57,052 bases of DNA from assembly GCA_017479985.1 (NCBI GenBank), contig JAFVBL010000033.1, forward strand, positions 1 to 57,052, written 5' to 3'. The notes beneath the pieces are model-generated. The model was not told the origin of the DNA and did not search any database. It worked only from the letters and a program-made list of their open reading frames with translations. Positions 1 to 57,052 of this stretch are shown here, in pieces. The stretch's first letter is position 1. Every line of letters begins with the position of its first letter. Made by a program: the position numbers and the translations under genes. The stretch comes from Alphaproteobacteria bacterium (lineage in GTDB: Bacteria; Pseudomonadota; Alphaproteobacteria; RF32; CAG-239).

Positions 1-260
1 AATTAGGTTAATGCGAAGAAGGATTTTTTCGCCGTGTACAACAAAAGGTACATAAGAAAATACAGCGGCTAAAAACTCGTAGAATTAGGTTAATACGAAG
101 AAGGATTTTTTCGCCGTGTACAACAAAAGGTACATAAGAAAATACAGCGGCTAAAAACTCGTAGAATTAGGTTAATACGAAGAAGGATTTTTTCGCCGTG
201 TACAACAAAAGGTACATAAGAAAAAATCCTTCAAGTAGTAACCAATTATACGAGTTTTTA
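1..260. repeat. Tandem 82-bp structured repeat array behind fabG
   Basis: Units start at 1, 83 and 165 with a period of 82 bp; units 1 and 2 are almost identical and the third diverges after about 60 bp. The last unit forms a perfect 13-bp inverted repeat (182-194 with 220-232) whose loop carries a second short inverted repeat (TGTAC 199-203, GTACA 212-216). An outer pair of arms, 152-163 and 249-260, encloses it, and the outer right arm includes the fabG stop codon. The array continues past the window start. A related element lies behind rpoA (4957-5126). Its function is unknown; it could be a 3'-UTR structure, a terminator or a mobile palindromic element. Confidence 0.9.
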
Positions 261-995
261 AACCATTGCCATACCGCCGTTAACGTGTATAGTCTGTCCC
301 GTAATGTATTGTGCTTCATCGGAAGCCAAAAATGCGACGGCATTGGCAATATCTTGCGCTTCACCGAGCTTACCTTCCGGAATTTTTGCCAAGAGAGCGG
401 CTTTGACATCGTCCGGCAACACGTCAGTCATCGGCGTACGAATAAAGCCCGGTGCAATGGAATTTACGGTTACACCGCGCGAACCGACTTCTTGCGCCAA
501 ACATTTATTCATTGCAATCATACCGGCTTTGGAAGCGGAATAATTGGCTTGACCGGCATTTCCCATAACACCGACAACAGATGCCATACCGATAATACGA
601 CCGTAACGGCGTTTCATCATACCGCGCACAACAGTGCGTGCCAATTTGAAACCTGATGTAAGATTAACATCCAACACAGCTTGCCATTGTTCATCACTCA
701 TACGAATAAACAACCCGTCTCTGGTAATACCGGCATTATTGACCAAAATATCAATTTTTCCGAACTTTTCTTCCACATCGTTGACCAGTGTTTTAATCGC
801 CTCGGTATCGCCTAAATTGGCGGCAAAATACTCAACATTGTCACCGAGTTCGGCTTTGAGCGCTTTTAAGCCGTCTTCATTCATATCGGTCAGTGCCAAA
901 TATGCGCCCTGCTCGTGCAAAGTATGAGCAATTTTTCGACCGATACCGCCGGCGGCACCGGTAATCAAAGCAACTTTTTCATCTAATCTGAACAT
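258..995 (-). CDS. fabG: 3-oxoacyl-[acyl-carrier-protein] reductase FabG
   Basis: This short-chain dehydrogenase carries out the NADPH-dependent reduction of 3-oxoacyl-ACP in type II fatty acid synthesis. Visible motifs are the Rossmann glycine motif GAAGGIG near the N-terminus, NNAG, the catalytic Ser (SVVG region) and YSASK, and a C-terminal HVNGGMAMV. The open frame extends to 1010, but the upstream ATG lies inside the Shine-Dalgarno (AAAGGA), so the ATG at 995 (MFRLDEK) is preferred, giving 245 residues, the usual family length. It follows fabD by 24 bp in the same operon. acpP, the usual next gene, would lie beyond the repeat array and outside the window. Confidence 0.95.
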   Translation of the reverse strand: MFRLDEKVALITGAAGGIGRKIAHTLHEQGAYLALTDMNEDGLKALKAELGDNVEYFAANLGDTEAIKTLVNDVEEKFGKIDILVNNAGITRDGLFIRMSDEQWQAVLDVNLTSGFKLARTVVRGMMKRRYGRIIGMASVVGVMGNAGQANYSASKAGMIAMNKCLAQEVGSRGVTVNSIAPGFIRTPMTDVLPDDVKAALLAKIPEGKLGEAQDIANAVAFLASDEAQYITGQTIHVNGGMAMV

Positions 996-1019
996 ATTTT
1001 TTCCTTTCATTTTTAAGGG

Positions 1020-1964
1020 TTATAAATTGTTTGCCAGCTCTTCAATTTCTGCGATTGAGCCGACAGATATCGAGTTCATTTCCTTATTACTGCGTTTGGC
1101 AATCCCCGAAAGTACCTTTCCGGCACCGAGTTCCACCAAATCTGTCACATTATTTTCTTTGAAAAACAACATTGTTTCGCGCCATCTGACAGTACCCGTC
1201 ACCTGTTCAATCAGATGCTTGATAATTTCTTTATGTTCCGTAATCGGCAATGCCAACACATTGGCAACCAGCGGAATTTGCGCGTCTTTTGCATCAACTT
1301 CCATAAACGCACGCGCCATAACATCGGCGGCCGGTGCCATAAACGGACTGTGAAACGGTGCACTTACCGCAAGTTTAACACACTTACGCGCCCCGAACTC
1401 CGCAGCAATTTCCACCGCTTTATCAATAGCGGCCATTGAACCGGAGAGTACAACCTGACCGTCGGAATTGTCGTTTGCCGCCACACAGATATCCTTACCG
1501 TTGCAACAAGCTTCAACAAGAGCCCCCACATCTTGATACGACAGACCTAAAACCGCAGCCATACCGCCCACTCCGAACGGTACGGCATTTTGCATTGCTT
1601 CACCGCGCAGACGCAGCAATTTTGCCGTATCACTCAAGCTGAACACATTGGCCGCACACGCCGCAGAATACTCACCGAGAGAATGACCGGCAACAAAAGC
1701 CGCTTTGGTTTCAAGTAATATACCGAACTCTTTTTCCAACACACGAACCACCGCCATTGAAAACGCCATCAATGCCGGCTGTGTATTTGCCGTCATCATC
1801 AGTTCTGAATCCGGACCTTCAACCATAATTTTAAACAAATCCTGAGACAAAGCCTCATTGACTTCATCAAACACCTCTCGCGCACAAACAAAATTCTCCG
1901 CCAGTTCCTTTCCCATTCCGACGAACTGGGAACCTTGTCCCGGAAATACAAAAGCATACTTCAT
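1020..1964 (-). CDS. fabD: Malonyl-CoA:ACP transacylase FabD
   Basis: FabD transfers malonyl groups from CoA to acyl carrier protein for fatty acid elongation. The N-terminal FPGQGSQ motif and the nucleophile elbow GHSLGEYSA (active-site Ser) are present, and a His in the SAPFHSPFM segment fits the catalytic His. Its 314 residues are the normal length. The start at 1964 has a good AAAGGAA ribosome site about 6 nt upstream. A promoter lies upstream at 1993-2021, and fabG follows 24 bp downstream. Confidence 0.96.
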   Translation of the reverse strand: MKYAFVFPGQGSQFVGMGKELAENFVCAREVFDEVNEALSQDLFKIMVEGPDSELMMTANTQPALMAFSMAVVRVLEKEFGILLETKAAFVAGHSLGEYSAACAANVFSLSDTAKLLRLRGEAMQNAVPFGVGGMAAVLGLSYQDVGALVEACCNGKDICVAANDNSDGQVVLSGSMAAIDKAVEIAAEFGARKCVKLAVSAPFHSPFMAPAADVMARAFMEVDAKDAQIPLVANVLALPITEHKEIIKHLIEQVTGTVRWRETMLFFKENNVTDLVELGAGKVLSGIAKRSNKEMNSISVGSIAEIEELANNL

Positions 1965-1992
1965 CTGATTCCTTTCTCAAATTCTTTCACAA

Positions 1993-2021
1993 GATATAAA
2001 GAGAGGCATTTAAAATGTCAA
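1993..2021 (-). promoter_or_regulatory. Sigma-70-type promoter for fabD-fabG
   Basis: On the minus strand a perfect TTGACA (2016-2021) is followed by a 17-nt spacer and TATATC (1993-1998). It lies about 30 bp upstream of the fabD start, in the fabD-ftsK gap. Confidence 0.75.
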
Positions 2022-2053
2022 GCAAAACGCCGATGATGTTCACAAATCACTGT

Positions 2054-4834
2054 TTAATCCGCACCGATAACTTCGCGGCGACCGACGTGGTCTTGTTTGG
2101 TAACCACGCCTTCCTGCTCCATTCGCTCAATCAGGTTCGCCGCACGATTATAGCCGATTCGCAGTTTACGCTGAACATAGCTTGTTGAAGCCTTTTTGTC
2201 GGTACGCACGATTTCAACGGCCTGACGATATAAATCTTCTTCGCCGTTATCGTTTCCAAACTCGCCTTTATCAAACACCGGACCGGAATCTTTGGTATTC
2301 AGTTCACCTGCCGTCACTTCAGATACATATTTCGGCTCGCCTTGCGATTTAATATATTCCACCACGTGCTCAACTTCTTCATCTGCAACAAAACAACCGT
2401 GAACACGTATCGGACGCGAACCGGACGACATAAACAGCATATCACCCATTCCGAGCAGTTGCTCTGCGCCTTTTTCGCCCAAAATCGTACCGCTGTCGAT
2501 TTTGGTTGTTACGTGGAAGCTGATACGGCTAGGGAAATTGGACTTAATCACACCGGTAATCACATCAACCGACGGGCGTTGCGTCGACATAATCAAGTGA
2601 ATTCCGGCGGCACGTGCCATTTGCGCCAAACGCTGAATTGCGCCCTCAACTTCTTTACCGGCAACCAACATCAAATCCGCCATTTCATCAACCACAATCA
2701 CAATATACGGCATCGGTGAGGTATCTATGACCTGTTCTTCATAAATCGGCTGACCGGTGTCACGGTCAAATCCGGTCTGAATGGTCTTTTTAATCTCTTT
2801 GCCACTGCTGCGCATATCGGCAACTTTTTTATTGTAACCGGCAATATTGCGCACATTCAAAAGAGCCATCTGTCGATAGCGTTTTTCCATTTCCTGCACG
2901 GCCCACTTGAGCCCGACCACCGCCTTTGCCGGATCGGTAATCACCGGCGTCAATAAATGCGGAATACCGTTATACATTGAGAATTCGAGTTGTTTCGGGT
3001 CAATCATTATAAATTTACATTGTTCCGGTGTCATTCGGTACAACAGTGATAAAATCATCGTATTCACACCGACAGATTTACCCGAACCGGTTGTACCGGC
3101 TACCAAAAGGTGCGGCATTTTGGAAATATCGGCATAAACATTTTGCCCGCCGATGTCTTTACCTAAGGCAACATTCAATATATTTTTGCTGTGTTGAAAT
3201 TCACTGTCTTCAAACAAATCGCGAATCCACACGGTTTGCCGCTTTTCGTTCGGCATTTCAATACCGATGGTACTATGTCCGCTCACCACCGCCATACGTA
3301 CCGACGATACCGCCATTGAGCGCGCAATATCATCCGAAAGTCCGATTACACGTGCCGTACGCGTACCGGCCTTCGGTTCCAACTCATACAGCGTAACCAC
3401 CGGTCCGGGACGAACTTCCACAATTTCTCCGCGTATGCCGAAATCATTCAAGACCTGCTCGAGTTTTGCCGCATTTTCTTTGAGAGCATTTTCATCAATC
3501 CGCACCGCACCGGTTTCTTTAGGTTTGGCAAGCAATTCCAAACTCGGCAATTTGTATTCTTCCGATTCGGCTTGCGTAACAGGCTGTGCCGGAACAACTT
3601 TCGGTGTAACGACTTTTGCCGATTCGTTATCGGCAATATGCTGCATTTGCAACGGTTGAGACAAGGCTTTCGGCGCCTCGGACGGCACATTCAACAATTC
3701 TTCCTGAACAGCAGACGGTACCGCAGTCGTTTTGCGCACGGACGGCGCTTTCATACCCTCGGTATGATAAATATCTTCCGGTGTTATTTTCCGAACGGAT
3801 TTTTTCGCTGTCGGCGGTGTTTCCTCAATAAACTCAAAAGTCGGGTTGACCGTTTGTTTTTTATGTGTTTCATTCTGATTTGCCGCAATTTCGGAAACAT
3901 CTGCGTCATTTTGCGGTTCGAATTTGCGGACATTCGGCATAACAATGGTCGGACCGCTGTTTGTCGAAACGGACCTCTGCGTCTCCGCAACCTGATTTGT
4001 TGCCGATATATTCTGCCGTGCATACAAAGTTGCCGCAGTTGTTGTTCTCAGAGATTGATTCATTGTCGGTTCGACACGTTCAAATTCAGGTTCGGCACGC
4101 GGACGCAATAAGTCAAGTTTGCTTTGCATTTTTGCGTGTAAATAACTCGGGTTTATTTCTTTAAATTCGCTGAAACTGCGAATGTTTGCCATTTTCTTGA
4201 AACGATTGTATATAAATTTGCAAATACTGCCGAAAAGTCTCCCTGTAAAGCTCAATAATCTCCACCAAAACTTAAAGGTAATACCGGCAGCAAAATTAAA
4301 CATCAAAAAACACAAGAAGCAGAGCATTATCTTGATAATTATCGTGTAATACGGCACATTCATCAGATTGATATGCGTCCCGAGCGGACTGCTGAGCGAA
4401 CGACTCCAACCACCGGCTAAATTATACGGCAAATTAAAGCGTCCCAAAAAAGAATGACAAGTCAAATCAATAAAACACGCCGTACATAAAACCCCGACAA
4501 CCCAAGCCGCAATACGGGATTTATATTTCCAAAACGAATGGCGACGCAATAAGGATACGCCCCATATAATCGGCACAAGCAAAAAGATAATCAGAGCCAA
4601 ACCAAATGAACTAAGCACAAAATCGGCGCTGACGGCACCGAAGGTACCTAAAAAATTTTTCACTTCACCCACACCGGAAGTTACTTTATTAAACGACGGA
4701 TCTTCGGGGTGATAATCAATCAGTGCAGCAAATATCGCCGTCGGCAACAAAATAAAAGCCAACCCGAAGATATTACACATCAGTGCGTGAAACCAAGTTT
4801 CATCAGATTTCTTTTCTATTTCTTTTTGCTCCAT
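2054..4834 (-). CDS. ftsK: DNA translocase FtsK
   Basis: FtsK is a membrane-anchored hexameric motor that pumps chromosomal DNA through the division septum and activates XerCD at dif. The N-terminus has about four hydrophobic segments within residues 20-200. A long low-complexity linker follows, then the motor, with Walker A GTTGSGKS near residue 580 and Walker B IVIVVDEMADLM near 714. The C-terminal winged-helix gamma domain (residues about 860-920) contains RIGYNRAANLIERME, the KOPS-reading module. At 926 residues the length is normal for the family. The start has GAGGAAG very close upstream. It is probably monocistronic. Confidence 0.96.
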   Translation of the reverse strand: MEQKEIEKKSDETWFHALMCNIFGLAFILLPTAIFAALIDYHPEDPSFNKVTSGVGEVKNFLGTFGAVSADFVLSSFGLALIIFLLVPIIWGVSLLRRHSFWKYKSRIAAWVVGVLCTACFIDLTCHSFLGRFNLPYNLAGGWSRSLSSPLGTHINLMNVPYYTIIIKIMLCFLCFLMFNFAAGITFKFWWRLLSFTGRLFGSICKFIYNRFKKMANIRSFSEFKEINPSYLHAKMQSKLDLLRPRAEPEFERVEPTMNQSLRTTTAATLYARQNISATNQVAETQRSVSTNSGPTIVMPNVRKFEPQNDADVSEIAANQNETHKKQTVNPTFEFIEETPPTAKKSVRKITPEDIYHTEGMKAPSVRKTTAVPSAVQEELLNVPSEAPKALSQPLQMQHIADNESAKVVTPKVVPAQPVTQAESEEYKLPSLELLAKPKETGAVRIDENALKENAAKLEQVLNDFGIRGEIVEVRPGPVVTLYELEPKAGTRTARVIGLSDDIARSMAVSSVRMAVVSGHSTIGIEMPNEKRQTVWIRDLFEDSEFQHSKNILNVALGKDIGGQNVYADISKMPHLLVAGTTGSGKSVGVNTMILSLLYRMTPEQCKFIMIDPKQLEFSMYNGIPHLLTPVITDPAKAVVGLKWAVQEMEKRYRQMALLNVRNIAGYNKKVADMRSSGKEIKKTIQTGFDRDTGQPIYEEQVIDTSPMPYIVIVVDEMADLMLVAGKEVEGAIQRLAQMARAAGIHLIMSTQRPSVDVITGVIKSNFPSRISFHVTTKIDSGTILGEKGAEQLLGMGDMLFMSSGSRPIRVHGCFVADEEVEHVVEYIKSQGEPKYVSEVTAGELNTKDSGPVFDKGEFGNDNGEEDLYRQAVEIVRTDKKASTSYVQRKLRIGYNRAANLIERMEQEGVVTKQDHVGRREVIGAD

Positions 4835-4956
4835 AACTTCCTCAAATCATCGAATCCGAACCGCTTAAAGTATACACACGATTCATCAACAAAGTCTTAA
4901 AAAACACTTAAAAAAACAGAAAAAAATATGGACAATGGTATAGAAAAAACTTGTAT

Positions 4957-5126
4957 AATGAGGTTAATACGCCGCAAGCAGGTTAGCGCAGTGTACAAAA
5001 AATACAAACATCTAAAAATCCGAAGAATGAGTCAGATACGCAGTTTCCCTTTGCGTGTGGTGTACAAAAAAGGTACATAAGCGCAAAGGGAAACAAATAG
5101 ATGACCATTATACGGATTTTTTAGAA
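4957..5126. repeat. Second copy of the structured repeat, behind rpoA
   Basis: Two related units start at 4957 and 5026 (period 69). Each has the AATGAG-G/T-TAATACG-like lead and a GTGTACAA core as in the array at 1-260. The second unit forms a 13-bp stem (GTTTCCCTTTGCG near 5042 with CGCAAAGGGAAAC ending near 5095) around the loop core TGTACAAAAAAGGTACATAA. Outer arms near 5011-5025 and 5105-5125 pair, and the right arm contains the rpoA stop codon. The stem sequence is unrelated to that of the fabG copy, but complementarity and the loop core are kept. Confidence 0.85.
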
Positions 5127-6131
5127 TTGATCGGAGGTGCGTTTAATCAATTCCTCAATATTCTCAGGCGGCCAACCCGGTGTTTCCATACCGAGATGGA
5201 TACCCATTTTAGCCAATACTTCTTTGATTTCGTTCAAGGACTTACGACCGAAGTTCGGCGTACGAAGCATTTCTGCCTCTGTCTTTTGAACCAAATCACC
5301 GATGTATGTGATGTTGTCATTCTTCAGGCAATTTGCCGAACGAACGGAGAGTTCAAGCTCATCAACCTTACGCAACAAATTCTTGTTAAACGGTAATTCT
5401 TCGCGAACATCTTCCGTTTGACTTTCCGGATCATCAAAGTTGATAAACGGCTTAAATTGGTCGACCAAAATACGAGCTGCACGAGCAACCGCATCACGTG
5501 GAGAAACAACACCGTTTGTTTCGACAATCATTGTCAATTTATCATAGTCGGTAATTTGTCCGACACGGGTATGTTCAACTTTGTACGAAACCTTTTTAAC
5601 CGGCGAATAAATCGCATCAACGTTAATCAGACCGATGGTCATATCACTGTTCATATTGCTGGAAGCCGGTACATAGCCCATACCGGTCGTGACCGTCAAT
5701 TCCATATTGATTTTAGCACCGGCATCAAGAGTACAAATAACGTGCTCCGGATTTTTGATTTCAACATCGTGACCGGTCTCAATCATTGCGGCCGTTACCG
5801 TACACGGACCTTCAGCCTTCAAAGTCAGAACTTTTGCCGATTCGCTATGAACTGCAACAGCCAATTCCTTAATATTCAGAACAATATCGGTAACATCTTC
5901 GCGAACTCCCGGAATAACCGAAAATTCGTGCAGCACACCGTCGATTTTGATTGCCGAAACAGCACCGCCTTGCAAAGAAGACAGCAAAACTCTTCTCAGC
6001 GCATTGCCCAAAGTCAGTCCGAAGCCTCTCTCCAAAGGTTCAACCACAATTTTTGCTTTATTTGCATTTTCCAACGTAGTTTCATTCAGCTCTGTCGGAT
6101 GTTGAAGATCCTTCCAATTCTTTTCAATCAC
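5121..6131 (-). CDS. rpoA: DNA-directed RNA polymerase subunit alpha
   Basis: The alpha subunit nucleates RNA polymerase assembly (N-terminal domain) and contacts UP elements and activators (C-terminal domain). The sequence shows [17 protein letters not shown] in the NTD and [17 protein letters not shown] in the CTD. The longest frame starts at 6188, but the conserved IEKNWKDL start and an AAGGA site 8 nt upstream point to a GTG start at 6131, giving 336 residues. It is the last gene of rpsM-rpsK-rpoA. The usual downstream rplQ is not here; a structured repeat touches the stop codon instead. Confidence 0.96.
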
Positions 6132-6179
6132 GGGTTTTATCCTTTTCTTTAGAGTTATATATGCATATATTATAAGTAA

Positions 6180-6214
6180 GCACGGCAACAGACATAATAA
6201 GCCTGCCCCGTGCC
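6180..6214 (-). promoter_or_regulatory. Hairpin in the rpsK-rpoA gap
   Basis: GCACGG (6180-6185) can pair with CCGTGC (6208-6213) across the 93-bp rpsK-rpoA gap. No T-run follows, so it is more likely an RNA-processing or translational-control structure than a terminator. It is weak and the function is not established. Confidence 0.3.
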
Positions 6215-6224
6215 AAACAAAAAA

Positions 6225-6611
6225 CTAGACGCGGCGTCTTTTTCTCAAACGGCAACCGTTGTGCGGAATCGGCGTTACATCACGAATTGATGTAATTGTA
6301 AAGCCGACAACCTGCAATGCTCTGATTGCGGATTCTCTGCCCGACCCCGGACCTTTAACTTCAACTTCAAGAGTTTTCATACCGTTTTCCTGAGCCTTTT
6401 TACCGGCATCTTCCGCAGCAACCTGAGCTGCATACGGCGTAGACTTTCTGGAACCTTTAAAACCCTGAGCACCGGCAGTCGACCAAGAAACAGTGTTGCC
6501 TTGAGCGTCCGTAATGGTTACTCTGGTATTATTAAAAGAAGAATCGATGTGCGCCACACCGGAAGTAATATTCTTTTTTTCTTTTTTCTTTTTAATCGTA
6601 GCTTTAGCCAT
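6225..6611 (-). CDS. rpsK: 30S ribosomal protein S11
   Basis: S11 is a small-subunit platform protein near the mRNA exit. Its 128 residues include the basic N-terminus, [15 protein letters not shown], and the conserved C-terminus [18 protein letters not shown]. It follows rpsM by 12 bp and precedes rpoA. Confidence 0.98.
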
Positions 6612-6623
6612 TTGCTTCCCTCA

Positions 6624-6992
6624 CTATTTCTTCTTATTCGCAATAGTTTTACGTTTACCTTTACGGGTACGAGCATTCTGCTTGGTGCTCTGACCGCGTA
6701 CCGGCAAGCCCTTACGGTGTCTCAAACCGCGATAGCAACCCAAATCCATCAAACGTTTGATGTTGGTACCGACTTCACGGCGCAATTCACCTTCCACCAA
6801 GTAATCACTGTCGATTACTTCACGAATTTTCATAATTTCATCATCGGACAAATCATTAACACGGCGGCTAAGATCAATACCCGACTTCACGCAAATGTCC
6901 TGAGCAGACTTACGTCCAATACCGAAGATATAAGTCAAAGCAACTTCAATTCTCTTCGCGCTTGGAATATTTACACCAGCTATACGAGCCAA
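6624..6992 (-). CDS. rpsM: 30S ribosomal protein S13
   Basis: S13 sits in the head of the 30S subunit and contacts the 50S subunit and P-site tRNA. The sequence shows [19 protein letters not shown], and the terminal [14 protein letters not shown] plus a Lys-rich tail, with 122 residues. The start codon is TTG (6990-6992), with GGAGA about 7 nt upstream, which is rare for a ribosomal protein gene. The secY and adk genes that often precede rpsM are absent; a tRNA gene and an island lie upstream instead. Confidence 0.97.
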
Positions 6993-7061
6993 ATTTAATC
7001 TCCATTATTCAAAAAATTAAAACATTCAAAAAGTTGATCACCACTTTTCAAAATTAAGCGG

Positions 7062-7090
7062 ATTATAGGCACGATATTTACAAGAGTCAA
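7062..7090 (-). promoter_or_regulatory. Promoter of rpsM-rpsK-rpoA
   Basis: The minus strand reads TTGACT (7085-7090), a 17-nt spacer, then a perfect TATAAT (7062-7067), about 70 bp upstream of rpsM. This supports the three genes being transcribed as a separate operon here. Confidence 0.8.
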
Positions 7091-7334
7091 CACATTTTTG
7101 CAAAAAAATTAAATTTTTTTTACGATTTTAACATTTTTTTAACTTTGTGTATTTTTTTAAGGTTTAATATATTGATTTTATGTTATATTCTATTTTTACA
7201 TTCTCTGTTTGACATTGTCTTTTTGAAAACACGCCCCGAAACGAAAATATAAAAAGTACCGGAATTTTTCAAAATAAATCAAAAATAAGTGTTGCAATTC
7301 AAAATAAAATAGAATAATAAGAATACGACCGCAC

Positions 7335-7426
7335 GGTAAGATGGCAGAGTGGTCGAATGCGGTTGACTCGAAATCAATTGTACGTTTTACCGCGTACCTA
7401 GGGTTCGAATCCCTATCTTACCGCCA
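7335..7426 (+). tRNA. tRNA-Ser(CGA)
   Basis: This 92-nt class II tRNA has the acceptor stem GGTAAGA / TCTTACC, an anticodon stem GTTGA/TCAAT around the loop CTCGAAA (anticodon CGA), and a long variable arm (about 7378-7398). The T-arm is AGGGTTCGAATCCCT, the discriminator base is G, and CCA is encoded. It marks the border between the core ribosomal operon and the accessory island. Confidence 0.95.
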
Positions 7427-7434
7427 TTAAGGAT

Positions 7435-7466
7435 AAGTCGTCAGAAATGGCGACTTTTCTTTTTAT
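7435..7466 (+). terminator. Terminator after tRNA-Ser
   Basis: AAGTCG (7435-7440) pairs with CGACTT (7451-7456), followed by a T-rich stretch TTTCTTTTTATTT. It lies 9 bp behind the tRNA. Confidence 0.7.
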
Positions 7467-8143
7467 TTCAATAACTTAAGTTGGTCCGTATAATATGTTT
7501 TTAAAAATGCTGTTTTTTGAAGTTTATACGGACCATTTATAATAACATTCTTGTAAAATCAATAAGTTAGTTAAAATGTATTCTCCAAAAATCCCCGCCC
7601 GTATGCTTTCTGCCTGTTGCTTTTATTTTCCCCATTTGTGATTGATGAGCAGATTTTTTTAATTATTCTGTTTCCGTTGATTCCTAAAAAATATTTTCGT
7701 CCTTACCTACATAGAAAATTGCCTAAAATATAACTTTTTTACCTTCAACACATTCATCAAATATAGCAAAAATCAAAAAAACTCAATGCCAAAAATTTCA
7801 TAACTAATTGAATTTATTATATATATTTTATTTTTCTATTTTATAAAATATAACGAAAAATATCTTTTTAAGCAAAAATAATCAATCAAAAAAAATTTCC
7901 GCAACAAAAATATTTATTTTACCGCAAAATATAAAAATAATTTAGCCAAAACAATAAGTTGCAAAAACGCATTTAGTAGAAATGGAAATTTAGTTAAGTA
8001 GAAATGCCAAAAAACAGGGATTTTAAAAAATAGGGGGGTGTACTATGCCTGACCCTGAATGAAAATAATTTACACCAATCGATAATAATTATTTGAAAAA
8101 TATTCAATCTATTGGTGTTCATAACGAATAAAGGTAAAAGAAC
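7467..8143. other. AT-rich intergenic region with two inverted repeats
   Basis: No convincing gene is seen. A perfect 12-bp inverted repeat TGGTCCGTATAA / TTATACGGACCA lies at 7482-7493 and 7524-7535. A second 12-bp pair with one mismatch (ACACCAATCGAT at 8072-8083, ATCTATTGGTGT at 8107-8118) sits just before the ribosome site (AAAGG) of the polymerase gene, where it could act as an operator or origin element. The left edge of the island is probably in this stretch. Confidence 0.6.
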
Positions 8144-11100
8144 ATGGCAAATTATAAAAGCCTTTACGATCATGAGCATGAAGAAGCAATTGCTATCTAT
8201 TGTGCAAAGAATAATGTTGAATTTGATGAAGCAAACGCATACGATGTGGTGCTTGAAACATTTAAGAATAATCCAATCAAATACACTCATAAAGACAAAG
8301 AAACAGGCGAAGAAAAAGAATATGATAAAACACAACGTGTTGCTCGGCAAATTGAATTTCAGCCAAAAACTATCGCACGAATTGCAGCGAAAGCGGAAGT
8401 ATATAAAAAACGTTTTGCTGCAGAGTTCTATGCAAAAAATATTGAAAAAGCTAAAAAAGACAGAGCACCGAGTTTGGATAAACTGGTCGATAATTTGTAT
8501 CTGCTGAATATTGTTGATGGACAAAGTTATTTGGCTTTTGTAAATAATTTAATGCAGATTGTTTATTCGCGAGACAATGAAATCCCTGAAGATGACAAAA
8601 CTTGCATGATCTTCAACGGCGTTCCACGCAATGGTAAATCAGCAACGGCGAAAGCTATCTGCGAAGTTGAAACTCAATTTGGAAATGTATACAGAGCCGG
8701 CTCTCCAAAAATTTTAAGTGCGCAACATGCTGAACGTGTATATCAGAGCCACCTTAATTCTTTTGATGAAATAAAATCATCAGATATTGTTCGTGAAGAT
8801 GTGTTAAGTCTTATTAACGGCGGTGAAAGAGAACTGGATCCGAAAAATAAAAAGCAATATATACAGCGTGTCAACACCAACCTTATTTTTACCTCAAATG
8901 ACCAACTTAATCTTATCCAACGGCGCATATCATTGATTAAGTTCGGAAATAGGTTGAATGGGCGACCGCTTGGGGAGGGCACGCTAAAAAACATCATAAC
9001 CGAAATTATGAATTCATTACCGGATTTTAGTCATTACTACGATATATATAACATTGTTTCAAAGTATAACGAAAACAGAGTAAATCCCCAAGCTGTCGAT
9101 GATGTAATAAGTTTTATGTATTCTAAGTTTGGATTTGTAAAAGAAACAGACGATGTTACATTAACGGCAGAAATAATTTTTTCTCCTCATGATGTATACG
9201 AACATATCAGAGGCCAAAATATTAAACAAATGGTTATATCAGAGCGCAAAGATTCTATCAGAACATTCTTACGCTTATTGGCGGAAAGAGGTATTGTTGA
9301 TGAAATCAAATATCCTAAATGCACAACAACTAGTTATAAAGTTAACGGGGCTAATTTTTTAAAAATTGTTACGGAATTTCAGAAAATAAATACAAAAGAC
9401 GAGGTAAACACAAAAATCACGAAGCAGGAACTTAGGGATTTATTGGCTCCTTATTTTGAGCCAACGTTACCTGAGGATTATGTGCCGCTCACCAAAATTA
9501 AGTTACCGGAAGTTATTATTACACCGCCTCCGGCTAAATTATTGGCTTTGCCGAGTCCGGAGTATTTTAATAAAAACAGCGGTGAAAAAGATATGAAAAA
9601 TGGCAATGCAGCTAACGCGAAAAGCAGTAATGTAACTGATGCAAAAAGCGCTAGTGTAGCAGAAATTAAAAATAGTGTCACAAGCACAATCAAAGAACTG
9701 TCGATTGATTTGGAAACTTATTCCGATGTGGATATTAAGCAGAACGGTGTTTATAAATACGCTGACAGCTCAAATTTTGACATTTTGCTGTTTGCCTATT
9801 CGGTCAACAGCGGAGATGTTAAAGTGGTTGATTTAGCGTCAGGCGAAAAAATTCCTGAAGATGTATTAAAGGCTTTGACCGATGATACAGTAATCAAGTG
9901 GGCTTTTAATGCTAATTTTGAGCGTGTCTGTTTGTCGGTATGGCTGAAAAAATATTATCCGCAATATTTTAAGGGGTATCAGTCAGATGAAAAAGCGTTG
10001 CAAAATTACCTTTCCCCGACTTCGTGGCGGTGTTCTATGGTCTGGTCAAATTATGTCGGGTTGCCGCATAGTTTGGATGCTGTCGGAAAAGAACTTAATC
10101 TGACCGACAAAAAAATGAAGGAAGGCAAGGAACTTATTAAATATTTCTGCTGTCCGTGCAAGCCAACTGCCAAAAACGGAATGCGCACGCAAAACTTGCC
10201 GCAGCATAATCCTGACGACTGGGAAACATTCAAGCAATATAATAAGCGTGATGTTGAAGCGGAACTAGAAATTAAAGAACGTTTGCGCCTCACGCCTGTT
10301 CCAGAAGATGTTTGGAAACAATATGTCATAGACCAAAAAATCAATGACCGAGGCGTTAAAATTGATACGGCTTTTGTGCAAAAAGCGCAGGAAGTTGACG
10401 ATACGATCAGAGATATTAATTATGCTGAGCTGAAAAATATAACTGGACTTGATAATCCCAACAGCACGGTGCAGTTAAAAAATTGGCTGAAAACACAGGG
10501 TGTTACTACAGAAAACCTTGATAAAAAAGCAATCGAGGAGCTGTTGACACAGCATAATGAGGGCATAGTGCCGCAAGCATTAAAATTAAAGCTGCAACTG
10601 GCTAAAAGTTCGGTCAAAAAATATTCTCGTATGCAGGATATGACAACACAAGACGGACGCGCAAGAGGTTGCTTTATGTTCTATGGTGCCACTACAACCG
10701 GTCGTTGGGCAGGCCGCGGTATTCAGTTGCAAAACTTGCCGCAAAATCACTTAAAAGAACTTGATGCGGCTCGTAATGCGATTCTTAATGCCGATTATGA
10801 AGCTATGAGAGAAAAATTTATCAGCGAAGATGGCAAAACATCATATAACACACCTGATGCGTTATCGCAACTACTTCGCACTGCCATAATTCCTGATGAC
10901 GGTCATAAATTTATTGTAGCTGATTACAGTCAAATTGAGGCTAGAGTACTATCTGTTATTGCCGGTGAAGAATGGCGTCTTAAGGCTTTTGCAAACAACA
11001 AAGATATTTATTGTGAAAGCGCTTCGCATATGTTTAACAAACCTGTTGAGAAAAACGGTATCAATGGTGATCTGCGTGATAAAGGAAAAATTGCCGAATT

Positions 11101-11695
11101 AGCTCTCGGTTATGGCGGCGGTGAAAATGCTTTAATCCGTATGGGGGCTTTAGACATGGGAATCAGTGCGGAAGAATTGCCGTCGCTTGTTACACAATGG
11201 CGTGCATCCAATCCCCAAATCGTCGAATTTTGGAAAAAGTGCGATAAAGCTGCAAAAGAAGCTATCAGAAAACGCTCATATGCCGAAGTTGATAATATCC
11301 GGTTTTGGTGCCCTGAAAATATTCTATATATTGAATTACCTTCCGGTCGCTCTTTAGCTTATCGTAACCCTGAGCTCCAAAAAGATGAAAACGGATACGA
11401 TAAGATTGTTTACAGAGGCGGAAAAGATAAAAAACTACAGGAAGTCAGCACCTATGGTGCAAAACTGGTGGAAAACATCATTCAAGGCATCAGTCGGGAT
11501 ATTTTGGCTTATGCTTTGGGGAATTTAGCCGACTATAAAGTTGTGGCGCATGTTCATGATGAAGTCATTGTTGAAGTGCCGATGAATATAAAAGATGAAA
11601 CGATTTGTAATATTATGTCACAAACGCCGTCATGGATTGAGGGGCTTCTATTAAAAGCTAAAGGCTATGAGTGCCCTTACTATCAGAAACAATAA
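8144..11695 (+). CDS. SF3-type helicase / 3'-5' exonuclease / family A DNA polymerase fusion
   Basis: This 1183-residue replication protein appears to carry three enzymes. Residues about 110-300 form a superfamily 3-like helicase: Walker A GVPRNGKS (159-166), Walker B-like SFDEI (206-210), sensor-1 FTSND (249-253), then an Arg-rich RRISLIKFG. A low-complexity linker (about 475-515) leads to a DnaQ-like proofreading exonuclease with DLET (522-525), NANFE (589-593) and YNKRDVEAE (Asp703). The C-terminus is a phage-type PolA: TTTGRWAGRGIQLQNLPQ near 851, motif A VADYSQIEAR (Asp927), motif B RDKGKIAELALGYG, motif C HVHDEV (1138-1140). Phages usually encode the helicase and polymerase parts separately, so the fusion is unusual. 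All polymerase motifs look intact. It is probably the replisome of an integrated element. Confidence 0.9.
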   Translation: MANYKSLYDHEHEEAIAIYCAKNNVEFDEANAYDVVLETFKNNPIKYTHKDKETGEEKEYDKTQRVARQIEFQPKTIARIAAKAEVYKKRFAAEFYAKNIEKAKKDRAPSLDKLVDNLYLLNIVDGQSYLAFVNNLMQIVYSRDNEIPEDDKTCMIFNGVPRNGKSATAKAICEVETQFGNVYRAGSPKILSAQHAERVYQSHLNSFDEIKSSDIVREDVLSLINGGERELDPKNKKQYIQRVNTNLIFTSNDQLNLIQRRISLIKFGNRLNGRPLGEGTLKNIITEIMNSLPDFSHYYDIYNIVSKYNENRVNPQAVDDVISFMYSKFGFVKETDDVTLTAEIIFSPHDVYEHIRGQNIKQMVISERKDSIRTFLRLLAERGIVDEIKYPKCTTTSYKVNGANFLKIVTEFQKINTKDEVNTKITKQELRDLLAPYFEPTLPEDYVPLTKIKLPEVIITPPPAKLLALPSPEYFNKNSGEKDMKNGNAANAKSSNVTDAKSASVAEIKNSVTSTIKELSIDLETYSDVDIKQNGVYKYADSSNFDILLFAYSVNSGDVKVVDLASGEKIPEDVLKALTDDTVIKWAFNANFERVCLSVWLKKYYPQYFKGYQSDEKALQNYLSPTSWRCSMVWSNYVGLPHSLDAVGKELNLTDKKMKEGKELIKYFCCPCKPTAKNGMRTQNLPQHNPDDWETFKQYNKRDVEAELEIKERLRLTPVPEDVWKQYVIDQKINDRGVKIDTAFVQKAQEVDDTIRDINYAELKNITGLDNPNSTVQLKNWLKTQGVTTENLDKKAIEELLTQHNEGIVPQALKLKLQLAKSSVKKYSRMQDMTTQDGRARGCFMFYGATTTGRWAGRGIQLQNLPQNHLKELDAARNAILNADYEAMREKFISEDGKTSYNTPDALSQLLRTAIIPDDGHKFIVADYSQIEARVLSVIAGEEWRLKAFANNKDIYCESASHMFNKPVEKNGINGDLRDKGKIAELALGYGGGENALIRMGALDMGISAEELPSLVTQWRASNPQIVEFWKKCDKAAKEAIRKRSYAEVDNIRFWCPENILYIELPSGRSLAYRNPELQKDENGYDKIVYRGGKDKKLQEVSTYGAKLVENIIQGISRDILAYALGNLADYKVVAHVHDEVIVEVPMNIKDETICNIMSQTPSWIEGLLLKAKGYECPYYQKQ

Positions 11696-11712
11696 AACTG
11701 ACTCATAAGAAA

Positions 11713-11790
11713 ACCCTATATGCATCTGATTCGTTTTTGCGATAAATGGCTAAGCAGAGGTTGAATTCGTGCATATAGGGCTGTTTTAGG
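11713..11790 (+). terminator. Inverted repeat behind the polymerase gene
   Basis: CCCTATATGCA (about 11714-11724) pairs with TGCATATAGGG (about 11773-11783), followed by CTGTTTT. The 48-nt loop is long for a simple terminator. The position directly behind the polymerase stop and between convergent genes still favours transcription termination; an element-specific DNA site is the alternative. Confidence 0.5.
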
Positions 11791-11805
11791 AGCTTTAGGG
11801 AAATC

Positions 11806-12081
11806 CTATTTCTTAAACAAGTCGGAGTGCGAGCCGATATGGACAGCATATAAAATCAATTCAGACTTCTCTACTTTATAAATCAACAATAAATCCGGCT
11901 TAATATGACATTCGCGATAGTTTTTATAATTACCGCTTAAAGCGTGGTCACGATATTTTGCCTCTAAAGTCTTTTCTGCAAGCAAAGTATCTAAAACAAG
12001 CTTAAGTTCTGCCTTATCTTTGGCATTTTTGATTTTTTTAACTTCTGTCTTAAACGCAGAAGAAACAACCAGTTCCAACAT
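11806..12081 (-). CDS. Type II toxin, YafQ/RelE family mRNA interferase
   Basis: This predicted ribosome-dependent endoribonuclease is the toxin of a two-gene module. Visible features are a RelE/YafQ-type fold sequence with HALSG, RECHIKPDLLLIYK and the terminal GSHSDLF, where the conserved C-terminal His is part of the YafQ active site. The frame opens at 12105, but the ATG at 12081 (MLELVVSS) is preferred because it follows the antitoxin stop at 12084-12086 in a TAATAATG arrangement and gives 91 residues, normal for YafQ. It would be neutralised by the upstream DinJ-like protein. It lies inside the island, where such modules often stabilise mobile DNA. Confidence 0.88.
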   Translation of the reverse strand: MLELVVSSAFKTEVKKIKNAKDKAELKLVLDTLLAEKTLEAKYRDHALSGNYKNYRECHIKPDLLLIYKVEKSELILYAVHIGSHSDLFKK

Positions 12082-12083
12082 TA

Positions 12084-12353
12084 TTAAAGTCCCAAATCCT
12101 GCCACATTTCATCGGTATTTTTATAGCGCGTTAAGTCCTTTTTATTTTCAACATCGGCTATAACCTGCTGCAACATTTCATTTGGCTCATATTCCGGTTT
12201 CAATGTTGGCTTAAACGGTATGCCTTTATGAATAATAACTTGCATTAAAAACATACGGATTGCCTCATTCAGGCTAATCCCCAACTGATTCATGATATTT
12301 TCGGCATCTTCCTTAACCTTACTGTCTATCCGTGCTTGAATAAGTGCATTCAT
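12084..12353 (-). CDS. RelB/DinJ family antitoxin
   Basis: This 89-residue protein has an N-terminal ribbon-helix-helix (ALIQARIDSKVKEDAENIM, then LGISLNEAIRMFL), the DNA-binding and dimerisation half of DinJ/RelB antitoxins. The C-terminal part should wrap the toxin. AAGGAGA precedes the start by about 7 nt, and a strong promoter lies at 12382-12410. By family analogy the complex represses its own promoter. Confidence 0.9.
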   Translation of the reverse strand: MNALIQARIDSKVKEDAENIMNQLGISLNEAIRMFLMQVIIHKGIPFKPTLKPEYEPNEMLQQVIADVENKKDLTRYKNTDEMWQDLGL

Positions 12354-12381
12354 TTACTTTCTCCTTAAAATTACATAATTA

Positions 12382-12410
12382 AATATAATACAATATCCAT
12401 ACATTGTCAA
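12382..12410 (-). promoter_or_regulatory. Promoter of the toxin-antitoxin operon
   Basis: The minus strand carries TTGACA (12405-12410), a 17-nt spacer and TATATT (12382-12387), just upstream of the antitoxin ribosome site. The AT-rich spacer would suit RHH autoregulation, but no operator is clearly delimited. Confidence 0.75.
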
Positions 12411-12436
12411 TACACATTAAGTTATAAATTGAAAAT

Positions 12437-12757
12437 TTACCATTCATCGGCGAGCATAATTGTTAGAACACGCTTGGTTATGCTCGGATTAGCAGGGTTT
12501 TCGGAAGCATAGCATGTATTAAACCGGTCGTAATAATCGATTTTCCAAAAGATTTTATTGCCGTTATATACAAAGCTTCCGAAGTCATGTTCGCCATAAG
12601 GATCGTTGTCCGGTGTAAAATCATTAAAATCTTGCACCAACTGCAGAATATTTGCAACATCTTCGGCATCCATTGAATCAATACCGGCAGTCAAGAGTAC
12701 CTGACCACCGGTAAATGTTTTGCGAAAATTATCGTTCAGGGTTTTAATGTCGGTCAT
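12437..12757 (-). CDS. DUF3768 family protein
   Basis: This 106-residue protein has the family hallmarks LNDNFRKTFTGGQVLLTAGI, FTPDNDPYGEHDFGSF, FWKIDYYD and a terminal RVLTIMLADEW. DUF3768 proteins are known mainly from alphaproteobacterial plasmids and mobile islands, and their function is unknown. The start overlaps the upstream stop by one base (TAATG), so translation is probably coupled to the 87-residue gene before it. Confidence 0.85.
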   Translation of the reverse strand: MTDIKTLNDNFRKTFTGGQVLLTAGIDSMDAEDVANILQLVQDFNDFTPDNDPYGEHDFGSFVYNGNKIFWKIDYYDRFNTCYASENPANPSITKRVLTIMLADEW

Positions 12758-13023
12758 TATTTTGCGCTTTCAACATTTGTTTCGTTCAAAAATTCGCTAA
12801 ACCGACGCAACGCATTAATAACCGAAGAATGCGAACGCTTGCCATAGCTTGCCTTTTTGCCGGTCTTTTCATATTGAGGCATAATTTCCGGCAAATGTTG
12901 CGCCAAATGTTCATAAGATATTTTTTCTTTCCGACACAATCTATCCAACCGGCTCGGATAATCAACCGAGGTTAAAGGGCTGTAATTTTTAGCTAAAAGA
13001 TATTGTTCAAATTGCTTTTGCAT
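12757..13023 (-). CDS. Small hypothetical protein, helical, coupled to DUF3768
   Basis: This 87-residue protein is predicted helical. The frame opens at 13137, but AAAGGAA about 7 nt before the ATG at 13023 (MQKQFEQYLLAKNY) decides the start. The segment YLLAKNYSPLTSVDYPSRL and the later INALRRFSEFL recall the core-binding (SAM-like) region of tyrosine recombinases, but no catalytic domain follows. That resemblance is weak and the function is unknown. It shares an operon with DUF3768. Confidence 0.7.
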   Translation of the reverse strand: MQKQFEQYLLAKNYSPLTSVDYPSRLDRLCRKEKISYEHLAQHLPEIMPQYEKTGKKASYGKRSHSSVINALRRFSEFLNETNVESAK

Positions 13024-13063
13024 AGTGTTTTCCTTTCTAAAATTAGGGGTTAAAGTTTGAGAT

Positions 13064-13204
13064 TTAATTGTTAGCGTTGACGCTGACGATGTCGATGACC
13101 ACCGCACAACCGCGTTCTTTTTCGATATATGCTGCATCTAAGGCATCGCGATAGCTCCAGTAGATTGTCGGCATCAAAATTCCGTTTATTTTAATCTGCC
13201 ACAT
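13064..13204 (-). CDS. 46-residue small protein
   Basis: A short frame starts at ATG 13204 with a strong AAGGAGA site and encodes 46 residues, beginning MWQIKINGIL and ending VNANN. It contains YWSYRDALDAAY and a basic/acidic middle. It precedes the 87-residue gene and DUF3768 on the same strand with about 40 bp spacing, so it may be the first gene of that operon. No family is recognised. The good ribosome site is the main evidence. Confidence 0.55.
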   Translation of the reverse strand: MWQIKINGILMPTIYWSYRDALDAAYIEKERGCAVVIDIVSVNANN

Positions 13205-13474
13205 AGTATTTTCTCCTTAAAATTGAATCATTAATTATTTACATTAAATAGTATATCAGGCAAAAAACACCTTGCGAGCCCCCTAATTTACTAAAATGTG
13301 CACTTTTTTTGCTATTTTTTACGTATAGTGAATCAAAGCCTTGTTTTTAAAAGAAAAAAATAATACCAAGCCCCGTGTGTAACTTGGTGTTCATAATATT
13401 TGTGTTTAATAGTATTCTCTGTAATCTCTTTTATTAAATTGATGTTCTAAACAATTTTGTAATGCGTAGAACAG
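13205..13474. other. Intergenic region, no gene seen
   Basis: These 270 bp are AT-rich, lie between the small-gene operon and the end of the phosphatase gene, and contain no supported coding region. Both neighbours are on the minus strand. The stretch presumably holds a terminator for the phosphatase and a promoter for the small-gene operon, but neither is clear. Confidence 0.4.
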
Positions 13475-14059
13475 TTAAATAAAATCACCAATTTCCCATT
13501 TACCGTTATCAAACGATAAACTCAGTATACTTCCATTAGGTACATCAATTCCGTTTTGTCCTAAAGCTATAAGCAATTGTGTTAACATTATTCCATGAGA
13601 AGAAACTGCTAGAACTGAATATTGAGAACTTTCGGCATATTGCAACAATCCTTCAAAAACACGCTGTCTGACTTCTTTTTTGCTCTCCCCGCCGATAAAT
13701 CTCAAATTTTCATATTCCGCATCAGAACTGCGCCATTGTTGATATTTTTCGCCATATTTATTCTGAATCTCAGTATAGTGCATTCCCTCAATTTCACCTA
13801 CATTGACTTCTATAAAATGTGCATTTTCCAAAATAGGACAGTGTAAAAATTGATTGGCTAATTCTGCTGTTTGCTTTGCGCGCATCAAAGGTGAACAAAG
13901 GATAATCTCAATATTTTTATTTTGTAGTTTTTTGCCTATATCTAAAGCCTGTTGCTTGCCTAAATCGGTTAAAACAGAATCATTAGTTTGGCCTTGTGTT
14001 CGGCCGGCTAAATTATAAGTACTTTGCCCATGGCGAAAAATATAAAAAGTTTTTTTCAT
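13475..14059 (-). CDS. Histidine phosphatase (phosphoglycerate mutase-like)
   Basis: This 194-residue member of the histidine phosphatase superfamily carries the N-terminal catalytic FRHGQSTYN (RHG), NDSVLTDLGKQQA, the SPLMRAKQTAE arginine motif, and the second His in AVSSHGIML. It probably removes phosphate from a small molecule; the substrate is not readable. Its ATG overlaps the stop of the zeta-like kinase by four bases (ATGA), which indicates translational coupling. A kinase and a phosphatase produced together suggest opposing reactions on one substrate, perhaps a sugar nucleotide from the adjacent polysaccharide locus; that is inference. Confidence 0.88.
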   Translation of the reverse strand: MKKTFYIFRHGQSTYNLAGRTQGQTNDSVLTDLGKQQALDIGKKLQNKNIEIILCSPLMRAKQTAELANQFLHCPILENAHFIEVNVGEIEGMHYTEIQNKYGEKYQQWRSSDAEYENLRFIGGESKKEVRQRVFEGLLQYAESSQYSVLAVSSHGIMLTQLLIALGQNGIDVPNGSILSLSFDNGKWEIGDFI

Positions 14060-14967
14060 TTTTCAAATACCCCAGATTTAAACACCGTTGATTTTTTGAA
14101 TTCTGAAGATAATAAAAGTCCTGACTTCCGCATAAAATTTGCAAATAAGTCTTTTACGACCATTAATTCTTTTTGCGGCGCATTACGATTTTTCATCATT
14201 GATATAACATCTGTCCATTTAAGTGCCACTTCTGTCATCTCTTCCTGATTAAGCGAGCTGTTGCGCGCCTCTCGCAATTTACGTTGAATTAATAACGGCT
14301 CATTATCCATATTATTACTATCATAAAAATTGCGATGCTTTCTATTATAAATACTTATGCGATCCACCGTTTTGTACCGGCTCATATTCGCCAAAATATC
14401 CGGAAGAAGATAATATGAGTCATCATGAACTCCCAAAGTTGCCGGAAAACCGATTTCTTTTGTTATGGCTAGTTGTTCCTCTTGACGGAAGAAAATTGAA
14501 ACCTCGCTGGTATTACGATGCACGCCTAAAGCCACACACTCAATATTATAGCCATGTTCACGTGCTTGCAACAGTGTTTTCATTTTATAATCATCTGCAT
14601 CAAGCAAAATACTTTCAATTACGATATTATAGCGCTTATCAAAACAATAATCCATAAGTTTAGTCCGCGCCATACCCGCATCTTTTTTAGTTTTGAATGT
14701 ATAATTTGCACGATCATTTCTCATAATATCATCAGCTTTCGGATGCAATCGCCGTATATCATCAGTTCCGAATAATACAGGATATTCATTAAGATTTTCT
14801 TGTGCATAGCGACGAGAAGAATAACTTTTTCCTGCGCCAGATTGTCCGGTAATTAGGACAAAAGTCGGATTTTTTGAAGGTATGCAATCTTGTGTAAAAG
14901 TAGGGATAATCAATTCTTCCACCCATTTTTGATGCTCATCTGGAGATAGTAATGGAGTAAAAATCAT
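14056..14967 (-). CDS. Zeta-toxin-like P-loop kinase
   Basis: In the 303-residue reading the Walker A GQSGAGKS lies near residues 41-48. It is followed by FGTDDIRRLHP (position of the zeta catalytic Asp), VIESILLDADD, and an Arg-containing VHRNTSEVSIFFRQEEQ. This pattern matches zeta toxins, which phosphorylate UDP-N-acetylglucosamine. The frame opens at 15012, but AAGGAG 7 nt upstream of ATG 14967 (MIFTPLLSP) sets the start. The small gene upstream stops 4 bp before it and could be an epsilon-like antitoxin. The downstream phosphatase overlaps by 4 bp. A metabolic kinase rather than a toxin is possible. Confidence 0.8.
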   Translation of the reverse strand: MIFTPLLSPDEHQKWVEELIIPTFTQDCIPSKNPTFVLITGQSGAGKSYSSRRYAQENLNEYPVLFGTDDIRRLHPKADDIMRNDRANYTFKTKKDAGMARTKLMDYCFDKRYNIVIESILLDADDYKMKTLLQAREHGYNIECVALGVHRNTSEVSIFFRQEEQLAITKEIGFPATLGVHDDSYYLLPDILANMSRYKTVDRISIYNRKHRNFYDSNNMDNEPLLIQRKLREARNSSLNQEEMTEVALKWTDVISMMKNRNAPQKELMVVKDLFANFMRKSGLLLSSEFKKSTVFKSGVFEK

Positions 14968-14971
14968 ATTA

Positions 14972-15193
14972 TTACTCCTTTTCCAGATGTTGTATATATG
15001 GTATGTAAACATCCCCTACTTTTGCTAAAATAACCGATTTATCAATAAATTTCAACTCTTTTTGTAGTTGTTTGATTTTCTCACCATACTTTTGTTTCTT
15101 GTTACCGATACTTTGTTCCGATAAAACGTATAATTTTCTTATTAATGACAGAAGCACAAACTTAGCTTGCTCAATTTCATCAGAATTATTCAT
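14972..15193 (-). CDS. Small helical protein, possible partner or antitoxin of the zeta-like kinase
   Basis: This protein of about 73 residues (MNNSDEIEQAK...) is predicted almost entirely helical, with a Lys/Gln-rich central helix KQKYGEKIKQLQKELKF. The second ATG at 15193 is chosen because AAGGAGA abuts the first one (15202). It ends 4 bp before the kinase start, an arrangement like epsilon-zeta modules, and its size fits epsilon (about 90 residues). No sequence family is recognised. Confidence 0.65.
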   Translation of the reverse strand: MNNSDEIEQAKFVLLSLIRKLYVLSEQSIGNKKQKYGEKIKQLQKELKFIDKSVILAKVGDVYIPYIQHLEKE

Positions 15194-15286
15194 TTTATAC
15201 ATTCTCCTTTACATTTGTTTTCATTAAAAACCATCTGCTTTTCGATACTGAAGATATTCCTTTGTTTTTGTGGAACAAACGTGATG

Positions 15287-16297
15287 TTACGGTACTACCT
15301 TGTTTATCCAAGGAGTTTTCTTTAATAAAAGAACTATCACAATGCATATAAAGTATGTAACAAAAGGAAATATCCAACGCCAATTATTTCCGTTTATCTC
15401 TACACCAAAAACATCTGGTTCATATTCCATTATTATTCGATGAATTAAATAAACCCCTAAACTGCAAGAAGAAAGCAAAGATAAAAGTTTGGCACTAAGA
15501 TTGTTGCATAAATTTAAATACTTAAAAAACACAAATATACCACAGGCTAAAATTACGCCGCAAAAACTTTGATAAGCAAACCAAGTCCTATCTGTTGCGC
15601 CTGTAATACACGAATAATGATATGTCCAAGCATAGCGAAAAACAGACACCACTATTGCTGAAAAATAAATTAAAAATCTTTGTTTCCTAGATATATTAGT
15701 CGTTGATAATAAATATCCTAATAAAGGATATATAAGCATTGTTTCTATAGGTAAGCGAAATGCAGCTAATGAGTTAATATCCATTACCCCCCCCAATGGA
15801 ATTATTATTGAATCACACGCAAAAATAGAAATACAGATATACCAAAGGATTTTTCTATTCTCTGTTAATAGTGACAAAATAGGAAACAGTAAATATATTG
15901 AGAGAATTAAAGGGAAAAAATAATATATTTCCAATGCTTGATATCCCAAAATGGCATTTATAACGGTAGAAAAATGATAATCTGGTAAAAAAGTATTATT
16001 TTGCAGGCATTGTTTTACTAATAATAACGAACTCCAAAATAAAAACGGAATTAAAACGCGAACAAAGCGTTTTTTGAAAAATGTTTTTGTATCATATTTT
16101 TTGCGATAATCGAGTAAAGTCGCGCCAGACAGCATTAGAAAAACCGGAACAGCCCAATAGCACACAACCTCAACAATCAATGCCTGCGCCCAAGCAGAGG
16201 ACGCTTGCCAACCATGCACAAGTGCGTTATGATGCAAGAACACCACACTCAGGCAGGCTAAAATGTTTAAAACATCAAAATATTTTATTCTGGTCAT
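15287..16297 (-). CDS. Membrane acyltransferase (acyltransferase 3 family)
   Basis: This 336-residue polytopic protein has about ten hydrophobic segments. It opens with RIKYFDVLNILACLSVVFLH and HHNALVHGW, and contains VPVFLMLSGATLL and KKRFVRVLIPFLFW, as in OafA/WecH-type enzymes that O-acetylate or otherwise acylate surface sugars in the cytoplasmic membrane. The ATG overlaps the stop of the GT8 gene by 4 bp, so it belongs to the polysaccharide operon. It is probably the modifying enzyme of the glycan. Confidence 0.88.
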   Translation of the reverse strand: MTRIKYFDVLNILACLSVVFLHHNALVHGWQASSAWAQALIVEVVCYWAVPVFLMLSGATLLDYRKKYDTKTFFKKRFVRVLIPFLFWSSLLLVKQCLQNNTFLPDYHFSTVINAILGYQALEIYYFFPLILSIYLLFPILSLLTENRKILWYICISIFACDSIIIPLGGVMDINSLAAFRLPIETMLIYPLLGYLLSTTNISRKQRFLIYFSAIVVSVFRYAWTYHYSCITGATDRTWFAYQSFCGVILACGIFVFFKYLNLCNNLSAKLLSLLSSCSLGVYLIHRIIMEYEPDVFGVEINGNNWRWIFPFVTYFICIVIVLLLKKTPWINKVVP

Positions 16298-17124
16298 TGT
16301 TTTGCTCTTTTATTTTTTGATGACAGTCGCTCAACTTGCTGATTGAGCTCATATACCTGCTGTTGCATTTGGTTTATTTTGTATTCTAGCGGATACAATT
16401 TGCGTTTGAATTTAATTTTGATACCCAAAATAGTCAAAACCTTATATTTTTTAGATTGAGAATTTCTTATGGAAAATAATATTTTTGAAAAACTTATAGT
16501 TTTTCCAGTCAATCTATTTACAATGTGTATCATTAGACCATCTTTCCAAGGAGAATGGAATGCTACTTGAAAATAGTATTTTTCATATTTACTCTTGCAA
16601 AATTTCCAAGGTTTTCTACTACTTATAAAATGCATGATAAATGCATTTTTCCCAATTTTACGGAAATCTTCTGTTCTGCCTCCTTTATATTCTGTTAGTT
16701 GAGTATTCCAGCGTGGGTCAAGATAATCAATCTTGCCATTTAATACGGCATTGATAACATCTTGATCATTCCATAGAATTTCATCAAAATGGTTCTTAAG
16801 ATATGTTTTAAATTTTGTTTCGATATTGTTTTCACGCCATTTTTTTAGATCTATCAATAAAACACCGGCATTAACGTATTTATCCAAATGTAGCCGATTT
16901 TGATTTTCGATATTCAAGACATCTATAACACCTTTACATAAATTACCATCCATATTTTCATTCATCAAAGGTGCTAAACTGTTTCTGACAATGATGTCAC
17001 AATCTAAATAAATTAATTTATCAACATTTGGTAACAAAGTAGGTAGAACTAATCGATAATATGTAGCATAAGTAAAATGCGGATTACCTCTTAGCGGATA
17101 ATTTTTAAATGCATCATCATTCAT
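16294..17124 (-). CDS. GT8 glycosyltransferase, C-terminal part (split by in-frame stop)
   Basis: The protein carries the GT8 features KLIYLDCDIIV (DxD metal/nucleotide site), YVNAGVLLIDLKKW and WNDQDVINAVLNGKIDYLD, and ends in a coiled coil. The usual GT8 N-terminus is missing. It is found instead at the end of the upstream gene (NICFATDDKYAKYMGIAITS), in the same frame, separated by one TAA at 17158-17160 and 11 further codons. The two parts therefore look like one DUF4422-GT8 protein broken by a nonsense change. A separately translated product from ATG 17124 would lack the first nucleotide-binding strand, so it is probably inactive. Confidence 0.85.
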   Translation of the reverse strand: MNDDAFKNYPLRGNPHFTYATYYRLVLPTLLPNVDKLIYLDCDIIVRNSLAPLMNENMDGNLCKGVIDVLNIENQNRLHLDKYVNAGVLLIDLKKWRENNIETKFKTYLKNHFDEILWNDQDVINAVLNGKIDYLDPRWNTQLTEYKGGRTEDFRKIGKNAFIMHFISSRKPWKFCKSKYEKYYFQVAFHSPWKDGLMIHIVNRLTGKTISFSKILFSIRNSQSKKYKVLTILGIKIKFKRKLYPLEYKINQMQQQVYELNQQVERLSSKNKRAKQ

Positions 17125-17157
17125 TTTAATAAATGTAATATTGAATTTTGCGATATT

Positions 17158-18204
17158 TTACAATTTTGCTATTTTATCTTTATTTTTTGATGATATTCCA
17201 CCATCAAGGACATAAATATTAATATTGTCGTGTGGCAATTTATAGCGTAAAATTGAAGTGATAGCAATTCCCATATACTTGGCATATTTATCATCTGTCG
17301 CAAAACAAATATTTATATCTTTATTGTCATTTTCTTTAATTTCAGGATATCTAACAAAAGTTCTCTGTAATTCTTTGATCTTAAGCTTAGTTGTTCTCTT
17401 AATATGTGTTATATAAATACCGAAAAGCCATTCGGATAAATATCCGAAAATACGCGCTTCTTGAAAATCATAATTTGAAATATCAACCTGTTTTTCTATC
17501 TCAAATAAAATATCAAATAACCATTGACAATATTGATTAAAAATATCCTTCTTCATTATAAATATGTTGGTATAATAACCTTCTGAAGCTTCATTATATT
17601 TCTTAATATCAGCCTCATATTCCGGATATTTTTTTCGCAAAATTCCCAGAGTTAAATCATAGTCTTTAATATGAATTTTAGGGTCACTTGTTGCATAGTG
17701 ATCATAATTATTTTTTGAACCGGCATTTTTTACATTCCATGGATTTACTGTTATGATATCATATTTACTAACGACATTTCTTACATTTTCTTCACGAAGT
17801 CCATATTTTTCAATATAAAAACCATCTAAATAATTATTATCAATCGTCCCCCATTTATTTTCATCATATTTTTTATCAATATTAAAATTAAGATGACGGC
17901 GGTAATGCATAAAACCGATGTAATCTGGATTTCCTAATTTTGAAAAATTTTTCCATACCCAGTATTGAGCCGTCAGTTCGCAATAATTTGGATTTTTAGC
18001 TGAAATATTATCGCCAGTGCTGTCTCCGATTAAATTATCTAACATCCATTTATAGTTCTTTTTTTTCTCATCCGTTTTTATATTTTTCTCAGCAACAGCA
18101 CGACCGACATGTATAGGTTGAAAAATTCCGTTTTTTAATAATTCTGTAGGTTTATGGTAAGATAAAAGAATTTTAATTTTAGAAGTATTTGGTTGTTTTT
18201 TCAT
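17158..18204 (-). CDS. DUF4422 glycosyltransferase fused to the start of a GT8 domain
   Basis: Residues about 10-280 form a DUF4422 domain: ILLSYHKPTELL, the N-terminal PIHVGRA, GDNISAKNPNYCELTAQYWVWKN, GFMHYRRHL, and later FGYLSEWLFGIYI. These enzymes are putative surface-glycan glycosyltransferases, often near glf. The last 60 residues begin a GT8 domain and stop at TAA 17158-17160; the rest of GT8 continues in frame downstream. The frame opens at 18270, but AAAGGAG before ATG 18204 sets the start, one base behind the glf stop. Confidence 0.85.
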   Translation of the reverse strand: MKKQPNTSKIKILLSYHKPTELLKNGIFQPIHVGRAVAEKNIKTDEKKKNYKWMLDNLIGDSTGDNISAKNPNYCELTAQYWVWKNFSKLGNPDYIGFMHYRRHLNFNIDKKYDENKWGTIDNNYLDGFYIEKYGLREENVRNVVSKYDIITVNPWNVKNAGSKNNYDHYATSDPKIHIKDYDLTLGILRKKYPEYEADIKKYNEASEGYYTNIFIMKKDIFNQYCQWLFDILFEIEKQVDISNYDFQEARIFGYLSEWLFGIYITHIKRTTKLKIKELQRTFVRYPEIKENDNKDINICFATDDKYAKYMGIAITSILRYKLPHDNINIYVLDGGISSKNKDKIAKL

Positions 18205-18205
18205 C

Positions 18206-19315
18206 TTATTTTTCTCCTTTGATATTCTCAAACAATTCCAAAGCTCTGGCAATGGCTTTATCCATATCATAATATTTGTAGTCGCCTAACCGACCTAAAA
18301 AATAAACATTTTTAAGCTCATCTGCTTTAGCCTTATATTTTGCATAAAGCTCAGCATTTTTATCATTCGGAATCGGGTAATAACGTTCGTTTTTTCCGCG
18401 CTCAAATTCTGAAGAATATTCTTTGGCGATAACCGTCTTATCCGAAATATCGTCAAGATAATATTTATATTCGTGAATTCGCGTAAAGTCGTAATTACAC
18501 GGGTAGTTGACCACCGAATTGCACTGATAATATGGCATATTCAGTTCTTCTAGCTTAAAATTAACGCTCCGGTATGGTAATTCACCGAATTGATAGTCAA
18601 AAAACTCGTCAATCGGACCGGTGTAAAATAATCTCTCGTAAGGTTCTTTATAATCGGCAAATTTGATGTTTAAGCGTACTTCAATATTCGGGTGATTTAG
18701 CATATTTTCTACTGTTTTGGTATAACCCTCAAGCGGAATCCCCTGATATTTATCCTGAAAATAGCGTTCATCACAAGAAATATATACCGGCACACGTGCC
18801 GTTACCGCGCCGTCAACTTCTTCCGGCTTAACACCCCATTGTTTGGTTGTATAGTGCAAAAATATTTTTTCATAAACATACTCAGCCAAAAATTTCAAGT
18901 CAGCATCATCTTGTTTTTGAAACTCCAAAATCGGCACTTTCTTGTTATATTCAAATTTTGCCAACAACTTCTCTTCCATCCGGCGTGCCATTGTTTCCGG
19001 AAAAACATCGTATAATGTGCGCAGATTAAACGGAATGGTTGTTTCAATCCCGTCAATTACAGCAATAACCTTGTGCATATAGGTGTTAAATGATGTAAAA
19101 CAGCTGATAAATTGCCATACATTTTCTAAATTGGTGTGAAAAATATGCGAACCATATTTGTGAATCATAATCCCGTTTTTATCACGATAATCATAAGCGT
19201 TACCGGCAATATGATTTTTAGCATCAATAACAACAACTTTTTCGTTCTGTTCTTCTGCAATTTTGCGCGCAATAGTGGCACCGGAAAAACCGGCACCCAC
19301 AACTAAATTTATCAT
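18206..19315 (-). CDS. glf: UDP-galactopyranose mutase
   Basis: Glf converts UDP-galactopyranose to UDP-galactofuranose, the donor for Galf-containing surface glycans. The FAD-binding VVGAGFSGATIARKIAEE and the conserved HKYGSHIFHT, KQWGVKPEEVDGAV and FLGRLGDYKYYDMDKAI are all visible. The 369 residues are a normal length. The start overlaps the upstream GT2 stop by 4 bp (ATGA). Its presence predicts galactofuranose in the product of this operon. Confidence 0.96.
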   Translation of the reverse strand: MINLVVGAGFSGATIARKIAEEQNEKVVVIDAKNHIAGNAYDYRDKNGIMIHKYGSHIFHTNLENVWQFISCFTSFNTYMHKVIAVIDGIETTIPFNLRTLYDVFPETMARRMEEKLLAKFEYNKKVPILEFQKQDDADLKFLAEYVYEKIFLHYTTKQWGVKPEEVDGAVTARVPVYISCDERYFQDKYQGIPLEGYTKTVENMLNHPNIEVRLNIKFADYKEPYERLFYTGPIDEFFDYQFGELPYRSVNFKLEELNMPYYQCNSVVNYPCNYDFTRIHEYKYYLDDISDKTVIAKEYSSEFERGKNERYYPIPNDKNAELYAKYKAKADELKNVYFLGRLGDYKYYDMDKAIARALELFENIKGEK

Positions 19316-20304
19316 CTAATAAATCTCCTTAAATTTTGAATAAAATCTTTCCAACGATATCGCCATAAAAACAAAGTTTCCGATGTTTCCAAAAGACGGA
19401 GTTTGCGTCGTTTCTTCTCAGGTAGTTGAAATTGTCCCATGTGTTGATTGTGCAAGACAGACAACATAAAAGGTTTCTTTTGCTGCAAATAAATGTGACG
19501 ATTTTCAGGACTGAGACGATTTAAATTCCATAAACACCCCTCAATACGACGCCGCAAAAACAAAGTTTGCCACTGAAAAAGCTGATGTTGTTGCAAATAA
19601 TTTTCAATTTCGTCATATTCCAAACTTAAAGCAAAAATTTTTGCCTTATTCTTTACCGAGCTGTTGATATTATCTTGGCGATAATGCAAAAATGCTTTAT
19701 CTAAAAGCATTATCCTTTCAGCGCAAATATTTGTTTTGAATATAAAACCGGTATCCTGATACGAAGCCCCTTTGCTTTCCGTAACAGTAATGTGGTGGTC
19801 TTGTAAAAATTTTCTGCGATATAAAGCCGACCAAATAGAACCCCATATTTTACTCATATATTGTTCCGGCTTTAAGCTGAAAACAGTGTTATAGTCTTGG
19901 ATACGACCGATTTTAACCAATTGATTAAAATCACTGCTCCAATATTTATAATAATCCGCCTTGACAATATCCAGATTATATTGCTGCGCCGTATTATACA
20001 GTGTATCATACATATCGCTTTCAGCCCAATCATCCGATTCCAGAATAGCAACATATTCTCCGGAGGCAGTAGTCAATCCGGTGTTAATAGCTTTTCCGTA
20101 ACCGCTGTTTTCTTGGGAGATAATTTTTATGCGCTTATCTTTAGCCGCATATCTTGCCAGAATTTCTACACTGTTGTCAGTCGAGCCATCATTAACACAA
20201 ATAATTTCAATATCTGTGAGCGTCTGATTTATCACACTGTCTAAACATTGCGATAAATATTTTTCCACATTATAAACCGGTATAATAACGGAAACCTTAG
20301 GCAT
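19312..20304 (-). CDS. GT2 family glycosyltransferase
   Basis: This 330-residue protein has a GT-A fold N-terminus: VSVIIPVYNVEKYLSQCLDSV, CVNDGSTDNS, ENSGYGKAINTG and the DxD-like ILESDDWAE. It transfers a sugar from a nucleotide donor to a glycan acceptor; the specificity is unknown. The frame opens at 20319, but the ATG at 20304 (MPKVSVI) has GGAG upstream, and that GGAG overlaps the end of the preceding recombinase-like gene. It is coupled to glf. Confidence 0.93.
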   Translation of the reverse strand: MPKVSVIIPVYNVEKYLSQCLDSVINQTLTDIEIICVNDGSTDNSVEILARYAAKDKRIKIISQENSGYGKAINTGLTTASGEYVAILESDDWAESDMYDTLYNTAQQYNLDIVKADYYKYWSSDFNQLVKIGRIQDYNTVFSLKPEQYMSKIWGSIWSALYRRKFLQDHHITVTESKGASYQDTGFIFKTNICAERIMLLDKAFLHYRQDNINSSVKNKAKIFALSLEYDEIENYLQQHQLFQWQTLFLRRRIEGCLWNLNRLSPENRHIYLQQKKPFMLSVLHNQHMGQFQLPEKKRRKLRLLETSETLFLWRYRWKDFIQNLRRFIR

Positions 20305-20308
20305 TGTA

Positions 20309-20851
20309 TTACTCCACATTATTTTTCACATATCGGAGTAATGTTGAGCGCGAACAATTAATTTGTTTGGCAATACGCGTCAAATTTTCACCTTCATCCA
20401 AAAGCTTTTTAATCTGTCCATCATGCGCTTGTAACAAAAGTTGTCCGTTTCGCGGCGCACCGCGCGGTTTTCCTTGTTTCAATAGGTCATCTTGTATCTT
20501 TTTGTTTTTGAAGGATAAAATACCCTTATATAACCCTAAACAAATATCAGCAAGCTTACCAATTGTTTGCGGTAACGTTGTATTAATTAAAATTTGCTCT
20601 TGTACCGTATATAAAACCACTTCACGCTGTGCCAACAACTTGACATTTTTGATGATTTCCTCATAATGTTGTCCCAAAGTAGCAACGCTGGCAATAATGA
20701 CCGAATCGCCGGAATTAAAATGTTTGCATACAACAGCAAAGTTTTCGAAAACAAGGTGCTTATCAATAATTATGCCTGAAATATCAAGATATTCATTGAT
20801 GTTTTGTTTATCTTCTTTCTGTCTGTCTTTAAGCAAAATTGCATATTTCAT
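20309..20851 (-). CDS. Catalytically degenerate serine recombinase-like protein
   Basis: This 180-residue protein has the plan of a resolvase/invertase, but the catalytic residues are gone. The N-terminal YIRVSS of active enzymes is YAILLKD here (no Ser), and the SRLGRS arginine motif is replaced by ATLGQH. The linker GKPRGAP and the C-terminal helix-turn-helix IAKQINCSRSTLLRYVK are kept and resemble the active paralogue at 21107-21706. It is the first gene of the polysaccharide operon: its stop overlaps the ribosome site of the GT2 gene. It probably binds DNA as a regulator or accessory subunit; this is inference. Confidence 0.82.
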   Translation of the reverse strand: MKYAILLKDRQKEDKQNINEYLDISGIIIDKHLVFENFAVVCKHFNSGDSVIIASVATLGQHYEEIIKNVKLLAQREVVLYTVQEQILINTTLPQTIGKLADICLGLYKGILSFKNKKIQDDLLKQGKPRGAPRNGQLLLQAHDGQIKKLLDEGENLTRIAKQINCSRSTLLRYVKNNVE

Positions 20852-21106
20852 TAGTTATCTTGTAGTCCCTGTTTGAATATTCATTTTTAATGCTTTCATT
20901 AATGGCATAAAACCAACGTTTAAATCAACCAGATTTTGACTCTTTTGCACTTTTTATTTGGATTTTAGTAAAATATAACAAAATCAATACATTGCAGTGA
21001 TTTAAAGCCTATTCAACATACGCTGAAAAATTAAATTTCACCAACTGGAAACAAACGTTCTATTAAAATGACCAGTTTTTTTTTAATATTTTTGGAGATT
21101 TTTTAC
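20852..21106. promoter_or_regulatory. Divergent control region between the two recombinase genes
   Basis: These 255 bp of AT-rich sequence separate the oppositely oriented dead and active recombinase genes. AACGTTT occurs near 20912 and, inverted, near 21053 (CAAACGTT), but the core is a short self-palindrome and not a convincing recombination site. The region must contain promoters for both directions and possibly a res/inv site. Confidence 0.45.
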
Positions 21107-21706
21107 ATGACTACAATAGGTTACATCAGAGTTAGTTCGAATAAACAGACGCTTGAACATCAGCGTTTTGAGATAGAAAATTTTGCACGTCGGGAAAGTA
21201 TAAAAATTGATACTTGGATTGAAGAAAAAATATCGTCCCGAAAAGCTCTTGATAAACGCAAACTTGGGGAATTATTAAATAATTTAAAGGAAAATGATAT
21301 ACTGATAACTTGTGAAATCTCGCGTTTAGGCCGTTCTCTGCTTGAGGTTATGAAGATTTTGGAAACCTGCCTTAATAAAAATTGTCAGGTCTGGACATTA
21401 AAAGAAAATTATCGGCTCGGCAATGATATACAAAGTAAAGTTTTAGCCTTCGCATTCGGACTTGCTGCTGAAATTGAACGGCAGCTTATTTCCGAACGCA
21501 CTAAATCAAGCCTTGCAAATATAAAAGCAAACGGTAAAAAGCTCGGCAGACCATTCAATGCTGAAACAAAAAAGCTCAAACTGGCTAAAAATCAAAAACA
21601 AATACAAAAATTGTTAGCTCAAGGCATATCAAAATCCAAAATCGCAAAAATATTTAATGTTGAGCGAGCTACTTTGCGAAAATATCTGCTGTCAGCACAA
21701 GCCTAA
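21107..21706 (+). CDS. Serine recombinase (resolvase/invertase family)
   Basis: This 199-residue protein contains the catalytic GYIRVSSNKQT (nucleophile Ser), ITCEISRLGRSLLEVM, the E-helix LAFAFGLAAEIERQLISERT, the LGRP linker and a C-terminal helix-turn-helix IAKIFNVERATLRKYL. It is intact and is expected to invert or resolve DNA between short sites. The frame opens at 21068, but GGAG before ATG 21107 decides the start. It is divergent from the degenerate paralogue that heads the polysaccharide operon. Confidence 0.93.
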   Translation: MTTIGYIRVSSNKQTLEHQRFEIENFARRESIKIDTWIEEKISSRKALDKRKLGELLNNLKENDILITCEISRLGRSLLEVMKILETCLNKNCQVWTLKENYRLGNDIQSKVLAFAFGLAAEIERQLISERTKSSLANIKANGKKLGRPFNAETKKLKLAKNQKQIQKLLAQGISKSKIAKIFNVERATLRKYLLSAQA

Positions 21707-21815
21707 AATCATCTTAGACATTCCCCAAACGTACGAATTTCGTTTTTCTATGCAACGTATCATCAAAACCAATTCCGGCTGTTCTGGGGAGATTTAGGAA
21801 TCATAGGGAGATGTT

Positions 21816-22301
21816 TTACTTTCTAACCGGAATGTCAAACAATACATGCGACGGAATAATGCGGTCGGTATCGATAGCATCGCAATTTACGCACATTTCC
21901 TTAGAACAATACGACACAACATAGTCTTTATAGGTTGTAATCGGCTCTAGTTTTAGGGAATATAACGGCAGATGCAACGCTGTCATTGTCTTGAAAATAG
22001 CTGTGTTTAGCTCGGTATCACTAAAATTCTGCTGATTAACTAAAATATGATAATGCCACGTTTCCCCATACCCTTTTTCTGCTGTGGCAATGAAAGGCAG
22101 ATGCTTTTTATGCCAATGACGCCCCAACAAACGATATTCAAATGCTGACATAATCTTCTTGAGCGCACGTTCAGACACATCCTCATTAACTGATTCCATA
22201 TTCTCCGGAAGTCGTAAAGTTAAAAAATGTGTCGGATTATATGAGCCAGCCCATGCGTTTATAACTTGCTTTAATTTTTGCGTTTTTTCTAAATTGTTCA
22301 T
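21816..22301 (-). CDS. HUH endonuclease-like replication initiator
   Basis: This 161-residue protein has motifs in the order of rolling-circle Rep proteins: a hydrophobic FLTLRLP (motif 1-like), TWHYHILVN with the H-x-H metal site (motif 2), and YVVSYCSKEM with Tyr-x-x-Lys (motif 3). These would nick DNA at an origin and stay attached through the Tyr. It is short for a Rep and has no helicase domain; the element's SF3-like helicase is in the polymerase fusion. Palindromes and direct repeats that could be an origin lie upstream (22600-22835). A relaxase or RAYT-like role is possible. Confidence 0.65.
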   Translation of the reverse strand: MNNLEKTQKLKQVINAWAGSYNPTHFLTLRLPENMESVNEDVSERALKKIMSAFEYRLLGRHWHKKHLPFIATAEKGYGETWHYHILVNQQNFSDTELNTAIFKTMTALHLPLYSLKLEPITTYKDYVVSYCSKEMCVNCDAIDTDRIIPSHVLFDIPVRK

Positions 22302-23162
22302 TTTTTGACTCCAGAATCACGATTTTTATTTTGACGACCAATTTGCTGTTTTTACCTAAATCAGTATGCTGAACAATGTTCAAAACATTCGGGGAATAGT
22401 AAATCAGCGTTTGTCTGGGCTTAATTTCAACATTTGCGGATAGAATGCATATAAACTGTTTGCGGGGAATAGCTTATAAATGGCTCAAAAATCACGCTGT
22501 GTTATTACTGATTTTTTTAGTAGCATAATACATACAAATAGAATGTATTAGAGAGAGGGAATATATAGGATAGAATATAGAGGGAAATAGTAATAGCTAG
22601 AGGGAGTGTCGCCTTGCTGATTATGACATCACAGCCTGTGGCTGTTCGTGTCATCAGCTTATTGGCGACATAGCTTTTATGAGGCTTATGTCATCGGTAA
22701 TACATGGACTAAACAGACATTTGTCTGGAGCTAAGATGTATTAGGTTTGACATCTGCTGTGTAGGACAGAAAGACTGCTTGTTGTATTTTGCTGTTACTG
22801 CTCTTTACTCTGCTTATTACTGCTCTTTACTGTATAATGCTCTCTTTTTTACTTATTTTATATTTTAATAATATTTAGAATAATTAAACACAAAGAAGCT
22901 ATGCAAGACTTCTCTTTATTTCTAAAGGTCAAATGCTATGGTTAGACACAAGCCCTATAAAATATAGAACTTCCTATTTTTATGAATTTTGAAAAAATTT
23001 AATGCTGCCTATTAAATTTGACTGCTGTTGCACCCATTCCCCACGTAAATGGCGCGTTTTTTTTGAGGCCTATGCGCTTGATTAGACAACATAAAAATTA
23101 GAAATGGAAATTTAATTTAAGATTTTTCTTAAAACAGTCTCTCCAAAAGAATTCTATCCTAT
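22302..23162. other. 861-bp non-coding region rich in palindromes and repeats
   Basis: No supported coding region is seen. A nested imperfect palindrome lies at 22607-22670 (outer arms TGTCGCC / GGCGACA, inner GCTGAT-ATGACA / TGTCATCAGC, tip AGCC-TGT-GGCT). A second palindrome occupies 22667-22692 (GACATAGC / GCTTATGTC). A third spans 22699-22742 (AATACAT / ATGTATT around CAGACA-TT-TGTCTG). Two perfect 15-bp direct repeats TTACTGCTCTTTACT lie at 22795-22809 and 22817-22831, 22 bp apart. Further upstream CGGGGAATAG occurs twice (22390 and 22463). It looks like a replication or recombination control region, though a structured RNA is possible. Confidence 0.7.
22795..22831 (+). repeat. Iteron-like 15-bp direct repeats
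   Basis: TTACTGCTCTTTACT occurs twice without mismatch, with start-to-start spacing of 22 bp, about two helical turns, so both copies face the same side of the DNA. TATAAT follows the second copy. The arrangement is typical of protein-binding iterons. Confidence 0.6.
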
Positions 23163-23366
23163 ATGACAGATACATATAGTTTGCTCAAAAATGAGCTTAA
23201 AGTTTATTATCCCGACGTTACGGATGCTGAACTTAATGAAATAACCAACAGACTGGTGGATTTTTATACAATCGGAGCTAAGGCAATTTATGAGGCTGAA
23301 AAGGAGGTAAACATTGAAACAGTCCAGTTGCCTGATATTGACGATTCCAACGGTAAAAGACTTTAA
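23163..23366 (+). CDS. Small hypothetical protein upstream of the large serine recombinase
   Basis: This 67-residue acidic, helical protein (MTDTYSLLKNELKVYY...) contains DVTDAELNEITNRLVDFY. No strong ribosome site is seen, but the coding is plausible and the gene precedes the large serine recombinase on the same strand. Accessory factors of serine integrases (recombination directionality factors) are often this size, but there is no sequence evidence for that role. Confidence 0.55.
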   Translation: MTDTYSLLKNELKVYYPDVTDAELNEITNRLVDFYTIGAKAIYEAEKEVNIETVQLPDIDDSNGKRL

Positions 23367-23424
23367 CCTTCTGAATTTCCCTAAAAAAATAATGTTTGAA
23401 AGTGATTTTTTAGTGTGCTTTTGA
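23314..23424 (+). CDS. Possible 36-residue ORF with TTG start
   Basis: A near-perfect AAGGAGGT at about 23300-23307 lies inside the preceding small gene and is followed 6 nt later by TTG 23314, which opens a 36-codon frame. Without such a start the strong ribosome site has no partner. The product (KQSSCLILTIPTVKDFNLL...) matches nothing recognised. The site is real; the protein is doubtful. Confidence 0.25.
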   Translation: MKQSSCLILTIPTVKDFNLLNFPKKIMFESDFLVCF

Positions 23425-23484
23425 ATATTTACACGGTAGGATTGAATTATAATAAATACTAACACCTAAAAGGAGAATATTTTA

Positions 23485-25071
23485 ATGCGTAAAAAGTATC
23501 AAAAAAAGATTGTCGAAAAATGCACGGATGCAATTATTTTCACACGCGTATCAAGTGAGAAACAAGAAAAAGGAGCTTCCATTGATGCACAGAAGGAATC
23601 CATATATAATTACTGCACCAACCATAAATTAAATATCGTCAAAGAATATGAGATAACTGAAAGCACTATGAAAGGTGACCGTAAAAAATATAAAGAGATG
23701 CTGTCATTTGTGCAAAAATATCCTAAAACCATTGCTATCGTTGTTAATTGTGTTGACCGTTTGCAGCGCAGCGACAGAGATAATAATGCCTTAGATGATT
23801 TACGGCGTGACGGTAAAATCGAAGTGCATTTTTTGAAAGAAAATATGGTGCTGACGAAGGATTCTCGCGGTGATGAATTGCTGTTTTGGAAAATGAATGT
23901 GTTGATGGCAAACAGTTATGTTCTCTCGCTGTCATATAATGTAAAACGCAGCTTAAAACTTTTAAGAGAGCAAGGAGTTTGGCCGGGTGAAGCTCCTCTC
24001 GGATATTTAAATAAACGTGATGACAATAATAAAGCAATTATTGTTCTTGATCCAATAAGGGCACCTATTATTCAAAGATTATTTTCTGAATATGCAACCG
24101 GAGCACATTCACTTAAAACAATATGCCAATTAGCCAAAGAACTGGGTTTATCTTCAAAACGCAAGAAACGTGCAGCAGCTTTTATCAGTCGGAACGCACT
24201 GTATGATGTTTTAACTAATCCATTTTACTATGGCGAAATGTGCATTAAAGGCGAATTTTATAAACATATTTATCCGCCTCTGATTTCAAAAGAATTGTTT
24301 GACCAAGTGCAAAATCAGTTTGTCGGCAATGGTAATCACAATCGCAATAATACAGCGGAATATTCTAAGACACCATATATTTTTAGGAAACTCATACATT
24401 GCAAAGAATGCGGTTGTTTAATTACACCGGAAACAAAAGTCAAAAAGAGCGGCAAAAGATATACATATTTAAGATGTGCGCATCCAAATAAAAATTGCCA
24501 TCAAGGTATCGTAAATGAAAATGTGATTTTAGAGCAGATAAAAAATGAGGTGCTGAATAAAATATCGTTACCTCCAAAGCTTCAGGAATTACTGCAAAAA
24601 CATTTAATAAAACAACTGAATGACACAGCACAATTTAACACTACACTTAAAAGTAATATTACCAAACAGCTGACGGAACTTAAAATAAAGGAAGACAAAT
24701 TGCTAGATTTTTACCTTGAAGGTAAATTATCGCAAGCTACTTATGAAGAAAAACAGGCACAGATAATTCAGGAACGGCAAGAATTGGAAACTACTGCTGA
24801 AAAATATAAAATTATAGATGCAAATATGAAAGCCAATGTTAATAAAATTGTGTCAATGGCCGGCAATATATTATACATTTTTGAACAAGCAACAACGACA
24901 GATAAGCAAAAATTATTAAGTATGTTGATTACTGACTGTCAATTAAACGGCACCAAACTTGAATATACAATCTGCAAGCCGTTTGATAAACTGATTCAAT
25001 GTGCCGATTATACACAATGGCCGATGATAGCGGTTGAACATCTGGACGAATTCGAAAACATCAAAATATAA
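23485..25071 (+). CDS. Large serine recombinase (integrase)
   Basis: At 528 residues this protein has the full plan of phage- and element-type serine integrases. The N-terminal resolvase domain contains FTRVSSEKQEKGASIDAQ (nucleophile Ser) and NCVDRLQRSDRD. The recombinase domain has GVWPGEAPLGYLN and ALYDVLTNPFYYGEM. A zinc ribbon follows with CKECG and a later C/H pair, then a coiled-coil C-terminus. It should integrate and excise the island between short attB/attP sites. It sits at the right end of the accessory region, next to core-type genes, as expected for an integrase at the element edge. A good AAAGGAGA precedes the start. Confidence 0.95.
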   Translation: MRKKYQKKIVEKCTDAIIFTRVSSEKQEKGASIDAQKESIYNYCTNHKLNIVKEYEITESTMKGDRKKYKEMLSFVQKYPKTIAIVVNCVDRLQRSDRDNNALDDLRRDGKIEVHFLKENMVLTKDSRGDELLFWKMNVLMANSYVLSLSYNVKRSLKLLREQGVWPGEAPLGYLNKRDDNNKAIIVLDPIRAPIIQRLFSEYATGAHSLKTICQLAKELGLSSKRKKRAAAFISRNALYDVLTNPFYYGEMCIKGEFYKHIYPPLISKELFDQVQNQFVGNGNHNRNNTAEYSKTPYIFRKLIHCKECGCLITPETKVKKSGKRYTYLRCAHPNKNCHQGIVNENVILEQIKNEVLNKISLPPKLQELLQKHLIKQLNDTAQFNTTLKSNITKQLTELKIKEDKLLDFYLEGKLSQATYEEKQAQIIQERQELETTAEKYKIIDANMKANVNKIVSMAGNILYIFEQATTTDKQKLLSMLITDCQLNGTKLEYTICKPFDKLIQCADYTQWPMIAVEHLDEFENIKI

Positions 25072-25127
25072 GCATTTTTTATTTTACCAACTAGTCCGTA
25101 GATTGCACGATGCTGCCCGCCAATAAT

Positions 25128-25155
25128 AAACAAGCACCCTTGCGGTGCTTGCCTC
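25128..25155. terminator. Bidirectional hairpin at the island's right border
   Basis: AAGCACC (25132-25138) pairs with GGTGCTT (25144-25150), a compact hairpin with a 5-nt loop between the convergent recombinase gene and the membrane protein gene. T-runs on either side are weak. It may terminate transcription from both sides. Confidence 0.55.
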
Positions 25156-25181
25156 AATACTCAAAAAATAAAGCCGACACA

Positions 25182-25757
25182 TCAGTTATTGAAATTATAA
25201 ATATCGGAACCGTCTGCCGGTAATGTCAAAGCAGCCGTATCAGCCGAAGGTGCGCACAACTGCAGATAATCCGCCGCATAACCGGCAATAATCAGTGCCA
25301 CAACCGGCAACACAACTTTTTCAAACGGAAAATGCGCGTGTCCGCCGTTTTTCTTTTTCATCCACTGATAAAAGACCGAAGAATATATCAGTAACAAAGC
25401 GCCGACAATACCGCAGAACAAAAACGGATCCAAATAGAAAATCAGTATAGGTTTCGGCGTATATACCAAATCTTTCCAATAAACGGCAAAAATCATCGAA
25501 AAAGACAATAACATCAAAATTGCATTCCGCCCTTTGAACTGCCAACCTTTTTTATCAAACCATAGAATTGTCCAATATCCGATAAGCGTCAGCAAAGCGC
25601 CTGCCCATATTGCAATCACGCCATCATCAACCCCGAGTTTACGTGCAATTTCCAAACCGGCGGCAACCGCAACGGTACAAACCGCGCACGCCGGATTGGC
25701 ATACGCCGGAAGTGCATAGATAAGACCGAACACCAAAATTAAGCCGAAAGTTGTCAT
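25182..25757 (-). CDS. Conserved membrane protein with N-terminal signal and CxxC
   Basis: This 191-residue protein starts with a signal-like segment (LILVFGLIYALPAYA). It continues with NPACAVCTVAVAAGLEIARKLG, a C-x-x-C pair just after the predicted cleavage site, then four or five transmembrane segments. Proteins with an NPxCxVCT-type start and similar topology occur in several bacterial groups, but no function is established to my knowledge. The CxxC could take part in a redox or metal reaction at the outer face of the membrane; that is a guess. It is probably chromosomal rather than part of the island. Confidence 0.8.
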   Translation of the reverse strand: MTTFGLILVFGLIYALPAYANPACAVCTVAVAAGLEIARKLGVDDGVIAIWAGALLTLIGYWTILWFDKKGWQFKGRNAILMLLSFSMIFAVYWKDLVYTPKPILIFYLDPFLFCGIVGALLLIYSSVFYQWMKKKNGGHAHFPFEKVVLPVVALIIAGYAADYLQLCAPSADTAALTLPADGSDIYNFNN

Positions 25758-25894
25758 TTTTTATTCTCCGTTTTGTTTTTATTTGATTACAAAATAACGA
25801 ATTATTCGAAAGAATCAACATCTTTTTTGCATTTAGCGCAACAAAAACGCCGCTGATAACCAACGGCGCCAAGGAGAAAAATATGCATTAAACA

Positions 25895-26335
25895 TTACAT
25901 AACGTTCTGAGTTGCCCGCTTTGCCAACAGCTCCGCGGTATTCGGCGCAGCAACTTTTTGTGCTTCTTCAATACCGTATTCTTTCGGAAAAGACATTGCA
26001 AATTCGTGGCAAAAACGTTTAAGCACTTTATCTTTGGAGGCTTTCGGATTTTCCGACAAAGAAAGGGCAATATATTTATGCATCACCATATAAAGTTTGT
26101 CATTTGTGGAAAGATTTTTGTTTGTAATCGCGTGTCCGAGGCCGATTGTCGCGCCCAAGTTGACGCTGGTCGGATTAACACGCAAATCCTGCATCTTACG
26201 CTCGGCAAACGAGCGTTTATCGTGCGATTCATCAATTACATTGCGTGCCAAATCAATCAGCTTATTTTTATCCAAAGCCGCCTGATCCAGTCGAAACAAA
26301 AACTTCACACCTTCGGCATTCTTTTTTTCATTCAT
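25895..26335 (-). CDS. Hypothetical protein, 146 residues
   Basis: This soluble, mostly helical protein with many Lys and Ala has a strong GGAGGT ribosome site. Recognisable segments are FLFRLDQAALDKNKLIDLARNV, NPTSVNLGATIGLGHAI and a C-terminal helical tail. No family is recognised. It follows ispA on the same strand with a 70-bp gap. Confidence 0.75.
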   Translation of the reverse strand: MNEKKNAEGVKFLFRLDQAALDKNKLIDLARNVIDESHDKRSFAERKMQDLRVNPTSVNLGATIGLGHAITNKNLSTNDKLYMVMHKYIALSLSENPKASKDKVLKRFCHEFAMSFPKEYGIEEAQKVAAPNTAELLAKRATQNVM

Positions 26336-26406
26336 CGCACACCTCCATAATTATATTGTATATTTAAACTATACCATAATTTCCGCGATGATGCAACAGC
26401 TTTTTT

Positions 26407-27303
26407 TCAGTGATTACGCTCAATGATATAACGTGCCAGATTTTGCAAATTTTCAGCGTGCTCACCGAAAATAGAAATTTCGGCAACGGCTTCATCAATC
26501 AGTTGTTTGGCTTTTTGGCGCGCGATTTCCAGTCCGTAATGTGTCACAAACGTAAACTTATGCTGCGAATCATCTTTACGCAATGTTTTGCCGACAAGTT
26601 TCGGGTCACCTTCTCTGTCAAGAATATCATCGGCAATTTGAAATGCCTGACCGATTTTGCGTGAATACACCACGATTGTATGACGCATATCAAGCGGCGC
26701 TTTACCCAAAACGGCACCTGCTTCACACGCATACCGCAGCAAACGACCGGTTTTCATTTCTTCAAGCCGCGAAATAATTGCTTCATCTTCCTTTTGCGAT
26801 TCGGTCGGCGCAGCATATAAATCGAGCGTTTGTCCGCTCACCATTCCGCCGAACGCGCCGGCGGCGGAAGAAAGCATCTGCACCAAAGTCAAACGGATTT
26901 CCGGCCGAATTTCCAAAGCATTCGCCAAATATTCAAACGCATAAGTCAACAATCCGTCACCGGCCAAAATGGCGGTTGCCTCATCAAATTGTTTATGACA
27001 AGTCGGCTTGCCGCGGCGCAAATCGTCATTATCCATCGCCGGCAAATCATCGTGAATAAGAGAATATGAATGCAGCATTTCAAGCGATGCGGCGGCCGGA
27101 AACGCGGTTTCATACGACACACCGAACAACGACGCACATTCGCACAGCAAATACGGACGCAAGCGTTTGCCACCGTTCATAACGGAATATTTCATCGCTT
27201 CAACCGCACGATTTTCCACCCCGCTAAGCGGCGGAAAACATTTTTCCAAATCTTGATTAAATCGCTCGGAAAAAGCGGTCAGGATTTTAACAATATCGGA
27301 CAT
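26407..27303 (-). CDS. ispA: Polyprenyl synthetase, farnesyl diphosphate synthase type
   Basis: The enzyme condenses isopentenyl diphosphate with allylic diphosphates to make farnesyl diphosphate for quinone and undecaprenyl synthesis. Visible are NGGKRLRPYL, the first Asp-rich motif HDDLPAMDNDDLRRGKPT, and the second QIADDILD, with 298 residues. The frame opens at 27357, but the ATG at 27303 has GGAGGAG directly upstream and lies just behind the xseB stop, so it is preferred. The xseB-ispA order is common in Proteobacteria, often followed by dxs, which is not here. Confidence 0.95.
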   Translation of the reverse strand: MSDIVKILTAFSERFNQDLEKCFPPLSGVENRAVEAMKYSVMNGGKRLRPYLLCECASLFGVSYETAFPAAASLEMLHSYSLIHDDLPAMDNDDLRRGKPTCHKQFDEATAILAGDGLLTYAFEYLANALEIRPEIRLTLVQMLSSAAGAFGGMVSGQTLDLYAAPTESQKEDEAIISRLEEMKTGRLLRYACEAGAVLGKAPLDMRHTIVVYSRKIGQAFQIADDILDREGDPKLVGKTLRKDDSQHKFTFVTHYGLEIARQKAKQLIDEAVAEISIFGEHAENLQNLARYIIERNH

Positions 27304-27304
27304 A

Positions 27305-27550
27305 TCACTCCTCCGCCTGAGCAAACGGCTCACTGCTGACATTTCCGTCCGGTGCAAGATTTATTTTTTCGATTTTCAGCTGAGCCGATTTAAGTTTATC
27401 TTCACAAAACTTTTTGAGTGCGGTAGCGGTTTCATACGCCTCAACGGCGTCATCGAGTTTTATTTTACCAGCTTCGAGTTCGCGGACAATGCTTTCAAGC
27501 TGAGCCAACGCATCTTCAAAAGATATTTTACTAAAATCCGGTTGTTTCAT
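27305..27550 (-). CDS. xseB: Exodeoxyribonuclease VII small subunit
   Basis: This 81-residue helical protein shows SFEDALAQLESIVRELEAGKIKLDDAVEAYE, the family signature, split here over FEDALAQLESIV and LEAGKIKLDDAV. It binds XseA to form a single-strand-specific exonuclease. GGAGAAG precedes the start, and the stop is 1 bp from the ispA start. Confidence 0.95.
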   Translation of the reverse strand: MKQPDFSKISFEDALAQLESIVRELEAGKIKLDDAVEAYETATALKKFCEDKLKSAQLKIEKINLAPDGNVSSEPFAQAEE

Positions 27551-27689
27551 TTTTCTTCTCCATTTTTGTTCAAGATTAACCGTTCCGCGATTTTTTACAA
27601 CGATATTTTACGACTTATCACACTTTTTGTAATACGGATTGATAATTGGAGAAGAATAAAATTTTCAAGAACAAGCCACAAGACAATGT

Positions 27690-27775
27690 CATCGTGAAGC
27701 GAAGCCGAAGAACCTCCTGAAGAAAAAGACTGTCATTCTCGGGCGAGCGGTAGCGAGAACCGAGAATCTCATAAA
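27690..27775. repeat. REP-like palindromic intergenic sequence
   Basis: ATTCTCGG (about 27734-27741) pairs with CCGAGAAT (about 27760-27767) around GCGAGCGGTAGCGAGAA. It is preceded by GTGAAGCGAAGCCGAAGAACCTCC. The mix of GCGAAGC-type and GAGAAT-type palindromes resembles short dispersed repeats known between genes in Alphaproteobacteria. Only one copy is in the window. Confidence 0.5.
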
Positions 27776-27780
27776 GAACA

Positions 27781-27822
27781 AAAAAAGCCCTCTGTTCCCA
27801 AAGGGAGCAAAGGACTTTTCCT
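27781..27822 (-). terminator. Rho-independent terminator of the 27849 gene
   Basis: On the minus strand CCTTTGCTCCC pairs, with G-U pairs, with GGGAACAGAGG, followed by GCTTTTTTT. It lies about 27 bp behind the stop of the secreted-protein gene. Confidence 0.8.
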
Positions 27823-27848
27823 ATTTTTTAATTGCTTCAATACAGCGA

Positions 27849-28577
27849 TTAGAAACCGCTGTACACGCCGTAAACGGGTGTCGAAGCAACGCCGTTCGTT
27901 GTCTGGGGCTGTGCAGAACGAGTCTGCATCTGCTGAGCCTGCGGCTGAACAGTAATGTACTGACCTGTAGAGGCGTTGTACGTGTACTGAGTCTGCTGAG
28001 TCTGCACGGGCTGCTGCTGACGAGCCTTGCGGCTACCACTAACAGCCGAAACAACTCGGCCGATCGCCATCAGCGGATCACCGCTGATGTTGACCTTGCC
28101 GTCCACCATATTCATTTGCAAACCCGAACCGACCGTTGAGATCATGTTCTGGTTTGTAATTTGAACATTCGATGTGGCAGAGGCTGCACCACCTGCGCCG
28201 TAAACGTAGCCGCCGCTACCGTTCATACCCATCATCATACCTCCGACAGCTCCTACACCGCCCATCATCATACCGCCGCCCATATTGAGCTGCACGGTGC
28301 GGACGGGGGTCAGGCCCTTCATCATAAACTCGTTATATCTACGAGTATACAACTCGGGGTCTGTACGATAAAGACCCTGGAAATATTCCTGAATCTTCAT
28401 CTGGAAGTTGTCCCCGGGGTACATAAATTGCTCCCCTGGGACGTCCTCACAGCGGTAGACCTGACCATTCGACAGCGTAACGTACGCGGCGTCGCGTGCG
28501 TAGACGAGCTGAGCGTTGGCGGTGTTGGCAACGAACATCATCACAAAAAGCATCATATAAACCTTAAACTGCTTCAT
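27849..28577 (-). CDS. Secreted Gly/Met- and Gln-rich protein, possibly acquired
   Basis: This 242-residue protein starts with a signal peptide (MKQFKVYMMLFVMMFVANTANA). A short folded region follows (YARDAAYVTLSNGQVYRCEDVPGE), then a Met/Gly-rich segment with MGGGMMMGG and MMMGMNGSGG, and a Gln/Thr-rich tail. No known domain is recognised. The frame opens at 28655, but the signal peptide at ATG 28577 decides the start. No close Shine-Dalgarno is present, only AGGAGA 16 nt away in an AT-rich leader. Codon use is more GC-rich than in the neighbours. These points suggest acquisition, perhaps from Bacteroidota; this is inference. Confidence 0.7.
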   Translation of the reverse strand: MKQFKVYMMLFVMMFVANTANAQLVYARDAAYVTLSNGQVYRCEDVPGEQFMYPGDNFQMKIQEYFQGLYRTDPELYTRRYNEFMMKGLTPVRTVQLNMGGGMMMGGVGAVGGMMMGMNGSGGYVYGAGGAASATSNVQITNQNMISTVGSGLQMNMVDGKVNISGDPLMAIGRVVSAVSGSRKARQQQPVQTQQTQYTYNASTGQYITVQPQAQQMQTRSAQPQTTNGVASTPVYGVYSGF

Positions 28578-29284
28578 AGTGATATTAATTTTAAATCTCC
28601 TGAACAAAAACAACTTCCGTATAATCGCATCACATTGTTCGGCGTAAAAACGCACTGATTGATCTATAAATCAGCTTTCCGCAATGTAATTTAATGCAGC
28701 AATCCGTTAAAAATATAACCTGAAATTTTTGTATGCTCTCTGTTCATAAATTTTTCGTCCTAACCACTGTGCTAATCTTAGATTGTGACAGTCCCCGGAG
28801 TTACTCAAACTCTACGCTGATGCTGCTTAACGGGAATCGGTGTTTTTAAAGAGGAGTAACGAAAAAAAATAATCCAAAGTACAAAAACTTCAAAATCATA
28901 TATCAACAAGAAAGCGCAAAACAAATTATACTTCCATATATCTTTGCCCATTCGATAGTTAAACTTCTTTTTTTTGAAAACGATTACCTAAGGCTCACAC
29001 ATAAACGAACTGAAAATCCGACCATATTGCTATGTTGTATGAGATGGGTAATGTTTATAAAAAGAAGTAAATAATTCATATTTTCATCCTTATAACATAA
29101 TCCCTAGTGTAATCATCTATAGAATAACTTATTTTTTTTGATATTTCAATAAAAAAATTACATCTTTTGGGCAAAAATCAGAATTTTGTCATAATATTTA
29201 TAAAAAAGTGCTTGCTTTTTTGTTTTTATCGGCTAAACTGCGCCTTACAACTGATGAACATTAACAAATTTAAGGAGATATAAA
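28578..29284. other. 700-bp non-coding region with foldable sequences
   Basis: No gene is supported. At 28772-28800 ACTGT-GCT-AATCT-TAGATT-GTG-ACAGT forms a hairpin, and GTTACTC (near 28800) pairs at distance with GAGTAAC (near 28855). About 28980-29060 (minus strand) encodes a short C-terminal-like tail MVGFSVRLCVSLR with a stop, reminiscent of the end of major paralogous-domain lipoproteins, so it may be a gene remnant. The ferredoxin promoter lies at the right end. Confidence 0.45.
29212..29239 (+). promoter_or_regulatory. Probable promoter of the ferredoxin gene
   Basis: TTGCTT (29212-29217), a 16-nt spacer and TAAACT (29234-29239) lie about 45 bp upstream of the ferredoxin start. The match is moderate. 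Confidence 0.5.
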
Positions 29285-29524
29285 ATGCCTTCAGTAATTA
29301 ACGATTCTTGCATAAAATGCGGTACTTGCGCTTCTATTTGTCCGGTCAGCGCAATGCACGATGCCGGCTCTCAGCTGGTGATTGATCCGGATACTTGCAT
29401 TGACTGCGGTGCTTGCATTGCCGAATGTCCGCAGAGCGCAATCTGCAACGATGCCGAAGCAAGCGCGGAAGCTATCAAATTCAATGCCGAACAGGCTGCC
29501 GTTTGCCCGAATGCAAATGACTGA
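29285..29524 (+). CDS. 2[4Fe-4S] ferredoxin
   Basis: This 79-residue clostridial-type ferredoxin has two complete CxxCxxCxxxCP cluster motifs (CIKCGTCASICP and CIDCGACIAECP). It is a low-potential one-electron carrier in the cytoplasm, for example for pyruvate:ferredoxin oxidoreductase or hydrogenase, and supports an anaerobic lifestyle. AAGGAGA precedes the ATG. It is followed by its own terminator (29546-29572), so it is monocistronic. Confidence 0.96.
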   Translation: MPSVINDSCIKCGTCASICPVSAMHDAGSQLVIDPDTCIDCGACIAECPQSAICNDAEASAEAIKFNAEQAAVCPNAND

Positions 29525-29545
29525 TTGACAATTCAAACAAAAAGG

Positions 29546-29572
29546 CTCAGGATAAATTCCTGAGTTTTTTTT
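29546..29572 (+). terminator. Rho-independent terminator of the ferredoxin gene
   Basis: CTCAGG (29546-29551) pairs with CCTGAG (29559-29564), followed by eight T residues (29565-29572). It ends only 13 bp before the next start codon, so the methyltransferase gene must rely on read-through or on a promoter overlapping the hairpin. Confidence 0.9.
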
Positions 29573-29585
29573 GTACGGAGGAACA

Positions 29586-30344
29586 ATGCCGACAGATTAT
29601 ACCGAAGACTATTTGCTTGACAAACAAGTGAAGATATTTCAACCGGTTGACGGATACCGCGCCTCAAGCGATGCCGTTTTGCTTTCGGCAATGGTTGCCA
29701 ACGTCAAGACCGGCGGACGGATTTTAGATGTCGGCGCCGGCACGGGAGCAATCTCACTTTGTTTGGCTCAAAGATTGCAAAAACAACAAGTGCGAATCGA
29801 CGGTTTGGAATTACAGCCGAAATTGGCGGAACTGGCTGATTTAAGCGCGCAAGCAAACGGATTCGATTTTGTACGTTTTTATAACATTGATATCCGGCAA
29901 AAAATAAATAATGCCGAAATCGCACCGTGTTCGTACGATGCAATAATATCAAATCCGCCGTACAGCGAACACGATATGCCGTCACCGAACGCCAGCAAAG
30001 CCGCGGCGCACAATCATAACGCTTTCGGACTTGAACAATGGCTCAATTTCTGCCTGAAAATGGCTAAGCCGTTCGGACGGATTTATATGGTGAACAGAGT
30101 TGAAGCATTGCCGCAAATTTGTACAACGCTCAAAGACAAGGCCGGCGGATTGGTAATTTTGCCGCTGTATTCAAAAATCGGGCAAGAGGCTAAGCGCGTA
30201 ATTGTGGCGGCGCAAAAAGATTCTAAAGCGCCGTGCCGGATTCTGCCGCCTTTTATAACACACGATGCAAGCGGAAAATACACTTTGCAGGCCGAAAAAG
30301 TTTTGCGCGCCGGATTATCTTTTGCGGATATCTTACAGACTTAA
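29586..30344 (+). CDS. tRNA1(Val) (adenine-37-N6)-methyltransferase-like
   Basis: This 252-residue SAM-dependent methyltransferase has RILDVGAGTGAISLCLA (motif I) and the catalytic NPPY in AIISNPPYSE, plus the early PVDGYRASSDAVLLSAM typical of the TrmN6/YfiC family that methylates A37 of tRNA-Val. The frame opens at 29571, but GGAGG 5 nt before ATG 29586 decides the start. Confidence 0.88.
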   Translation: MPTDYTEDYLLDKQVKIFQPVDGYRASSDAVLLSAMVANVKTGGRILDVGAGTGAISLCLAQRLQKQQVRIDGLELQPKLAELADLSAQANGFDFVRFYNIDIRQKINNAEIAPCSYDAIISNPPYSEHDMPSPNASKAAAHNHNAFGLEQWLNFCLKMAKPFGRIYMVNRVEALPQICTTLKDKAGGLVILPLYSKIGQEAKRVIVAAQKDSKAPCRILPPFITHDASGKYTLQAEKVLRAGLSFADILQT

Positions 30345-30403
30345 TTGTATTTTTACTTTTATTATGCTAGAATTTCAGCAAAATTCAGATTATGAGGTGT
30401 GAT

Positions 30404-31447
30404 ATGCGTAAGTATTTGCTTTTATTATTGGTTGTATGCGCAGCGTGGTTAAAAACTGATCCGGCACAATCTTTTTTGCCGCAGTATGATGACGACGAAG
30501 AATTCCGGTTGTGCGCCAAAGTCAGTTCTTGGGATACGTGCGCCGTTGAAGAAAACCATCGGCACCTCAAAAAAGTCAGACAGCAATACCGCTCGATTTT
30601 AGGTAATCCCGAGATTCTGAAATGGCACGCCGAACCGGAAGCGAACACGCAGGCCTTACGCGAAATGTATGAGAGTTGGACGGCATTCAAAAGCCGTATA
30701 TGCTCTTTATCGCACGCATCGGCAAAATATATGGAATCGCTGTTGGAAGAAAAAAATTCCTGCAACCTGTATCATACCTTGCACCATTCCGACCATTTAA
30801 ACAAGTTGCTTCTCTTAATAAATAAAAAAGCACCGCGGAAATCTGACCAATTTGATTTTCTGGTTATCTACGACCACGATGATGCATACACCCAATGCCG
30901 TGAAGAAAAAGGCGAAACAGATTGTCTGCCGGAAGAAATGAAACGCACCAATCAGACAATTAAAGATATGTATCAAACACTTCTCGATAGTGAAACCGTC
31001 GGCAAGTGGAACAACGGTGCAGACTTAAAACAGGGAAACTTCCGCGATATGTACGACAGTTGGATTGCCTTTCGCAACAGAATGTGCGCACTCTCGGTTT
31101 GGGCATATACAAATTATTACGGTCCGGAATCCATAACGATGACGCGCTGTCTGCAATTCTTCAATCGCGAAAAGTTTGAATTTTTAACCAATATTATGAT
31201 AGCCTCAAACAGTGTTCTTGATCAGGAACATCTGGAAAATGAATACGGCGAACAGTCTGATATTCTGGATAAAGATGACGGCGGCGCGGAAGAAGGACGG
31301 ACAATTACACCGCTCGAAAGACGCAACGGTGCAACCGCTCCGACTCCGGAAGACACTTTGGTTAAAGAAGAAAAGAAAGAAGAACCGCAGCCTCAGGCAG
31401 AACCGAAACCGGAAGAAAAATATAATATTCCGGCTTGGGCAAATTAA
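30404..31447 (+). CDS. Secreted protein with two LprI-like (DUF1311) repeats
   Basis: This 347-residue protein has a signal peptide (MRKYLLLLLVVCAAWLKTDPAQS) followed by two related Cys-containing units. The first (residues about 35-130) has CAKVSSWDTCAVEENHRHL and YESWTAFKSRICSL; the second (about 160-275) has CREEKGETDCLPEEM and YDSWIAFRNRMCALS. The Cys spacing and the W-x-x-(F/Y)-(R/K)-x-x-x-C signature fit the lysozyme inhibitor LprI-like family. The tail is acidic and Lys/Pro-rich. GAGGTG before ATG 30404 favours this start over 30392. It is probably periplasmic. A role against host lysozyme is family inference only. Confidence 0.7.
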   Translation: MRKYLLLLLVVCAAWLKTDPAQSFLPQYDDDEEFRLCAKVSSWDTCAVEENHRHLKKVRQQYRSILGNPEILKWHAEPEANTQALREMYESWTAFKSRICSLSHASAKYMESLLEEKNSCNLYHTLHHSDHLNKLLLLINKKAPRKSDQFDFLVIYDHDDAYTQCREEKGETDCLPEEMKRTNQTIKDMYQTLLDSETVGKWNNGADLKQGNFRDMYDSWIAFRNRMCALSVWAYTNYYGPESITMTRCLQFFNREKFEFLTNIMIASNSVLDQEHLENEYGEQSDILDKDDGGAEEGRTITPLERRNGATAPTPEDTLVKEEKKEEPQPQAEPKPEEKYNIPAWAN

Positions 31448-31449
31448 AG

Positions 31450-31524
31450 ATACATACCTGAAAGTATAAAAAATATGTTGCATTCTCCGAAAATTGCTTT
31501 ATACATACGCTACAGTATGAATAA
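31450..31524 (+). promoter_or_regulatory. Promoter with two tandem TetR-type operators
   Basis: The site 31499-31524 is a 26-bp palindrome, TTATACATAC-N6-GTATGAATAA, with nine of ten arm positions symmetric. A second site at 31450-31470 shares ATACATAC-N6-GTAT, starting 51 bp upstream. The first overlaps the -10 TATACA (31500-31505), which with TTGCAT (31478-31483) forms a promoter with a 16-bp spacer. Binding of the adjacent TetR protein here would repress the efflux operon. Confidence 0.72.
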
Positions 31525-31539
31525 ATAAGGAATAAAACG

Positions 31540-32166
31540 ATGCGCAGAACAAAAGAAGATGCCGAACAAACCAGACGCGCGATTTTAGAATCGGCGATGG
31601 ATATTTTTTATGAAAAAGGATATTCCAAAACAACATTTGATGAAATTGCCAAACGAATCAACCTGACCAAAGGTGCTGTTTATTGGTACTTCAGAAACAA
31701 GCCTGATATTGTGGCGGCGTTGATTAACGATTTTTCGGATCGCTATATGGCATTGGTCGACGAATTCTTATCGCAATATCCGGAAACCAGTTTTGAACGC
31801 ATCATCAAAATGGAATTGTTTATCAACAAGCAGATTCGCGAAAGTCAGCAACTTTATAAATTTTTATTTTTTGTAACTTGTCAAATGGAATGGAGCGAAG
31901 CAATCATCAATAAAATTCAGCCGTCCATTGAACAAACAAAACAGGTAATGCGCAATTTATTTATCGATGCTCTGAGTACATTACAGACTCAAAAGAAGAT
32001 TCGCGCAGATGTAAATGTTTCGATGATTTGCGAAATATTGATGGCGCAGTACAGCGGATTGCTTGAGGCGGCATTTACGCGCCGCCTGACCAACGAATTT
32101 GATACGGTGGTTGAAACAGGGTTTAACTTAATTTTTAACAGTATAAAAACGGAAGGTGAAAAATAA
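31540..32166 (+). CDS. TetR/AcrR family transcriptional regulator
   Basis: This 208-residue protein has an N-terminal helix-turn-helix: RRAILESAMDIFYEKGYSKT, FDEIAKRINLTKGAVYWYFRNK. The C-terminal ligand domain resembles those of AcrR and TtgR. It is the first gene of an RND efflux operon; its stop overlaps the start of the adaptor gene (TAATG). It most likely represses its own operon through the palindromes just upstream and is released by toxic ligands. Confidence 0.93.
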   Translation: MRRTKEDAEQTRRAILESAMDIFYEKGYSKTTFDEIAKRINLTKGAVYWYFRNKPDIVAALINDFSDRYMALVDEFLSQYPETSFERIIKMELFINKQIRESQQLYKFLFFVTCQMEWSEAIINKIQPSIEQTKQVMRNLFIDALSTLQTQKKIRADVNVSMICEILMAQYSGLLEAAFTRRLTNEFDTVVETGFNLIFNSIKTEGEK

Positions 32167-33341
32167 TGAAAATCAGATATCCGAATTTGTGGGAAATAGC
32201 TAAGAAAATTGCTTTATGTGTTTTATTTATTGCCATCGGTTGGTATCTGAAAGGACGCTTATCACCGACGGCCGGTATGGGGGCCTACGGTATGGGCGAA
32301 GTATATGTTTTGGCACAACCGGTAAAAAATAAAGACATCGCTTCGTTTAATAACAAAATTTCTTATGTTGAGGCAATCAATGAAGTAAACCTGTTGCCGC
32401 AAATTACCGGAACGGTGGAAAATATTCTGTTTAAAGAAGGAAGTATTGTAACGGAAGGCGAAGTATTGTTTGAAATTGACCCGTCGAAATATCAGGCGGC
32501 ATTTGATTTGGCTCAGGCACGTTTAGATGCCGCGCAGGCCAATTTTGTAAAAGCCGAACGCGATTATAATCGTCAAGTCAAATTGAGTGATGAAAAATTT
32601 GCTTCCAAAGCAACTTTTGATTCATCGGAAAGTGCGTATTTACAGGCCAAAGCCGCCGTGGAAGAAGCAAAAGCAAATTTAGATGTGGCAACCATTGATT
32701 TGGATAATACCAAAGTTCGGGCACCGATCAGCGGTAAAATAGGTAAAGCATTGGTGACAAAAGGTAATTATGTTGTTGCATCACAAGTTATATTGGCAAA
32801 AATCGTGCAGATCAATCCGGTGCGCATCAGTTTTTCAATGACGGATAAAGAATATGCCGCCATTAAAAAACATAACTATAAAGAAGAAGATTTGACGGCG
32901 CGTATAACCTTGGCAACCGGTGATGTTGTTACGGAAAAAGTTGTCGGCACATTTTTGGATAATGCCGTCAACCCGAACACGGCAACCCTTTCGGTTTATG
33001 CCGATGTGGCAAACGAATCCTATTCGCTGATACCGGGGAATTACGTACAATCGGCAATTTCGGATAACAAGCCGCTGTATGCGATTACCGTTCCGCAAAC
33101 CGCAATCAATTACGATAAAGACGGCACATTTGTGTATGTGGTGAAAAAAGACGACGACAAAAGCAAAGAAAATGACTTACACGGTGTGGCAGAACAGCGG
33201 CGCGTGGTACTGGGCGATGCGATAAACAATACGGAACAGGTTGTGATGAGCGGCTTAACCGAAGGTGATATGGTTATTGTTCAAGGCAACATAAAAATTC
33301 AGAATAATTCACAGATTAAAGTCGGTGTGTTAGAGCAATAG
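32166..33341 (+). CDS. RND efflux periplasmic adaptor (AcrA/MexA-like)
   Basis: This 391-residue membrane fusion protein has an N-terminal anchor helix (IALCVLFIAIGWYL), a first lipoyl half EVNLLPQITGTVENILFKEG, an alpha-helical hairpin of about residues 110-175, and a second lipoyl half LDNTKVRAPISGKIGKAL. Beta-barrel and membrane-proximal domains follow. It links the inner-membrane pump to an outer-membrane TolC-like channel; no TolC gene is in this operon. There is no lipobox Cys, so it is membrane-anchored by its helix. Confidence 0.94.
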   Translation: MKIRYPNLWEIAKKIALCVLFIAIGWYLKGRLSPTAGMGAYGMGEVYVLAQPVKNKDIASFNNKISYVEAINEVNLLPQITGTVENILFKEGSIVTEGEVLFEIDPSKYQAAFDLAQARLDAAQANFVKAERDYNRQVKLSDEKFASKATFDSSESAYLQAKAAVEEAKANLDVATIDLDNTKVRAPISGKIGKALVTKGNYVVASQVILAKIVQINPVRISFSMTDKEYAAIKKHNYKEEDLTARITLATGDVVTEKVVGTFLDNAVNPNTATLSVYADVANESYSLIPGNYVQSAISDNKPLYAITVPQTAINYDKDGTFVYVVKKDDDKSKENDLHGVAEQRRVVLGDAINNTEQVVMSGLTEGDMVIVQGNIKIQNNSQIKVGVLEQ

Positions 33342-33360
33342 GCGGAAAGGATAAAAGCAG

Positions 33361-36300
33361 ATGTTTTCTAAGTTTTTTATTGAAAGACCGCGTTTTGCCG
33401 TAGTTATTGCAATTGTGATGGCACTTGCCGGTTTTGCTTCGATATTTTCAATGCCAATCGGTATGTATCCGGAAATTGCACCGCCGGAAATTATGGTTTC
33501 AACCAATTATATGGGGGCCAGTGCCGAAACAGTGGCAAACAATGTCGGTATTCCGCTTGAAAAAGCAATTAACGGTATTGAAGATATGTTGTATATGTCA
33601 TCAAACTCCTATAATTCCGGTGCATATCAGCTTTCCATCGCATTTGAATCCGGAACCAATCCGGACTTGGATCAAGTAAAAGTCCAAAACCGTATTCAAC
33701 AGGTTGTCAGCACCTTGCCGCAAGAAGTTCAGAGTGTCGGTGTAACGGTACGCCGCCGTTCGTCCGACATCTTGGCATTTATGCAGGTTATTTCTCCTAA
33801 CGGAACATACGACAGCAACTTTCTGAATAACTACGTTGAAAACAACATTAAGGTTGCTCTCAGCCGTGCATACGGCGTCGGTGAAGTCAATATTATGGGG
33901 GCCGCAACAAGTATGCGTGTGTGGATTGATGCGGATAAAGTGACAGCCCTGAATATTCCGATAGAAACGATTAAAGCGGCAATACAGAGCCAAAACGTTC
34001 AACCATCATTGGGTTCAATCGGTTCGGCTCCGGGTGACGGGCATCAGGTATTGGTGTATTCGCTGGAAACAAAAGGACGCCTGAATGACCCGAAAGACTT
34101 TGAAAATATTATTGTCCGTACGGCAGAAGAAGGCGGTTTAGTGCGCCTTAAGGATATTGCACGCGTAGAACTCGGCTCGGAAAGTTATCTGCACAGTTCG
34201 CGTGTCGATGGCAAACCGGCGGTGGCGATTATCATCAATAAAGCATCTGGTGCAAACGCCGTAAACGCGATGAAGGCGGTGCGTGCCGAATTAAAGAAAC
34301 TTGAACGTTTTTATCCGGAAGATTTAAAGGTTGAGATATTTGTGGATACAACAGATTTTATTCTCGCTTCAATTGAGGAGGTATTTTTTACACTGTTTTT
34401 AACGTTTGGGTTGGTAGTATTTGTCTGCTACATTTTTTTGCAGGATTGGCGCGCAACTCTGGTACCGTCAATCGCGATTCCGGTTTCTATTTTGGCCACC
34501 TTTGCGGTAATGAAAGCACTCGGATTTAACCTGAATATCTTAACATTATTCGGCTTGGTACTTGCCATCGGCTTGGTGGTTGACGATGCCATTGTGGTGG
34601 TAGAACGCACGCTTTATCTGATGCAATCGGAAAATTTAAGCGCAAAGCAAGCGGCAACAAAAGCTATGGAACAGGTGTCGTCAGCAGTGGTAGCGACAAC
34701 GCTGGTGTTACTGGCAATTTTTGTACCGATTGCCTTTATGGGCGGCATTACAGGAAAGATTTATCAGCAATTTGCCATTACCATCAGTTTTGCCGTCACA
34801 TTCTCGGCCGTAAACGCCCTCACCTTATCTCCGGCACTATCTGCAACATTTCTGCGTCCGTTTGAAATTAAGAAAACCGGATATTTAGGATGGTTCAATC
34901 GTTTTATCAGCAGTGCCGCCAACAAGTATTTGGTAGTCATCAGCTATATTGGGCGTAAAATCAGCATTATTGTATTTATTTTAGGGCTTCTGATTTTGCT
35001 CATCGGCGTGTTTTTCAAAATTACGGCAACATCATTTTTGCCGGACGAAGATCAGGGTATGATTATGGTAAACGTACAGTTGCCGGAAGGTGCTTCAAAT
35101 GTTCGTACCAAAACGGTCAACGATAAGATTCTGGAAACAGCGAAAACCGAACCGTCCGTAAAATCAGTGTTGAATCTGGAAGGTTTCAGTATTATGGCGG
35201 GACAAGGCGAAAACGTCGGTTTTGGTGTACTGTCATTGAAAAACTGGGCAGAGCGCAAAGCAGATTCCGAATATTCGACAAACATTAAAAACCGTTTAGC
35301 GGCAATTTTGGGCGGATTTTCTGAAGCAAAGATTCAGCTTTTCGAGATGCCTGCCATTCCGGGGCTTGGCTCGACAAATGCAATGGATTTCAAAATTCAA
35401 TCAATGGAATCGACGGATATGAATGAACTGGAAACGGTTGTCAATAACTTTACGCGCGCTGCAATGGCATTACCGCAGATTATGATGGCATACTCTACCT
35501 TTAATGCGCAAACGCCGCACGCATATATTGAAATTGACCGAGAAAAAGCCGAATCCTTAGGTGTAGCAATCGGTTCGATTTATTCATCATTGCAAACATA
35601 TATCGGTTCAAGCTATATCAATGACATCAACATCGGCACACAGGTCAACAAGGTTAAAGTACAGGCGGACTGGAAATACCGCAAAGATTTGAGCAGTTTG
35701 GACAAGATTTATGTTTATTCCAGCAAAGGACAAATGGTCCCGCTCGGCAGCCTGATAAATATTAAAACGGTATTATTGCCGCGCGGGATCAGTCGTTACA
35801 ACCAATACCCGAGTGCAACAATCAATGCAATGACGACATCCGGCTTTAGCTCGGGTGAGGCAATGGCGGCATTGGAAGATTTAGCCGTACGAACTTTACC
35901 GAAGGGATATTCTTATGCGTGGTCTGGTGCCAGTCTGCAAGAGAAAAACAATCAGGGACAGATTTATTACATCATCGCCTTTGCCTGCTTGTTTGCCTAC
36001 CTGTTTATGGTAGCGCAATATGAAAGTTGGATGATTCCGCTGGCGGTTATGCTCTCGGTGACGGCGTCGACTCTCGGAGCGCTGCTCGGTCTGTTTATTA
36101 CCAAAATGTCGCTCAGCATTTATGCTCAGCTCGGTCTGGTTCTGTTGGTCGGTCTGGCAGCGAAAAACGCCATTTTGATTGTGGAATTTGCCCGCGATGC
36201 ACATAATGAAGGCACACCGATTCTAAAGGCGGCGCTGTATGGCACACGTGAGCGATTCCGTGCGGTACTGATGACGGCAATGACCTTTATTTTGGGTGTG

Positions 36301-36495
36301 GCACCGTTGGTATGGGCAACCGGTGCATCTGCCGGAAGCCGAACTGCGGTCGGTGTTCCCGTATTTTCAGGTATGATTATCGGAACGCTTGCCGGTCTGT
36401 TGCTGATTCCGCTGATGTATATTTTGATTCAGACAATGACGGAATACAAATTCCGGAAAGGCAAAGATGACAAATCCGCGGCTAACTTGCGCTAA
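33361..36495 (+). CDS. RND multidrug efflux transporter (AcrB/MexB-like)
   Basis: This 1044-residue proton-driven inner-membrane exporter starts with MFSKFFIERPRFAVVIAIV. It has the transmembrane proton-relay GLVVDDAIVVVER (the Asp pair of TM4) and the second-half AQLGLVLLVGLAAKNAILIVEFA, with large periplasmic loops after TM1 and TM7. It works with the adaptor encoded directly upstream (19-bp gap). The 3' end overlaps the rsmB start by 29 bp. Confidence 0.96.
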   Translation: MFSKFFIERPRFAVVIAIVMALAGFASIFSMPIGMYPEIAPPEIMVSTNYMGASAETVANNVGIPLEKAINGIEDMLYMSSNSYNSGAYQLSIAFESGTNPDLDQVKVQNRIQQVVSTLPQEVQSVGVTVRRRSSDILAFMQVISPNGTYDSNFLNNYVENNIKVALSRAYGVGEVNIMGAATSMRVWIDADKVTALNIPIETIKAAIQSQNVQPSLGSIGSAPGDGHQVLVYSLETKGRLNDPKDFENIIVRTAEEGGLVRLKDIARVELGSESYLHSSRVDGKPAVAIIINKASGANAVNAMKAVRAELKKLERFYPEDLKVEIFVDTTDFILASIEEVFFTLFLTFGLVVFVCYIFLQDWRATLVPSIAIPVSILATFAVMKALGFNLNILTLFGLVLAIGLVVDDAIVVVERTLYLMQSENLSAKQAATKAMEQVSSAVVATTLVLLAIFVPIAFMGGITGKIYQQFAITISFAVTFSAVNALTLSPALSATFLRPFEIKKTGYLGWFNRFISSAANKYLVVISYIGRKISIIVFILGLLILLIGVFFKITATSFLPDEDQGMIMVNVQLPEGASNVRTKTVNDKILETAKTEPSVKSVLNLEGFSIMAGQGENVGFGVLSLKNWAERKADSEYSTNIKNRLAAILGGFSEAKIQLFEMPAIPGLGSTNAMDFKIQSMESTDMNELETVVNNFTRAAMALPQIMMAYSTFNAQTPHAYIEIDREKAESLGVAIGSIYSSLQTYIGSSYINDINIGTQVNKVKVQADWKYRKDLSSLDKIYVYSSKGQMVPLGSLINIKTVLLPRGISRYNQYPSATINAMTTSGFSSGEAMAALEDLAVRTLPKGYSYAWSGASLQEKNNQGQIYYIIAFACLFAYLFMVAQYESWMIPLAVMLSVTASTLGALLGLFITKMSLSIYAQLGLVLLVGLAAKNAILIVEFARDAHNEGTPILKAALYGTRERFRAVLMTAMTFILGVAPLVWATGASAGSRTAVGVPVFSGMIIGTLAGLLLIPLMYILIQTMTEYKFRKGKDDKSAANLR

Positions 36496-37747
36496 AATCA
36501 TCCAAAAAATTTTAGAAGAAAAAATCTTTTTTGGGGATTTAAAAAAACAAATTTCCGAAAAAGATTTGCCGTTTTGCAATATGTTGATTCTAACAACTTT
36601 GCGTCGCTTGACGGCTTTACGCGGGATATTGCACGGTTTTATCCGCAAAAAAATTCCGCACAAGCATCGCTTGGCAGAATATCTGCTGTTGTGCGCTCTT
36701 GCCGAGATTTTGTATATGCAAACTGCCGAATATGCCGTAATTAACGAAACGGTGAAAGATATTTGCAAAACTTGCGATAAGTTTCTGGGCGGTATGGCAA
36801 ATGCCGTACTGCGCAGCGTCTGCGCTCAAAAATCAGCATTATGGCAAAAAGCCGACAGTATCAGTCCGTTGCCGGAAACGTTTACGGAAATCTTGGAAGG
36901 ATATTCTACCGAACAAATCCGACTGATTGGAGAAAGTGTGTTAAAAATTCCGCCGTTGGATATCACCGTCAAAGCAAATCCGCAAGAATGGGTAGCAAAA
37001 ATGAACGCATTGATGTTACCGAACGGAACTTTGCGTTTATTTAATCCGCCGCAAATACGACAATTGCCTGAATATTCGGCCGGTACGTGGTGGGTGCAGG
37101 ATTTTTCCGCCTCATTGCCGGTAATGGCAATGGGTGATGTCTGCGGCAAAAAAGTCATAGACCTATGCGCGGCTCCCGGTGGTAAAACAGCACAACTTCT
37201 GGCTAAAGGTGCCAAAGTTACCGCGCTTGATATTTCAGAATCGCGTCTTGAAACATTAAAACAAAATATGGCGCGCCTCGGATTTAATGATGTGCAGACA
37301 AAAGCCATTGACGCTCTTGAATATCTGCGCAACACAGCCGAACAATTTGATGCGATTCTTCTTGATGCACCTTGTTCGGCAACAGGAACTTTTCGCCGTC
37401 ATCCCGAAGTCTTGCACATAAAAAATCGACAAGATGTTACCGAACAGGCAAATTTGCAAAAAGAACTGTTGAAAGCCTGTGAAAATGTTCTTAAAGTCGG
37501 CGGCATTTTATTATACAGTGTTTGTTCCATTGCGCAAACAGAAGGCGAACGGCAAATTGAAGAATTTTTGCAAACCCGTAAAAATTACAAAATTGTGCCG
37601 ATTAAACCGCAAGAAATTGCACCGTTCGGAATATTGGCGGATTCACCGATTATGCCAAACGGTACCGTACGCGTTATGCCGTATTATCTGAACGAACAAA
37701 ACGGTGCGGATTCCTTTTTTATTTGCAAAATGCAAAGAATAATTTAA
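36467..37747 (+). CDS. rsmB: 16S rRNA (cytosine-967-C5)-methyltransferase RsmB family
   Basis: This 426-residue protein has an N-terminal NusB-like helical domain (residues 1-130) and a C-terminal SAM methyltransferase. The SAM site is VIDLCAAPGGKTAQLLA, the catalytic region is LLDAPCSATGTFRRHPEV, and the second Cys lies in YSVCSIAQTEGE. It overlaps the RND pump gene by 29 bp, an unusual coupling of a housekeeping RNA modifier to an efflux operon. A GGAAAGG ribosome site lies within the pump gene. Confidence 0.93.
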   Translation: MTNPRLTCAKIIQKILEEKIFFGDLKKQISEKDLPFCNMLILTTLRRLTALRGILHGFIRKKIPHKHRLAEYLLLCALAEILYMQTAEYAVINETVKDICKTCDKFLGGMANAVLRSVCAQKSALWQKADSISPLPETFTEILEGYSTEQIRLIGESVLKIPPLDITVKANPQEWVAKMNALMLPNGTLRLFNPPQIRQLPEYSAGTWWVQDFSASLPVMAMGDVCGKKVIDLCAAPGGKTAQLLAKGAKVTALDISESRLETLKQNMARLGFNDVQTKAIDALEYLRNTAEQFDAILLDAPCSATGTFRRHPEVLHIKNRQDVTEQANLQKELLKACENVLKVGGILLYSVCSIAQTEGERQIEEFLQTRKNYKIVPIKPQEIAPFGILADSPIMPNGTVRVMPYYLNEQNGADSFFICKMQRII

Positions 37748-37789
37748 TAAATTTTGATTATACTTACCTTAAAGTAAGGAGAAATCGAA

Positions 37790-38860
37790 ATGTTGCTGTC
37801 TTTAATGAATATGCTTATCTTCGGTATGGCGGGCTTTGTACTGATGTATGCGATGTATCGTCCGTTGCTGAATAAATTTACGCTCACACAGGAATTATCG
37901 CTGAAAATTTTGCCGTTTCCGTATATATTCGGATTGTATATTGCGGGCACAATAGCGGCATACTGTTTTGCCGGCGATAAAGATTTTGTGGAACCGCTGA
38001 CTTTGGCACGCGCTTTTTTACCGCTTGTATTTGCCGGACTGATTTATGTGACTTCTTTGTTGTTCAGTGAAATGGTATTCGGGATTGTGGTGGCAGCAGC
38101 GGTCGCCTTTACCGTATTATTACAACCGGTCGGTATGGCAATTGAGCTTTGGGGAATATCGCCGTATATTATGCAACTTTTGTTTTTTTTATTCGGCGTG
38201 GCGTTTTGCCTCGGTATGCGCATTTTCAACATATTGCCGCACACATTGGTAATAGAACTTTCGTCTGTTTTATTTGGAATTTGCATATTGTGTTTTGTGG
38301 GCGCCTCACCGTTGTTTGTTGCATTATGTGCCGCAGTTTTAATCGGTGTGTCGGGGGCCTTTTTAAGTTTAAATTACTACAATGTAAAAATGGATTTTGA
38401 TGACGGCGCTTGTGTTGCAATCGCATATCTGGTTTGCAATTTGATGCTTTTGAATATCGGAGAGTTCAGTTTTCCGTCGTGTGTCATTTTTACAATGTTG
38501 CTGTGGGCAGAACTGGTAATGGCACTGTATCGCAAATATATCCTCTCGCAAGGCGGAGCACTCAGAGAAAACACAAGCTGTTACGCCGGTGCCGACGTGT
38601 ATACATTGCAAGGCTTGTCGGCAAATGTCTTGCGCGTTTGTGCAGTTTTATTGTTTATCGGTTGGTTTCAGCTGTTTTCGGTTAATCAATATTCACTGCT
38701 GATTGTTTCATTTTGCTTGGCTTTATGGCTCGGCAATGCACTCGGCGCCCCTCAGCCGACAAGCTTGAAAGAAATCAATCAGGAATTTGTGAACGAATTA
38801 AAACAAAATATAGAAGAAACAAAAAACTTATTATCACGCAATAAAAAGGACAATCAATAA
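37790..38860 (+). CDS. Polytopic membrane protein, unknown function
   Basis: This 356-residue protein has about nine or ten hydrophobic segments covering residues 1-320 and a charged C-terminal helix (EINQEFVNELKQNIEETKNLLSR, seen in part as FVNELKQNIEETKNLLSR) that may be cytoplasmic. No transporter or enzyme motif is recognised. AAGGAGA precedes the start. It is coupled to the TPR gene: the stop and next start share TAATG. Confidence 0.78.
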   Translation: MLLSLMNMLIFGMAGFVLMYAMYRPLLNKFTLTQELSLKILPFPYIFGLYIAGTIAAYCFAGDKDFVEPLTLARAFLPLVFAGLIYVTSLLFSEMVFGIVVAAAVAFTVLLQPVGMAIELWGISPYIMQLLFFLFGVAFCLGMRIFNILPHTLVIELSSVLFGICILCFVGASPLFVALCAAVLIGVSGAFLSLNYYNVKMDFDDGACVAIAYLVCNLMLLNIGEFSFPSCVIFTMLLWAELVMALYRKYILSQGGALRENTSCYAGADVYTLQGLSANVLRVCAVLLFIGWFQLFSVNQYSLLIVSFCLALWLGNALGAPQPTSLKEINQEFVNELKQNIEETKNLLSRNKKDNQ

Positions 38861-40203
38861 TGCCGTTGAACGCTTGTTTGGAAAATATTCGGCGCTTTTT
38901 GTTTGCACCGGCAGAAAATACAACCGAAAGCATCTTTCGGGTAACGGTTGTAGCTTTTGAGGACAAATGCAATATGAACTGCGGACGGCGTTTTGCCGAA
39001 ATATTGAAACATAATCCGCTGTTTGAAGTAAATTTTTTTGATGAAGCTTTTCCGAAAGGTTTTTTAAATCTGCAAGGACGAAACTTTTTTGATTTTATTG
39101 ACCGCGGCAACAAAATCCTAAGCTCTACGCACTCGGATATTTTGGTTTGGGGATATGAAGAAAACGGCAAAATCAGGCTCAATTTTCAGATTGCCGACCC
39201 GTATGTTGTACCCAACGGCGATTTGACCTATTCCCTGCTGGACAGTTTATTCATTCCACTAAGTTATTTAACAACTGCCGGCAGTTTTTCCGAGTCCGTT
39301 TTGTTGGTGATTTGCGGAATTATTATCGCGGCCATACGCCCGATTACCGGTGACCAAATTCGCAGCAAACCGCAACTGTTGAAGAGCATTATCGAACTTT
39401 TGGCAACCGATACATCCCCAAAAGATATTTCACGGGAATTTATGCCTTATATTATGAATATGCTCGGAAAAATTTATTTGAGCAATGCGCAAAACAACCT
39501 GACGGAAAATGATATTGAAATTATCCGCAGCTTATTTGAAACCGCCTTGAAAGACCGACAGTTAATGACACATCCGGTCTGTTACGGCGGTGTTTATCAC
39601 AATATGGCTCAGCTTTTTGAATGTGCTTATAATGCCAAAACCGAAACAAACCGAACAGAATATTTGAAGATGGCGATTGCCTGCTATCAGGAAGCCCATA
39701 AATACTTAAACAAAAATTATCCTTATGACTTTGGGTTAATCTCGTACCATCTGGCAATTCTTTATTTTGACTTTTGGAAGCAAACCAACGATTTGCAAGC
39801 ATTACGCGATGCCGTTTTTCAGCTCAGAGAGGCGGAAAAAGTATACACCGAAACACAATTTCCGAAGTCGTGGTGTGTGGTTGAAGGTCTGCTCGGATAT
39901 TATCTGACCTCACTCGGAATGACCGCCAAAAGCAACGATATTATGCAATTGGCCATTAACGGTTTCCGCAATCAGCAACGTATTTTCGAACAACGCGTTT
40001 ACCCGATGGAATGGGCCGGTATCCAAGAAGAAATCGGACACATTTATTATTTACTCGGCAAACAGAATGAAGATGAAAACTTTATGATTGAAGCGCGTAA
40101 CTATTTCAATTCGGCACTTGAAGTATATAATCAGCTGAAAGCCAAAACCGCAAAAACCGAAACAGAACGTCGATTGGCAAAAATTCGCAATTATATCGAC
40201 TAG
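38860..40203 (+). CDS. TPR-type helical repeat protein
   Basis: This 447-residue protein has an N-terminal alpha/beta region (VTVVAFEDKCNMNCGRRFAEIL, DILVWGYEENGKIRL) resembling the TolB-like N-terminus of some signalling proteins. A hydrophobic patch lies near residue 145. About residues 195-440 are helical repeats with TPR features (YHNMAQLFECAY, AIACYQEAHKYL, ARNYFNSALEVYNQL). It is probably a scaffold or sensor working with the membrane protein translated just upstream. The exact role is unknown. Confidence 0.72.
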   Translation: MPLNACLENIRRFLFAPAENTTESIFRVTVVAFEDKCNMNCGRRFAEILKHNPLFEVNFFDEAFPKGFLNLQGRNFFDFIDRGNKILSSTHSDILVWGYEENGKIRLNFQIADPYVVPNGDLTYSLLDSLFIPLSYLTTAGSFSESVLLVICGIIIAAIRPITGDQIRSKPQLLKSIIELLATDTSPKDISREFMPYIMNMLGKIYLSNAQNNLTENDIEIIRSLFETALKDRQLMTHPVCYGGVYHNMAQLFECAYNAKTETNRTEYLKMAIACYQEAHKYLNKNYPYDFGLISYHLAILYFDFWKQTNDLQALRDAVFQLREAEKVYTETQFPKSWCVVEGLLGYYLTSLGMTAKSNDIMQLAINGFRNQQRIFEQRVYPMEWAGIQEEIGHIYYLLGKQNEDENFMIEARNYFNSALEVYNQLKAKTAKTETERRLAKIRNYID

Positions 40204-40253
40204 CTTGAATTTTTCTGTTTACGACATATTTTAGGCATAAAAAGGAGCAGAAA

Positions 40254-40856
40254 ATGATGCGATGCATAGAACAAGACAGCTTAAACCGCCGGCGGTCGAT
40301 TTATCAACTGAATGACCGATTGCCTATTTCCGAAAATTGTTTTGTTGAAACAATCGAAGCCTGTGTCAAACATTGCCCGACACCGTTTAACGTGCAATCG
40401 GCACGCGTGGCAATACTTTTCGGCAACCGACATAAGCTCTTTTGGCAGACCGTTTGGGAGGCTTTGCAAACCGTTATAAGCACAAAGCAAACAACTGCTG
40501 TCAAAAAGAAAATCGACGGATTTACGCGCGGCGCCGGTACAATTTTATTTTTTGAAGAAACAAAATCATTGATGACGCTGAAGAAACAATTTCCGCTTTA
40601 TGCCAAAAATATGCGGCTTTGGACTCAGCAAGCCAACGGAATGTTGCAATATATGATTTGGCAGACACTTTCTGAAAACGAGGTCGGCGCTTCGTTACAA
40701 CATTACAACGAACTGATTGAAAAAACGGTCAACAAAATGTTTGACTTGCCGAAAACGTGGGAAATTGTGGCGCAAATGCCGTTCGGTTCAATCGAATCCG
40801 AACCGGCACCGAAGACTTTTTTGCCGCTTGAAGAACGTATCCGCGTTTTACGCTGA
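40254..40856 (+). CDS. Nitroreductase family protein (Frm2/Hbn1-like)
   Basis: This 200-residue FMN-dependent oxidoreductase has RRRSIYQLNDRLPISE, TPFNVQSARVAILFG, GFTRGAGTILFFEE, QFPLYAKNMRLWTQQANGM and the C-terminal AQMPFGS / FLPLEERIRV. These are the conserved blocks of the small nitroreductase branch typified by fungal Frm2. Its substrates are not known from sequence. GGAGC precedes the ATG pair. It is convergent with dapE. Confidence 0.88.
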   Translation: MMRCIEQDSLNRRRSIYQLNDRLPISENCFVETIEACVKHCPTPFNVQSARVAILFGNRHKLFWQTVWEALQTVISTKQTTAVKKKIDGFTRGAGTILFFEETKSLMTLKKQFPLYAKNMRLWTQQANGMLQYMIWQTLSENEVGASLQHYNELIEKTVNKMFDLPKTWEIVAQMPFGSIESEPAPKTFLPLEERIRVLR

Positions 40857-40860
40857 TTAT

Positions 40861-41994
40861 TTATTTGAAAAATATTTTAAGAAAATCGCTGTACACAGCA
40901 TACAGCGTTTCTATATTTTGCACCGATTCGCACTCATCGGCTTTATGAATGGTCGCATTGGTCAAACCGTATTCGACCACCGGACAATAATCTTTAACAA
41001 AACGCGCATCGGAAGTACCGCCTGCCGTTGAAAACTGCGGCATTTTACCCGTATGTGCCATAATGATTTTCTGCAAATTTATAATATTATCATCAATCGG
41101 ACTCAAAAAAGATTCACCGATATATTCTGCCGTAAAGTCAAATTTCCCGTCGGTAAGGCAAATGTGTTTTTGTACCCAATCTTCAATACTTGCATAAGTA
41201 TGTTCGGAATTAAAACGAATATCTACGGTTGCCTGTGCCTGCATCGGCACAACATTTGTCGCCCGATTGCCGATATCAATTGTTGCAATCTGCATTGTTG
41301 AAGGTGCGAAAAAGGCATTACCGTTGTCAAGGATATCATTTTGCATTCGATAGAGTAAATTAACCAAATTATGAGCCGGATTATCTTCAGGTACCGAATA
41401 AGCCGTATGCCCGCCTTGTCCGTGAGAGATGATATGCAAAACAATATCGCCGCGGCGTCCGACTTTAATTTCGTCGCCCATCGTCAACGGATTTGACGGT
41501 TCACCGACCAACGCAAAATCAAAAATTTCGCCTTCTTGATGCAGCATTTGCAAAATTTTCCGCGTCCCTTCAACCAACGGTTCTTCTTCATCGGAAGAAA
41601 CAATCACGGTTATTTTTCCCTTGAAATCGGCAACTTTTACAAAATCGGTGCAAGCTTGAGCAAAACACGCCAGTCCGCCTTTCATATCGGCAATACCGCG
41701 CCCATAGACGATTCCGTCATCAATTTCTGCGGCAAACGGCGGAAAACGCCATTCATCAGGATTTGCCGGCACAACATCAATATGTCCGGCAAACAAAAAA
41801 TGCGGATGACCAACACCATAAGCTGCACAAAGCGTACGAATCAAACGACCGTCGTCACTCGGAAAATCAATCAACCGCGCGGTAAATCCGTTCTGTCGGA
41901 AATAATCACACATAAAATCCAAGGCTTCGTTTGCCTGTCCGCTCAAGCACGGAAATTGCACCAATTTTCGGCATAAATCTGTAAGTTTTGACAT
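40861..41994 (-). CDS. dapE: Succinyl-diaminopimelate desuccinylase
   Basis: DapE hydrolyses N-succinyl-LL-diaminopimelate in lysine and meso-DAP (cell wall) synthesis. Visible are FLFAGHIDVVPA (zinc His and Asp), YGRGIADMKGGLACF (bridging Asp), SSDEEEP (catalytic Glu) and the C-terminal zinc His in NATIHKADE. The 377 residues are normal. The start has AGGAACG upstream. Confidence 0.95.
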   Translation of the reverse strand: MSKLTDLCRKLVQFPCLSGQANEALDFMCDYFRQNGFTARLIDFPSDDGRLIRTLCAAYGVGHPHFLFAGHIDVVPANPDEWRFPPFAAEIDDGIVYGRGIADMKGGLACFAQACTDFVKVADFKGKITVIVSSDEEEPLVEGTRKILQMLHQEGEIFDFALVGEPSNPLTMGDEIKVGRRGDIVLHIISHGQGGHTAYSVPEDNPAHNLVNLLYRMQNDILDNGNAFFAPSTMQIATIDIGNRATNVVPMQAQATVDIRFNSEHTYASIEDWVQKHICLTDGKFDFTAEYIGESFLSPIDDNIINLQKIIMAHTGKMPQFSTAGGTSDARFVKDYCPVVEYGLTNATIHKADECESVQNIETLYAVYSDFLKIFFK

Positions 41995-42088
41995 CGTTCC
42001 TCCGTTTGTTGTGTATTATACCGTAAATTTTTTATTTGACAATTAAGAATTTTACGATAAGAATTAAAAAAGTTTTTAAGGAAATCAG

Positions 42089-42151
42089 ATGAATACCGTG
42101 ACAAAATACATCTTTAACCTTTTTCAGCGCAAAATTATTTTGCGACGATGA
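42089..42151 (+). CDS. Possible 20-codon leader peptide before the GNAT gene
   Basis: AAGGAAAT precedes ATG 42089 and opens a 20-codon basic frame (MNTVTKYIFNLFQRKIILRR). Its end overlaps a hairpin CGCAAAA-TTA-TTTTGCG (42128-42144), followed downstream by a T-rich run. This is the layout of a leader peptide or attenuator, but the amino acids give no clear regulatory signal. Low certainty. Confidence 0.3.
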   Translation: MNTVTKYIFNLFQRKIILRR

Positions 42152-42238
42152 TTTTCTTTGTTTTTTTTCAGACTATATAATATGAGATTTTAATTTTACA
42201 AAACGGCGGCGCGCGCCGATAAAAAAACGGAGAAAAAA

Positions 42239-43042
42239 ATGAGTGAGGATTTAATCCTGAAAAAACTGGATATAACGGATTTAAAAAATTTAATCGATTT
42301 ACAAGATAAAATCATTGCCGATTTAAAAGAAGATGAACAACATTTTATCTTACATCGTACGGCAAGCGATTTTTTGAATGCGCTTGAGAGCGACTCAACC
42401 TATGTTTTCGGTCTGTACGACGGTGACCGACTGGTATCTCAATCCATTTTATCGTTACCGAAAAATGGTGATAAACGCGAGATTTCGGAATTTTTAAGCG
42501 AAAGAAAAAATTCCGAACTGGCTGTGTATAAAGCCGTTTTGGTTGATCCGGCTTATCGCGGACGCGGTTTGATGAAAAGAATGTTGCGGACACGTGAAGA
42601 AGCAGCCATTATGAACGGGCGCAATACGGCCATTACCCAAATTGCCGCCGATAATCCGGCCAGTTGGGTGAATGCGCTGCGCTACGGTATGCAAATTACT
42701 CAAGTCGGTACAGATCCGGAAGACGGTGCAAAAGTAATTTATTTACAAAAACGCTTAGACGGCAAAAAAGAACCTCTGCTGGATATGGCACAAAGTTTTG
42801 CAATGCCTCTCGGACAAGATATTCATAAACACGTACAGATTCTGTTCAATAAGATGCAAAAACTTTCGGCAGAAGGTTGGGTAGCAACAAATCTGATAAT
42901 GGATAAATCCGGATTCAAACTGATGTGGCATCCGCTGGAAAAGGTCTCACACCTTAAAGAAATAGCCGTCAAAAAAACAGAACCGCAACAGACGCATTTC
43001 ACAATGCAAAATCAATATGGAACCGCACATTTTCAGCGATAG
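42239..43042 (+). CDS. GNAT family N-acetyltransferase
   Basis: This 267-residue protein has an acetyl-CoA binding region in the middle: KAVLVDPAYRGRGLMKRML (the R/Q-x-x-G-x-G/A pyrophosphate loop) and QIAADNPASWVNALRYGM. The substrate is unknown. The C-terminal 80 residues contain a segment outside the core fold, with GWVATNLIMDKSGFKLMWH. It lies 130 bp upstream of ssrA and is not obviously linked to it. Confidence 0.85.
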   Translation: MSEDLILKKLDITDLKNLIDLQDKIIADLKEDEQHFILHRTASDFLNALESDSTYVFGLYDGDRLVSQSILSLPKNGDKREISEFLSERKNSELAVYKAVLVDPAYRGRGLMKRMLRTREEAAIMNGRNTAITQIAADNPASWVNALRYGMQITQVGTDPEDGAKVIYLQKRLDGKKEPLLDMAQSFAMPLGQDIHKHVQILFNKMQKLSAEGWVATNLIMDKSGFKLMWHPLEKVSHLKEIAVKKTEPQQTHFTMQNQYGTAHFQR

Positions 43043-43135
43043 AATATCCGCAAGTTTCAAAAGGCAAAAAAAACACATACCCGAATATACGATAATTTTG
43101 TGAATCAAAACTGATAATTCACCCCAAAATCCCTC

Positions 43136-43163
43136 TTGATATTTTAAAAAGAATCTTTATATT
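43136..43163 (+). promoter_or_regulatory. Promoter of ssrA
   Basis: TTGATA (43136-43141), a 16-nt spacer and TATATT (43158-43163) end just before the start of the tmRNA gene. Confidence 0.65.
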
Positions 43164-43169
43164 GTACTT

Positions 43170-43470
43170 TGTCAGGCAACTGACTGTGACACCAGAGGCT
43201 GTATGGAATAGGTACGTCGGACCCGAGGGCAGTACTCGGCACCTCCACCACTTACGGGGGTGAAACAGGATTGACGGTGTATAGTAAAGATATGTGCTGT
43301 GTTCGGTGAGATACCACCGTTATCGGTTCAAATTAAATAAACGCAAATGATAATTTTGCACCTGTTGCTGTTGCTGCGTAATGCGGTAAATGCAACAAAC
43401 ATCAATTCTTTAAGCTTTGGTTAGCATAAAGTGGGGATTGAGCCACCCAGCAACAGAACGGCTCGTTTAA
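43170..43470 (+). ncRNA. ssrA: tmRNA, circularly permuted two-piece form
   Basis: tmRNA rescues stalled ribosomes and tags the nascent chain for degradation. The acceptor part comes first and ends CACCTCC-ACCA (near 43239-43250). After a short spacer the coding part starts GGGGGTGAAACAGGATTGACGG, so GGGGGTG pairs with CACCTCC to form the acceptor stem. The tag frame is 43343-43381: A N D N F A P V A V A A stop. The reversed order is the hallmark of the alphaproteobacterial two-piece tmRNA, cut after transcription. The ends given are approximate. sspB follows directly. Confidence 0.93.
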
Positions 43471-43493
43471 TTTTGTAAAATTTAGGGGATAAA

Positions 43494-43955
43494 ATGGTCA
43501 AATTTATTACGGAATTTAATTATGATGAGCTGATTGAAAAATCTCTGCGTAATGTGGTTTATTATGCCTTAAAAATTGTTGAAGAACAAGGCTTGCCGGG
43601 AGAAAATCACTTTTATATCACTTTCCGTACCAATTATCCGGGGACGATTATCTCTAAAAATCTCAAAGTCCAATATCCTGAAACAATGACGATTGTGCTG
43701 CAAAATCAGTTTGATAATCTGACGGTACGCCACAACAGCTTTTCGGTTGATTTGAGCTTTGGCGGTATTCCGCAGACAATCACCATTCCGTATGACGCCA
43801 TTACCTACTTTGCCGACCCGTATGCAAAATTCGGACTGAGTTTTGAAAAGCTTGAAGACGAAGACGAACATTTGGAAACGGATTCCGTATCGGCAGAAAA
43901 ATTGCAAACAGGCAATGCGGAAGTTATTTCCATCGACAACTGGCGTAAAAAATAA
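43494..43955 (+). CDS. sspB: SspB family ClpXP adaptor
   Basis: This 153-residue protein of the alphaproteobacterial SspB type has YDELIEKSLRNVVYYAL, GLPGENHFYITFRTNYPG, the MTIVLQNQFDNL core and DLSFGGIPQTITIPYDAI. SspB binds ssrA-tagged proteins and tethers them to ClpXP. Its location directly behind ssrA joins tag production and tag recognition in one locus. The C-terminal tail (VISIDNWRKK) may be the ClpX-binding peptide; this is inferred by analogy. Confidence 0.92.
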   Translation: MVKFITEFNYDELIEKSLRNVVYYALKIVEEQGLPGENHFYITFRTNYPGTIISKNLKVQYPETMTIVLQNQFDNLTVRHNSFSVDLSFGGIPQTITIPYDAITYFADPYAKFGLSFEKLEDEDEHLETDSVSAEKLQTGNAEVISIDNWRKK

Positions 43956-44176
43956 TGATAAAAGTTTCTGTTTTAATTGCCAACAGGCACGCTACCAGCA
44001 TTACGATTGAAGAAGAGTTTTTTGAAGCGTTGCTTGACATTGCCGCAGAAATGAAACTGAGCCGCAATCAGCTTATCACATTGATAGATAAAACACGCAC
44101 GGCAGATAATTTATCAAGTGCGGTGCGTTTATATATTTTACAATACTATCAAAAAAAATCAGCTGCGCCAAAATGA
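43955..44176 (+). CDS. Ribbon-helix-helix domain protein (RHH_4 type)
   Basis: This 73-residue protein has the RHATSITIEEEFFEALLDIA and NLSSAVRLYILQYYQ blocks of a small predicted DNA-binding RHH family that is common beside sspB-like genes in Alphaproteobacteria. It overlaps sspB by one base (TAATG) and runs 18 bp into the convergent trkH gene. Its target is unknown; it could regulate its own neighbourhood. Confidence 0.85.
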   Translation: MIKVSVLIANRHATSITIEEEFFEALLDIAAEMKLSRNQLITLIDKTRTADNLSSAVRLYILQYYQKKSAAPK

Positions 44177-45595
44177 TTTGGAAAAGACGACCAAAATCGT
44201 AATAATTTCCAAACGCCCGAGCAACATCGCAAAACATAAGAAAGACTTAACGGTATCGGAAAAAAACGCATAATTACCGTTCGGTCCGATTAAATCAATC
44301 GCCCCTACCCCGACATTTGTCATACACGCCGTTACCGCTGCCAGCGAGGTACGCAAATCCAATCCGGTGGCACTCACCAAAACCGACATCAACACAAGTG
44401 AAATCAAAAAAGAGAAAACATATACAAACACCGACATTGTAACTTTTTCCGGCATATTGACAACACCGATTTTCAGCGGAATAATTCTGTTCGGCTCAAT
44501 CGCCGACAGCAAGTATTTGCGTAAAAATGCATAAATCACCTGCCAACGAAAAATCTTAATCGAGCCGGTTGTCGAGCCGGTGCAACCGCCGGTCAGTGAT
44601 AAAAACAAAACCACCGCCGTAACCCAAACACCCCAAGTTGTATAGTCACACGATGCCAAACCGGTTGTCGTGACAATTGCCGTCACCGTGAAAAAGCTGT
44701 AACGCAAAGCCGAAAACAATGAAAAATCAGATACAAAACACAAATAACCGCCGAGAATAAGTCCGTATATCGCTATCAATTTCAAAAAAACGCGCACTTG
44801 CCGATTTTTATCCGGATTGGCACGACGGAAAAGCAAAATATAAAACGTCATCGGCAAAGCACCGACCAACATAAACAGTGTCGTCACCATTTCTATCGGC
44901 ACACTGTCAAAGGCGGCAATTGAATTGTTTTTTGTAGAAAATCCGCCGGTACCGATGGCCGACATTGCGTGATTTATCGCATCAAACCATCCCATTCCGG
45001 CCGCAAACAGTGAAACAACCGCCAACGCAGTCAAAAACACGTAAACAAAGACGATTCTTTTAGCTATATAACTGAATTTAGGCATAAATTTATCGTTTGA
45101 ATCGGAATTTTCGTGTTGAAATATCTGCATACCGCCGATTCCCAAAAACGGCAGCAATGCCACCGCAAAAATAACAATACCCAAACCGCCGATATAATTT
45201 AAGAGAGAACGCCACAGCAACACCGACTGCGGCAACACCTCCACGTCATTCATAATTGTCGCTCCCGTACCGGTAATTCCGGAAGTTGCCTCAAACACGG
45301 CATCCATCACACTCCCGACGCTGTGATGAAACCAAAACGGCAATGCCGAAAACAAACAAACGGAAATCCAACTGACGGCCGTCAGCAAATAACCCTGCTT
45401 CAGCGTAATTCTCTCGATTTTATCGTAATTAGATAAAAACAGCGAAAATCCGAAGAATACGGCAATCATTGATGCACTGAAAAACGGCGACCATTCGACA
45501 TTATCCGCAAACACGTCCAAACCGGCGGGAATCAGCATAATCAACCCCAAAATACCTAAAATATATCCGCTGATCATAAAAACCGGTTGCCACAT
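44159..45595 (-). CDS. trkH: TrkH/KtrB family potassium uptake protein
   Basis: This 478-residue polytopic protein has four P-loop repeats with filter-like segments, including ATSGITGTGATI, SAIGTGGFST, TATIVTTTGLAS-like (VTAIVTTTGLASCDY) and ACMTNVGVGAIDLIG. It imports K+ in the cytoplasmic membrane with a TrkA-type regulator, which is not in the window. The last bases overlap the convergent RHH gene. Confidence 0.93.
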   Translation of the reverse strand: MWQPVFMISGYILGILGLIMLIPAGLDVFADNVEWSPFFSASMIAVFFGFSLFLSNYDKIERITLKQGYLLTAVSWISVCLFSALPFWFHHSVGSVMDAVFEATSGITGTGATIMNDVEVLPQSVLLWRSLLNYIGGLGIVIFAVALLPFLGIGGMQIFQHENSDSNDKFMPKFSYIAKRIVFVYVFLTALAVVSLFAAGMGWFDAINHAMSAIGTGGFSTKNNSIAAFDSVPIEMVTTLFMLVGALPMTFYILLFRRANPDKNRQVRVFLKLIAIYGLILGGYLCFVSDFSLFSALRYSFFTVTAIVTTTGLASCDYTTWGVWVTAVVLFLSLTGGCTGSTTGSIKIFRWQVIYAFLRKYLLSAIEPNRIIPLKIGVVNMPEKVTMSVFVYVFSFLISLVLMSVLVSATGLDLRTSLAAVTACMTNVGVGAIDLIGPNGNYAFFSDTVKSFLCFAMLLGRLEIITILVVFSKSFWRS

Positions 45596-45605
45596 ATTTA
45601 CCGCC

Positions 45606-46589
45606 TTATTTCAATCCGACATTTTCTGCCAAATTGTGATTCACCATTGCTTTATTGATAAATATGCCGTTTACAAAACACAGTCCGGTTGCCGTATTTG
45701 TATGCCCCGTATATGCCACAACTGCACAATATACGGCTTCATCTGCCGTCAAATCACGCAAATACTGTTCGGCCGACCTCGTATCATACGTCCGTTTATC
45801 GGTATAAATACCGTACAAAAACAAAAAAGTGTGATTGACATACAAACTGTTTGGACCGACGACATTTGCCGAACCGTACAACACACGCGGTTTATCCGGA
45901 TAAACCAATCCTCTGTTTTCCAATCGCTCGTAATAATCGGTCAAAGCACCTTCATAATAGAACGAATCTTGCGGCACAACATCTTTGGGCGCGACGCTCG
46001 GCTCTACGGTAAATGCCTGCTGATAACGCGGTTTGACCAAGCGCGTTTCTTTATGCAAAGCCGCAGTCTCATCTTCTTTTGTTTCGGAAGCCATTTGCTT
46101 GAGTGCAACAAAAGCATTTTGGGCAGCATTCACCGTATTTTGCAAGGCCTTTACGCCGGCTTTGGGCTTATATTCGGCTTTTTTCAACTCACCGACATTC
46201 CACTTGGCAAAACGCGGCTCATCATCGGACGCTACATCTTCCGTATCGACTGTAACATTCGCCGTTATCTCGGAAAGTGTATCGTTGATTTCGCCGACTT
46301 TTGCTGAAATTTTATCGACTTTATCCGCAACCTTTTCAATCACTTTGCTATTGTTTTTAAGCATTACACGTATCGGAATCACCGACTTATACCATTCGCC
46401 GATATGCCCGAACTGTGCGCCGCAATACAACGGTATAATCAGCAACAGAAGAACGATAACGATTAAACCGAGAACAATCTGCCAAAAGCGCCGTATCGGA
46501 AACGTTATCAGCATAACAAGCCGATGCACCCAAGCCAACACACCGTCCAAACGTAAATCGCCCCAATTTCCGATACCTTTCAGCGCCAT
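45606..46589 (-). CDS. Membrane-anchored protein with coiled coil, unknown function
   Basis: This 327-residue protein has a basic N-terminus and one strong transmembrane segment (IVLGLIVIVLLLLIIPLYCG, near residues 38-57). A periplasmic or extracytoplasmic coiled coil follows (KVIEKVADKVDKISAKVGEI). The C-terminal globular region contains YYEGALTDYYERLENRGLVYP and DEAVYCAVVAYTGHTNTATGLCFVNG. The frame opens at 46670, but GGAGG before ATG 46589 places the start one base behind the metG stop. No family is recognised. Confidence 0.75.
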   Translation of the reverse strand: MALKGIGNWGDLRLDGVLAWVHRLVMLITFPIRRFWQIVLGLIVIVLLLLIIPLYCGAQFGHIGEWYKSVIPIRVMLKNNSKVIEKVADKVDKISAKVGEINDTLSEITANVTVDTEDVASDDEPRFAKWNVGELKKAEYKPKAGVKALQNTVNAAQNAFVALKQMASETKEDETAALHKETRLVKPRYQQAFTVEPSVAPKDVVPQDSFYYEGALTDYYERLENRGLVYPDKPRVLYGSANVVGPNSLYVNHTFLFLYGIYTDKRTYDTRSAEQYLRDLTADEAVYCAVVAYTGHTNTATGLCFVNGIFINKAMVNHNLAENVGLK

Positions 46590-46590
46590 T

Positions 46591-48285
46591 TTATTTTCCT
46601 CCGTATTTTTCCTGTAATTCAGCCGCTTTTTCCGGTGTAATACGTTCAAAAAGCGCTTCTCCCGTTTCAAACGGCATACCTGCTTTCAGTGCTGTAATCT
46701 GCTCGGCAACATCAAAGTTTTTCAATGACGGCATATCTCCTGTTTTTAAGCCGAATTTCGCCAGCATTTTTTCTGCCGTTTCCGGCATCAGCGGTGCGCT
46801 CAAAATCGCAAAAATACGCACCAGATTCAAACACAGACGCAAAATTGCCGCCGCCCGCGTTTCATCTTCTTTAATCACCTGCCACGGCTCGGTTTTGGTA
46901 ATATAGTTATTACCCTCTACCCAAATTGCACGCAACTCGGCGACCGCTTTTCTGAACTCCAGAGCATCCATATATTTGAAATAATCATTAACACGCGATT
47001 GAAGTGCCGTAATCATCTCATTGTCAACCTCTTGCAATTCACCGCCCTGAGGTACAAAACTGCCGAGTTTGGAAGCCGTCATTTTCATCACACGTTGTGC
47101 AAAATTCCCCAACACACCGTTCAAATCCTTGTTAATCGTTCCGACAAAGCTGTCAAACGTAAAAGATGAATCCGATGCTTCCGGTGCATTTGCCATCAAC
47201 CAATAGCGCCAATAATCAACCGGAAATTCCGCCACCGCGTCTTCGGCAAAAATACCGCGATGTTCCGACTTGGAAAACTTGCCGCCCTCAAAAGTCAGAT
47301 AGCTGAAACCTTTCAAATAATCCACCTTCGTCCAGTTTTCACCGGTACCGAGCAACGTTGCCGGAAATGTAATCGAATGATACGGCACATTATCTTTGCC
47401 CATAAACTCAACATAGCGCACATCTTTGGCATCAAGCCACCATTCTTTCCAATCACGCTCTGTCGGTTTTTCGTCCGACCATTGCTTGGTAATGCCGATA
47501 TAGCCGATCGGCGCATCAAACCACACATAAAACACCTTATTCTCAAAACCGGCTTTATTGACCGGAAAGCCCCATTTCAAATCACGCGTAATACAACGCG
47601 GCTGCAAACCTTCCTTAACCCATTTTTTGGCGATAGAATAGGCAACATCAGGCCAAAAAGCCTCTTTTGTTTTAAGCCATTCAGCAAGTTTTTCTTCAAT
47701 CTTCGGCAAATTCAAGAACAAGTGCTTAGTTTCACGCACTTCCAAATTGGTACTGCCGGAAACCGTGCTTCGCGGATTGATTAAATCGGTCGGTTCCAAA
47801 ACTTTGGTGCAATTTTCGCACTGGTCGCCACGTGCTTTTTCATAACCGCAATGCGGACACGTTCCGGTAATATAACGGTCGGCCAAAAACATATTATCAT
47901 CAACCGAAAATACTTGTTTCATTGTTTTTTCGGCGATAAAACCGTTTTTATCGAGCTGTTCGAAAATATGATATGTCATTTCCTTATTTTGTTCACTGGA
48001 AGAACGCCCGAAATAGTCAAACGACAAATTAAAATCGGCATAAGTTTTTGCGTGACGTGCGTGGTATTTATCGCAATATTCCTGAACCGGCATATTTTCC
48101 TTCAAAGCGCCGACCTCAGACGCCGTGCCGTGTTCATCATTGCCGCAAATGTACAAAACTTCGTTGCCCATCATTCGCATATAACGCGCATACACATCGG
48201 ACGGCAACAAACAACCGACCATATGTCCCAAATGCGGAACGCCGTTAATATATGGTAACGCTGAGGTAATCAAAATTTTAGACAT
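46591..48285 (-). CDS. metG: Methionyl-tRNA synthetase
   Basis: The enzyme charges tRNA-Met. The HIGH motif reads PYINGVPHLGH, the KMSKS loop FSKSEHRG, and the zinc insert has CPHCGYEKARGDQCENC. The 564 residues lack the C-terminal EMAP-type tRNA-binding domain. AAGGAG precedes the start, and its own promoter lies at 48325-48353. Confidence 0.96.
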   Translation of the reverse strand: MSKILITSALPYINGVPHLGHMVGCLLPSDVYARYMRMMGNEVLYICGNDEHGTASEVGALKENMPVQEYCDKYHARHAKTYADFNLSFDYFGRSSSEQNKEMTYHIFEQLDKNGFIAEKTMKQVFSVDDNMFLADRYITGTCPHCGYEKARGDQCENCTKVLEPTDLINPRSTVSGSTNLEVRETKHLFLNLPKIEEKLAEWLKTKEAFWPDVAYSIAKKWVKEGLQPRCITRDLKWGFPVNKAGFENKVFYVWFDAPIGYIGITKQWSDEKPTERDWKEWWLDAKDVRYVEFMGKDNVPYHSITFPATLLGTGENWTKVDYLKGFSYLTFEGGKFSKSEHRGIFAEDAVAEFPVDYWRYWLMANAPEASDSSFTFDSFVGTINKDLNGVLGNFAQRVMKMTASKLGSFVPQGGELQEVDNEMITALQSRVNDYFKYMDALEFRKAVAELRAIWVEGNNYITKTEPWQVIKEDETRAAAILRLCLNLVRIFAILSAPLMPETAEKMLAKFGLKTGDMPSLKNFDVAEQITALKAGMPFETGEALFERITPEKAAELQEKYGGK

Positions 48286-48324
48286 TTGCTCATAAACTCC
48301 TTATAAAATTTCATTTCAGACGAG

Positions 48325-48353
48325 AGTTTACTGACATTTAATCAAAAGTGCAA
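48325..48353 (-). promoter_or_regulatory. Promoter of metG
   Basis: The minus strand shows TTGCAC (48348-48353), a 17-nt spacer and TAAACT (48325-48330), about 40 bp upstream of metG and downstream of the terminator at 48408-48455. metG is therefore probably not transcribed from the upstream RNA gene. Confidence 0.6.
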
Positions 48354-48407
48354 GCAAAAAGAGGATATTGCCGCCGATTTTACACAAAATAAAACAGTAT
48401 GTTACTT

Positions 48408-48455
48408 AAAAACACAAAAGAACGGCTTGCAACTTTCAAAATACAAGCCGTTCCC
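48408..48455 (-). terminator. Second terminator downstream of the structured RNA
   Basis: AACGGCTTG (48444-48452) pairs with CAAGCCGTT (48421-48429) on the minus strand, followed by CTTTTGTGTTTTT. Together with the hairpin at 48518-48540 it isolates the RNA from metG. Confidence 0.8.
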
Positions 48456-48507
48456 ACTAACGACTTTCCCAATAGTATTCGGCTTTATTACCGCTATCAA
48501 CGACGCT

Positions 48508-48692
48508 CACGGCAATAAAAAAGCCATCTCACAAGAGATGACTGGAGACTGAAAACTACTAGTAAGAAATAGTGCGGTATATTCACCGCAACGGTTTATT
48601 TTACCGCTCTCCAGCCTAAGCTGAAAAGCAAGTTTTTCGTCCTTTATGACGCTTACTAGAGGTTTTCAGACCTCCGGCAGACCTCTCCGCCT
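48508..48692 (-). ncRNA. Structured non-coding RNA of unassigned family
   Basis: The RNA would start near 48692. A hairpin GGCGGA-GAGG-TCTGCC comes first. A long-range stem pairs GGAG-CTGAAAAC-CTAGTAAG (about 48680-48652) with CTTACTAG-GTTTTCAG-CTCC (about 48566-48543). Inside it are GTC-ATAAAG-GAC, a 10-bp GCTTTTCAGC/GCTGGAGAGC hairpin, GGT-AAAATAA-ACC and GCGGT-GAATAT-ACCGC. It ends with CATCTC-TTGT-GAGATG-GCTTTTTT. A closing stem around a bubble recalls 6S RNA, but the fit is not proven; RNase P and SRP RNA hallmarks are absent. Confidence 0.7.
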
Positions 48693-48698
48693 ATTTTT

Positions 48699-48727
48699 TT
48701 TATAAAATATATCTTGTGTAATGTAAA
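48699..48727 (-). promoter_or_regulatory. Promoter of the structured RNA
   Basis: The minus strand reads TTTACA (48722-48727), a 17-nt spacer and TATAAA (48699-48704), placing a transcription start about 7 nt before the first hairpin. Confidence 0.65.
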
Positions 48728-48966
48728 GCAAAAATCACATTTTTAACCGGCAAACATTGTAATCATAATATTTTTATTATTTTTGCTTGGCATAATAATA
48801 TTTTTATTATATTATATCTATTATTATAAATTACGTTAATTTCTGGCATCTTTATAATTTTATGGAGATGCCTTTTTAAGGAAAATAAGATAAGAAATAT
48901 ATTATTATAAACATTCGCAATTAACCGAGAAATATTTTAACAAATTTTAGAAAAGGATAAAGAAAA

Positions 48967-49833
48967 ATGAGTAAATCAATCGGACAGATATTCGGAAAAG
49001 CAAATTACGCAACCCGAGAGGACTATTTAAGATGTATAGAAGATTATTTAAGACGAAACAATATAAATGTTGCCGGCCAATCTCATTCATCGGAACTTAT
49101 ACAAAGTATGTTCAATGGCACAAATTATTCCCCTTACGGATTAACCTTGCAGACTGAACCTTTAACCGCGCAAGGAACACAATATGCCCAAATAACAAAT
49201 CCCAATATAGCAACGGATGCCGATACCATGCCACCGGTGGATTATTCTTTATACGGAGATGGATTTTCCCGTGAATTTATTGATCAAATGGTAGGTGATA
49301 AAGAATTTCAGAAAATATTAAATGAATATATCATTCCTAATGAAGGTGGATATAATAATGATCCTGTAGATGCCGGAGGAGAAACCAATTTAGGGATTGC
49401 TCAAAGTGCGCATCCAAACGAAGACATAATAAATATGACCAGAGAACGTGCTAATGCTATATATTATCGTGATTACTATAATTGGAATGGTCTAAATAAA
49501 CTACCTTATCCTATCAGGGGTTTTGTTGTAGATTATGGATTGCCAACTAATCCGCAATACGCGCTTCAAACCGTACATAATGTTTTAGGAATTCCTAAAA
49601 ATGCTACAGTTATCGGACCGACTACTCTAAAATCTTTTGAACACTATACAGAGGCTGATTATAATGATTTTCTGGAAAAATACAGAGAGGAGATGAAAAA
49701 ACATTATAATGACATTGTTCAGAAGAATCCTCAAAAAAAGAAGTTTTTAAAGGGATGGACAATCGAGCCAACAGCGCTCATCTTGGTAAATAGTCTGCTG
49801 AAAAGAGAGGCTGAATTTTATCAACCTCTCTAG
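48967..49833 (+). CDS. GH108 family muramidase (endolysin-like)
   Basis: This 288-residue protein has a C-terminal GH108 domain (from about residue 110): PNEGGYNNDPVDAGGETNLGI (shown in part; catalytic Glu in NEGGY), MTRERANAIYYRDYYNWNGL, VVDYGLPTNP and VIGPTTLKSFE, and a late KGWTIEP. These enzymes cleave peptidoglycan and include phage endolysins and secretion-activating proteins. The N-terminal 100 residues are variable and match nothing recognised. No signal peptide, holin or other phage gene is nearby, so this may be a domesticated lysin or be delivered by another route. Confidence 0.85.
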   Translation: MSKSIGQIFGKANYATREDYLRCIEDYLRRNNINVAGQSHSSELIQSMFNGTNYSPYGLTLQTEPLTAQGTQYAQITNPNIATDADTMPPVDYSLYGDGFSREFIDQMVGDKEFQKILNEYIIPNEGGYNNDPVDAGGETNLGIAQSAHPNEDIINMTRERANAIYYRDYYNWNGLNKLPYPIRGFVVDYGLPTNPQYALQTVHNVLGIPKNATVIGPTTLKSFEHYTEADYNDFLEKYREEMKKHYNDIVQKNPQKKKFLKGWTIEPTALILVNSLLKREAEFYQPL

Positions 49834-50330
49834 TTATATTCCTCTAATATAGATGAATATGAAAACATTTGTTCTTTACTAAAATCTATTAAATCTTGAA
49901 TATAGTTTCTTAATGAGGCAGATAAATCCGAAGCTCGATCAATGTCGCAGATACTTCCACTCGGCCAAGCATATTTATTGCGGCAATTTTTTAGCCCGTA
50001 AGCATCTGATAAAGCTTTTTTCAACTGTTTGTATTCGGTTATATTATTCTTTGGATGCATATATAGATTTGTTACAATTTTCTCCGCAATTTTATCATAA
50101 CAACCCAAAACTTCAGGTAATTCAGTTGGGCAACTGTCAAGTTCTTTTTGGTACTGCAACAACAGAGTATAATCATCTATTATTTCTTTGATTTTTTCTT
50201 TACTGCTCCAATCACTGCTTTCATAAACCGCATCTATATCAATGCCATAATATACTTCTGCTTGTACACCGGTATTGAGCATAAAAAAGCTGATAAACAC
50301 CAATCCCAAAATCAAAACAAACTTCTTCAT
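49830..50330 (-). CDS. Small secreted protein with paired Cys
   Basis: This 166-residue protein has a clear signal peptide (MKKFVLILGLVFISFFMLNTGVQA). The mature part is helical, with five Cys in all (for example DSCPTELPEVLGCYDK and NCRNKYAWPSGSICDID). The 3' end overlaps the convergent GH108 gene by 4 bp. No family is recognised. Confidence 0.72.
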   Translation of the reverse strand: MKKFVLILGLVFISFFMLNTGVQAEVYYGIDIDAVYESSDWSSKEKIKEIIDDYTLLLQYQKELDSCPTELPEVLGCYDKIAEKIVTNLYMHPKNNITEYKQLKKALSDAYGLKNCRNKYAWPSGSICDIDRASDLSASLRNYIQDLIDFSKEQMFSYSSILEEYN

Positions 50331-50394
50331 CTTTCCACCTCTGCAAATCTTATATTTGATATGCGCTGAAATATGCTAAGAAAATCGATTTAAT

Positions 50395-51273
50395 TTACCG
50401 CACCAAACTCTGTGCCAGATTGATAATGGCCTCACTGACATCATTTGCCGCCGCATCAAAATCCGCATTTTCGGTCAAACGTTCTTCATCGGCATAGAGC
50501 GCACGGTTGATTTCCAACTGCAAAGTATAAATCTTGCGTTTCGGCTGACAATAATTAAACGTGATAAATGCGCCGGAATACGGACAATTAAACTCCACAT
50601 TGTAGTTTTTATTCCAAAACTGACCGGCTAAAAAATCGCTCATTTCCTGCGGACAGCTTTGGCTGAACAAATTACCGAGGCAAATATCAATCCCCGACCG
50701 GTCGTCGATAATCGAGCATATTTTAGACGGCATTGAGTGGCAATCAAGCACCAGACAGAACCCGAACTTTTTAACACATTTTGCAATGATTTTCTGCAAT
50801 TGCGCGTGATAGACATCATACACATTTTTAAGCCGTTTTTCAACTTCGTGGTAATCAAGCAGTCCCTTATACAACGGCTGGCGCAAATAGTTAATTCGGT
50901 GCACCACCCCCAAACCGACGCGGCAATGTTTGTCAAATAAAATATCTTTATCTTTCGGATAATTATAAAACATCGCCGGATCAAGCTCCAAACGGTCGCG
51001 ATTAAGGTCGATAAACACGCGGCTGATAAGCATTTTAATGGTCGGAATCCCGAAACTTACGGCTTTTTGCAACAACTCATCAACCAACAAATCCTCGTTG
51101 TGCCGCATAACTTCTACCGAACTGGCAACTTCTTTGACAAACTCCGGCGGAAAATACGTCCCGCTGTGCGGTATTGAGAGCACAAGCGGAAACAGAGGTT
51201 TCTCGGCATTAAAATCCTCAAAAACCTTCATTTTGGAATAATTAATTTTGATATCCGAATGTTTACCTTCCAT
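50395..51273 (-). CDS. N-formylglutamate amidohydrolase family protein
   Basis: This 292-residue protein contains LVLSIPHSGTYFP (His metal ligand), MRHNEDLLVDEL, FIDLNRDRLELDP, VLDCHSMPS (His metal ligand) and IYTLQLEINRALY (late Glu), the conserved blocks of HutG-type amidohydrolases. It probably hydrolyses N-formylglutamate or a related N-acyl amino acid. No other hut genes are nearby. The frame opens at 51465, but this overlaps the upstream gene; AGGTGA before ATG 51273 is the better start. Confidence 0.88.
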   Translation of the reverse strand: MEGKHSDIKINYSKMKVFEDFNAEKPLFPLVLSIPHSGTYFPPEFVKEVASSVEVMRHNEDLLVDELLQKAVSFGIPTIKMLISRVFIDLNRDRLELDPAMFYNYPKDKDILFDKHCRVGLGVVHRINYLRQPLYKGLLDYHEVEKRLKNVYDVYHAQLQKIIAKCVKKFGFCLVLDCHSMPSKICSIIDDRSGIDICLGNLFSQSCPQEMSDFLAGQFWNKNYNVEFNCPYSGAFITFNYCQPKRKIYTLQLEINRALYADEERLTENADFDAAANDVSEAIINLAQSLVR

Positions 51274-51283
51274 ATTCACCTGC

Positions 51284-51889
51284 TTATTGCTTTTTATTTC
51301 TTTGCCGAACAGCCCGTTTGCGCCGTGTCGATTTTTTCTCGACTGACCAACCGAATTTGCCGATTTTGCGTCCCAAACCATAATAGAATCCGTGTGCATA
51401 CGCCAAAAGTCCGGCTTTTTGCAAATCAAGCGCCTGCTGTCCGTTAATATATGCTTCTTCAACATCTACGGCAACGACTTCCGCCAAAAACATATCGTGA
51501 GTGCCGTATGGTGTGATTTCTTTCACCTTACATTCCAGAGAAATCGGGCTTTCAGCCACTTGCGGTGCGTTGATTTTATGGCACGCGGCAGCAGTAATTC
51601 CGGCAAGTTTAAACTTATCAAAAACCCGCCCGCTTTTAACGCCGCACAAATCCACCGCTTTTGCTAATTTTGTTGTCGGAATGTTAATGACAAACTCACC
51701 GTTTTCTCGGATAAGCTCATTACTATAACGCGACGGCCGAATTGAAACATAAACAAGCGTCGGTTCGGTGCATATAATCCCTGTCCACGCTGCCGTCATC
51801 ACATTGGGCTTTTCCATCGTACCGCAAGAAATCAGCGCCGGCGGCACCGGTGCCAACATTGTTCCCGCTTTCCAACAAACTTTTGCCAT
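51284..51889 (-). CDS. Flavin reductase family protein (FMN-binding split barrel)
   Basis: This 201-residue protein contains PPALISCGTMEKPNVMTAAWTG, VYVSIRPSRYSNELI, FVINIPTTKLAKAVDLCGV and a SLECKVKEITPYGTHDMFLAEV stretch, as in the DIM6/NTAB flavin reductases. It probably uses FMN as cofactor to reduce flavin or another acceptor. The C-terminal 25 residues are strongly basic. It lies 10 bp upstream of the amidohydrolase and may form an operon with it. Confidence 0.88.
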   Translation of the reverse strand: MAKVCWKAGTMLAPVPPALISCGTMEKPNVMTAAWTGIICTEPTLVYVSIRPSRYSNELIRENGEFVINIPTTKLAKAVDLCGVKSGRVFDKFKLAGITAAACHKINAPQVAESPISLECKVKEITPYGTHDMFLAEVVAVDVEEAYINGQQALDLQKAGLLAYAHGFYYGLGRKIGKFGWSVEKKSTRRKRAVRQRNKKQ

Positions 51890-52023
51890 ACATACTCCAT
51901 AACATCAGAAACTTGGTGGCAGTATATTATAAAATTTTTTATTCGTCAAGTTTTGCTTTAATATGCCGCAAAATTAGGATATCAGAATATTTGGCAGACA
52001 GACCGATAAATTTTATCTTTTTT

Positions 52024-52052
52024 TTAACATTCATCTGATACAATGGTATAAA
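52024..52052 (+). promoter_or_regulatory. Promoter of the giant secreted protein gene
   Basis: TTAACA (52024-52029), a 17-nt spacer and TATAAA (52047-52052) precede the start codon by about 65 bp. The leader shows no clear hairpin. Confidence 0.6.
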
Positions 52053-52116
52053 CATATTATCGACAAGGCATTTATGCACTCAACATAGCGTCTTGCCGCC
52101 ATCAAAAGGGACGGAT

Positions 52117-55100
52117 ATGACTGTTAAACTGACACTGAATAAATTTAAGATATTCTTATATTGCGCTGTACTGCTCGGTTGTGCCATATACGGTAATGCC
52201 GCAAATGCGCAACAATATATTCCGGCAACGCAAATTTACAAATATGCCAAAGAACAAAATACAACAGCACTTCGTTATGCAGGTTATGCAATTGATGCGC
52301 AAGATTCAAACGGTAACACGGCTTTATGTATGGCCTTAGCCGACGGCAATAAACAAGCTTATCACACCCTTTTGAAATACGGTGCCAATCCGAATGCACG
52401 CTGTGCAACTTATCTCAACAGTCAAAAAAATTTTGCCGGTTCAACCGCTTATTCTTCCGGCTCAAGCGTTTTGGGGTTAAGCCCAACCGGCTGGCTGATT
52501 GCGGCAGCTTTGGTCGGCGGCGGTGTTGCCATAGCGTCTTCCGGCGGCGGTGGCGGCGGTTCCGGCGGTTCTTCACCCTGTGCCGGTTACCAAAAAGAAT
52601 GCCCTGCCGGCTATGTTCCGACAGAAGATACGTGCACTTCCGGCAACACAACATATTATCAATGCAAAGCCGATACGTGTGAGGGCTATGTTGAAACCTG
52701 CGCCGCCGGCTATCATATGACCGGTGAACAATGTCATTCGGGCGACAAAACAATGTATAAATGCGCCGTCAATCAATGTGAAGGCTTTGTGGAACGCTGT
52801 CCGACCGGATATGAATGGAGCGGCAAAACCTGCCAATCCGGCGAAACAAAATATTTACTTGAGTGCGTTGAGGCCAAATGTGAAGGATATAATTTTTCTT
52901 CCAAGCCTGAAAATTGCCTGACCGAAAAAACCTGCCGGTCGGGAGATAAAACAAAGCACAAATGCGAAGTATGCAAAAACGGGTGGCAAGGTGATGATTG
53001 TTCAACCCCGACCGACTGCGGTGAAGATTTTAAAACAGAATGTGCCGAAGGTGAATATATCGGCTCGGAAACCTGTACTTCCGGCGGTGTGGACTATAAG
53101 CAATGTAAAACCAGAAGCAATACCGATAAATGCACACAATATAACCCGTACGCCGACAAATGCACAGCGTGTGAAGACGGTTTTATACCGGATAACAACG
53201 GATACTGCGTCACCAAAGCTTCCGTTTGTGTTTCGGAAGGCTATTTACATAACCCGAATTGTAATGAAACAACGCAAATTATAACCGAATGTCCGTATGA
53301 TGACAATTATTTGAAATGTGAATGTCGTGCAGACTATGTTCCCGCCGATAACGGTACTTGCGTAACCAAAAGTCAAGCCTGTGAAAACGACGAATATGTA
53401 ATATCTTGTGCAAATTACGATACGCAATACCTTGACCAAACGCAAACCTGTCAATACGATAGCTCATATCACAAATGCGTCAACCGTACATATATCAACG
53501 AAAATTGTACAGCCTATGTTGAAACTGAAGATAAATGCGCCGCCTGTGAGGAAGGATATCAAGTCAATGCCGAAGGAAAGTGCGAACCGACTGATTCTCA
53601 ACGCTGCCTGAACGATGGTTTTGCCCCAGGAGAAACGGTATGTAACTACGATACCTACTATTTGGCTATTTGCCGGTACGATGCCACTTATCATAAATGT
53701 GAACCGCGCACCAAAAGTACCATAGGATGCGCAGTTGTTTCGCAAATTTCCGATGAATGCGATGAATGCGAACACTTGGTCGGTGGACATACGGAGTATG
53801 TGCTTACAGACGGTGAATGTATCTTGACAAACTGCATCGGATTTTCTGAAAATATCACCGAATGTAATTATAAAACCGAATATTTATTAACCTGTGAAGA
53901 AAATGCGGCACTGCATTATTGTGAAGCCCGTCACAGCATTATTCCCGACTGTATTGAATACGCAAGCAATACAAGTGAAAGTAGCATCTGCAAAACCTGT
54001 GAAGAAGGAGCAGAACCAAGTGAAGACGGCCACAGTTGCATATTTAATTTATGCTCAATACAAGGCTATACCAAAGACGATATAACTTGCGAAAATACGC
54101 AATATCAGGAAAATTGCGAAACAGATGCAAGCTATCACCGATGCTCCGCCCGAGAAAACACAGTGGAAAATTGTGCCGAATATAATGATGAACACATCGA
54201 TAACGGCGTATGTAAAGAATGTGAGCCTGATTATGATTTGACAAATAATGTATGCGTGGTAAGACAGACGTGTACGGAAAAAGGTTACAAAACGGAGTGC
54301 GATAACAAAGATGAATACCGCGACACCGGTGACACTTGCACAAATGATGGCGATACGCAGACTTATTACAAATGCATCGGCCGTACATATACCGACGATA
54401 ACTGTGCAGCATACGAAACAAACGCCGATAAATGCGCAGCTTGCGATGACGGATATCAGGTCAACACCGAGGGAAGATGCGAACTGACCGATTCTCAGCG
54501 TTGTATCAATGATAATTATACACAAGGGTGTGCAAATTACGATACGCAATACCTTGACTTAACGCAAACCTGTCAATACGACAGCTCATATCACAAATGC
54601 ATCGGCCGTACATATACCGACGATAACTGTACAGCATACGAAACAGACGCCGATAAATGCGCAGCTTGCGATGACGGATATCAAGTCAACACCGAGGGAA
54701 AATGCGAACCTATTTGCGAAGGATATATTCAAGATGATGTTGTATGCGATGATTCGGAAGAATACATTAAAATCTGTCCGGAAAATGTCAGCTACCGCAA
54801 GTGTGAACCGCGAACAAATAAAGTGGAAAACTGTATCCGATATCAAAATAAATCTTCAGATATAGGTAGATGCCAAACTTGCGCTTCAGACTACACACTT
54901 ATCAACTCTCAAAATATATGTTCGTACAACGCACCTTGCTACATAAATTCAACAGATTTCAGTAAATGTTCCGGTATGGGTGGATGTAAAAAAGGAGAAA
55001 CATCAGGTTCTTATTGTACTTCCTGTATTGCCGGATATCACATTGAGAACGGACTTTGTGTTCAAGATGAGGATGACACCGTTTGGACCAACAACGACGC

Positions 55101-57052
55101 TATTTCTTATTCAGGTTCTTCAACCGAAAAAATTTATGGTATGAAAGGTGATCAATATACCAAATTGATTAACGGCGCAAGCGGTACAATCACCATTACC
55201 GGCGCAAATGTCAACGTCTATGGTATGTATGCAGGTTCAGAAACAAAAGCGCAAACAGCCCAAAACAAAGGAAAAATCGAACTTGCAGACAATACAACAC
55301 CCACAACATCCGGCACAGATCCAAATGCTGTTTTCGGTATGTACGGCAACAATCCAAACACTTCGCTTATAAACGGCTACAGACCTGAAGAAAGCGGCGA
55401 CAACACCCTGCCCGTAATTGAGATTTCCGGCACAAAGGGGAATGCGTACGGTATGTACGGAAGCGAAATGACAAACTACGCCACCATCAGAATGACAGAC
55501 AATGGTAAACCAAAACAAGATGGAGATACAACCCTGTATAATACCATCGGTATGGGTGCTAAAGTAACGGGGACGACATACATATATCAAAATGCTGGAA
55601 AAATCGAAATTTCAAAAAGCGTAAAAAAGACTTATGGTATGTACGCTCACTCCCAAGTTACAAACACTTTTATCAACGGTGTTGAAAACGGTGATAACAG
55701 CAATATTTCCATCGTCTTGACAGAAAATGAGAACAGTACAGGGATACTAGGGGCCAATATCATAAATTATGCCAAAATAGAAATCAAAACAAGCAATGGT
55801 CCCAAAGGTATAGAGGCACGTAATACAGCATCTAACTTAGGGACAATCAATATATCAGACAGTATTACTTCTGTTACTTATGACAGAATATCCGGAATAT
55901 ATAGTGGTACAAATAATTCTACCCTAACCAACGGTTCGGAAAACGGCAATAATTCAGGTGTTTCAATCACACTTAGTAATAATACCGGAACCCAAAATGA
56001 TGTTTCCGAAATAGTCGGTATGTACGGCAGAACAACAACCAATTATGCTACTGTTTACTTAACCGGAAATACCGCGGCTAGCGGTATGTACGCATCTGGA
56101 AGCATTCCTCAGGCAATAAATGCATCCAACGGCATTATCACTGTAACCAAAAATAAATCAACCGCTACCGGAATGAGCGGCGGACAAGGAGCTACACTGA
56201 CTAACAGCGGGCAAATAGTGATGACCGAAAATCTTGCAGCCACGTACGGTATGTGGGGACGTTTCGGAGGTTCATCGCTGACTAACAAAGGAAACATCAC
56301 GGTTCAGAATAATGCAAACTCAGCATACGGTATGTATAGTAACTCAGGGGCAGAAAAGGTACTTTTAATCAACGGGTATGAAAATGAAAACGGAAACAAT
56401 TCCAATGTCAAAATAACTGTGACCGGCAATAAAAGCAGAACATACGGTATGTGCGGTAATGACATTAAAAACTATGCATATATCACCGTTTCCGGCACCG
56501 AATCCGGACAAGAAATCTACGGCATTTTTGCTTATAACGGAACCGAAGACTATCCGTCACCGGTTCTCAACGCCGGCACCATTAACGTTACCGCCGGCAG
56601 TGGCGCAACCGGCTACGGTATTTACGCCGCAGGTCCAAACGTCAACATTATCAACACCGGAAAAATCATTATGAACGGCACCTCTTGTACCGGTACAGAC
56701 TGCAGCGGTACCAACAATGCAATTGTACTCAACGGCGCAACTCTGACCACCCAAAGTTTAATGTCTGCGCCGGTGCTTAATCTTTCTTCAGTCGGTGGGA
56801 CGGTGATGGCGACGGCGAGTGCAAAGTTTGAGGTTGAAAATGAAATGTCGGGAGATTTGGTGATGAGTTCCGATGTTGTCACCAACGGTTTTGAAGATAC
56901 ATACACCGTGGCGGATATGATTGATGCCGGTGATGTCAGCGGTCTCAACTTACTCTCGCAATCCGCCTTGTTTGATGCCGAATTGCAAAACGAATCCGAT
57001 GCCGTTTTGACAATGAAATCGTTTGATGATGTGGTTGAAAACGCCTCGATTG
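52117..57052 (+). CDS. Giant Cys-rich repeat protein with autotransporter-like passenger (partial, 3' end outside)
   Basis: At least 1645 codons are open to the window edge. A signal sequence ends about ANA-31, with LLGC inside it as a poor lipobox. Residues about 60-98 are ankyrin-like (NGNTALCMALADGNKQAYHT, LLKYGANPNARC). A hydrophobic helix GWLIAAALVGGGVAIASS with a Gly-Ser linker follows. Residues about 147-985 are Cys-rich repeats of the C-x-GY-x(n)-C type. From about 990 on, repeats ending YGMYG alternate with short beta-strands (TNYATI, LTNSGQI), as in autotransporter passengers. A beta-barrel translocator is expected beyond the window. It is probably a surface adhesin. Confidence 0.88.
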   Translation, partial: MTVKLTLNKFKIFLYCAVLLGCAIYGNAANAQQYIPATQIYKYAKEQNTTALRYAGYAIDAQDSNGNTALCMALADGNKQAYHTLLKYGANPNARCATYLNSQKNFAGSTAYSSGSSVLGLSPTGWLIAAALVGGGVAIASSGGGGGGSGGSSPCAGYQKECPAGYVPTEDTCTSGNTTYYQCKADTCEGYVETCAAGYHMTGEQCHSGDKTMYKCAVNQCEGFVERCPTGYEWSGKTCQSGETKYLLECVEAKCEGYNFSSKPENCLTEKTCRSGDKTKHKCEVCKNGWQGDDCSTPTDCGEDFKTECAEGEYIGSETCTSGGVDYKQCKTRSNTDKCTQYNPYADKCTACEDGFIPDNNGYCVTKASVCVSEGYLHNPNCNETTQIITECPYDDNYLKCECRADYVPADNGTCVTKSQACENDEYVISCANYDTQYLDQTQTCQYDSSYHKCVNRTYINENCTAYVETEDKCAACEEGYQVNAEGKCEPTDSQRCLNDGFAPGETVCNYDTYYLAICRYDATYHKCEPRTKSTIGCAVVSQISDECDECEHLVGGHTEYVLTDGECILTNCIGFSENITECNYKTEYLLTCEENAALHYCEARHSIIPDCIEYASNTSESSICKTCEEGAEPSEDGHSCIFNLCSIQGYTKDDITCENTQYQENCETDASYHRCSARENTVENCAEYNDEHIDNGVCKECEPDYDLTNNVCVVRQTCTEKGYKTECDNKDEYRDTGDTCTNDGDTQTYYKCIGRTYTDDNCAAYETNADKCAACDDGYQVNTEGRCELTDSQRCINDNYTQGCANYDTQYLDLTQTCQYDSSYHKCIGRTYTDDNCTAYETDADKCAACDDGYQVNTEGKCEPICEGYIQDDVVCDDSEEYIKICPENVSYRKCEPRTNKVENCIRYQNKSSDIGRCQTCASDYTLINSQNICSYNAPCYINSTDFSKCSGMGGCKKGETSGSYCTSCIAGYHIENGLCVQDEDDTVWTNNDAISYSGSSTEKIYGMKGDQYTKLINGASGTITITGANVNVYGMYAGSETKAQTAQNKGKIELADNTTPTTSGTDPNAVFGMYGNNPNTSLINGYRPEESGDNTLPVIEISGTKGNAYGMYGSEMTNYATIRMTDNGKPKQDGDTTLYNTIGMGAKVTGTTYIYQNAGKIEISKSVKKTYGMYAHSQVTNTFINGVENGDNSNISIVLTENENSTGILGANIINYAKIEIKTSNGPKGIEARNTASNLGTINISDSITSVTYDRISGIYSGTNNSTLTNGSENGNNSGVSITLSNNTGTQNDVSEIVGMYGRTTTNYATVYLTGNTAASGMYASGSIPQAINASNGIITVTKNKSTATGMSGGQGATLTNSGQIVMTENLAATYGMWGRFGGSSLTNKGNITVQNNANSAYGMYSNSGAEKVLLINGYENENGNNSNVKITVTGNKSRTYGMCGNDIKNYAYITVSGTESGQEIYGIFAYNGTEDYPSPVLNAGTINVTAGSGATGYGIYAAGPNVNIINTGKIIMNGTSCTGTDCSGTNNAIVLNGATLTTQSLMSAPVLNLSSVGGTVMATASAKFEVENEMSGDLVMSSDVVTNGFEDTYTVADMIDAGDVSGLNLLSQSALFDAELQNESDAVLTMKSFDDVVENASI
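54367..54716 (+). repeat. Near-identical 225-bp coding repeats in the Cys-rich region
   Basis: AAATGCATCGGCCGTACATA starts at 54370 and, with an A/G-level difference further on, again at 54595, period 225 bp (75 codons). A 68-bp block beginning GCAAATTACGATACGC is also shared between 53410 and 54532, 1122 bp (374 codons) apart. All spacings are multiples of three, so recombination would keep the frame. Confidence 0.85.

What the first reader, a model, noticed from the sequence alone, without database searches (positions are those of the whole stretch)
8144..11695. Helicase, proofreading exonuclease and family A polymerase fused in one protein
One 1183-residue chain carries SF3-like Walker A/B and sensor motifs, a complete DnaQ-like exonuclease and complete PolA motifs A, B and C. 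In the phages I know, the helicase and PolA parts are separate genes. A single-chain replisome could replicate the element without the host polymerase. A low-complexity linker near residues 475-515 marks the join.
Basis: partly seen in the sequence, partly recalled or inferred. Interest (0 to 1): 0.78.

Follow-up and report, generated by a model that had tools for sequence, protein, structure and literature searches.

The report
Helicase–proofreading–polymerase fused in one protein
A small chromosomal element of a gut alphaproteobacterium encodes one protein that joins a DNA-unwinding motor, a proofreading nuclease and a copying enzyme; related phages keep the motor and the copying enzyme as separate genes, and a recent preprint treats motor and proofreading as alternatives.

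Summary
The ORF is real: 8144-11695 (+) encodes 1183 uninterrupted residues. Residues 1-440 are an SF3/D5-type helicase (DUF5906; motif residues identical in the window and 5 relatives). Residues 518-1183 are a phage-type DnaQ exonuclease plus family A polymerase. The joint at about 441-517 is a fast-evolving linker.

It is not a one-off error. A second species (RGIG4925, roe-deer rumen) carries residues 369-1183 in one frame across the joint. In a third genome helicase and polymerase are neighbouring separate genes, the likely pre-fusion state. Three further loci have the helicase and no polymerase. The two fused copies are 95.5% identical in the polymerase (dN/dS about 0.17), but only 30% over residues 369-415: the helicase was exchanged by recombination near nt 9390.

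No such fusion appeared in 80 viral loci, 12 annotated phages or 35 Clostridia genomes holding the polymerase. Precedents exist for the idea (GP55, Prex, TV-Pol/PolA-S3H), but not, in my searches, for SF3 + exonuclease + PolA. No primase or att site was found. Verdict: genuine, new variant of a known kind.

The parts
8144..11695 (+). fused helicase-exonuclease-polymerase gene, 1183 aa
   Evidence: open frame; second species in one frame over residues 369-1183
8144..9463 (+). SF3/D5-type helicase module, residues 1-440
   Evidence: 51-60% identical relatives without a polymerase in G012:C101, G042 and G421; DUF5906 and Parvo_NS1 each match 6 of 6 aligned members
8618..8641 (+). Walker A, residues 159-166
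   Evidence: G159, N163, G164, K165 invariant in 6 of 6
8750..8770 (+). Walker B, residues 203-209
   Evidence: H203, N205, D208, E209 invariant in 6 of 6
8879..8926 (+). sensor and arginine finger, residues 246-261
   Evidence: N246, I248, F249, S251, N252, D253, Q259, R260, R261 invariant in 6 of 6
9215..9463 (+). region 358-440 after the ATPase (weak DUF6323 match; possible winged helix, inferred)
   Evidence: DUF6323 27.7 bits vs cut-off 30.6, in 1 of 6 members, so below cut-off
9380..9400 (+). recombination breakpoint inside the gene
   Evidence: identity to G012:C96 rises from 0.35 to 0.93-1.00 per 40-nt window while identity to C101 falls from 0.75 to 0.55
9464..9694 (+). variable linker, residues 441-517, at the former intergenic region
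   Evidence: dN above dS over 481-513, dN/dS about 0.5 over 441-480; frame kept in both fused copies
9593..9595 (+). in-frame ATG (M484) near the former polymerase start; possible internal start
   Evidence: present in both fused copies; the unfused G852 polymerase starts at about the equivalent place
9695..10303 (+). DnaQ-like 3'-5' exonuclease, residues 518-720 (approximate limits)
   Evidence: D522, E524, E593, D703 invariant in the 79-80 of 81 aligned sequences that cover them
10388..11602 (+). family A polymerase domain, residues 749-1153
   Evidence: PF00476 E 2.6e-26; Foldseek matches to apPol, phage G20c Pol I and Klenow at E 8e-18 to 3e-17
7776..7896 (+). AT-rich noncoding block shared upstream of the helicase in three other loci; candidate origin or promoter
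   Evidence: 72-76% identity to L026, L028 and L038
7335..7426 (+). tRNA-Ser(CGA) 5' of the element
   Evidence: tRNAs also 5' of the helicase in G421 (Leu), G852 (Gln), G881 (Trp), none in the G012 and G042 stretches
11806..12353 (-). YafQ/RelB toxin-antitoxin pair
12437..12757 (-). DUF3768 protein, recurrent neighbour
   Evidence: PF12599 E 9.8e-34; similar proteins at G012 C96 and C101, G042, G421, G852
12757..13137 (-). orphan integrase N-terminal SAM-like protein, recurrent neighbour (conserved part starts at about 13023)
   Evidence: PF02899 E 3e-5; similar proteins at G012 C96 and C101, G042, G421, G852

Best explanation
The gene is the replicase of a small integrated mobile element of this alphaproteobacterial order. 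The element originally used only an SF3 initiator helicase. An ancestor took up a phage-type proofreading family A polymerase just downstream (state seen in G852). Loss of the helicase stop codon and growth of a low-complexity spacer then fused the two (state seen in G012:C96 and the window). Later, homologous recombination near nt 9390 replaced the helicase and its upstream noncoding region by those of a relative of the helicase-only elements. Proposed working: the N-terminal region and helicase recognise and melt the element's origin, the SF3 ring unwinds, and the tethered polymerase extends a primer on the exposed strand and proofreads it. The primer would come from host DnaG or a transcript. 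Shown: architecture, conservation, purifying selection on the polymerase, unfused and helicase-only relatives, module exchange. Inferred: order of events, origin binding, enzymatic activities, coupling, primer source, mobility.
For: Frame intact and repeated across the joint in RGIG4925. Two-gene neighbour form in G852: helicase ending ...LLALPSPDTF-stop, polymerase start 11 or 26 bases later depending on the ATG, 73% identical to ours. Polymerase dN 0.022, dS 0.135 between the two fused copies. Breakpoint and donor type: residues 369-415 are 30% identical to C96 but 55% to C101; residues 416-440 are 96% and 56%; upstream block 7790-7877 is shared with C101. Recurrent DUF3768 + SAM-like pair; tRNA 5' of the helicase in 4 loci; tyrosine integrase between tRNA-Leu and helicase in G421.
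Against: No integrase gene beside the ORF and no duplicated tRNA end in the window, so mobility is unproven here. No tRNA in the fetched G012 and G042 stretches. The C96 contig starts at residue 369, so no second full-length fusion is in hand. The window is a contig of a fragmented genome (43 contigs, 83% complete), and its rpsM/tRNA-Ser adjacency is not seen in the relatives examined. An internal start at M484 could give separate polymerase. No primase was recognised. The helicase fold could not be modelled: pLDDT mostly below 50 over residues 99-367 of the full-length model, mean 36.4 alone.
Confidence: 0.7

Rival explanations
1. The frame is fused on paper, but the cell makes mainly two proteins: helicase (perhaps extended) and polymerase from the internal ATG at 9593 (M484), which replaces the old polymerase start.
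For: M484 lies about where the separate G852 polymerase starts and is kept in both fused copies, with GGTGA (window) or GGTAA (C96) upstream.
Against: The upstream sequence is a poorer ribosome-binding match than the GAGG of G852 (by eye). A 31-residue spacer between M484 and the exonuclease kept its frame in both species, and no separate stop-start arrangement has returned.
Confidence: 0.2
2. Assembly chimera: a helicase-only element and a polymerase element were joined wrongly at about 9390 in this genome.
For: Sharp identity change at 9390; fragmented genome; G012 carries both element types in one genome.
Against: The fusion joint at 441-517 lies downstream of 9390 and is independently present in C96. 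The compared type-A (C101) and type-B (C96) tails share at most 11 identical bases, too few for a de Bruijn-type misjoin, though the true parents are unknown. The crossover is at homologous positions and keeps the frame.
Confidence: 0.08
3. Decaying remnant: a formerly active prophage or element replicase now without function.
For: No integrase, att site or structural genes seen nearby; decayed helicase copies in G007 and G890.
Against: Full-length frame, catalytic residues conserved, dN/dS about 0.17 in the polymerase.
Confidence: 0.15
4. A repair or anti-phage role rather than replication of an element.
For: A related SAM-like gene also sits beside a DNA-methyltransferase-like gene in G018 (by eye); helicase-polymerase fusions such as PolQ work in repair (recalled; PMC8391894 seen in a search listing).
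Against: SF3 helicases and this polymerase subfamily are replication proteins of viruses and elements (family knowledge); helicase-only relatives include one beside a tRNA with an integrase.
Confidence: 0.07

Closest known systems
GP55 of lactococcal phage 1706 (PMC12205980; outline, abstract and passages seen)
   Same: one chain with an N-terminal SF3 helicase and a C-terminal polymerase with 3'-5' exonuclease
   Different: family B polymerase and an archaeo-eukaryotic primase domain; over 1000 homologues reported; ours is family A with no recognised primase
TV-Pol / PolA-S3H of virophages, polinton-like viruses and bacterial elements (PMC2579912 parts 1-2 of 3 read; PMC11071308 and PMC8547959 passages)
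   Same: superfamily A-type polymerase linked to a D5/SF3 helicase in mobile elements
   Different: minimal polymerase N-terminal, helicase C-terminal; TV-Pols stated never to be linked to nuclease domains, PolA-S3H stated to lack the exonuclease. Ours has the reverse order, a full phage PolA and the exonuclease
SCCmec CCPol-MP-Cch2 operon (PMC7581432; abstract and passages seen)
   Same: A-family polymerase and initiator helicase of an integrated element
   Different: three separate proteins, no exonuclease, primase activity supplied by MP; ours is fused and of the proofreading type
Apicoplast Prex (PMC8113025 passages)
   Same: one polypeptide with helicase, 3'-5' exonuclease and family A polymerase
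   Different: eukaryotic organelle, has a primase domain and (recalled) a T7/Twinkle-type helicase; the passage speaks of further processing to the exonuclease-polymerase part
Phage PolA of the phiNJ3 type (PHROG 17)
   Same: exonuclease-polymerase half, up to 54% identical in phage records
   Different: not fused to a helicase in any example checked

Membership tests
SF3 helicase (D5/DUF5906 type) | Walker A, B, sensor and arginine-finger residues | tested here: met
   invariant in 6 of 6 aligned sequences, window included
SF3 helicase (D5/DUF5906 type) | recognised by family profile above curated cut-off | tested here: met
   PF19263 28.8 vs 27.6 bits for residues 1-478; 26.2, just below, for the whole protein; TIGR01613 E 4.7e-7 but 29.0 bits, far below its 108.7 cut-off, for the G852 relative
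SF3 helicase (D5/DUF5906 type) | ring-forming AAA+ fold | tested here: inconclusive
   helicase region not modelled with confidence; no PDB sequence match to the helicase profile at E 10
Family A DNA polymerase | motifs A, B, C and Klenow-like fold | tested here: met
DnaQ-like (DEDDy) exonuclease | D-x-E, ExoII Asp, YxxxD | tested here: inconclusive
   D522, E524, Y699, D703 present; ExoII is Glu593, as in all 79 of 81 aligned sequences covering it; activity untested
TV-Pol / PolA-S3H fusion | polymerase N-terminal to helicase, no nuclease domain | tested here: not met
   helicase is N-terminal and exonuclease motifs are present
GP55-type replicase | family B polymerase plus AEP primase | tested here: not met
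   family A profile only; no primase domain by Pfam. Weak matches to phage 'DNA primase' families cover only their ATPase part
Prex | primase domain in the chain | tested here: not met
   none found
Prophage | structural, packaging or lysis genes nearby | tested here: not met
   none noticed among the ORF translations at 4800-30000; only six neighbouring window genes were profile-searched
tRNA-integrated mobile element | integrase and duplicated tRNA end | tested here: inconclusive
   tRNA-Ser adjacent; no repeat of its 3' end; tyrosine integrase only in the G421 relative; no tRNA in the G012 and G042 stretches

The most novel reading that the evidence does not exclude
A single-chain replicase that couples an SF3 ring helicase to a proofreading family A polymerase, contradicting the published view that SF3-PolA fusions lack the exonuclease while exonuclease-bearing phage PolAs lack the helicase. 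Its helicase and upstream noncoding module is exchangeable, so recombination can re-aim one proofreading polymerase at different element origins.
Probability: 0.4. Interest if true: 0.75.

Novelty: new variant of a known kind. Interest (0 to 1): 0.58.

Why it matters
A 2024 preprint (PMC11071308, passages seen) proposes a compensatory relationship between exonuclease and helicase in viral polymerases, because known SF3 fusions lack the exonuclease and phage PolAs with the exonuclease lack the helicase. This protein carries both, so the idea becomes directly testable with domain knock-outs. The locus set also shows likely stages of a fusion: helicase alone, helicase and polymerase side by side, fused, and fused with the helicase exchanged.

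Tried and rejected
Prophage: no phage structural genes noticed around the ORF, so rejected for this locus. Fusion between a phage polymerase and its own phage primase-helicase: comparison with the phiNJ3 primase-helicase gave only a weak local match over the ATPase (probability 9.8) and with the L023 VapE-like protein only a 17-column match; those proteins carry D5_N or VapE domains that ours lacks, though all three share the DUF5906 ATPase. Integration into tRNA-Ser: no repeat of the tRNA 3' end in the window. Helicase in viral contigs, phages or plasmids: no match; these are pattern or BLAST limits, not proof of absence. The first viral scan also returned nothing, although later found hundreds of polymerase relatives, so one search was insensitive and is not counted. 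Replication iterons upstream: only weak, AT-rich repeats. Promoter scan: no more sites than in shuffles. Structure of the helicase half: failed. Literature for the exact combination: nothing found in the direct searches or in those for related terms; the library lacks most subscription journals, and one relevant paper was not held.
Full report
WHAT IS THERE. The ORF 8144-11695 (+) is a single open frame of 1183 residues. Pfam finds DNA_pol_A at 749-1153 (E 2.6e-26) and DUF5906 at 158-256 (E 1.4e-5, 26.2 bits against a cut-off of 27.6). For residues 1-478 alone DUF5906 reaches 28.8 bits, above cut-off; all 6 of 6 members of the helicase alignment (window and 5 relatives) match it (best E 4.8e-14), as they do Parvo_NS1, another SF3 family. 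PHROG 17 (phage DNA polymerase) matches 481-1182 with E 3.7e-139. The polymerase half models well on an alignment of 22 sequences, and the best PDB matches are apicoplast polymerase, phage G20c Pol I and Klenow. The helicase half could not be modelled and its profile has no PDB sequence match, so its SF3 assignment rests on motifs and profiles.

CATALYTIC RESIDUES. Walker A (G159, N163-G164-K165), Walker B (H203, N205, D208-E209), sensor (N246, I248-F249, S251-N252-D253) and arginine finger (Q259-R260-R261) are invariant in 6 of 6 (motif names recalled). In the polymerase, an alignment of 81 sequences (window plus 80 viral loci) shows the key residues of motifs A, B and C and exonuclease residues D522, E524, Y699 and D703 invariant in the 79 or 80 that cover them. 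The ExoII aspartate is a glutamate (E593) in all 79 that cover it.

IS THE FUSION REAL? A search of 94 genomes (own included) and one scan of genome contigs found a second species, RGIG4925 from roe-deer rumen, with residues 369-1183 in one frame at 88% identity. It is G012 of the unnamed set, judged by identical match places. That contig starts at residue 369, so it confirms the joint but is not a second full-length fusion. In the order, the polymerase occurs in 3 of 154 genomes, the window's own included: the window, G012 and G852. In G852 the helicase (486 residues, about 36% identical) ends in a TAA, and a separate polymerase (73% identical) starts 11 or 26 bases later, depending on which ATG is used; the second has a GAGG ribosome-binding match. 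The sequence around that stop aligns by eye with the start of the window's linker, so loss of the stop, with a low-complexity insertion, can explain the join. Helicase proteins occur without any polymerase match in the fetched stretch in G012:C101 (591 aa), G042 (718 aa) and G421 (696 aa), 51-60% identical. G881 is cut by its contig end.

RECOMBINATION INSIDE THE GENE. Between the two fused copies the polymerase (514-1183) is 95.5% identical with dN 0.022 and dS 0.135, that is, under purifying selection. Residues 416-440 are 96% identical. Residues 369-415, the only helicase part the C96 contig covers upstream of this, are 30% identical, with dS near saturation. Over 369-415 the window resembles C101 (55%) and the RGIG4925 copy resembles G852 (62%). 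The switch is at about nt 9390. The upstream noncoding block 7790-7877 is also shared with C101 at 76%. The simplest reading is that the window's copy exchanged its helicase and upstream region for those of a relative of the helicase-only elements. An assembly chimera is less likely: the compared C96 and C101 tails share at most 11 identical bases, although the actual parents are unknown. The linker diverges fast: dN exceeds dS over 481-513. Over 441-480 both are raised (dN 0.32, dS 0.64), so a further small exchange there is possible.

SURROUNDINGS. The ORF lies 3' of tRNA-Ser (7335-7426). Helicase loci in G421, G852 and G881 also follow tRNAs (Leu, Gln, Trp), while the G012 and G042 stretches show none. 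In G421 a tyrosine integrase sits between tRNA and helicase. Next to the window's gene are a YafQ/RelB pair, a DUF3768 gene and an orphan integrase N-terminal SAM-like gene. Similar DUF3768/SAM pairs lie beside the helicase or fused polymerase in G012 C96 and C101, G042, G421 and G852. No repeat of the tRNA 3' end was found in the window or in the G421, G852 and G881 stretches (two 11-base matches in the window and one in G421 are not convincing). The rpsM/tRNA-Ser adjacency is absent from the relatives examined: no tRNA lies in 10 fetched stretches beside rpsM, one of them only 764 bases long, and in four relatives where both lie on one contig stretch they are about 4 to 12 kb apart. A rearrangement or a contig join between about 7127 and 7270 is therefore possible; it does not touch the ORF.

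HOW RARE IS IT? None of 80 viral polymerase loci (the best 80 kept of 493 relatives, themselves from a capped list) has more than 60 residues, stop to stop, before the exonuclease; in two of the 80 the frame starts inside the exonuclease. Of 1945 phage records matching the full protein none covers 80% of it in one place. Of 40 spread hits listed among 1991 matching records I opened 12: the gene under the match is a separate CDS of 608 to 818 residues in all 12. In Clostridia 35 of 291 genomes match. Of the 50 match rows, 38 are uninterrupted in frames of 644-678 residues; the other 12 are pieces of five longer frames (820-974 residues) or fragments, none leaving room for a 480-residue N-terminal helicase (my count and arithmetic). 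The helicase itself was not found in the phage or plasmid collections or in viral contigs by a pattern scan with the helicase alignment. It was found in 8 of 154 genomes of the order, own genome included and three of them weak or broken, in 2 of 385 of a class sample (own and G421) and in 1 of 398 of a phylum sample, the window's own.

COMPARISON WITH THE LITERATURE. TV-Pols join a minimal superfamily A polymerase to a C-terminal D5 helicase and are said never to be linked to nucleases (PMC2579912, parts 1-2 of 3 read). A 2024 preprint says PolA-S3H and AEP-S3H fusions lack the exonuclease, phage PolAs with it lack the helicase, and infers a compensatory relationship (PMC11071308, passages). 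GP55 of phage 1706 shows that an SF3 helicase, primase, exonuclease and family B polymerase work in one chain (PMC12205980, outline, abstract and passages). SCCmec uses separate CCPol, MP and Cch2 (PMC7581432, passages). Prex is the organellar parallel (PMC8113025, passages). I found no report of SF3 + exonuclease + PolA in one chain in the direct searches, which cover an open-licence library only.

MECHANISM. Most likely an element replicase: the N-terminal region and SF3 ring melt and unwind the element's origin, and the tethered polymerase copies and proofreads. Architecture, conservation and module exchange are shown; activities, origin and primer source are inferred. No primase domain was found, so host DnaG or transcript priming is assumed. 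A separate polymerase from M484 remains possible (0.2).

VERDICT. It is a new variant of a known kind (single-chain replicases), of moderate to good interest because it breaks a stated either-or rule and its relatives preserve likely intermediates.

Noticed in passing
window 12437-13137: DUF3768 plus orphan integrase SAM-like gene pair, recurrent beside helicase elements and, in G018 (L063), beside an HUH Rep-like gene and a large serine recombinase instead; function unknown.
   Followed up: partly
L026 about 677-727, L028 about 9466-9520, L038 just upstream of the helicase: Hairpin directly upstream of three helicase genes (CCCCAGAAG...CTTCTGGGG in L026), with a paired change in G881 (CCTCAGAAG/CTTCTGAGG) and an imperfect form in G421; not seen in the window. 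Possible origin or regulatory structure.
   Followed up: partly
window 11702-11792: 23-nt inverted repeat (83% complementary) just after the polymerase stop; part of it (11734-11787) matches L026 2768-2821 on the other strand.
   Followed up: no
window 7482-7535: Perfect 12-bp inverted repeat (TGGTCCGTATAA) just after the terminator-like site behind tRNA-Ser.
   Followed up: no
window 20309-25071: Two small resolvase-like genes (by eye), an HUH Rep-like gene (PF23343 E 6.1e-9) and a large serine recombinase; parts are homologous to a block in G018.
   Followed up: partly
L059:1741-2086 (G026): Second partial copy of the tRNA-Ser 3' end and terminator about 110 bp after the first, like an integration scar.
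   Followed up: no
G958, G957, G1044, G922: Clostridia phage-type polymerases with inserts inside the polymerase frame, perhaps inteins.
   Followed up: no
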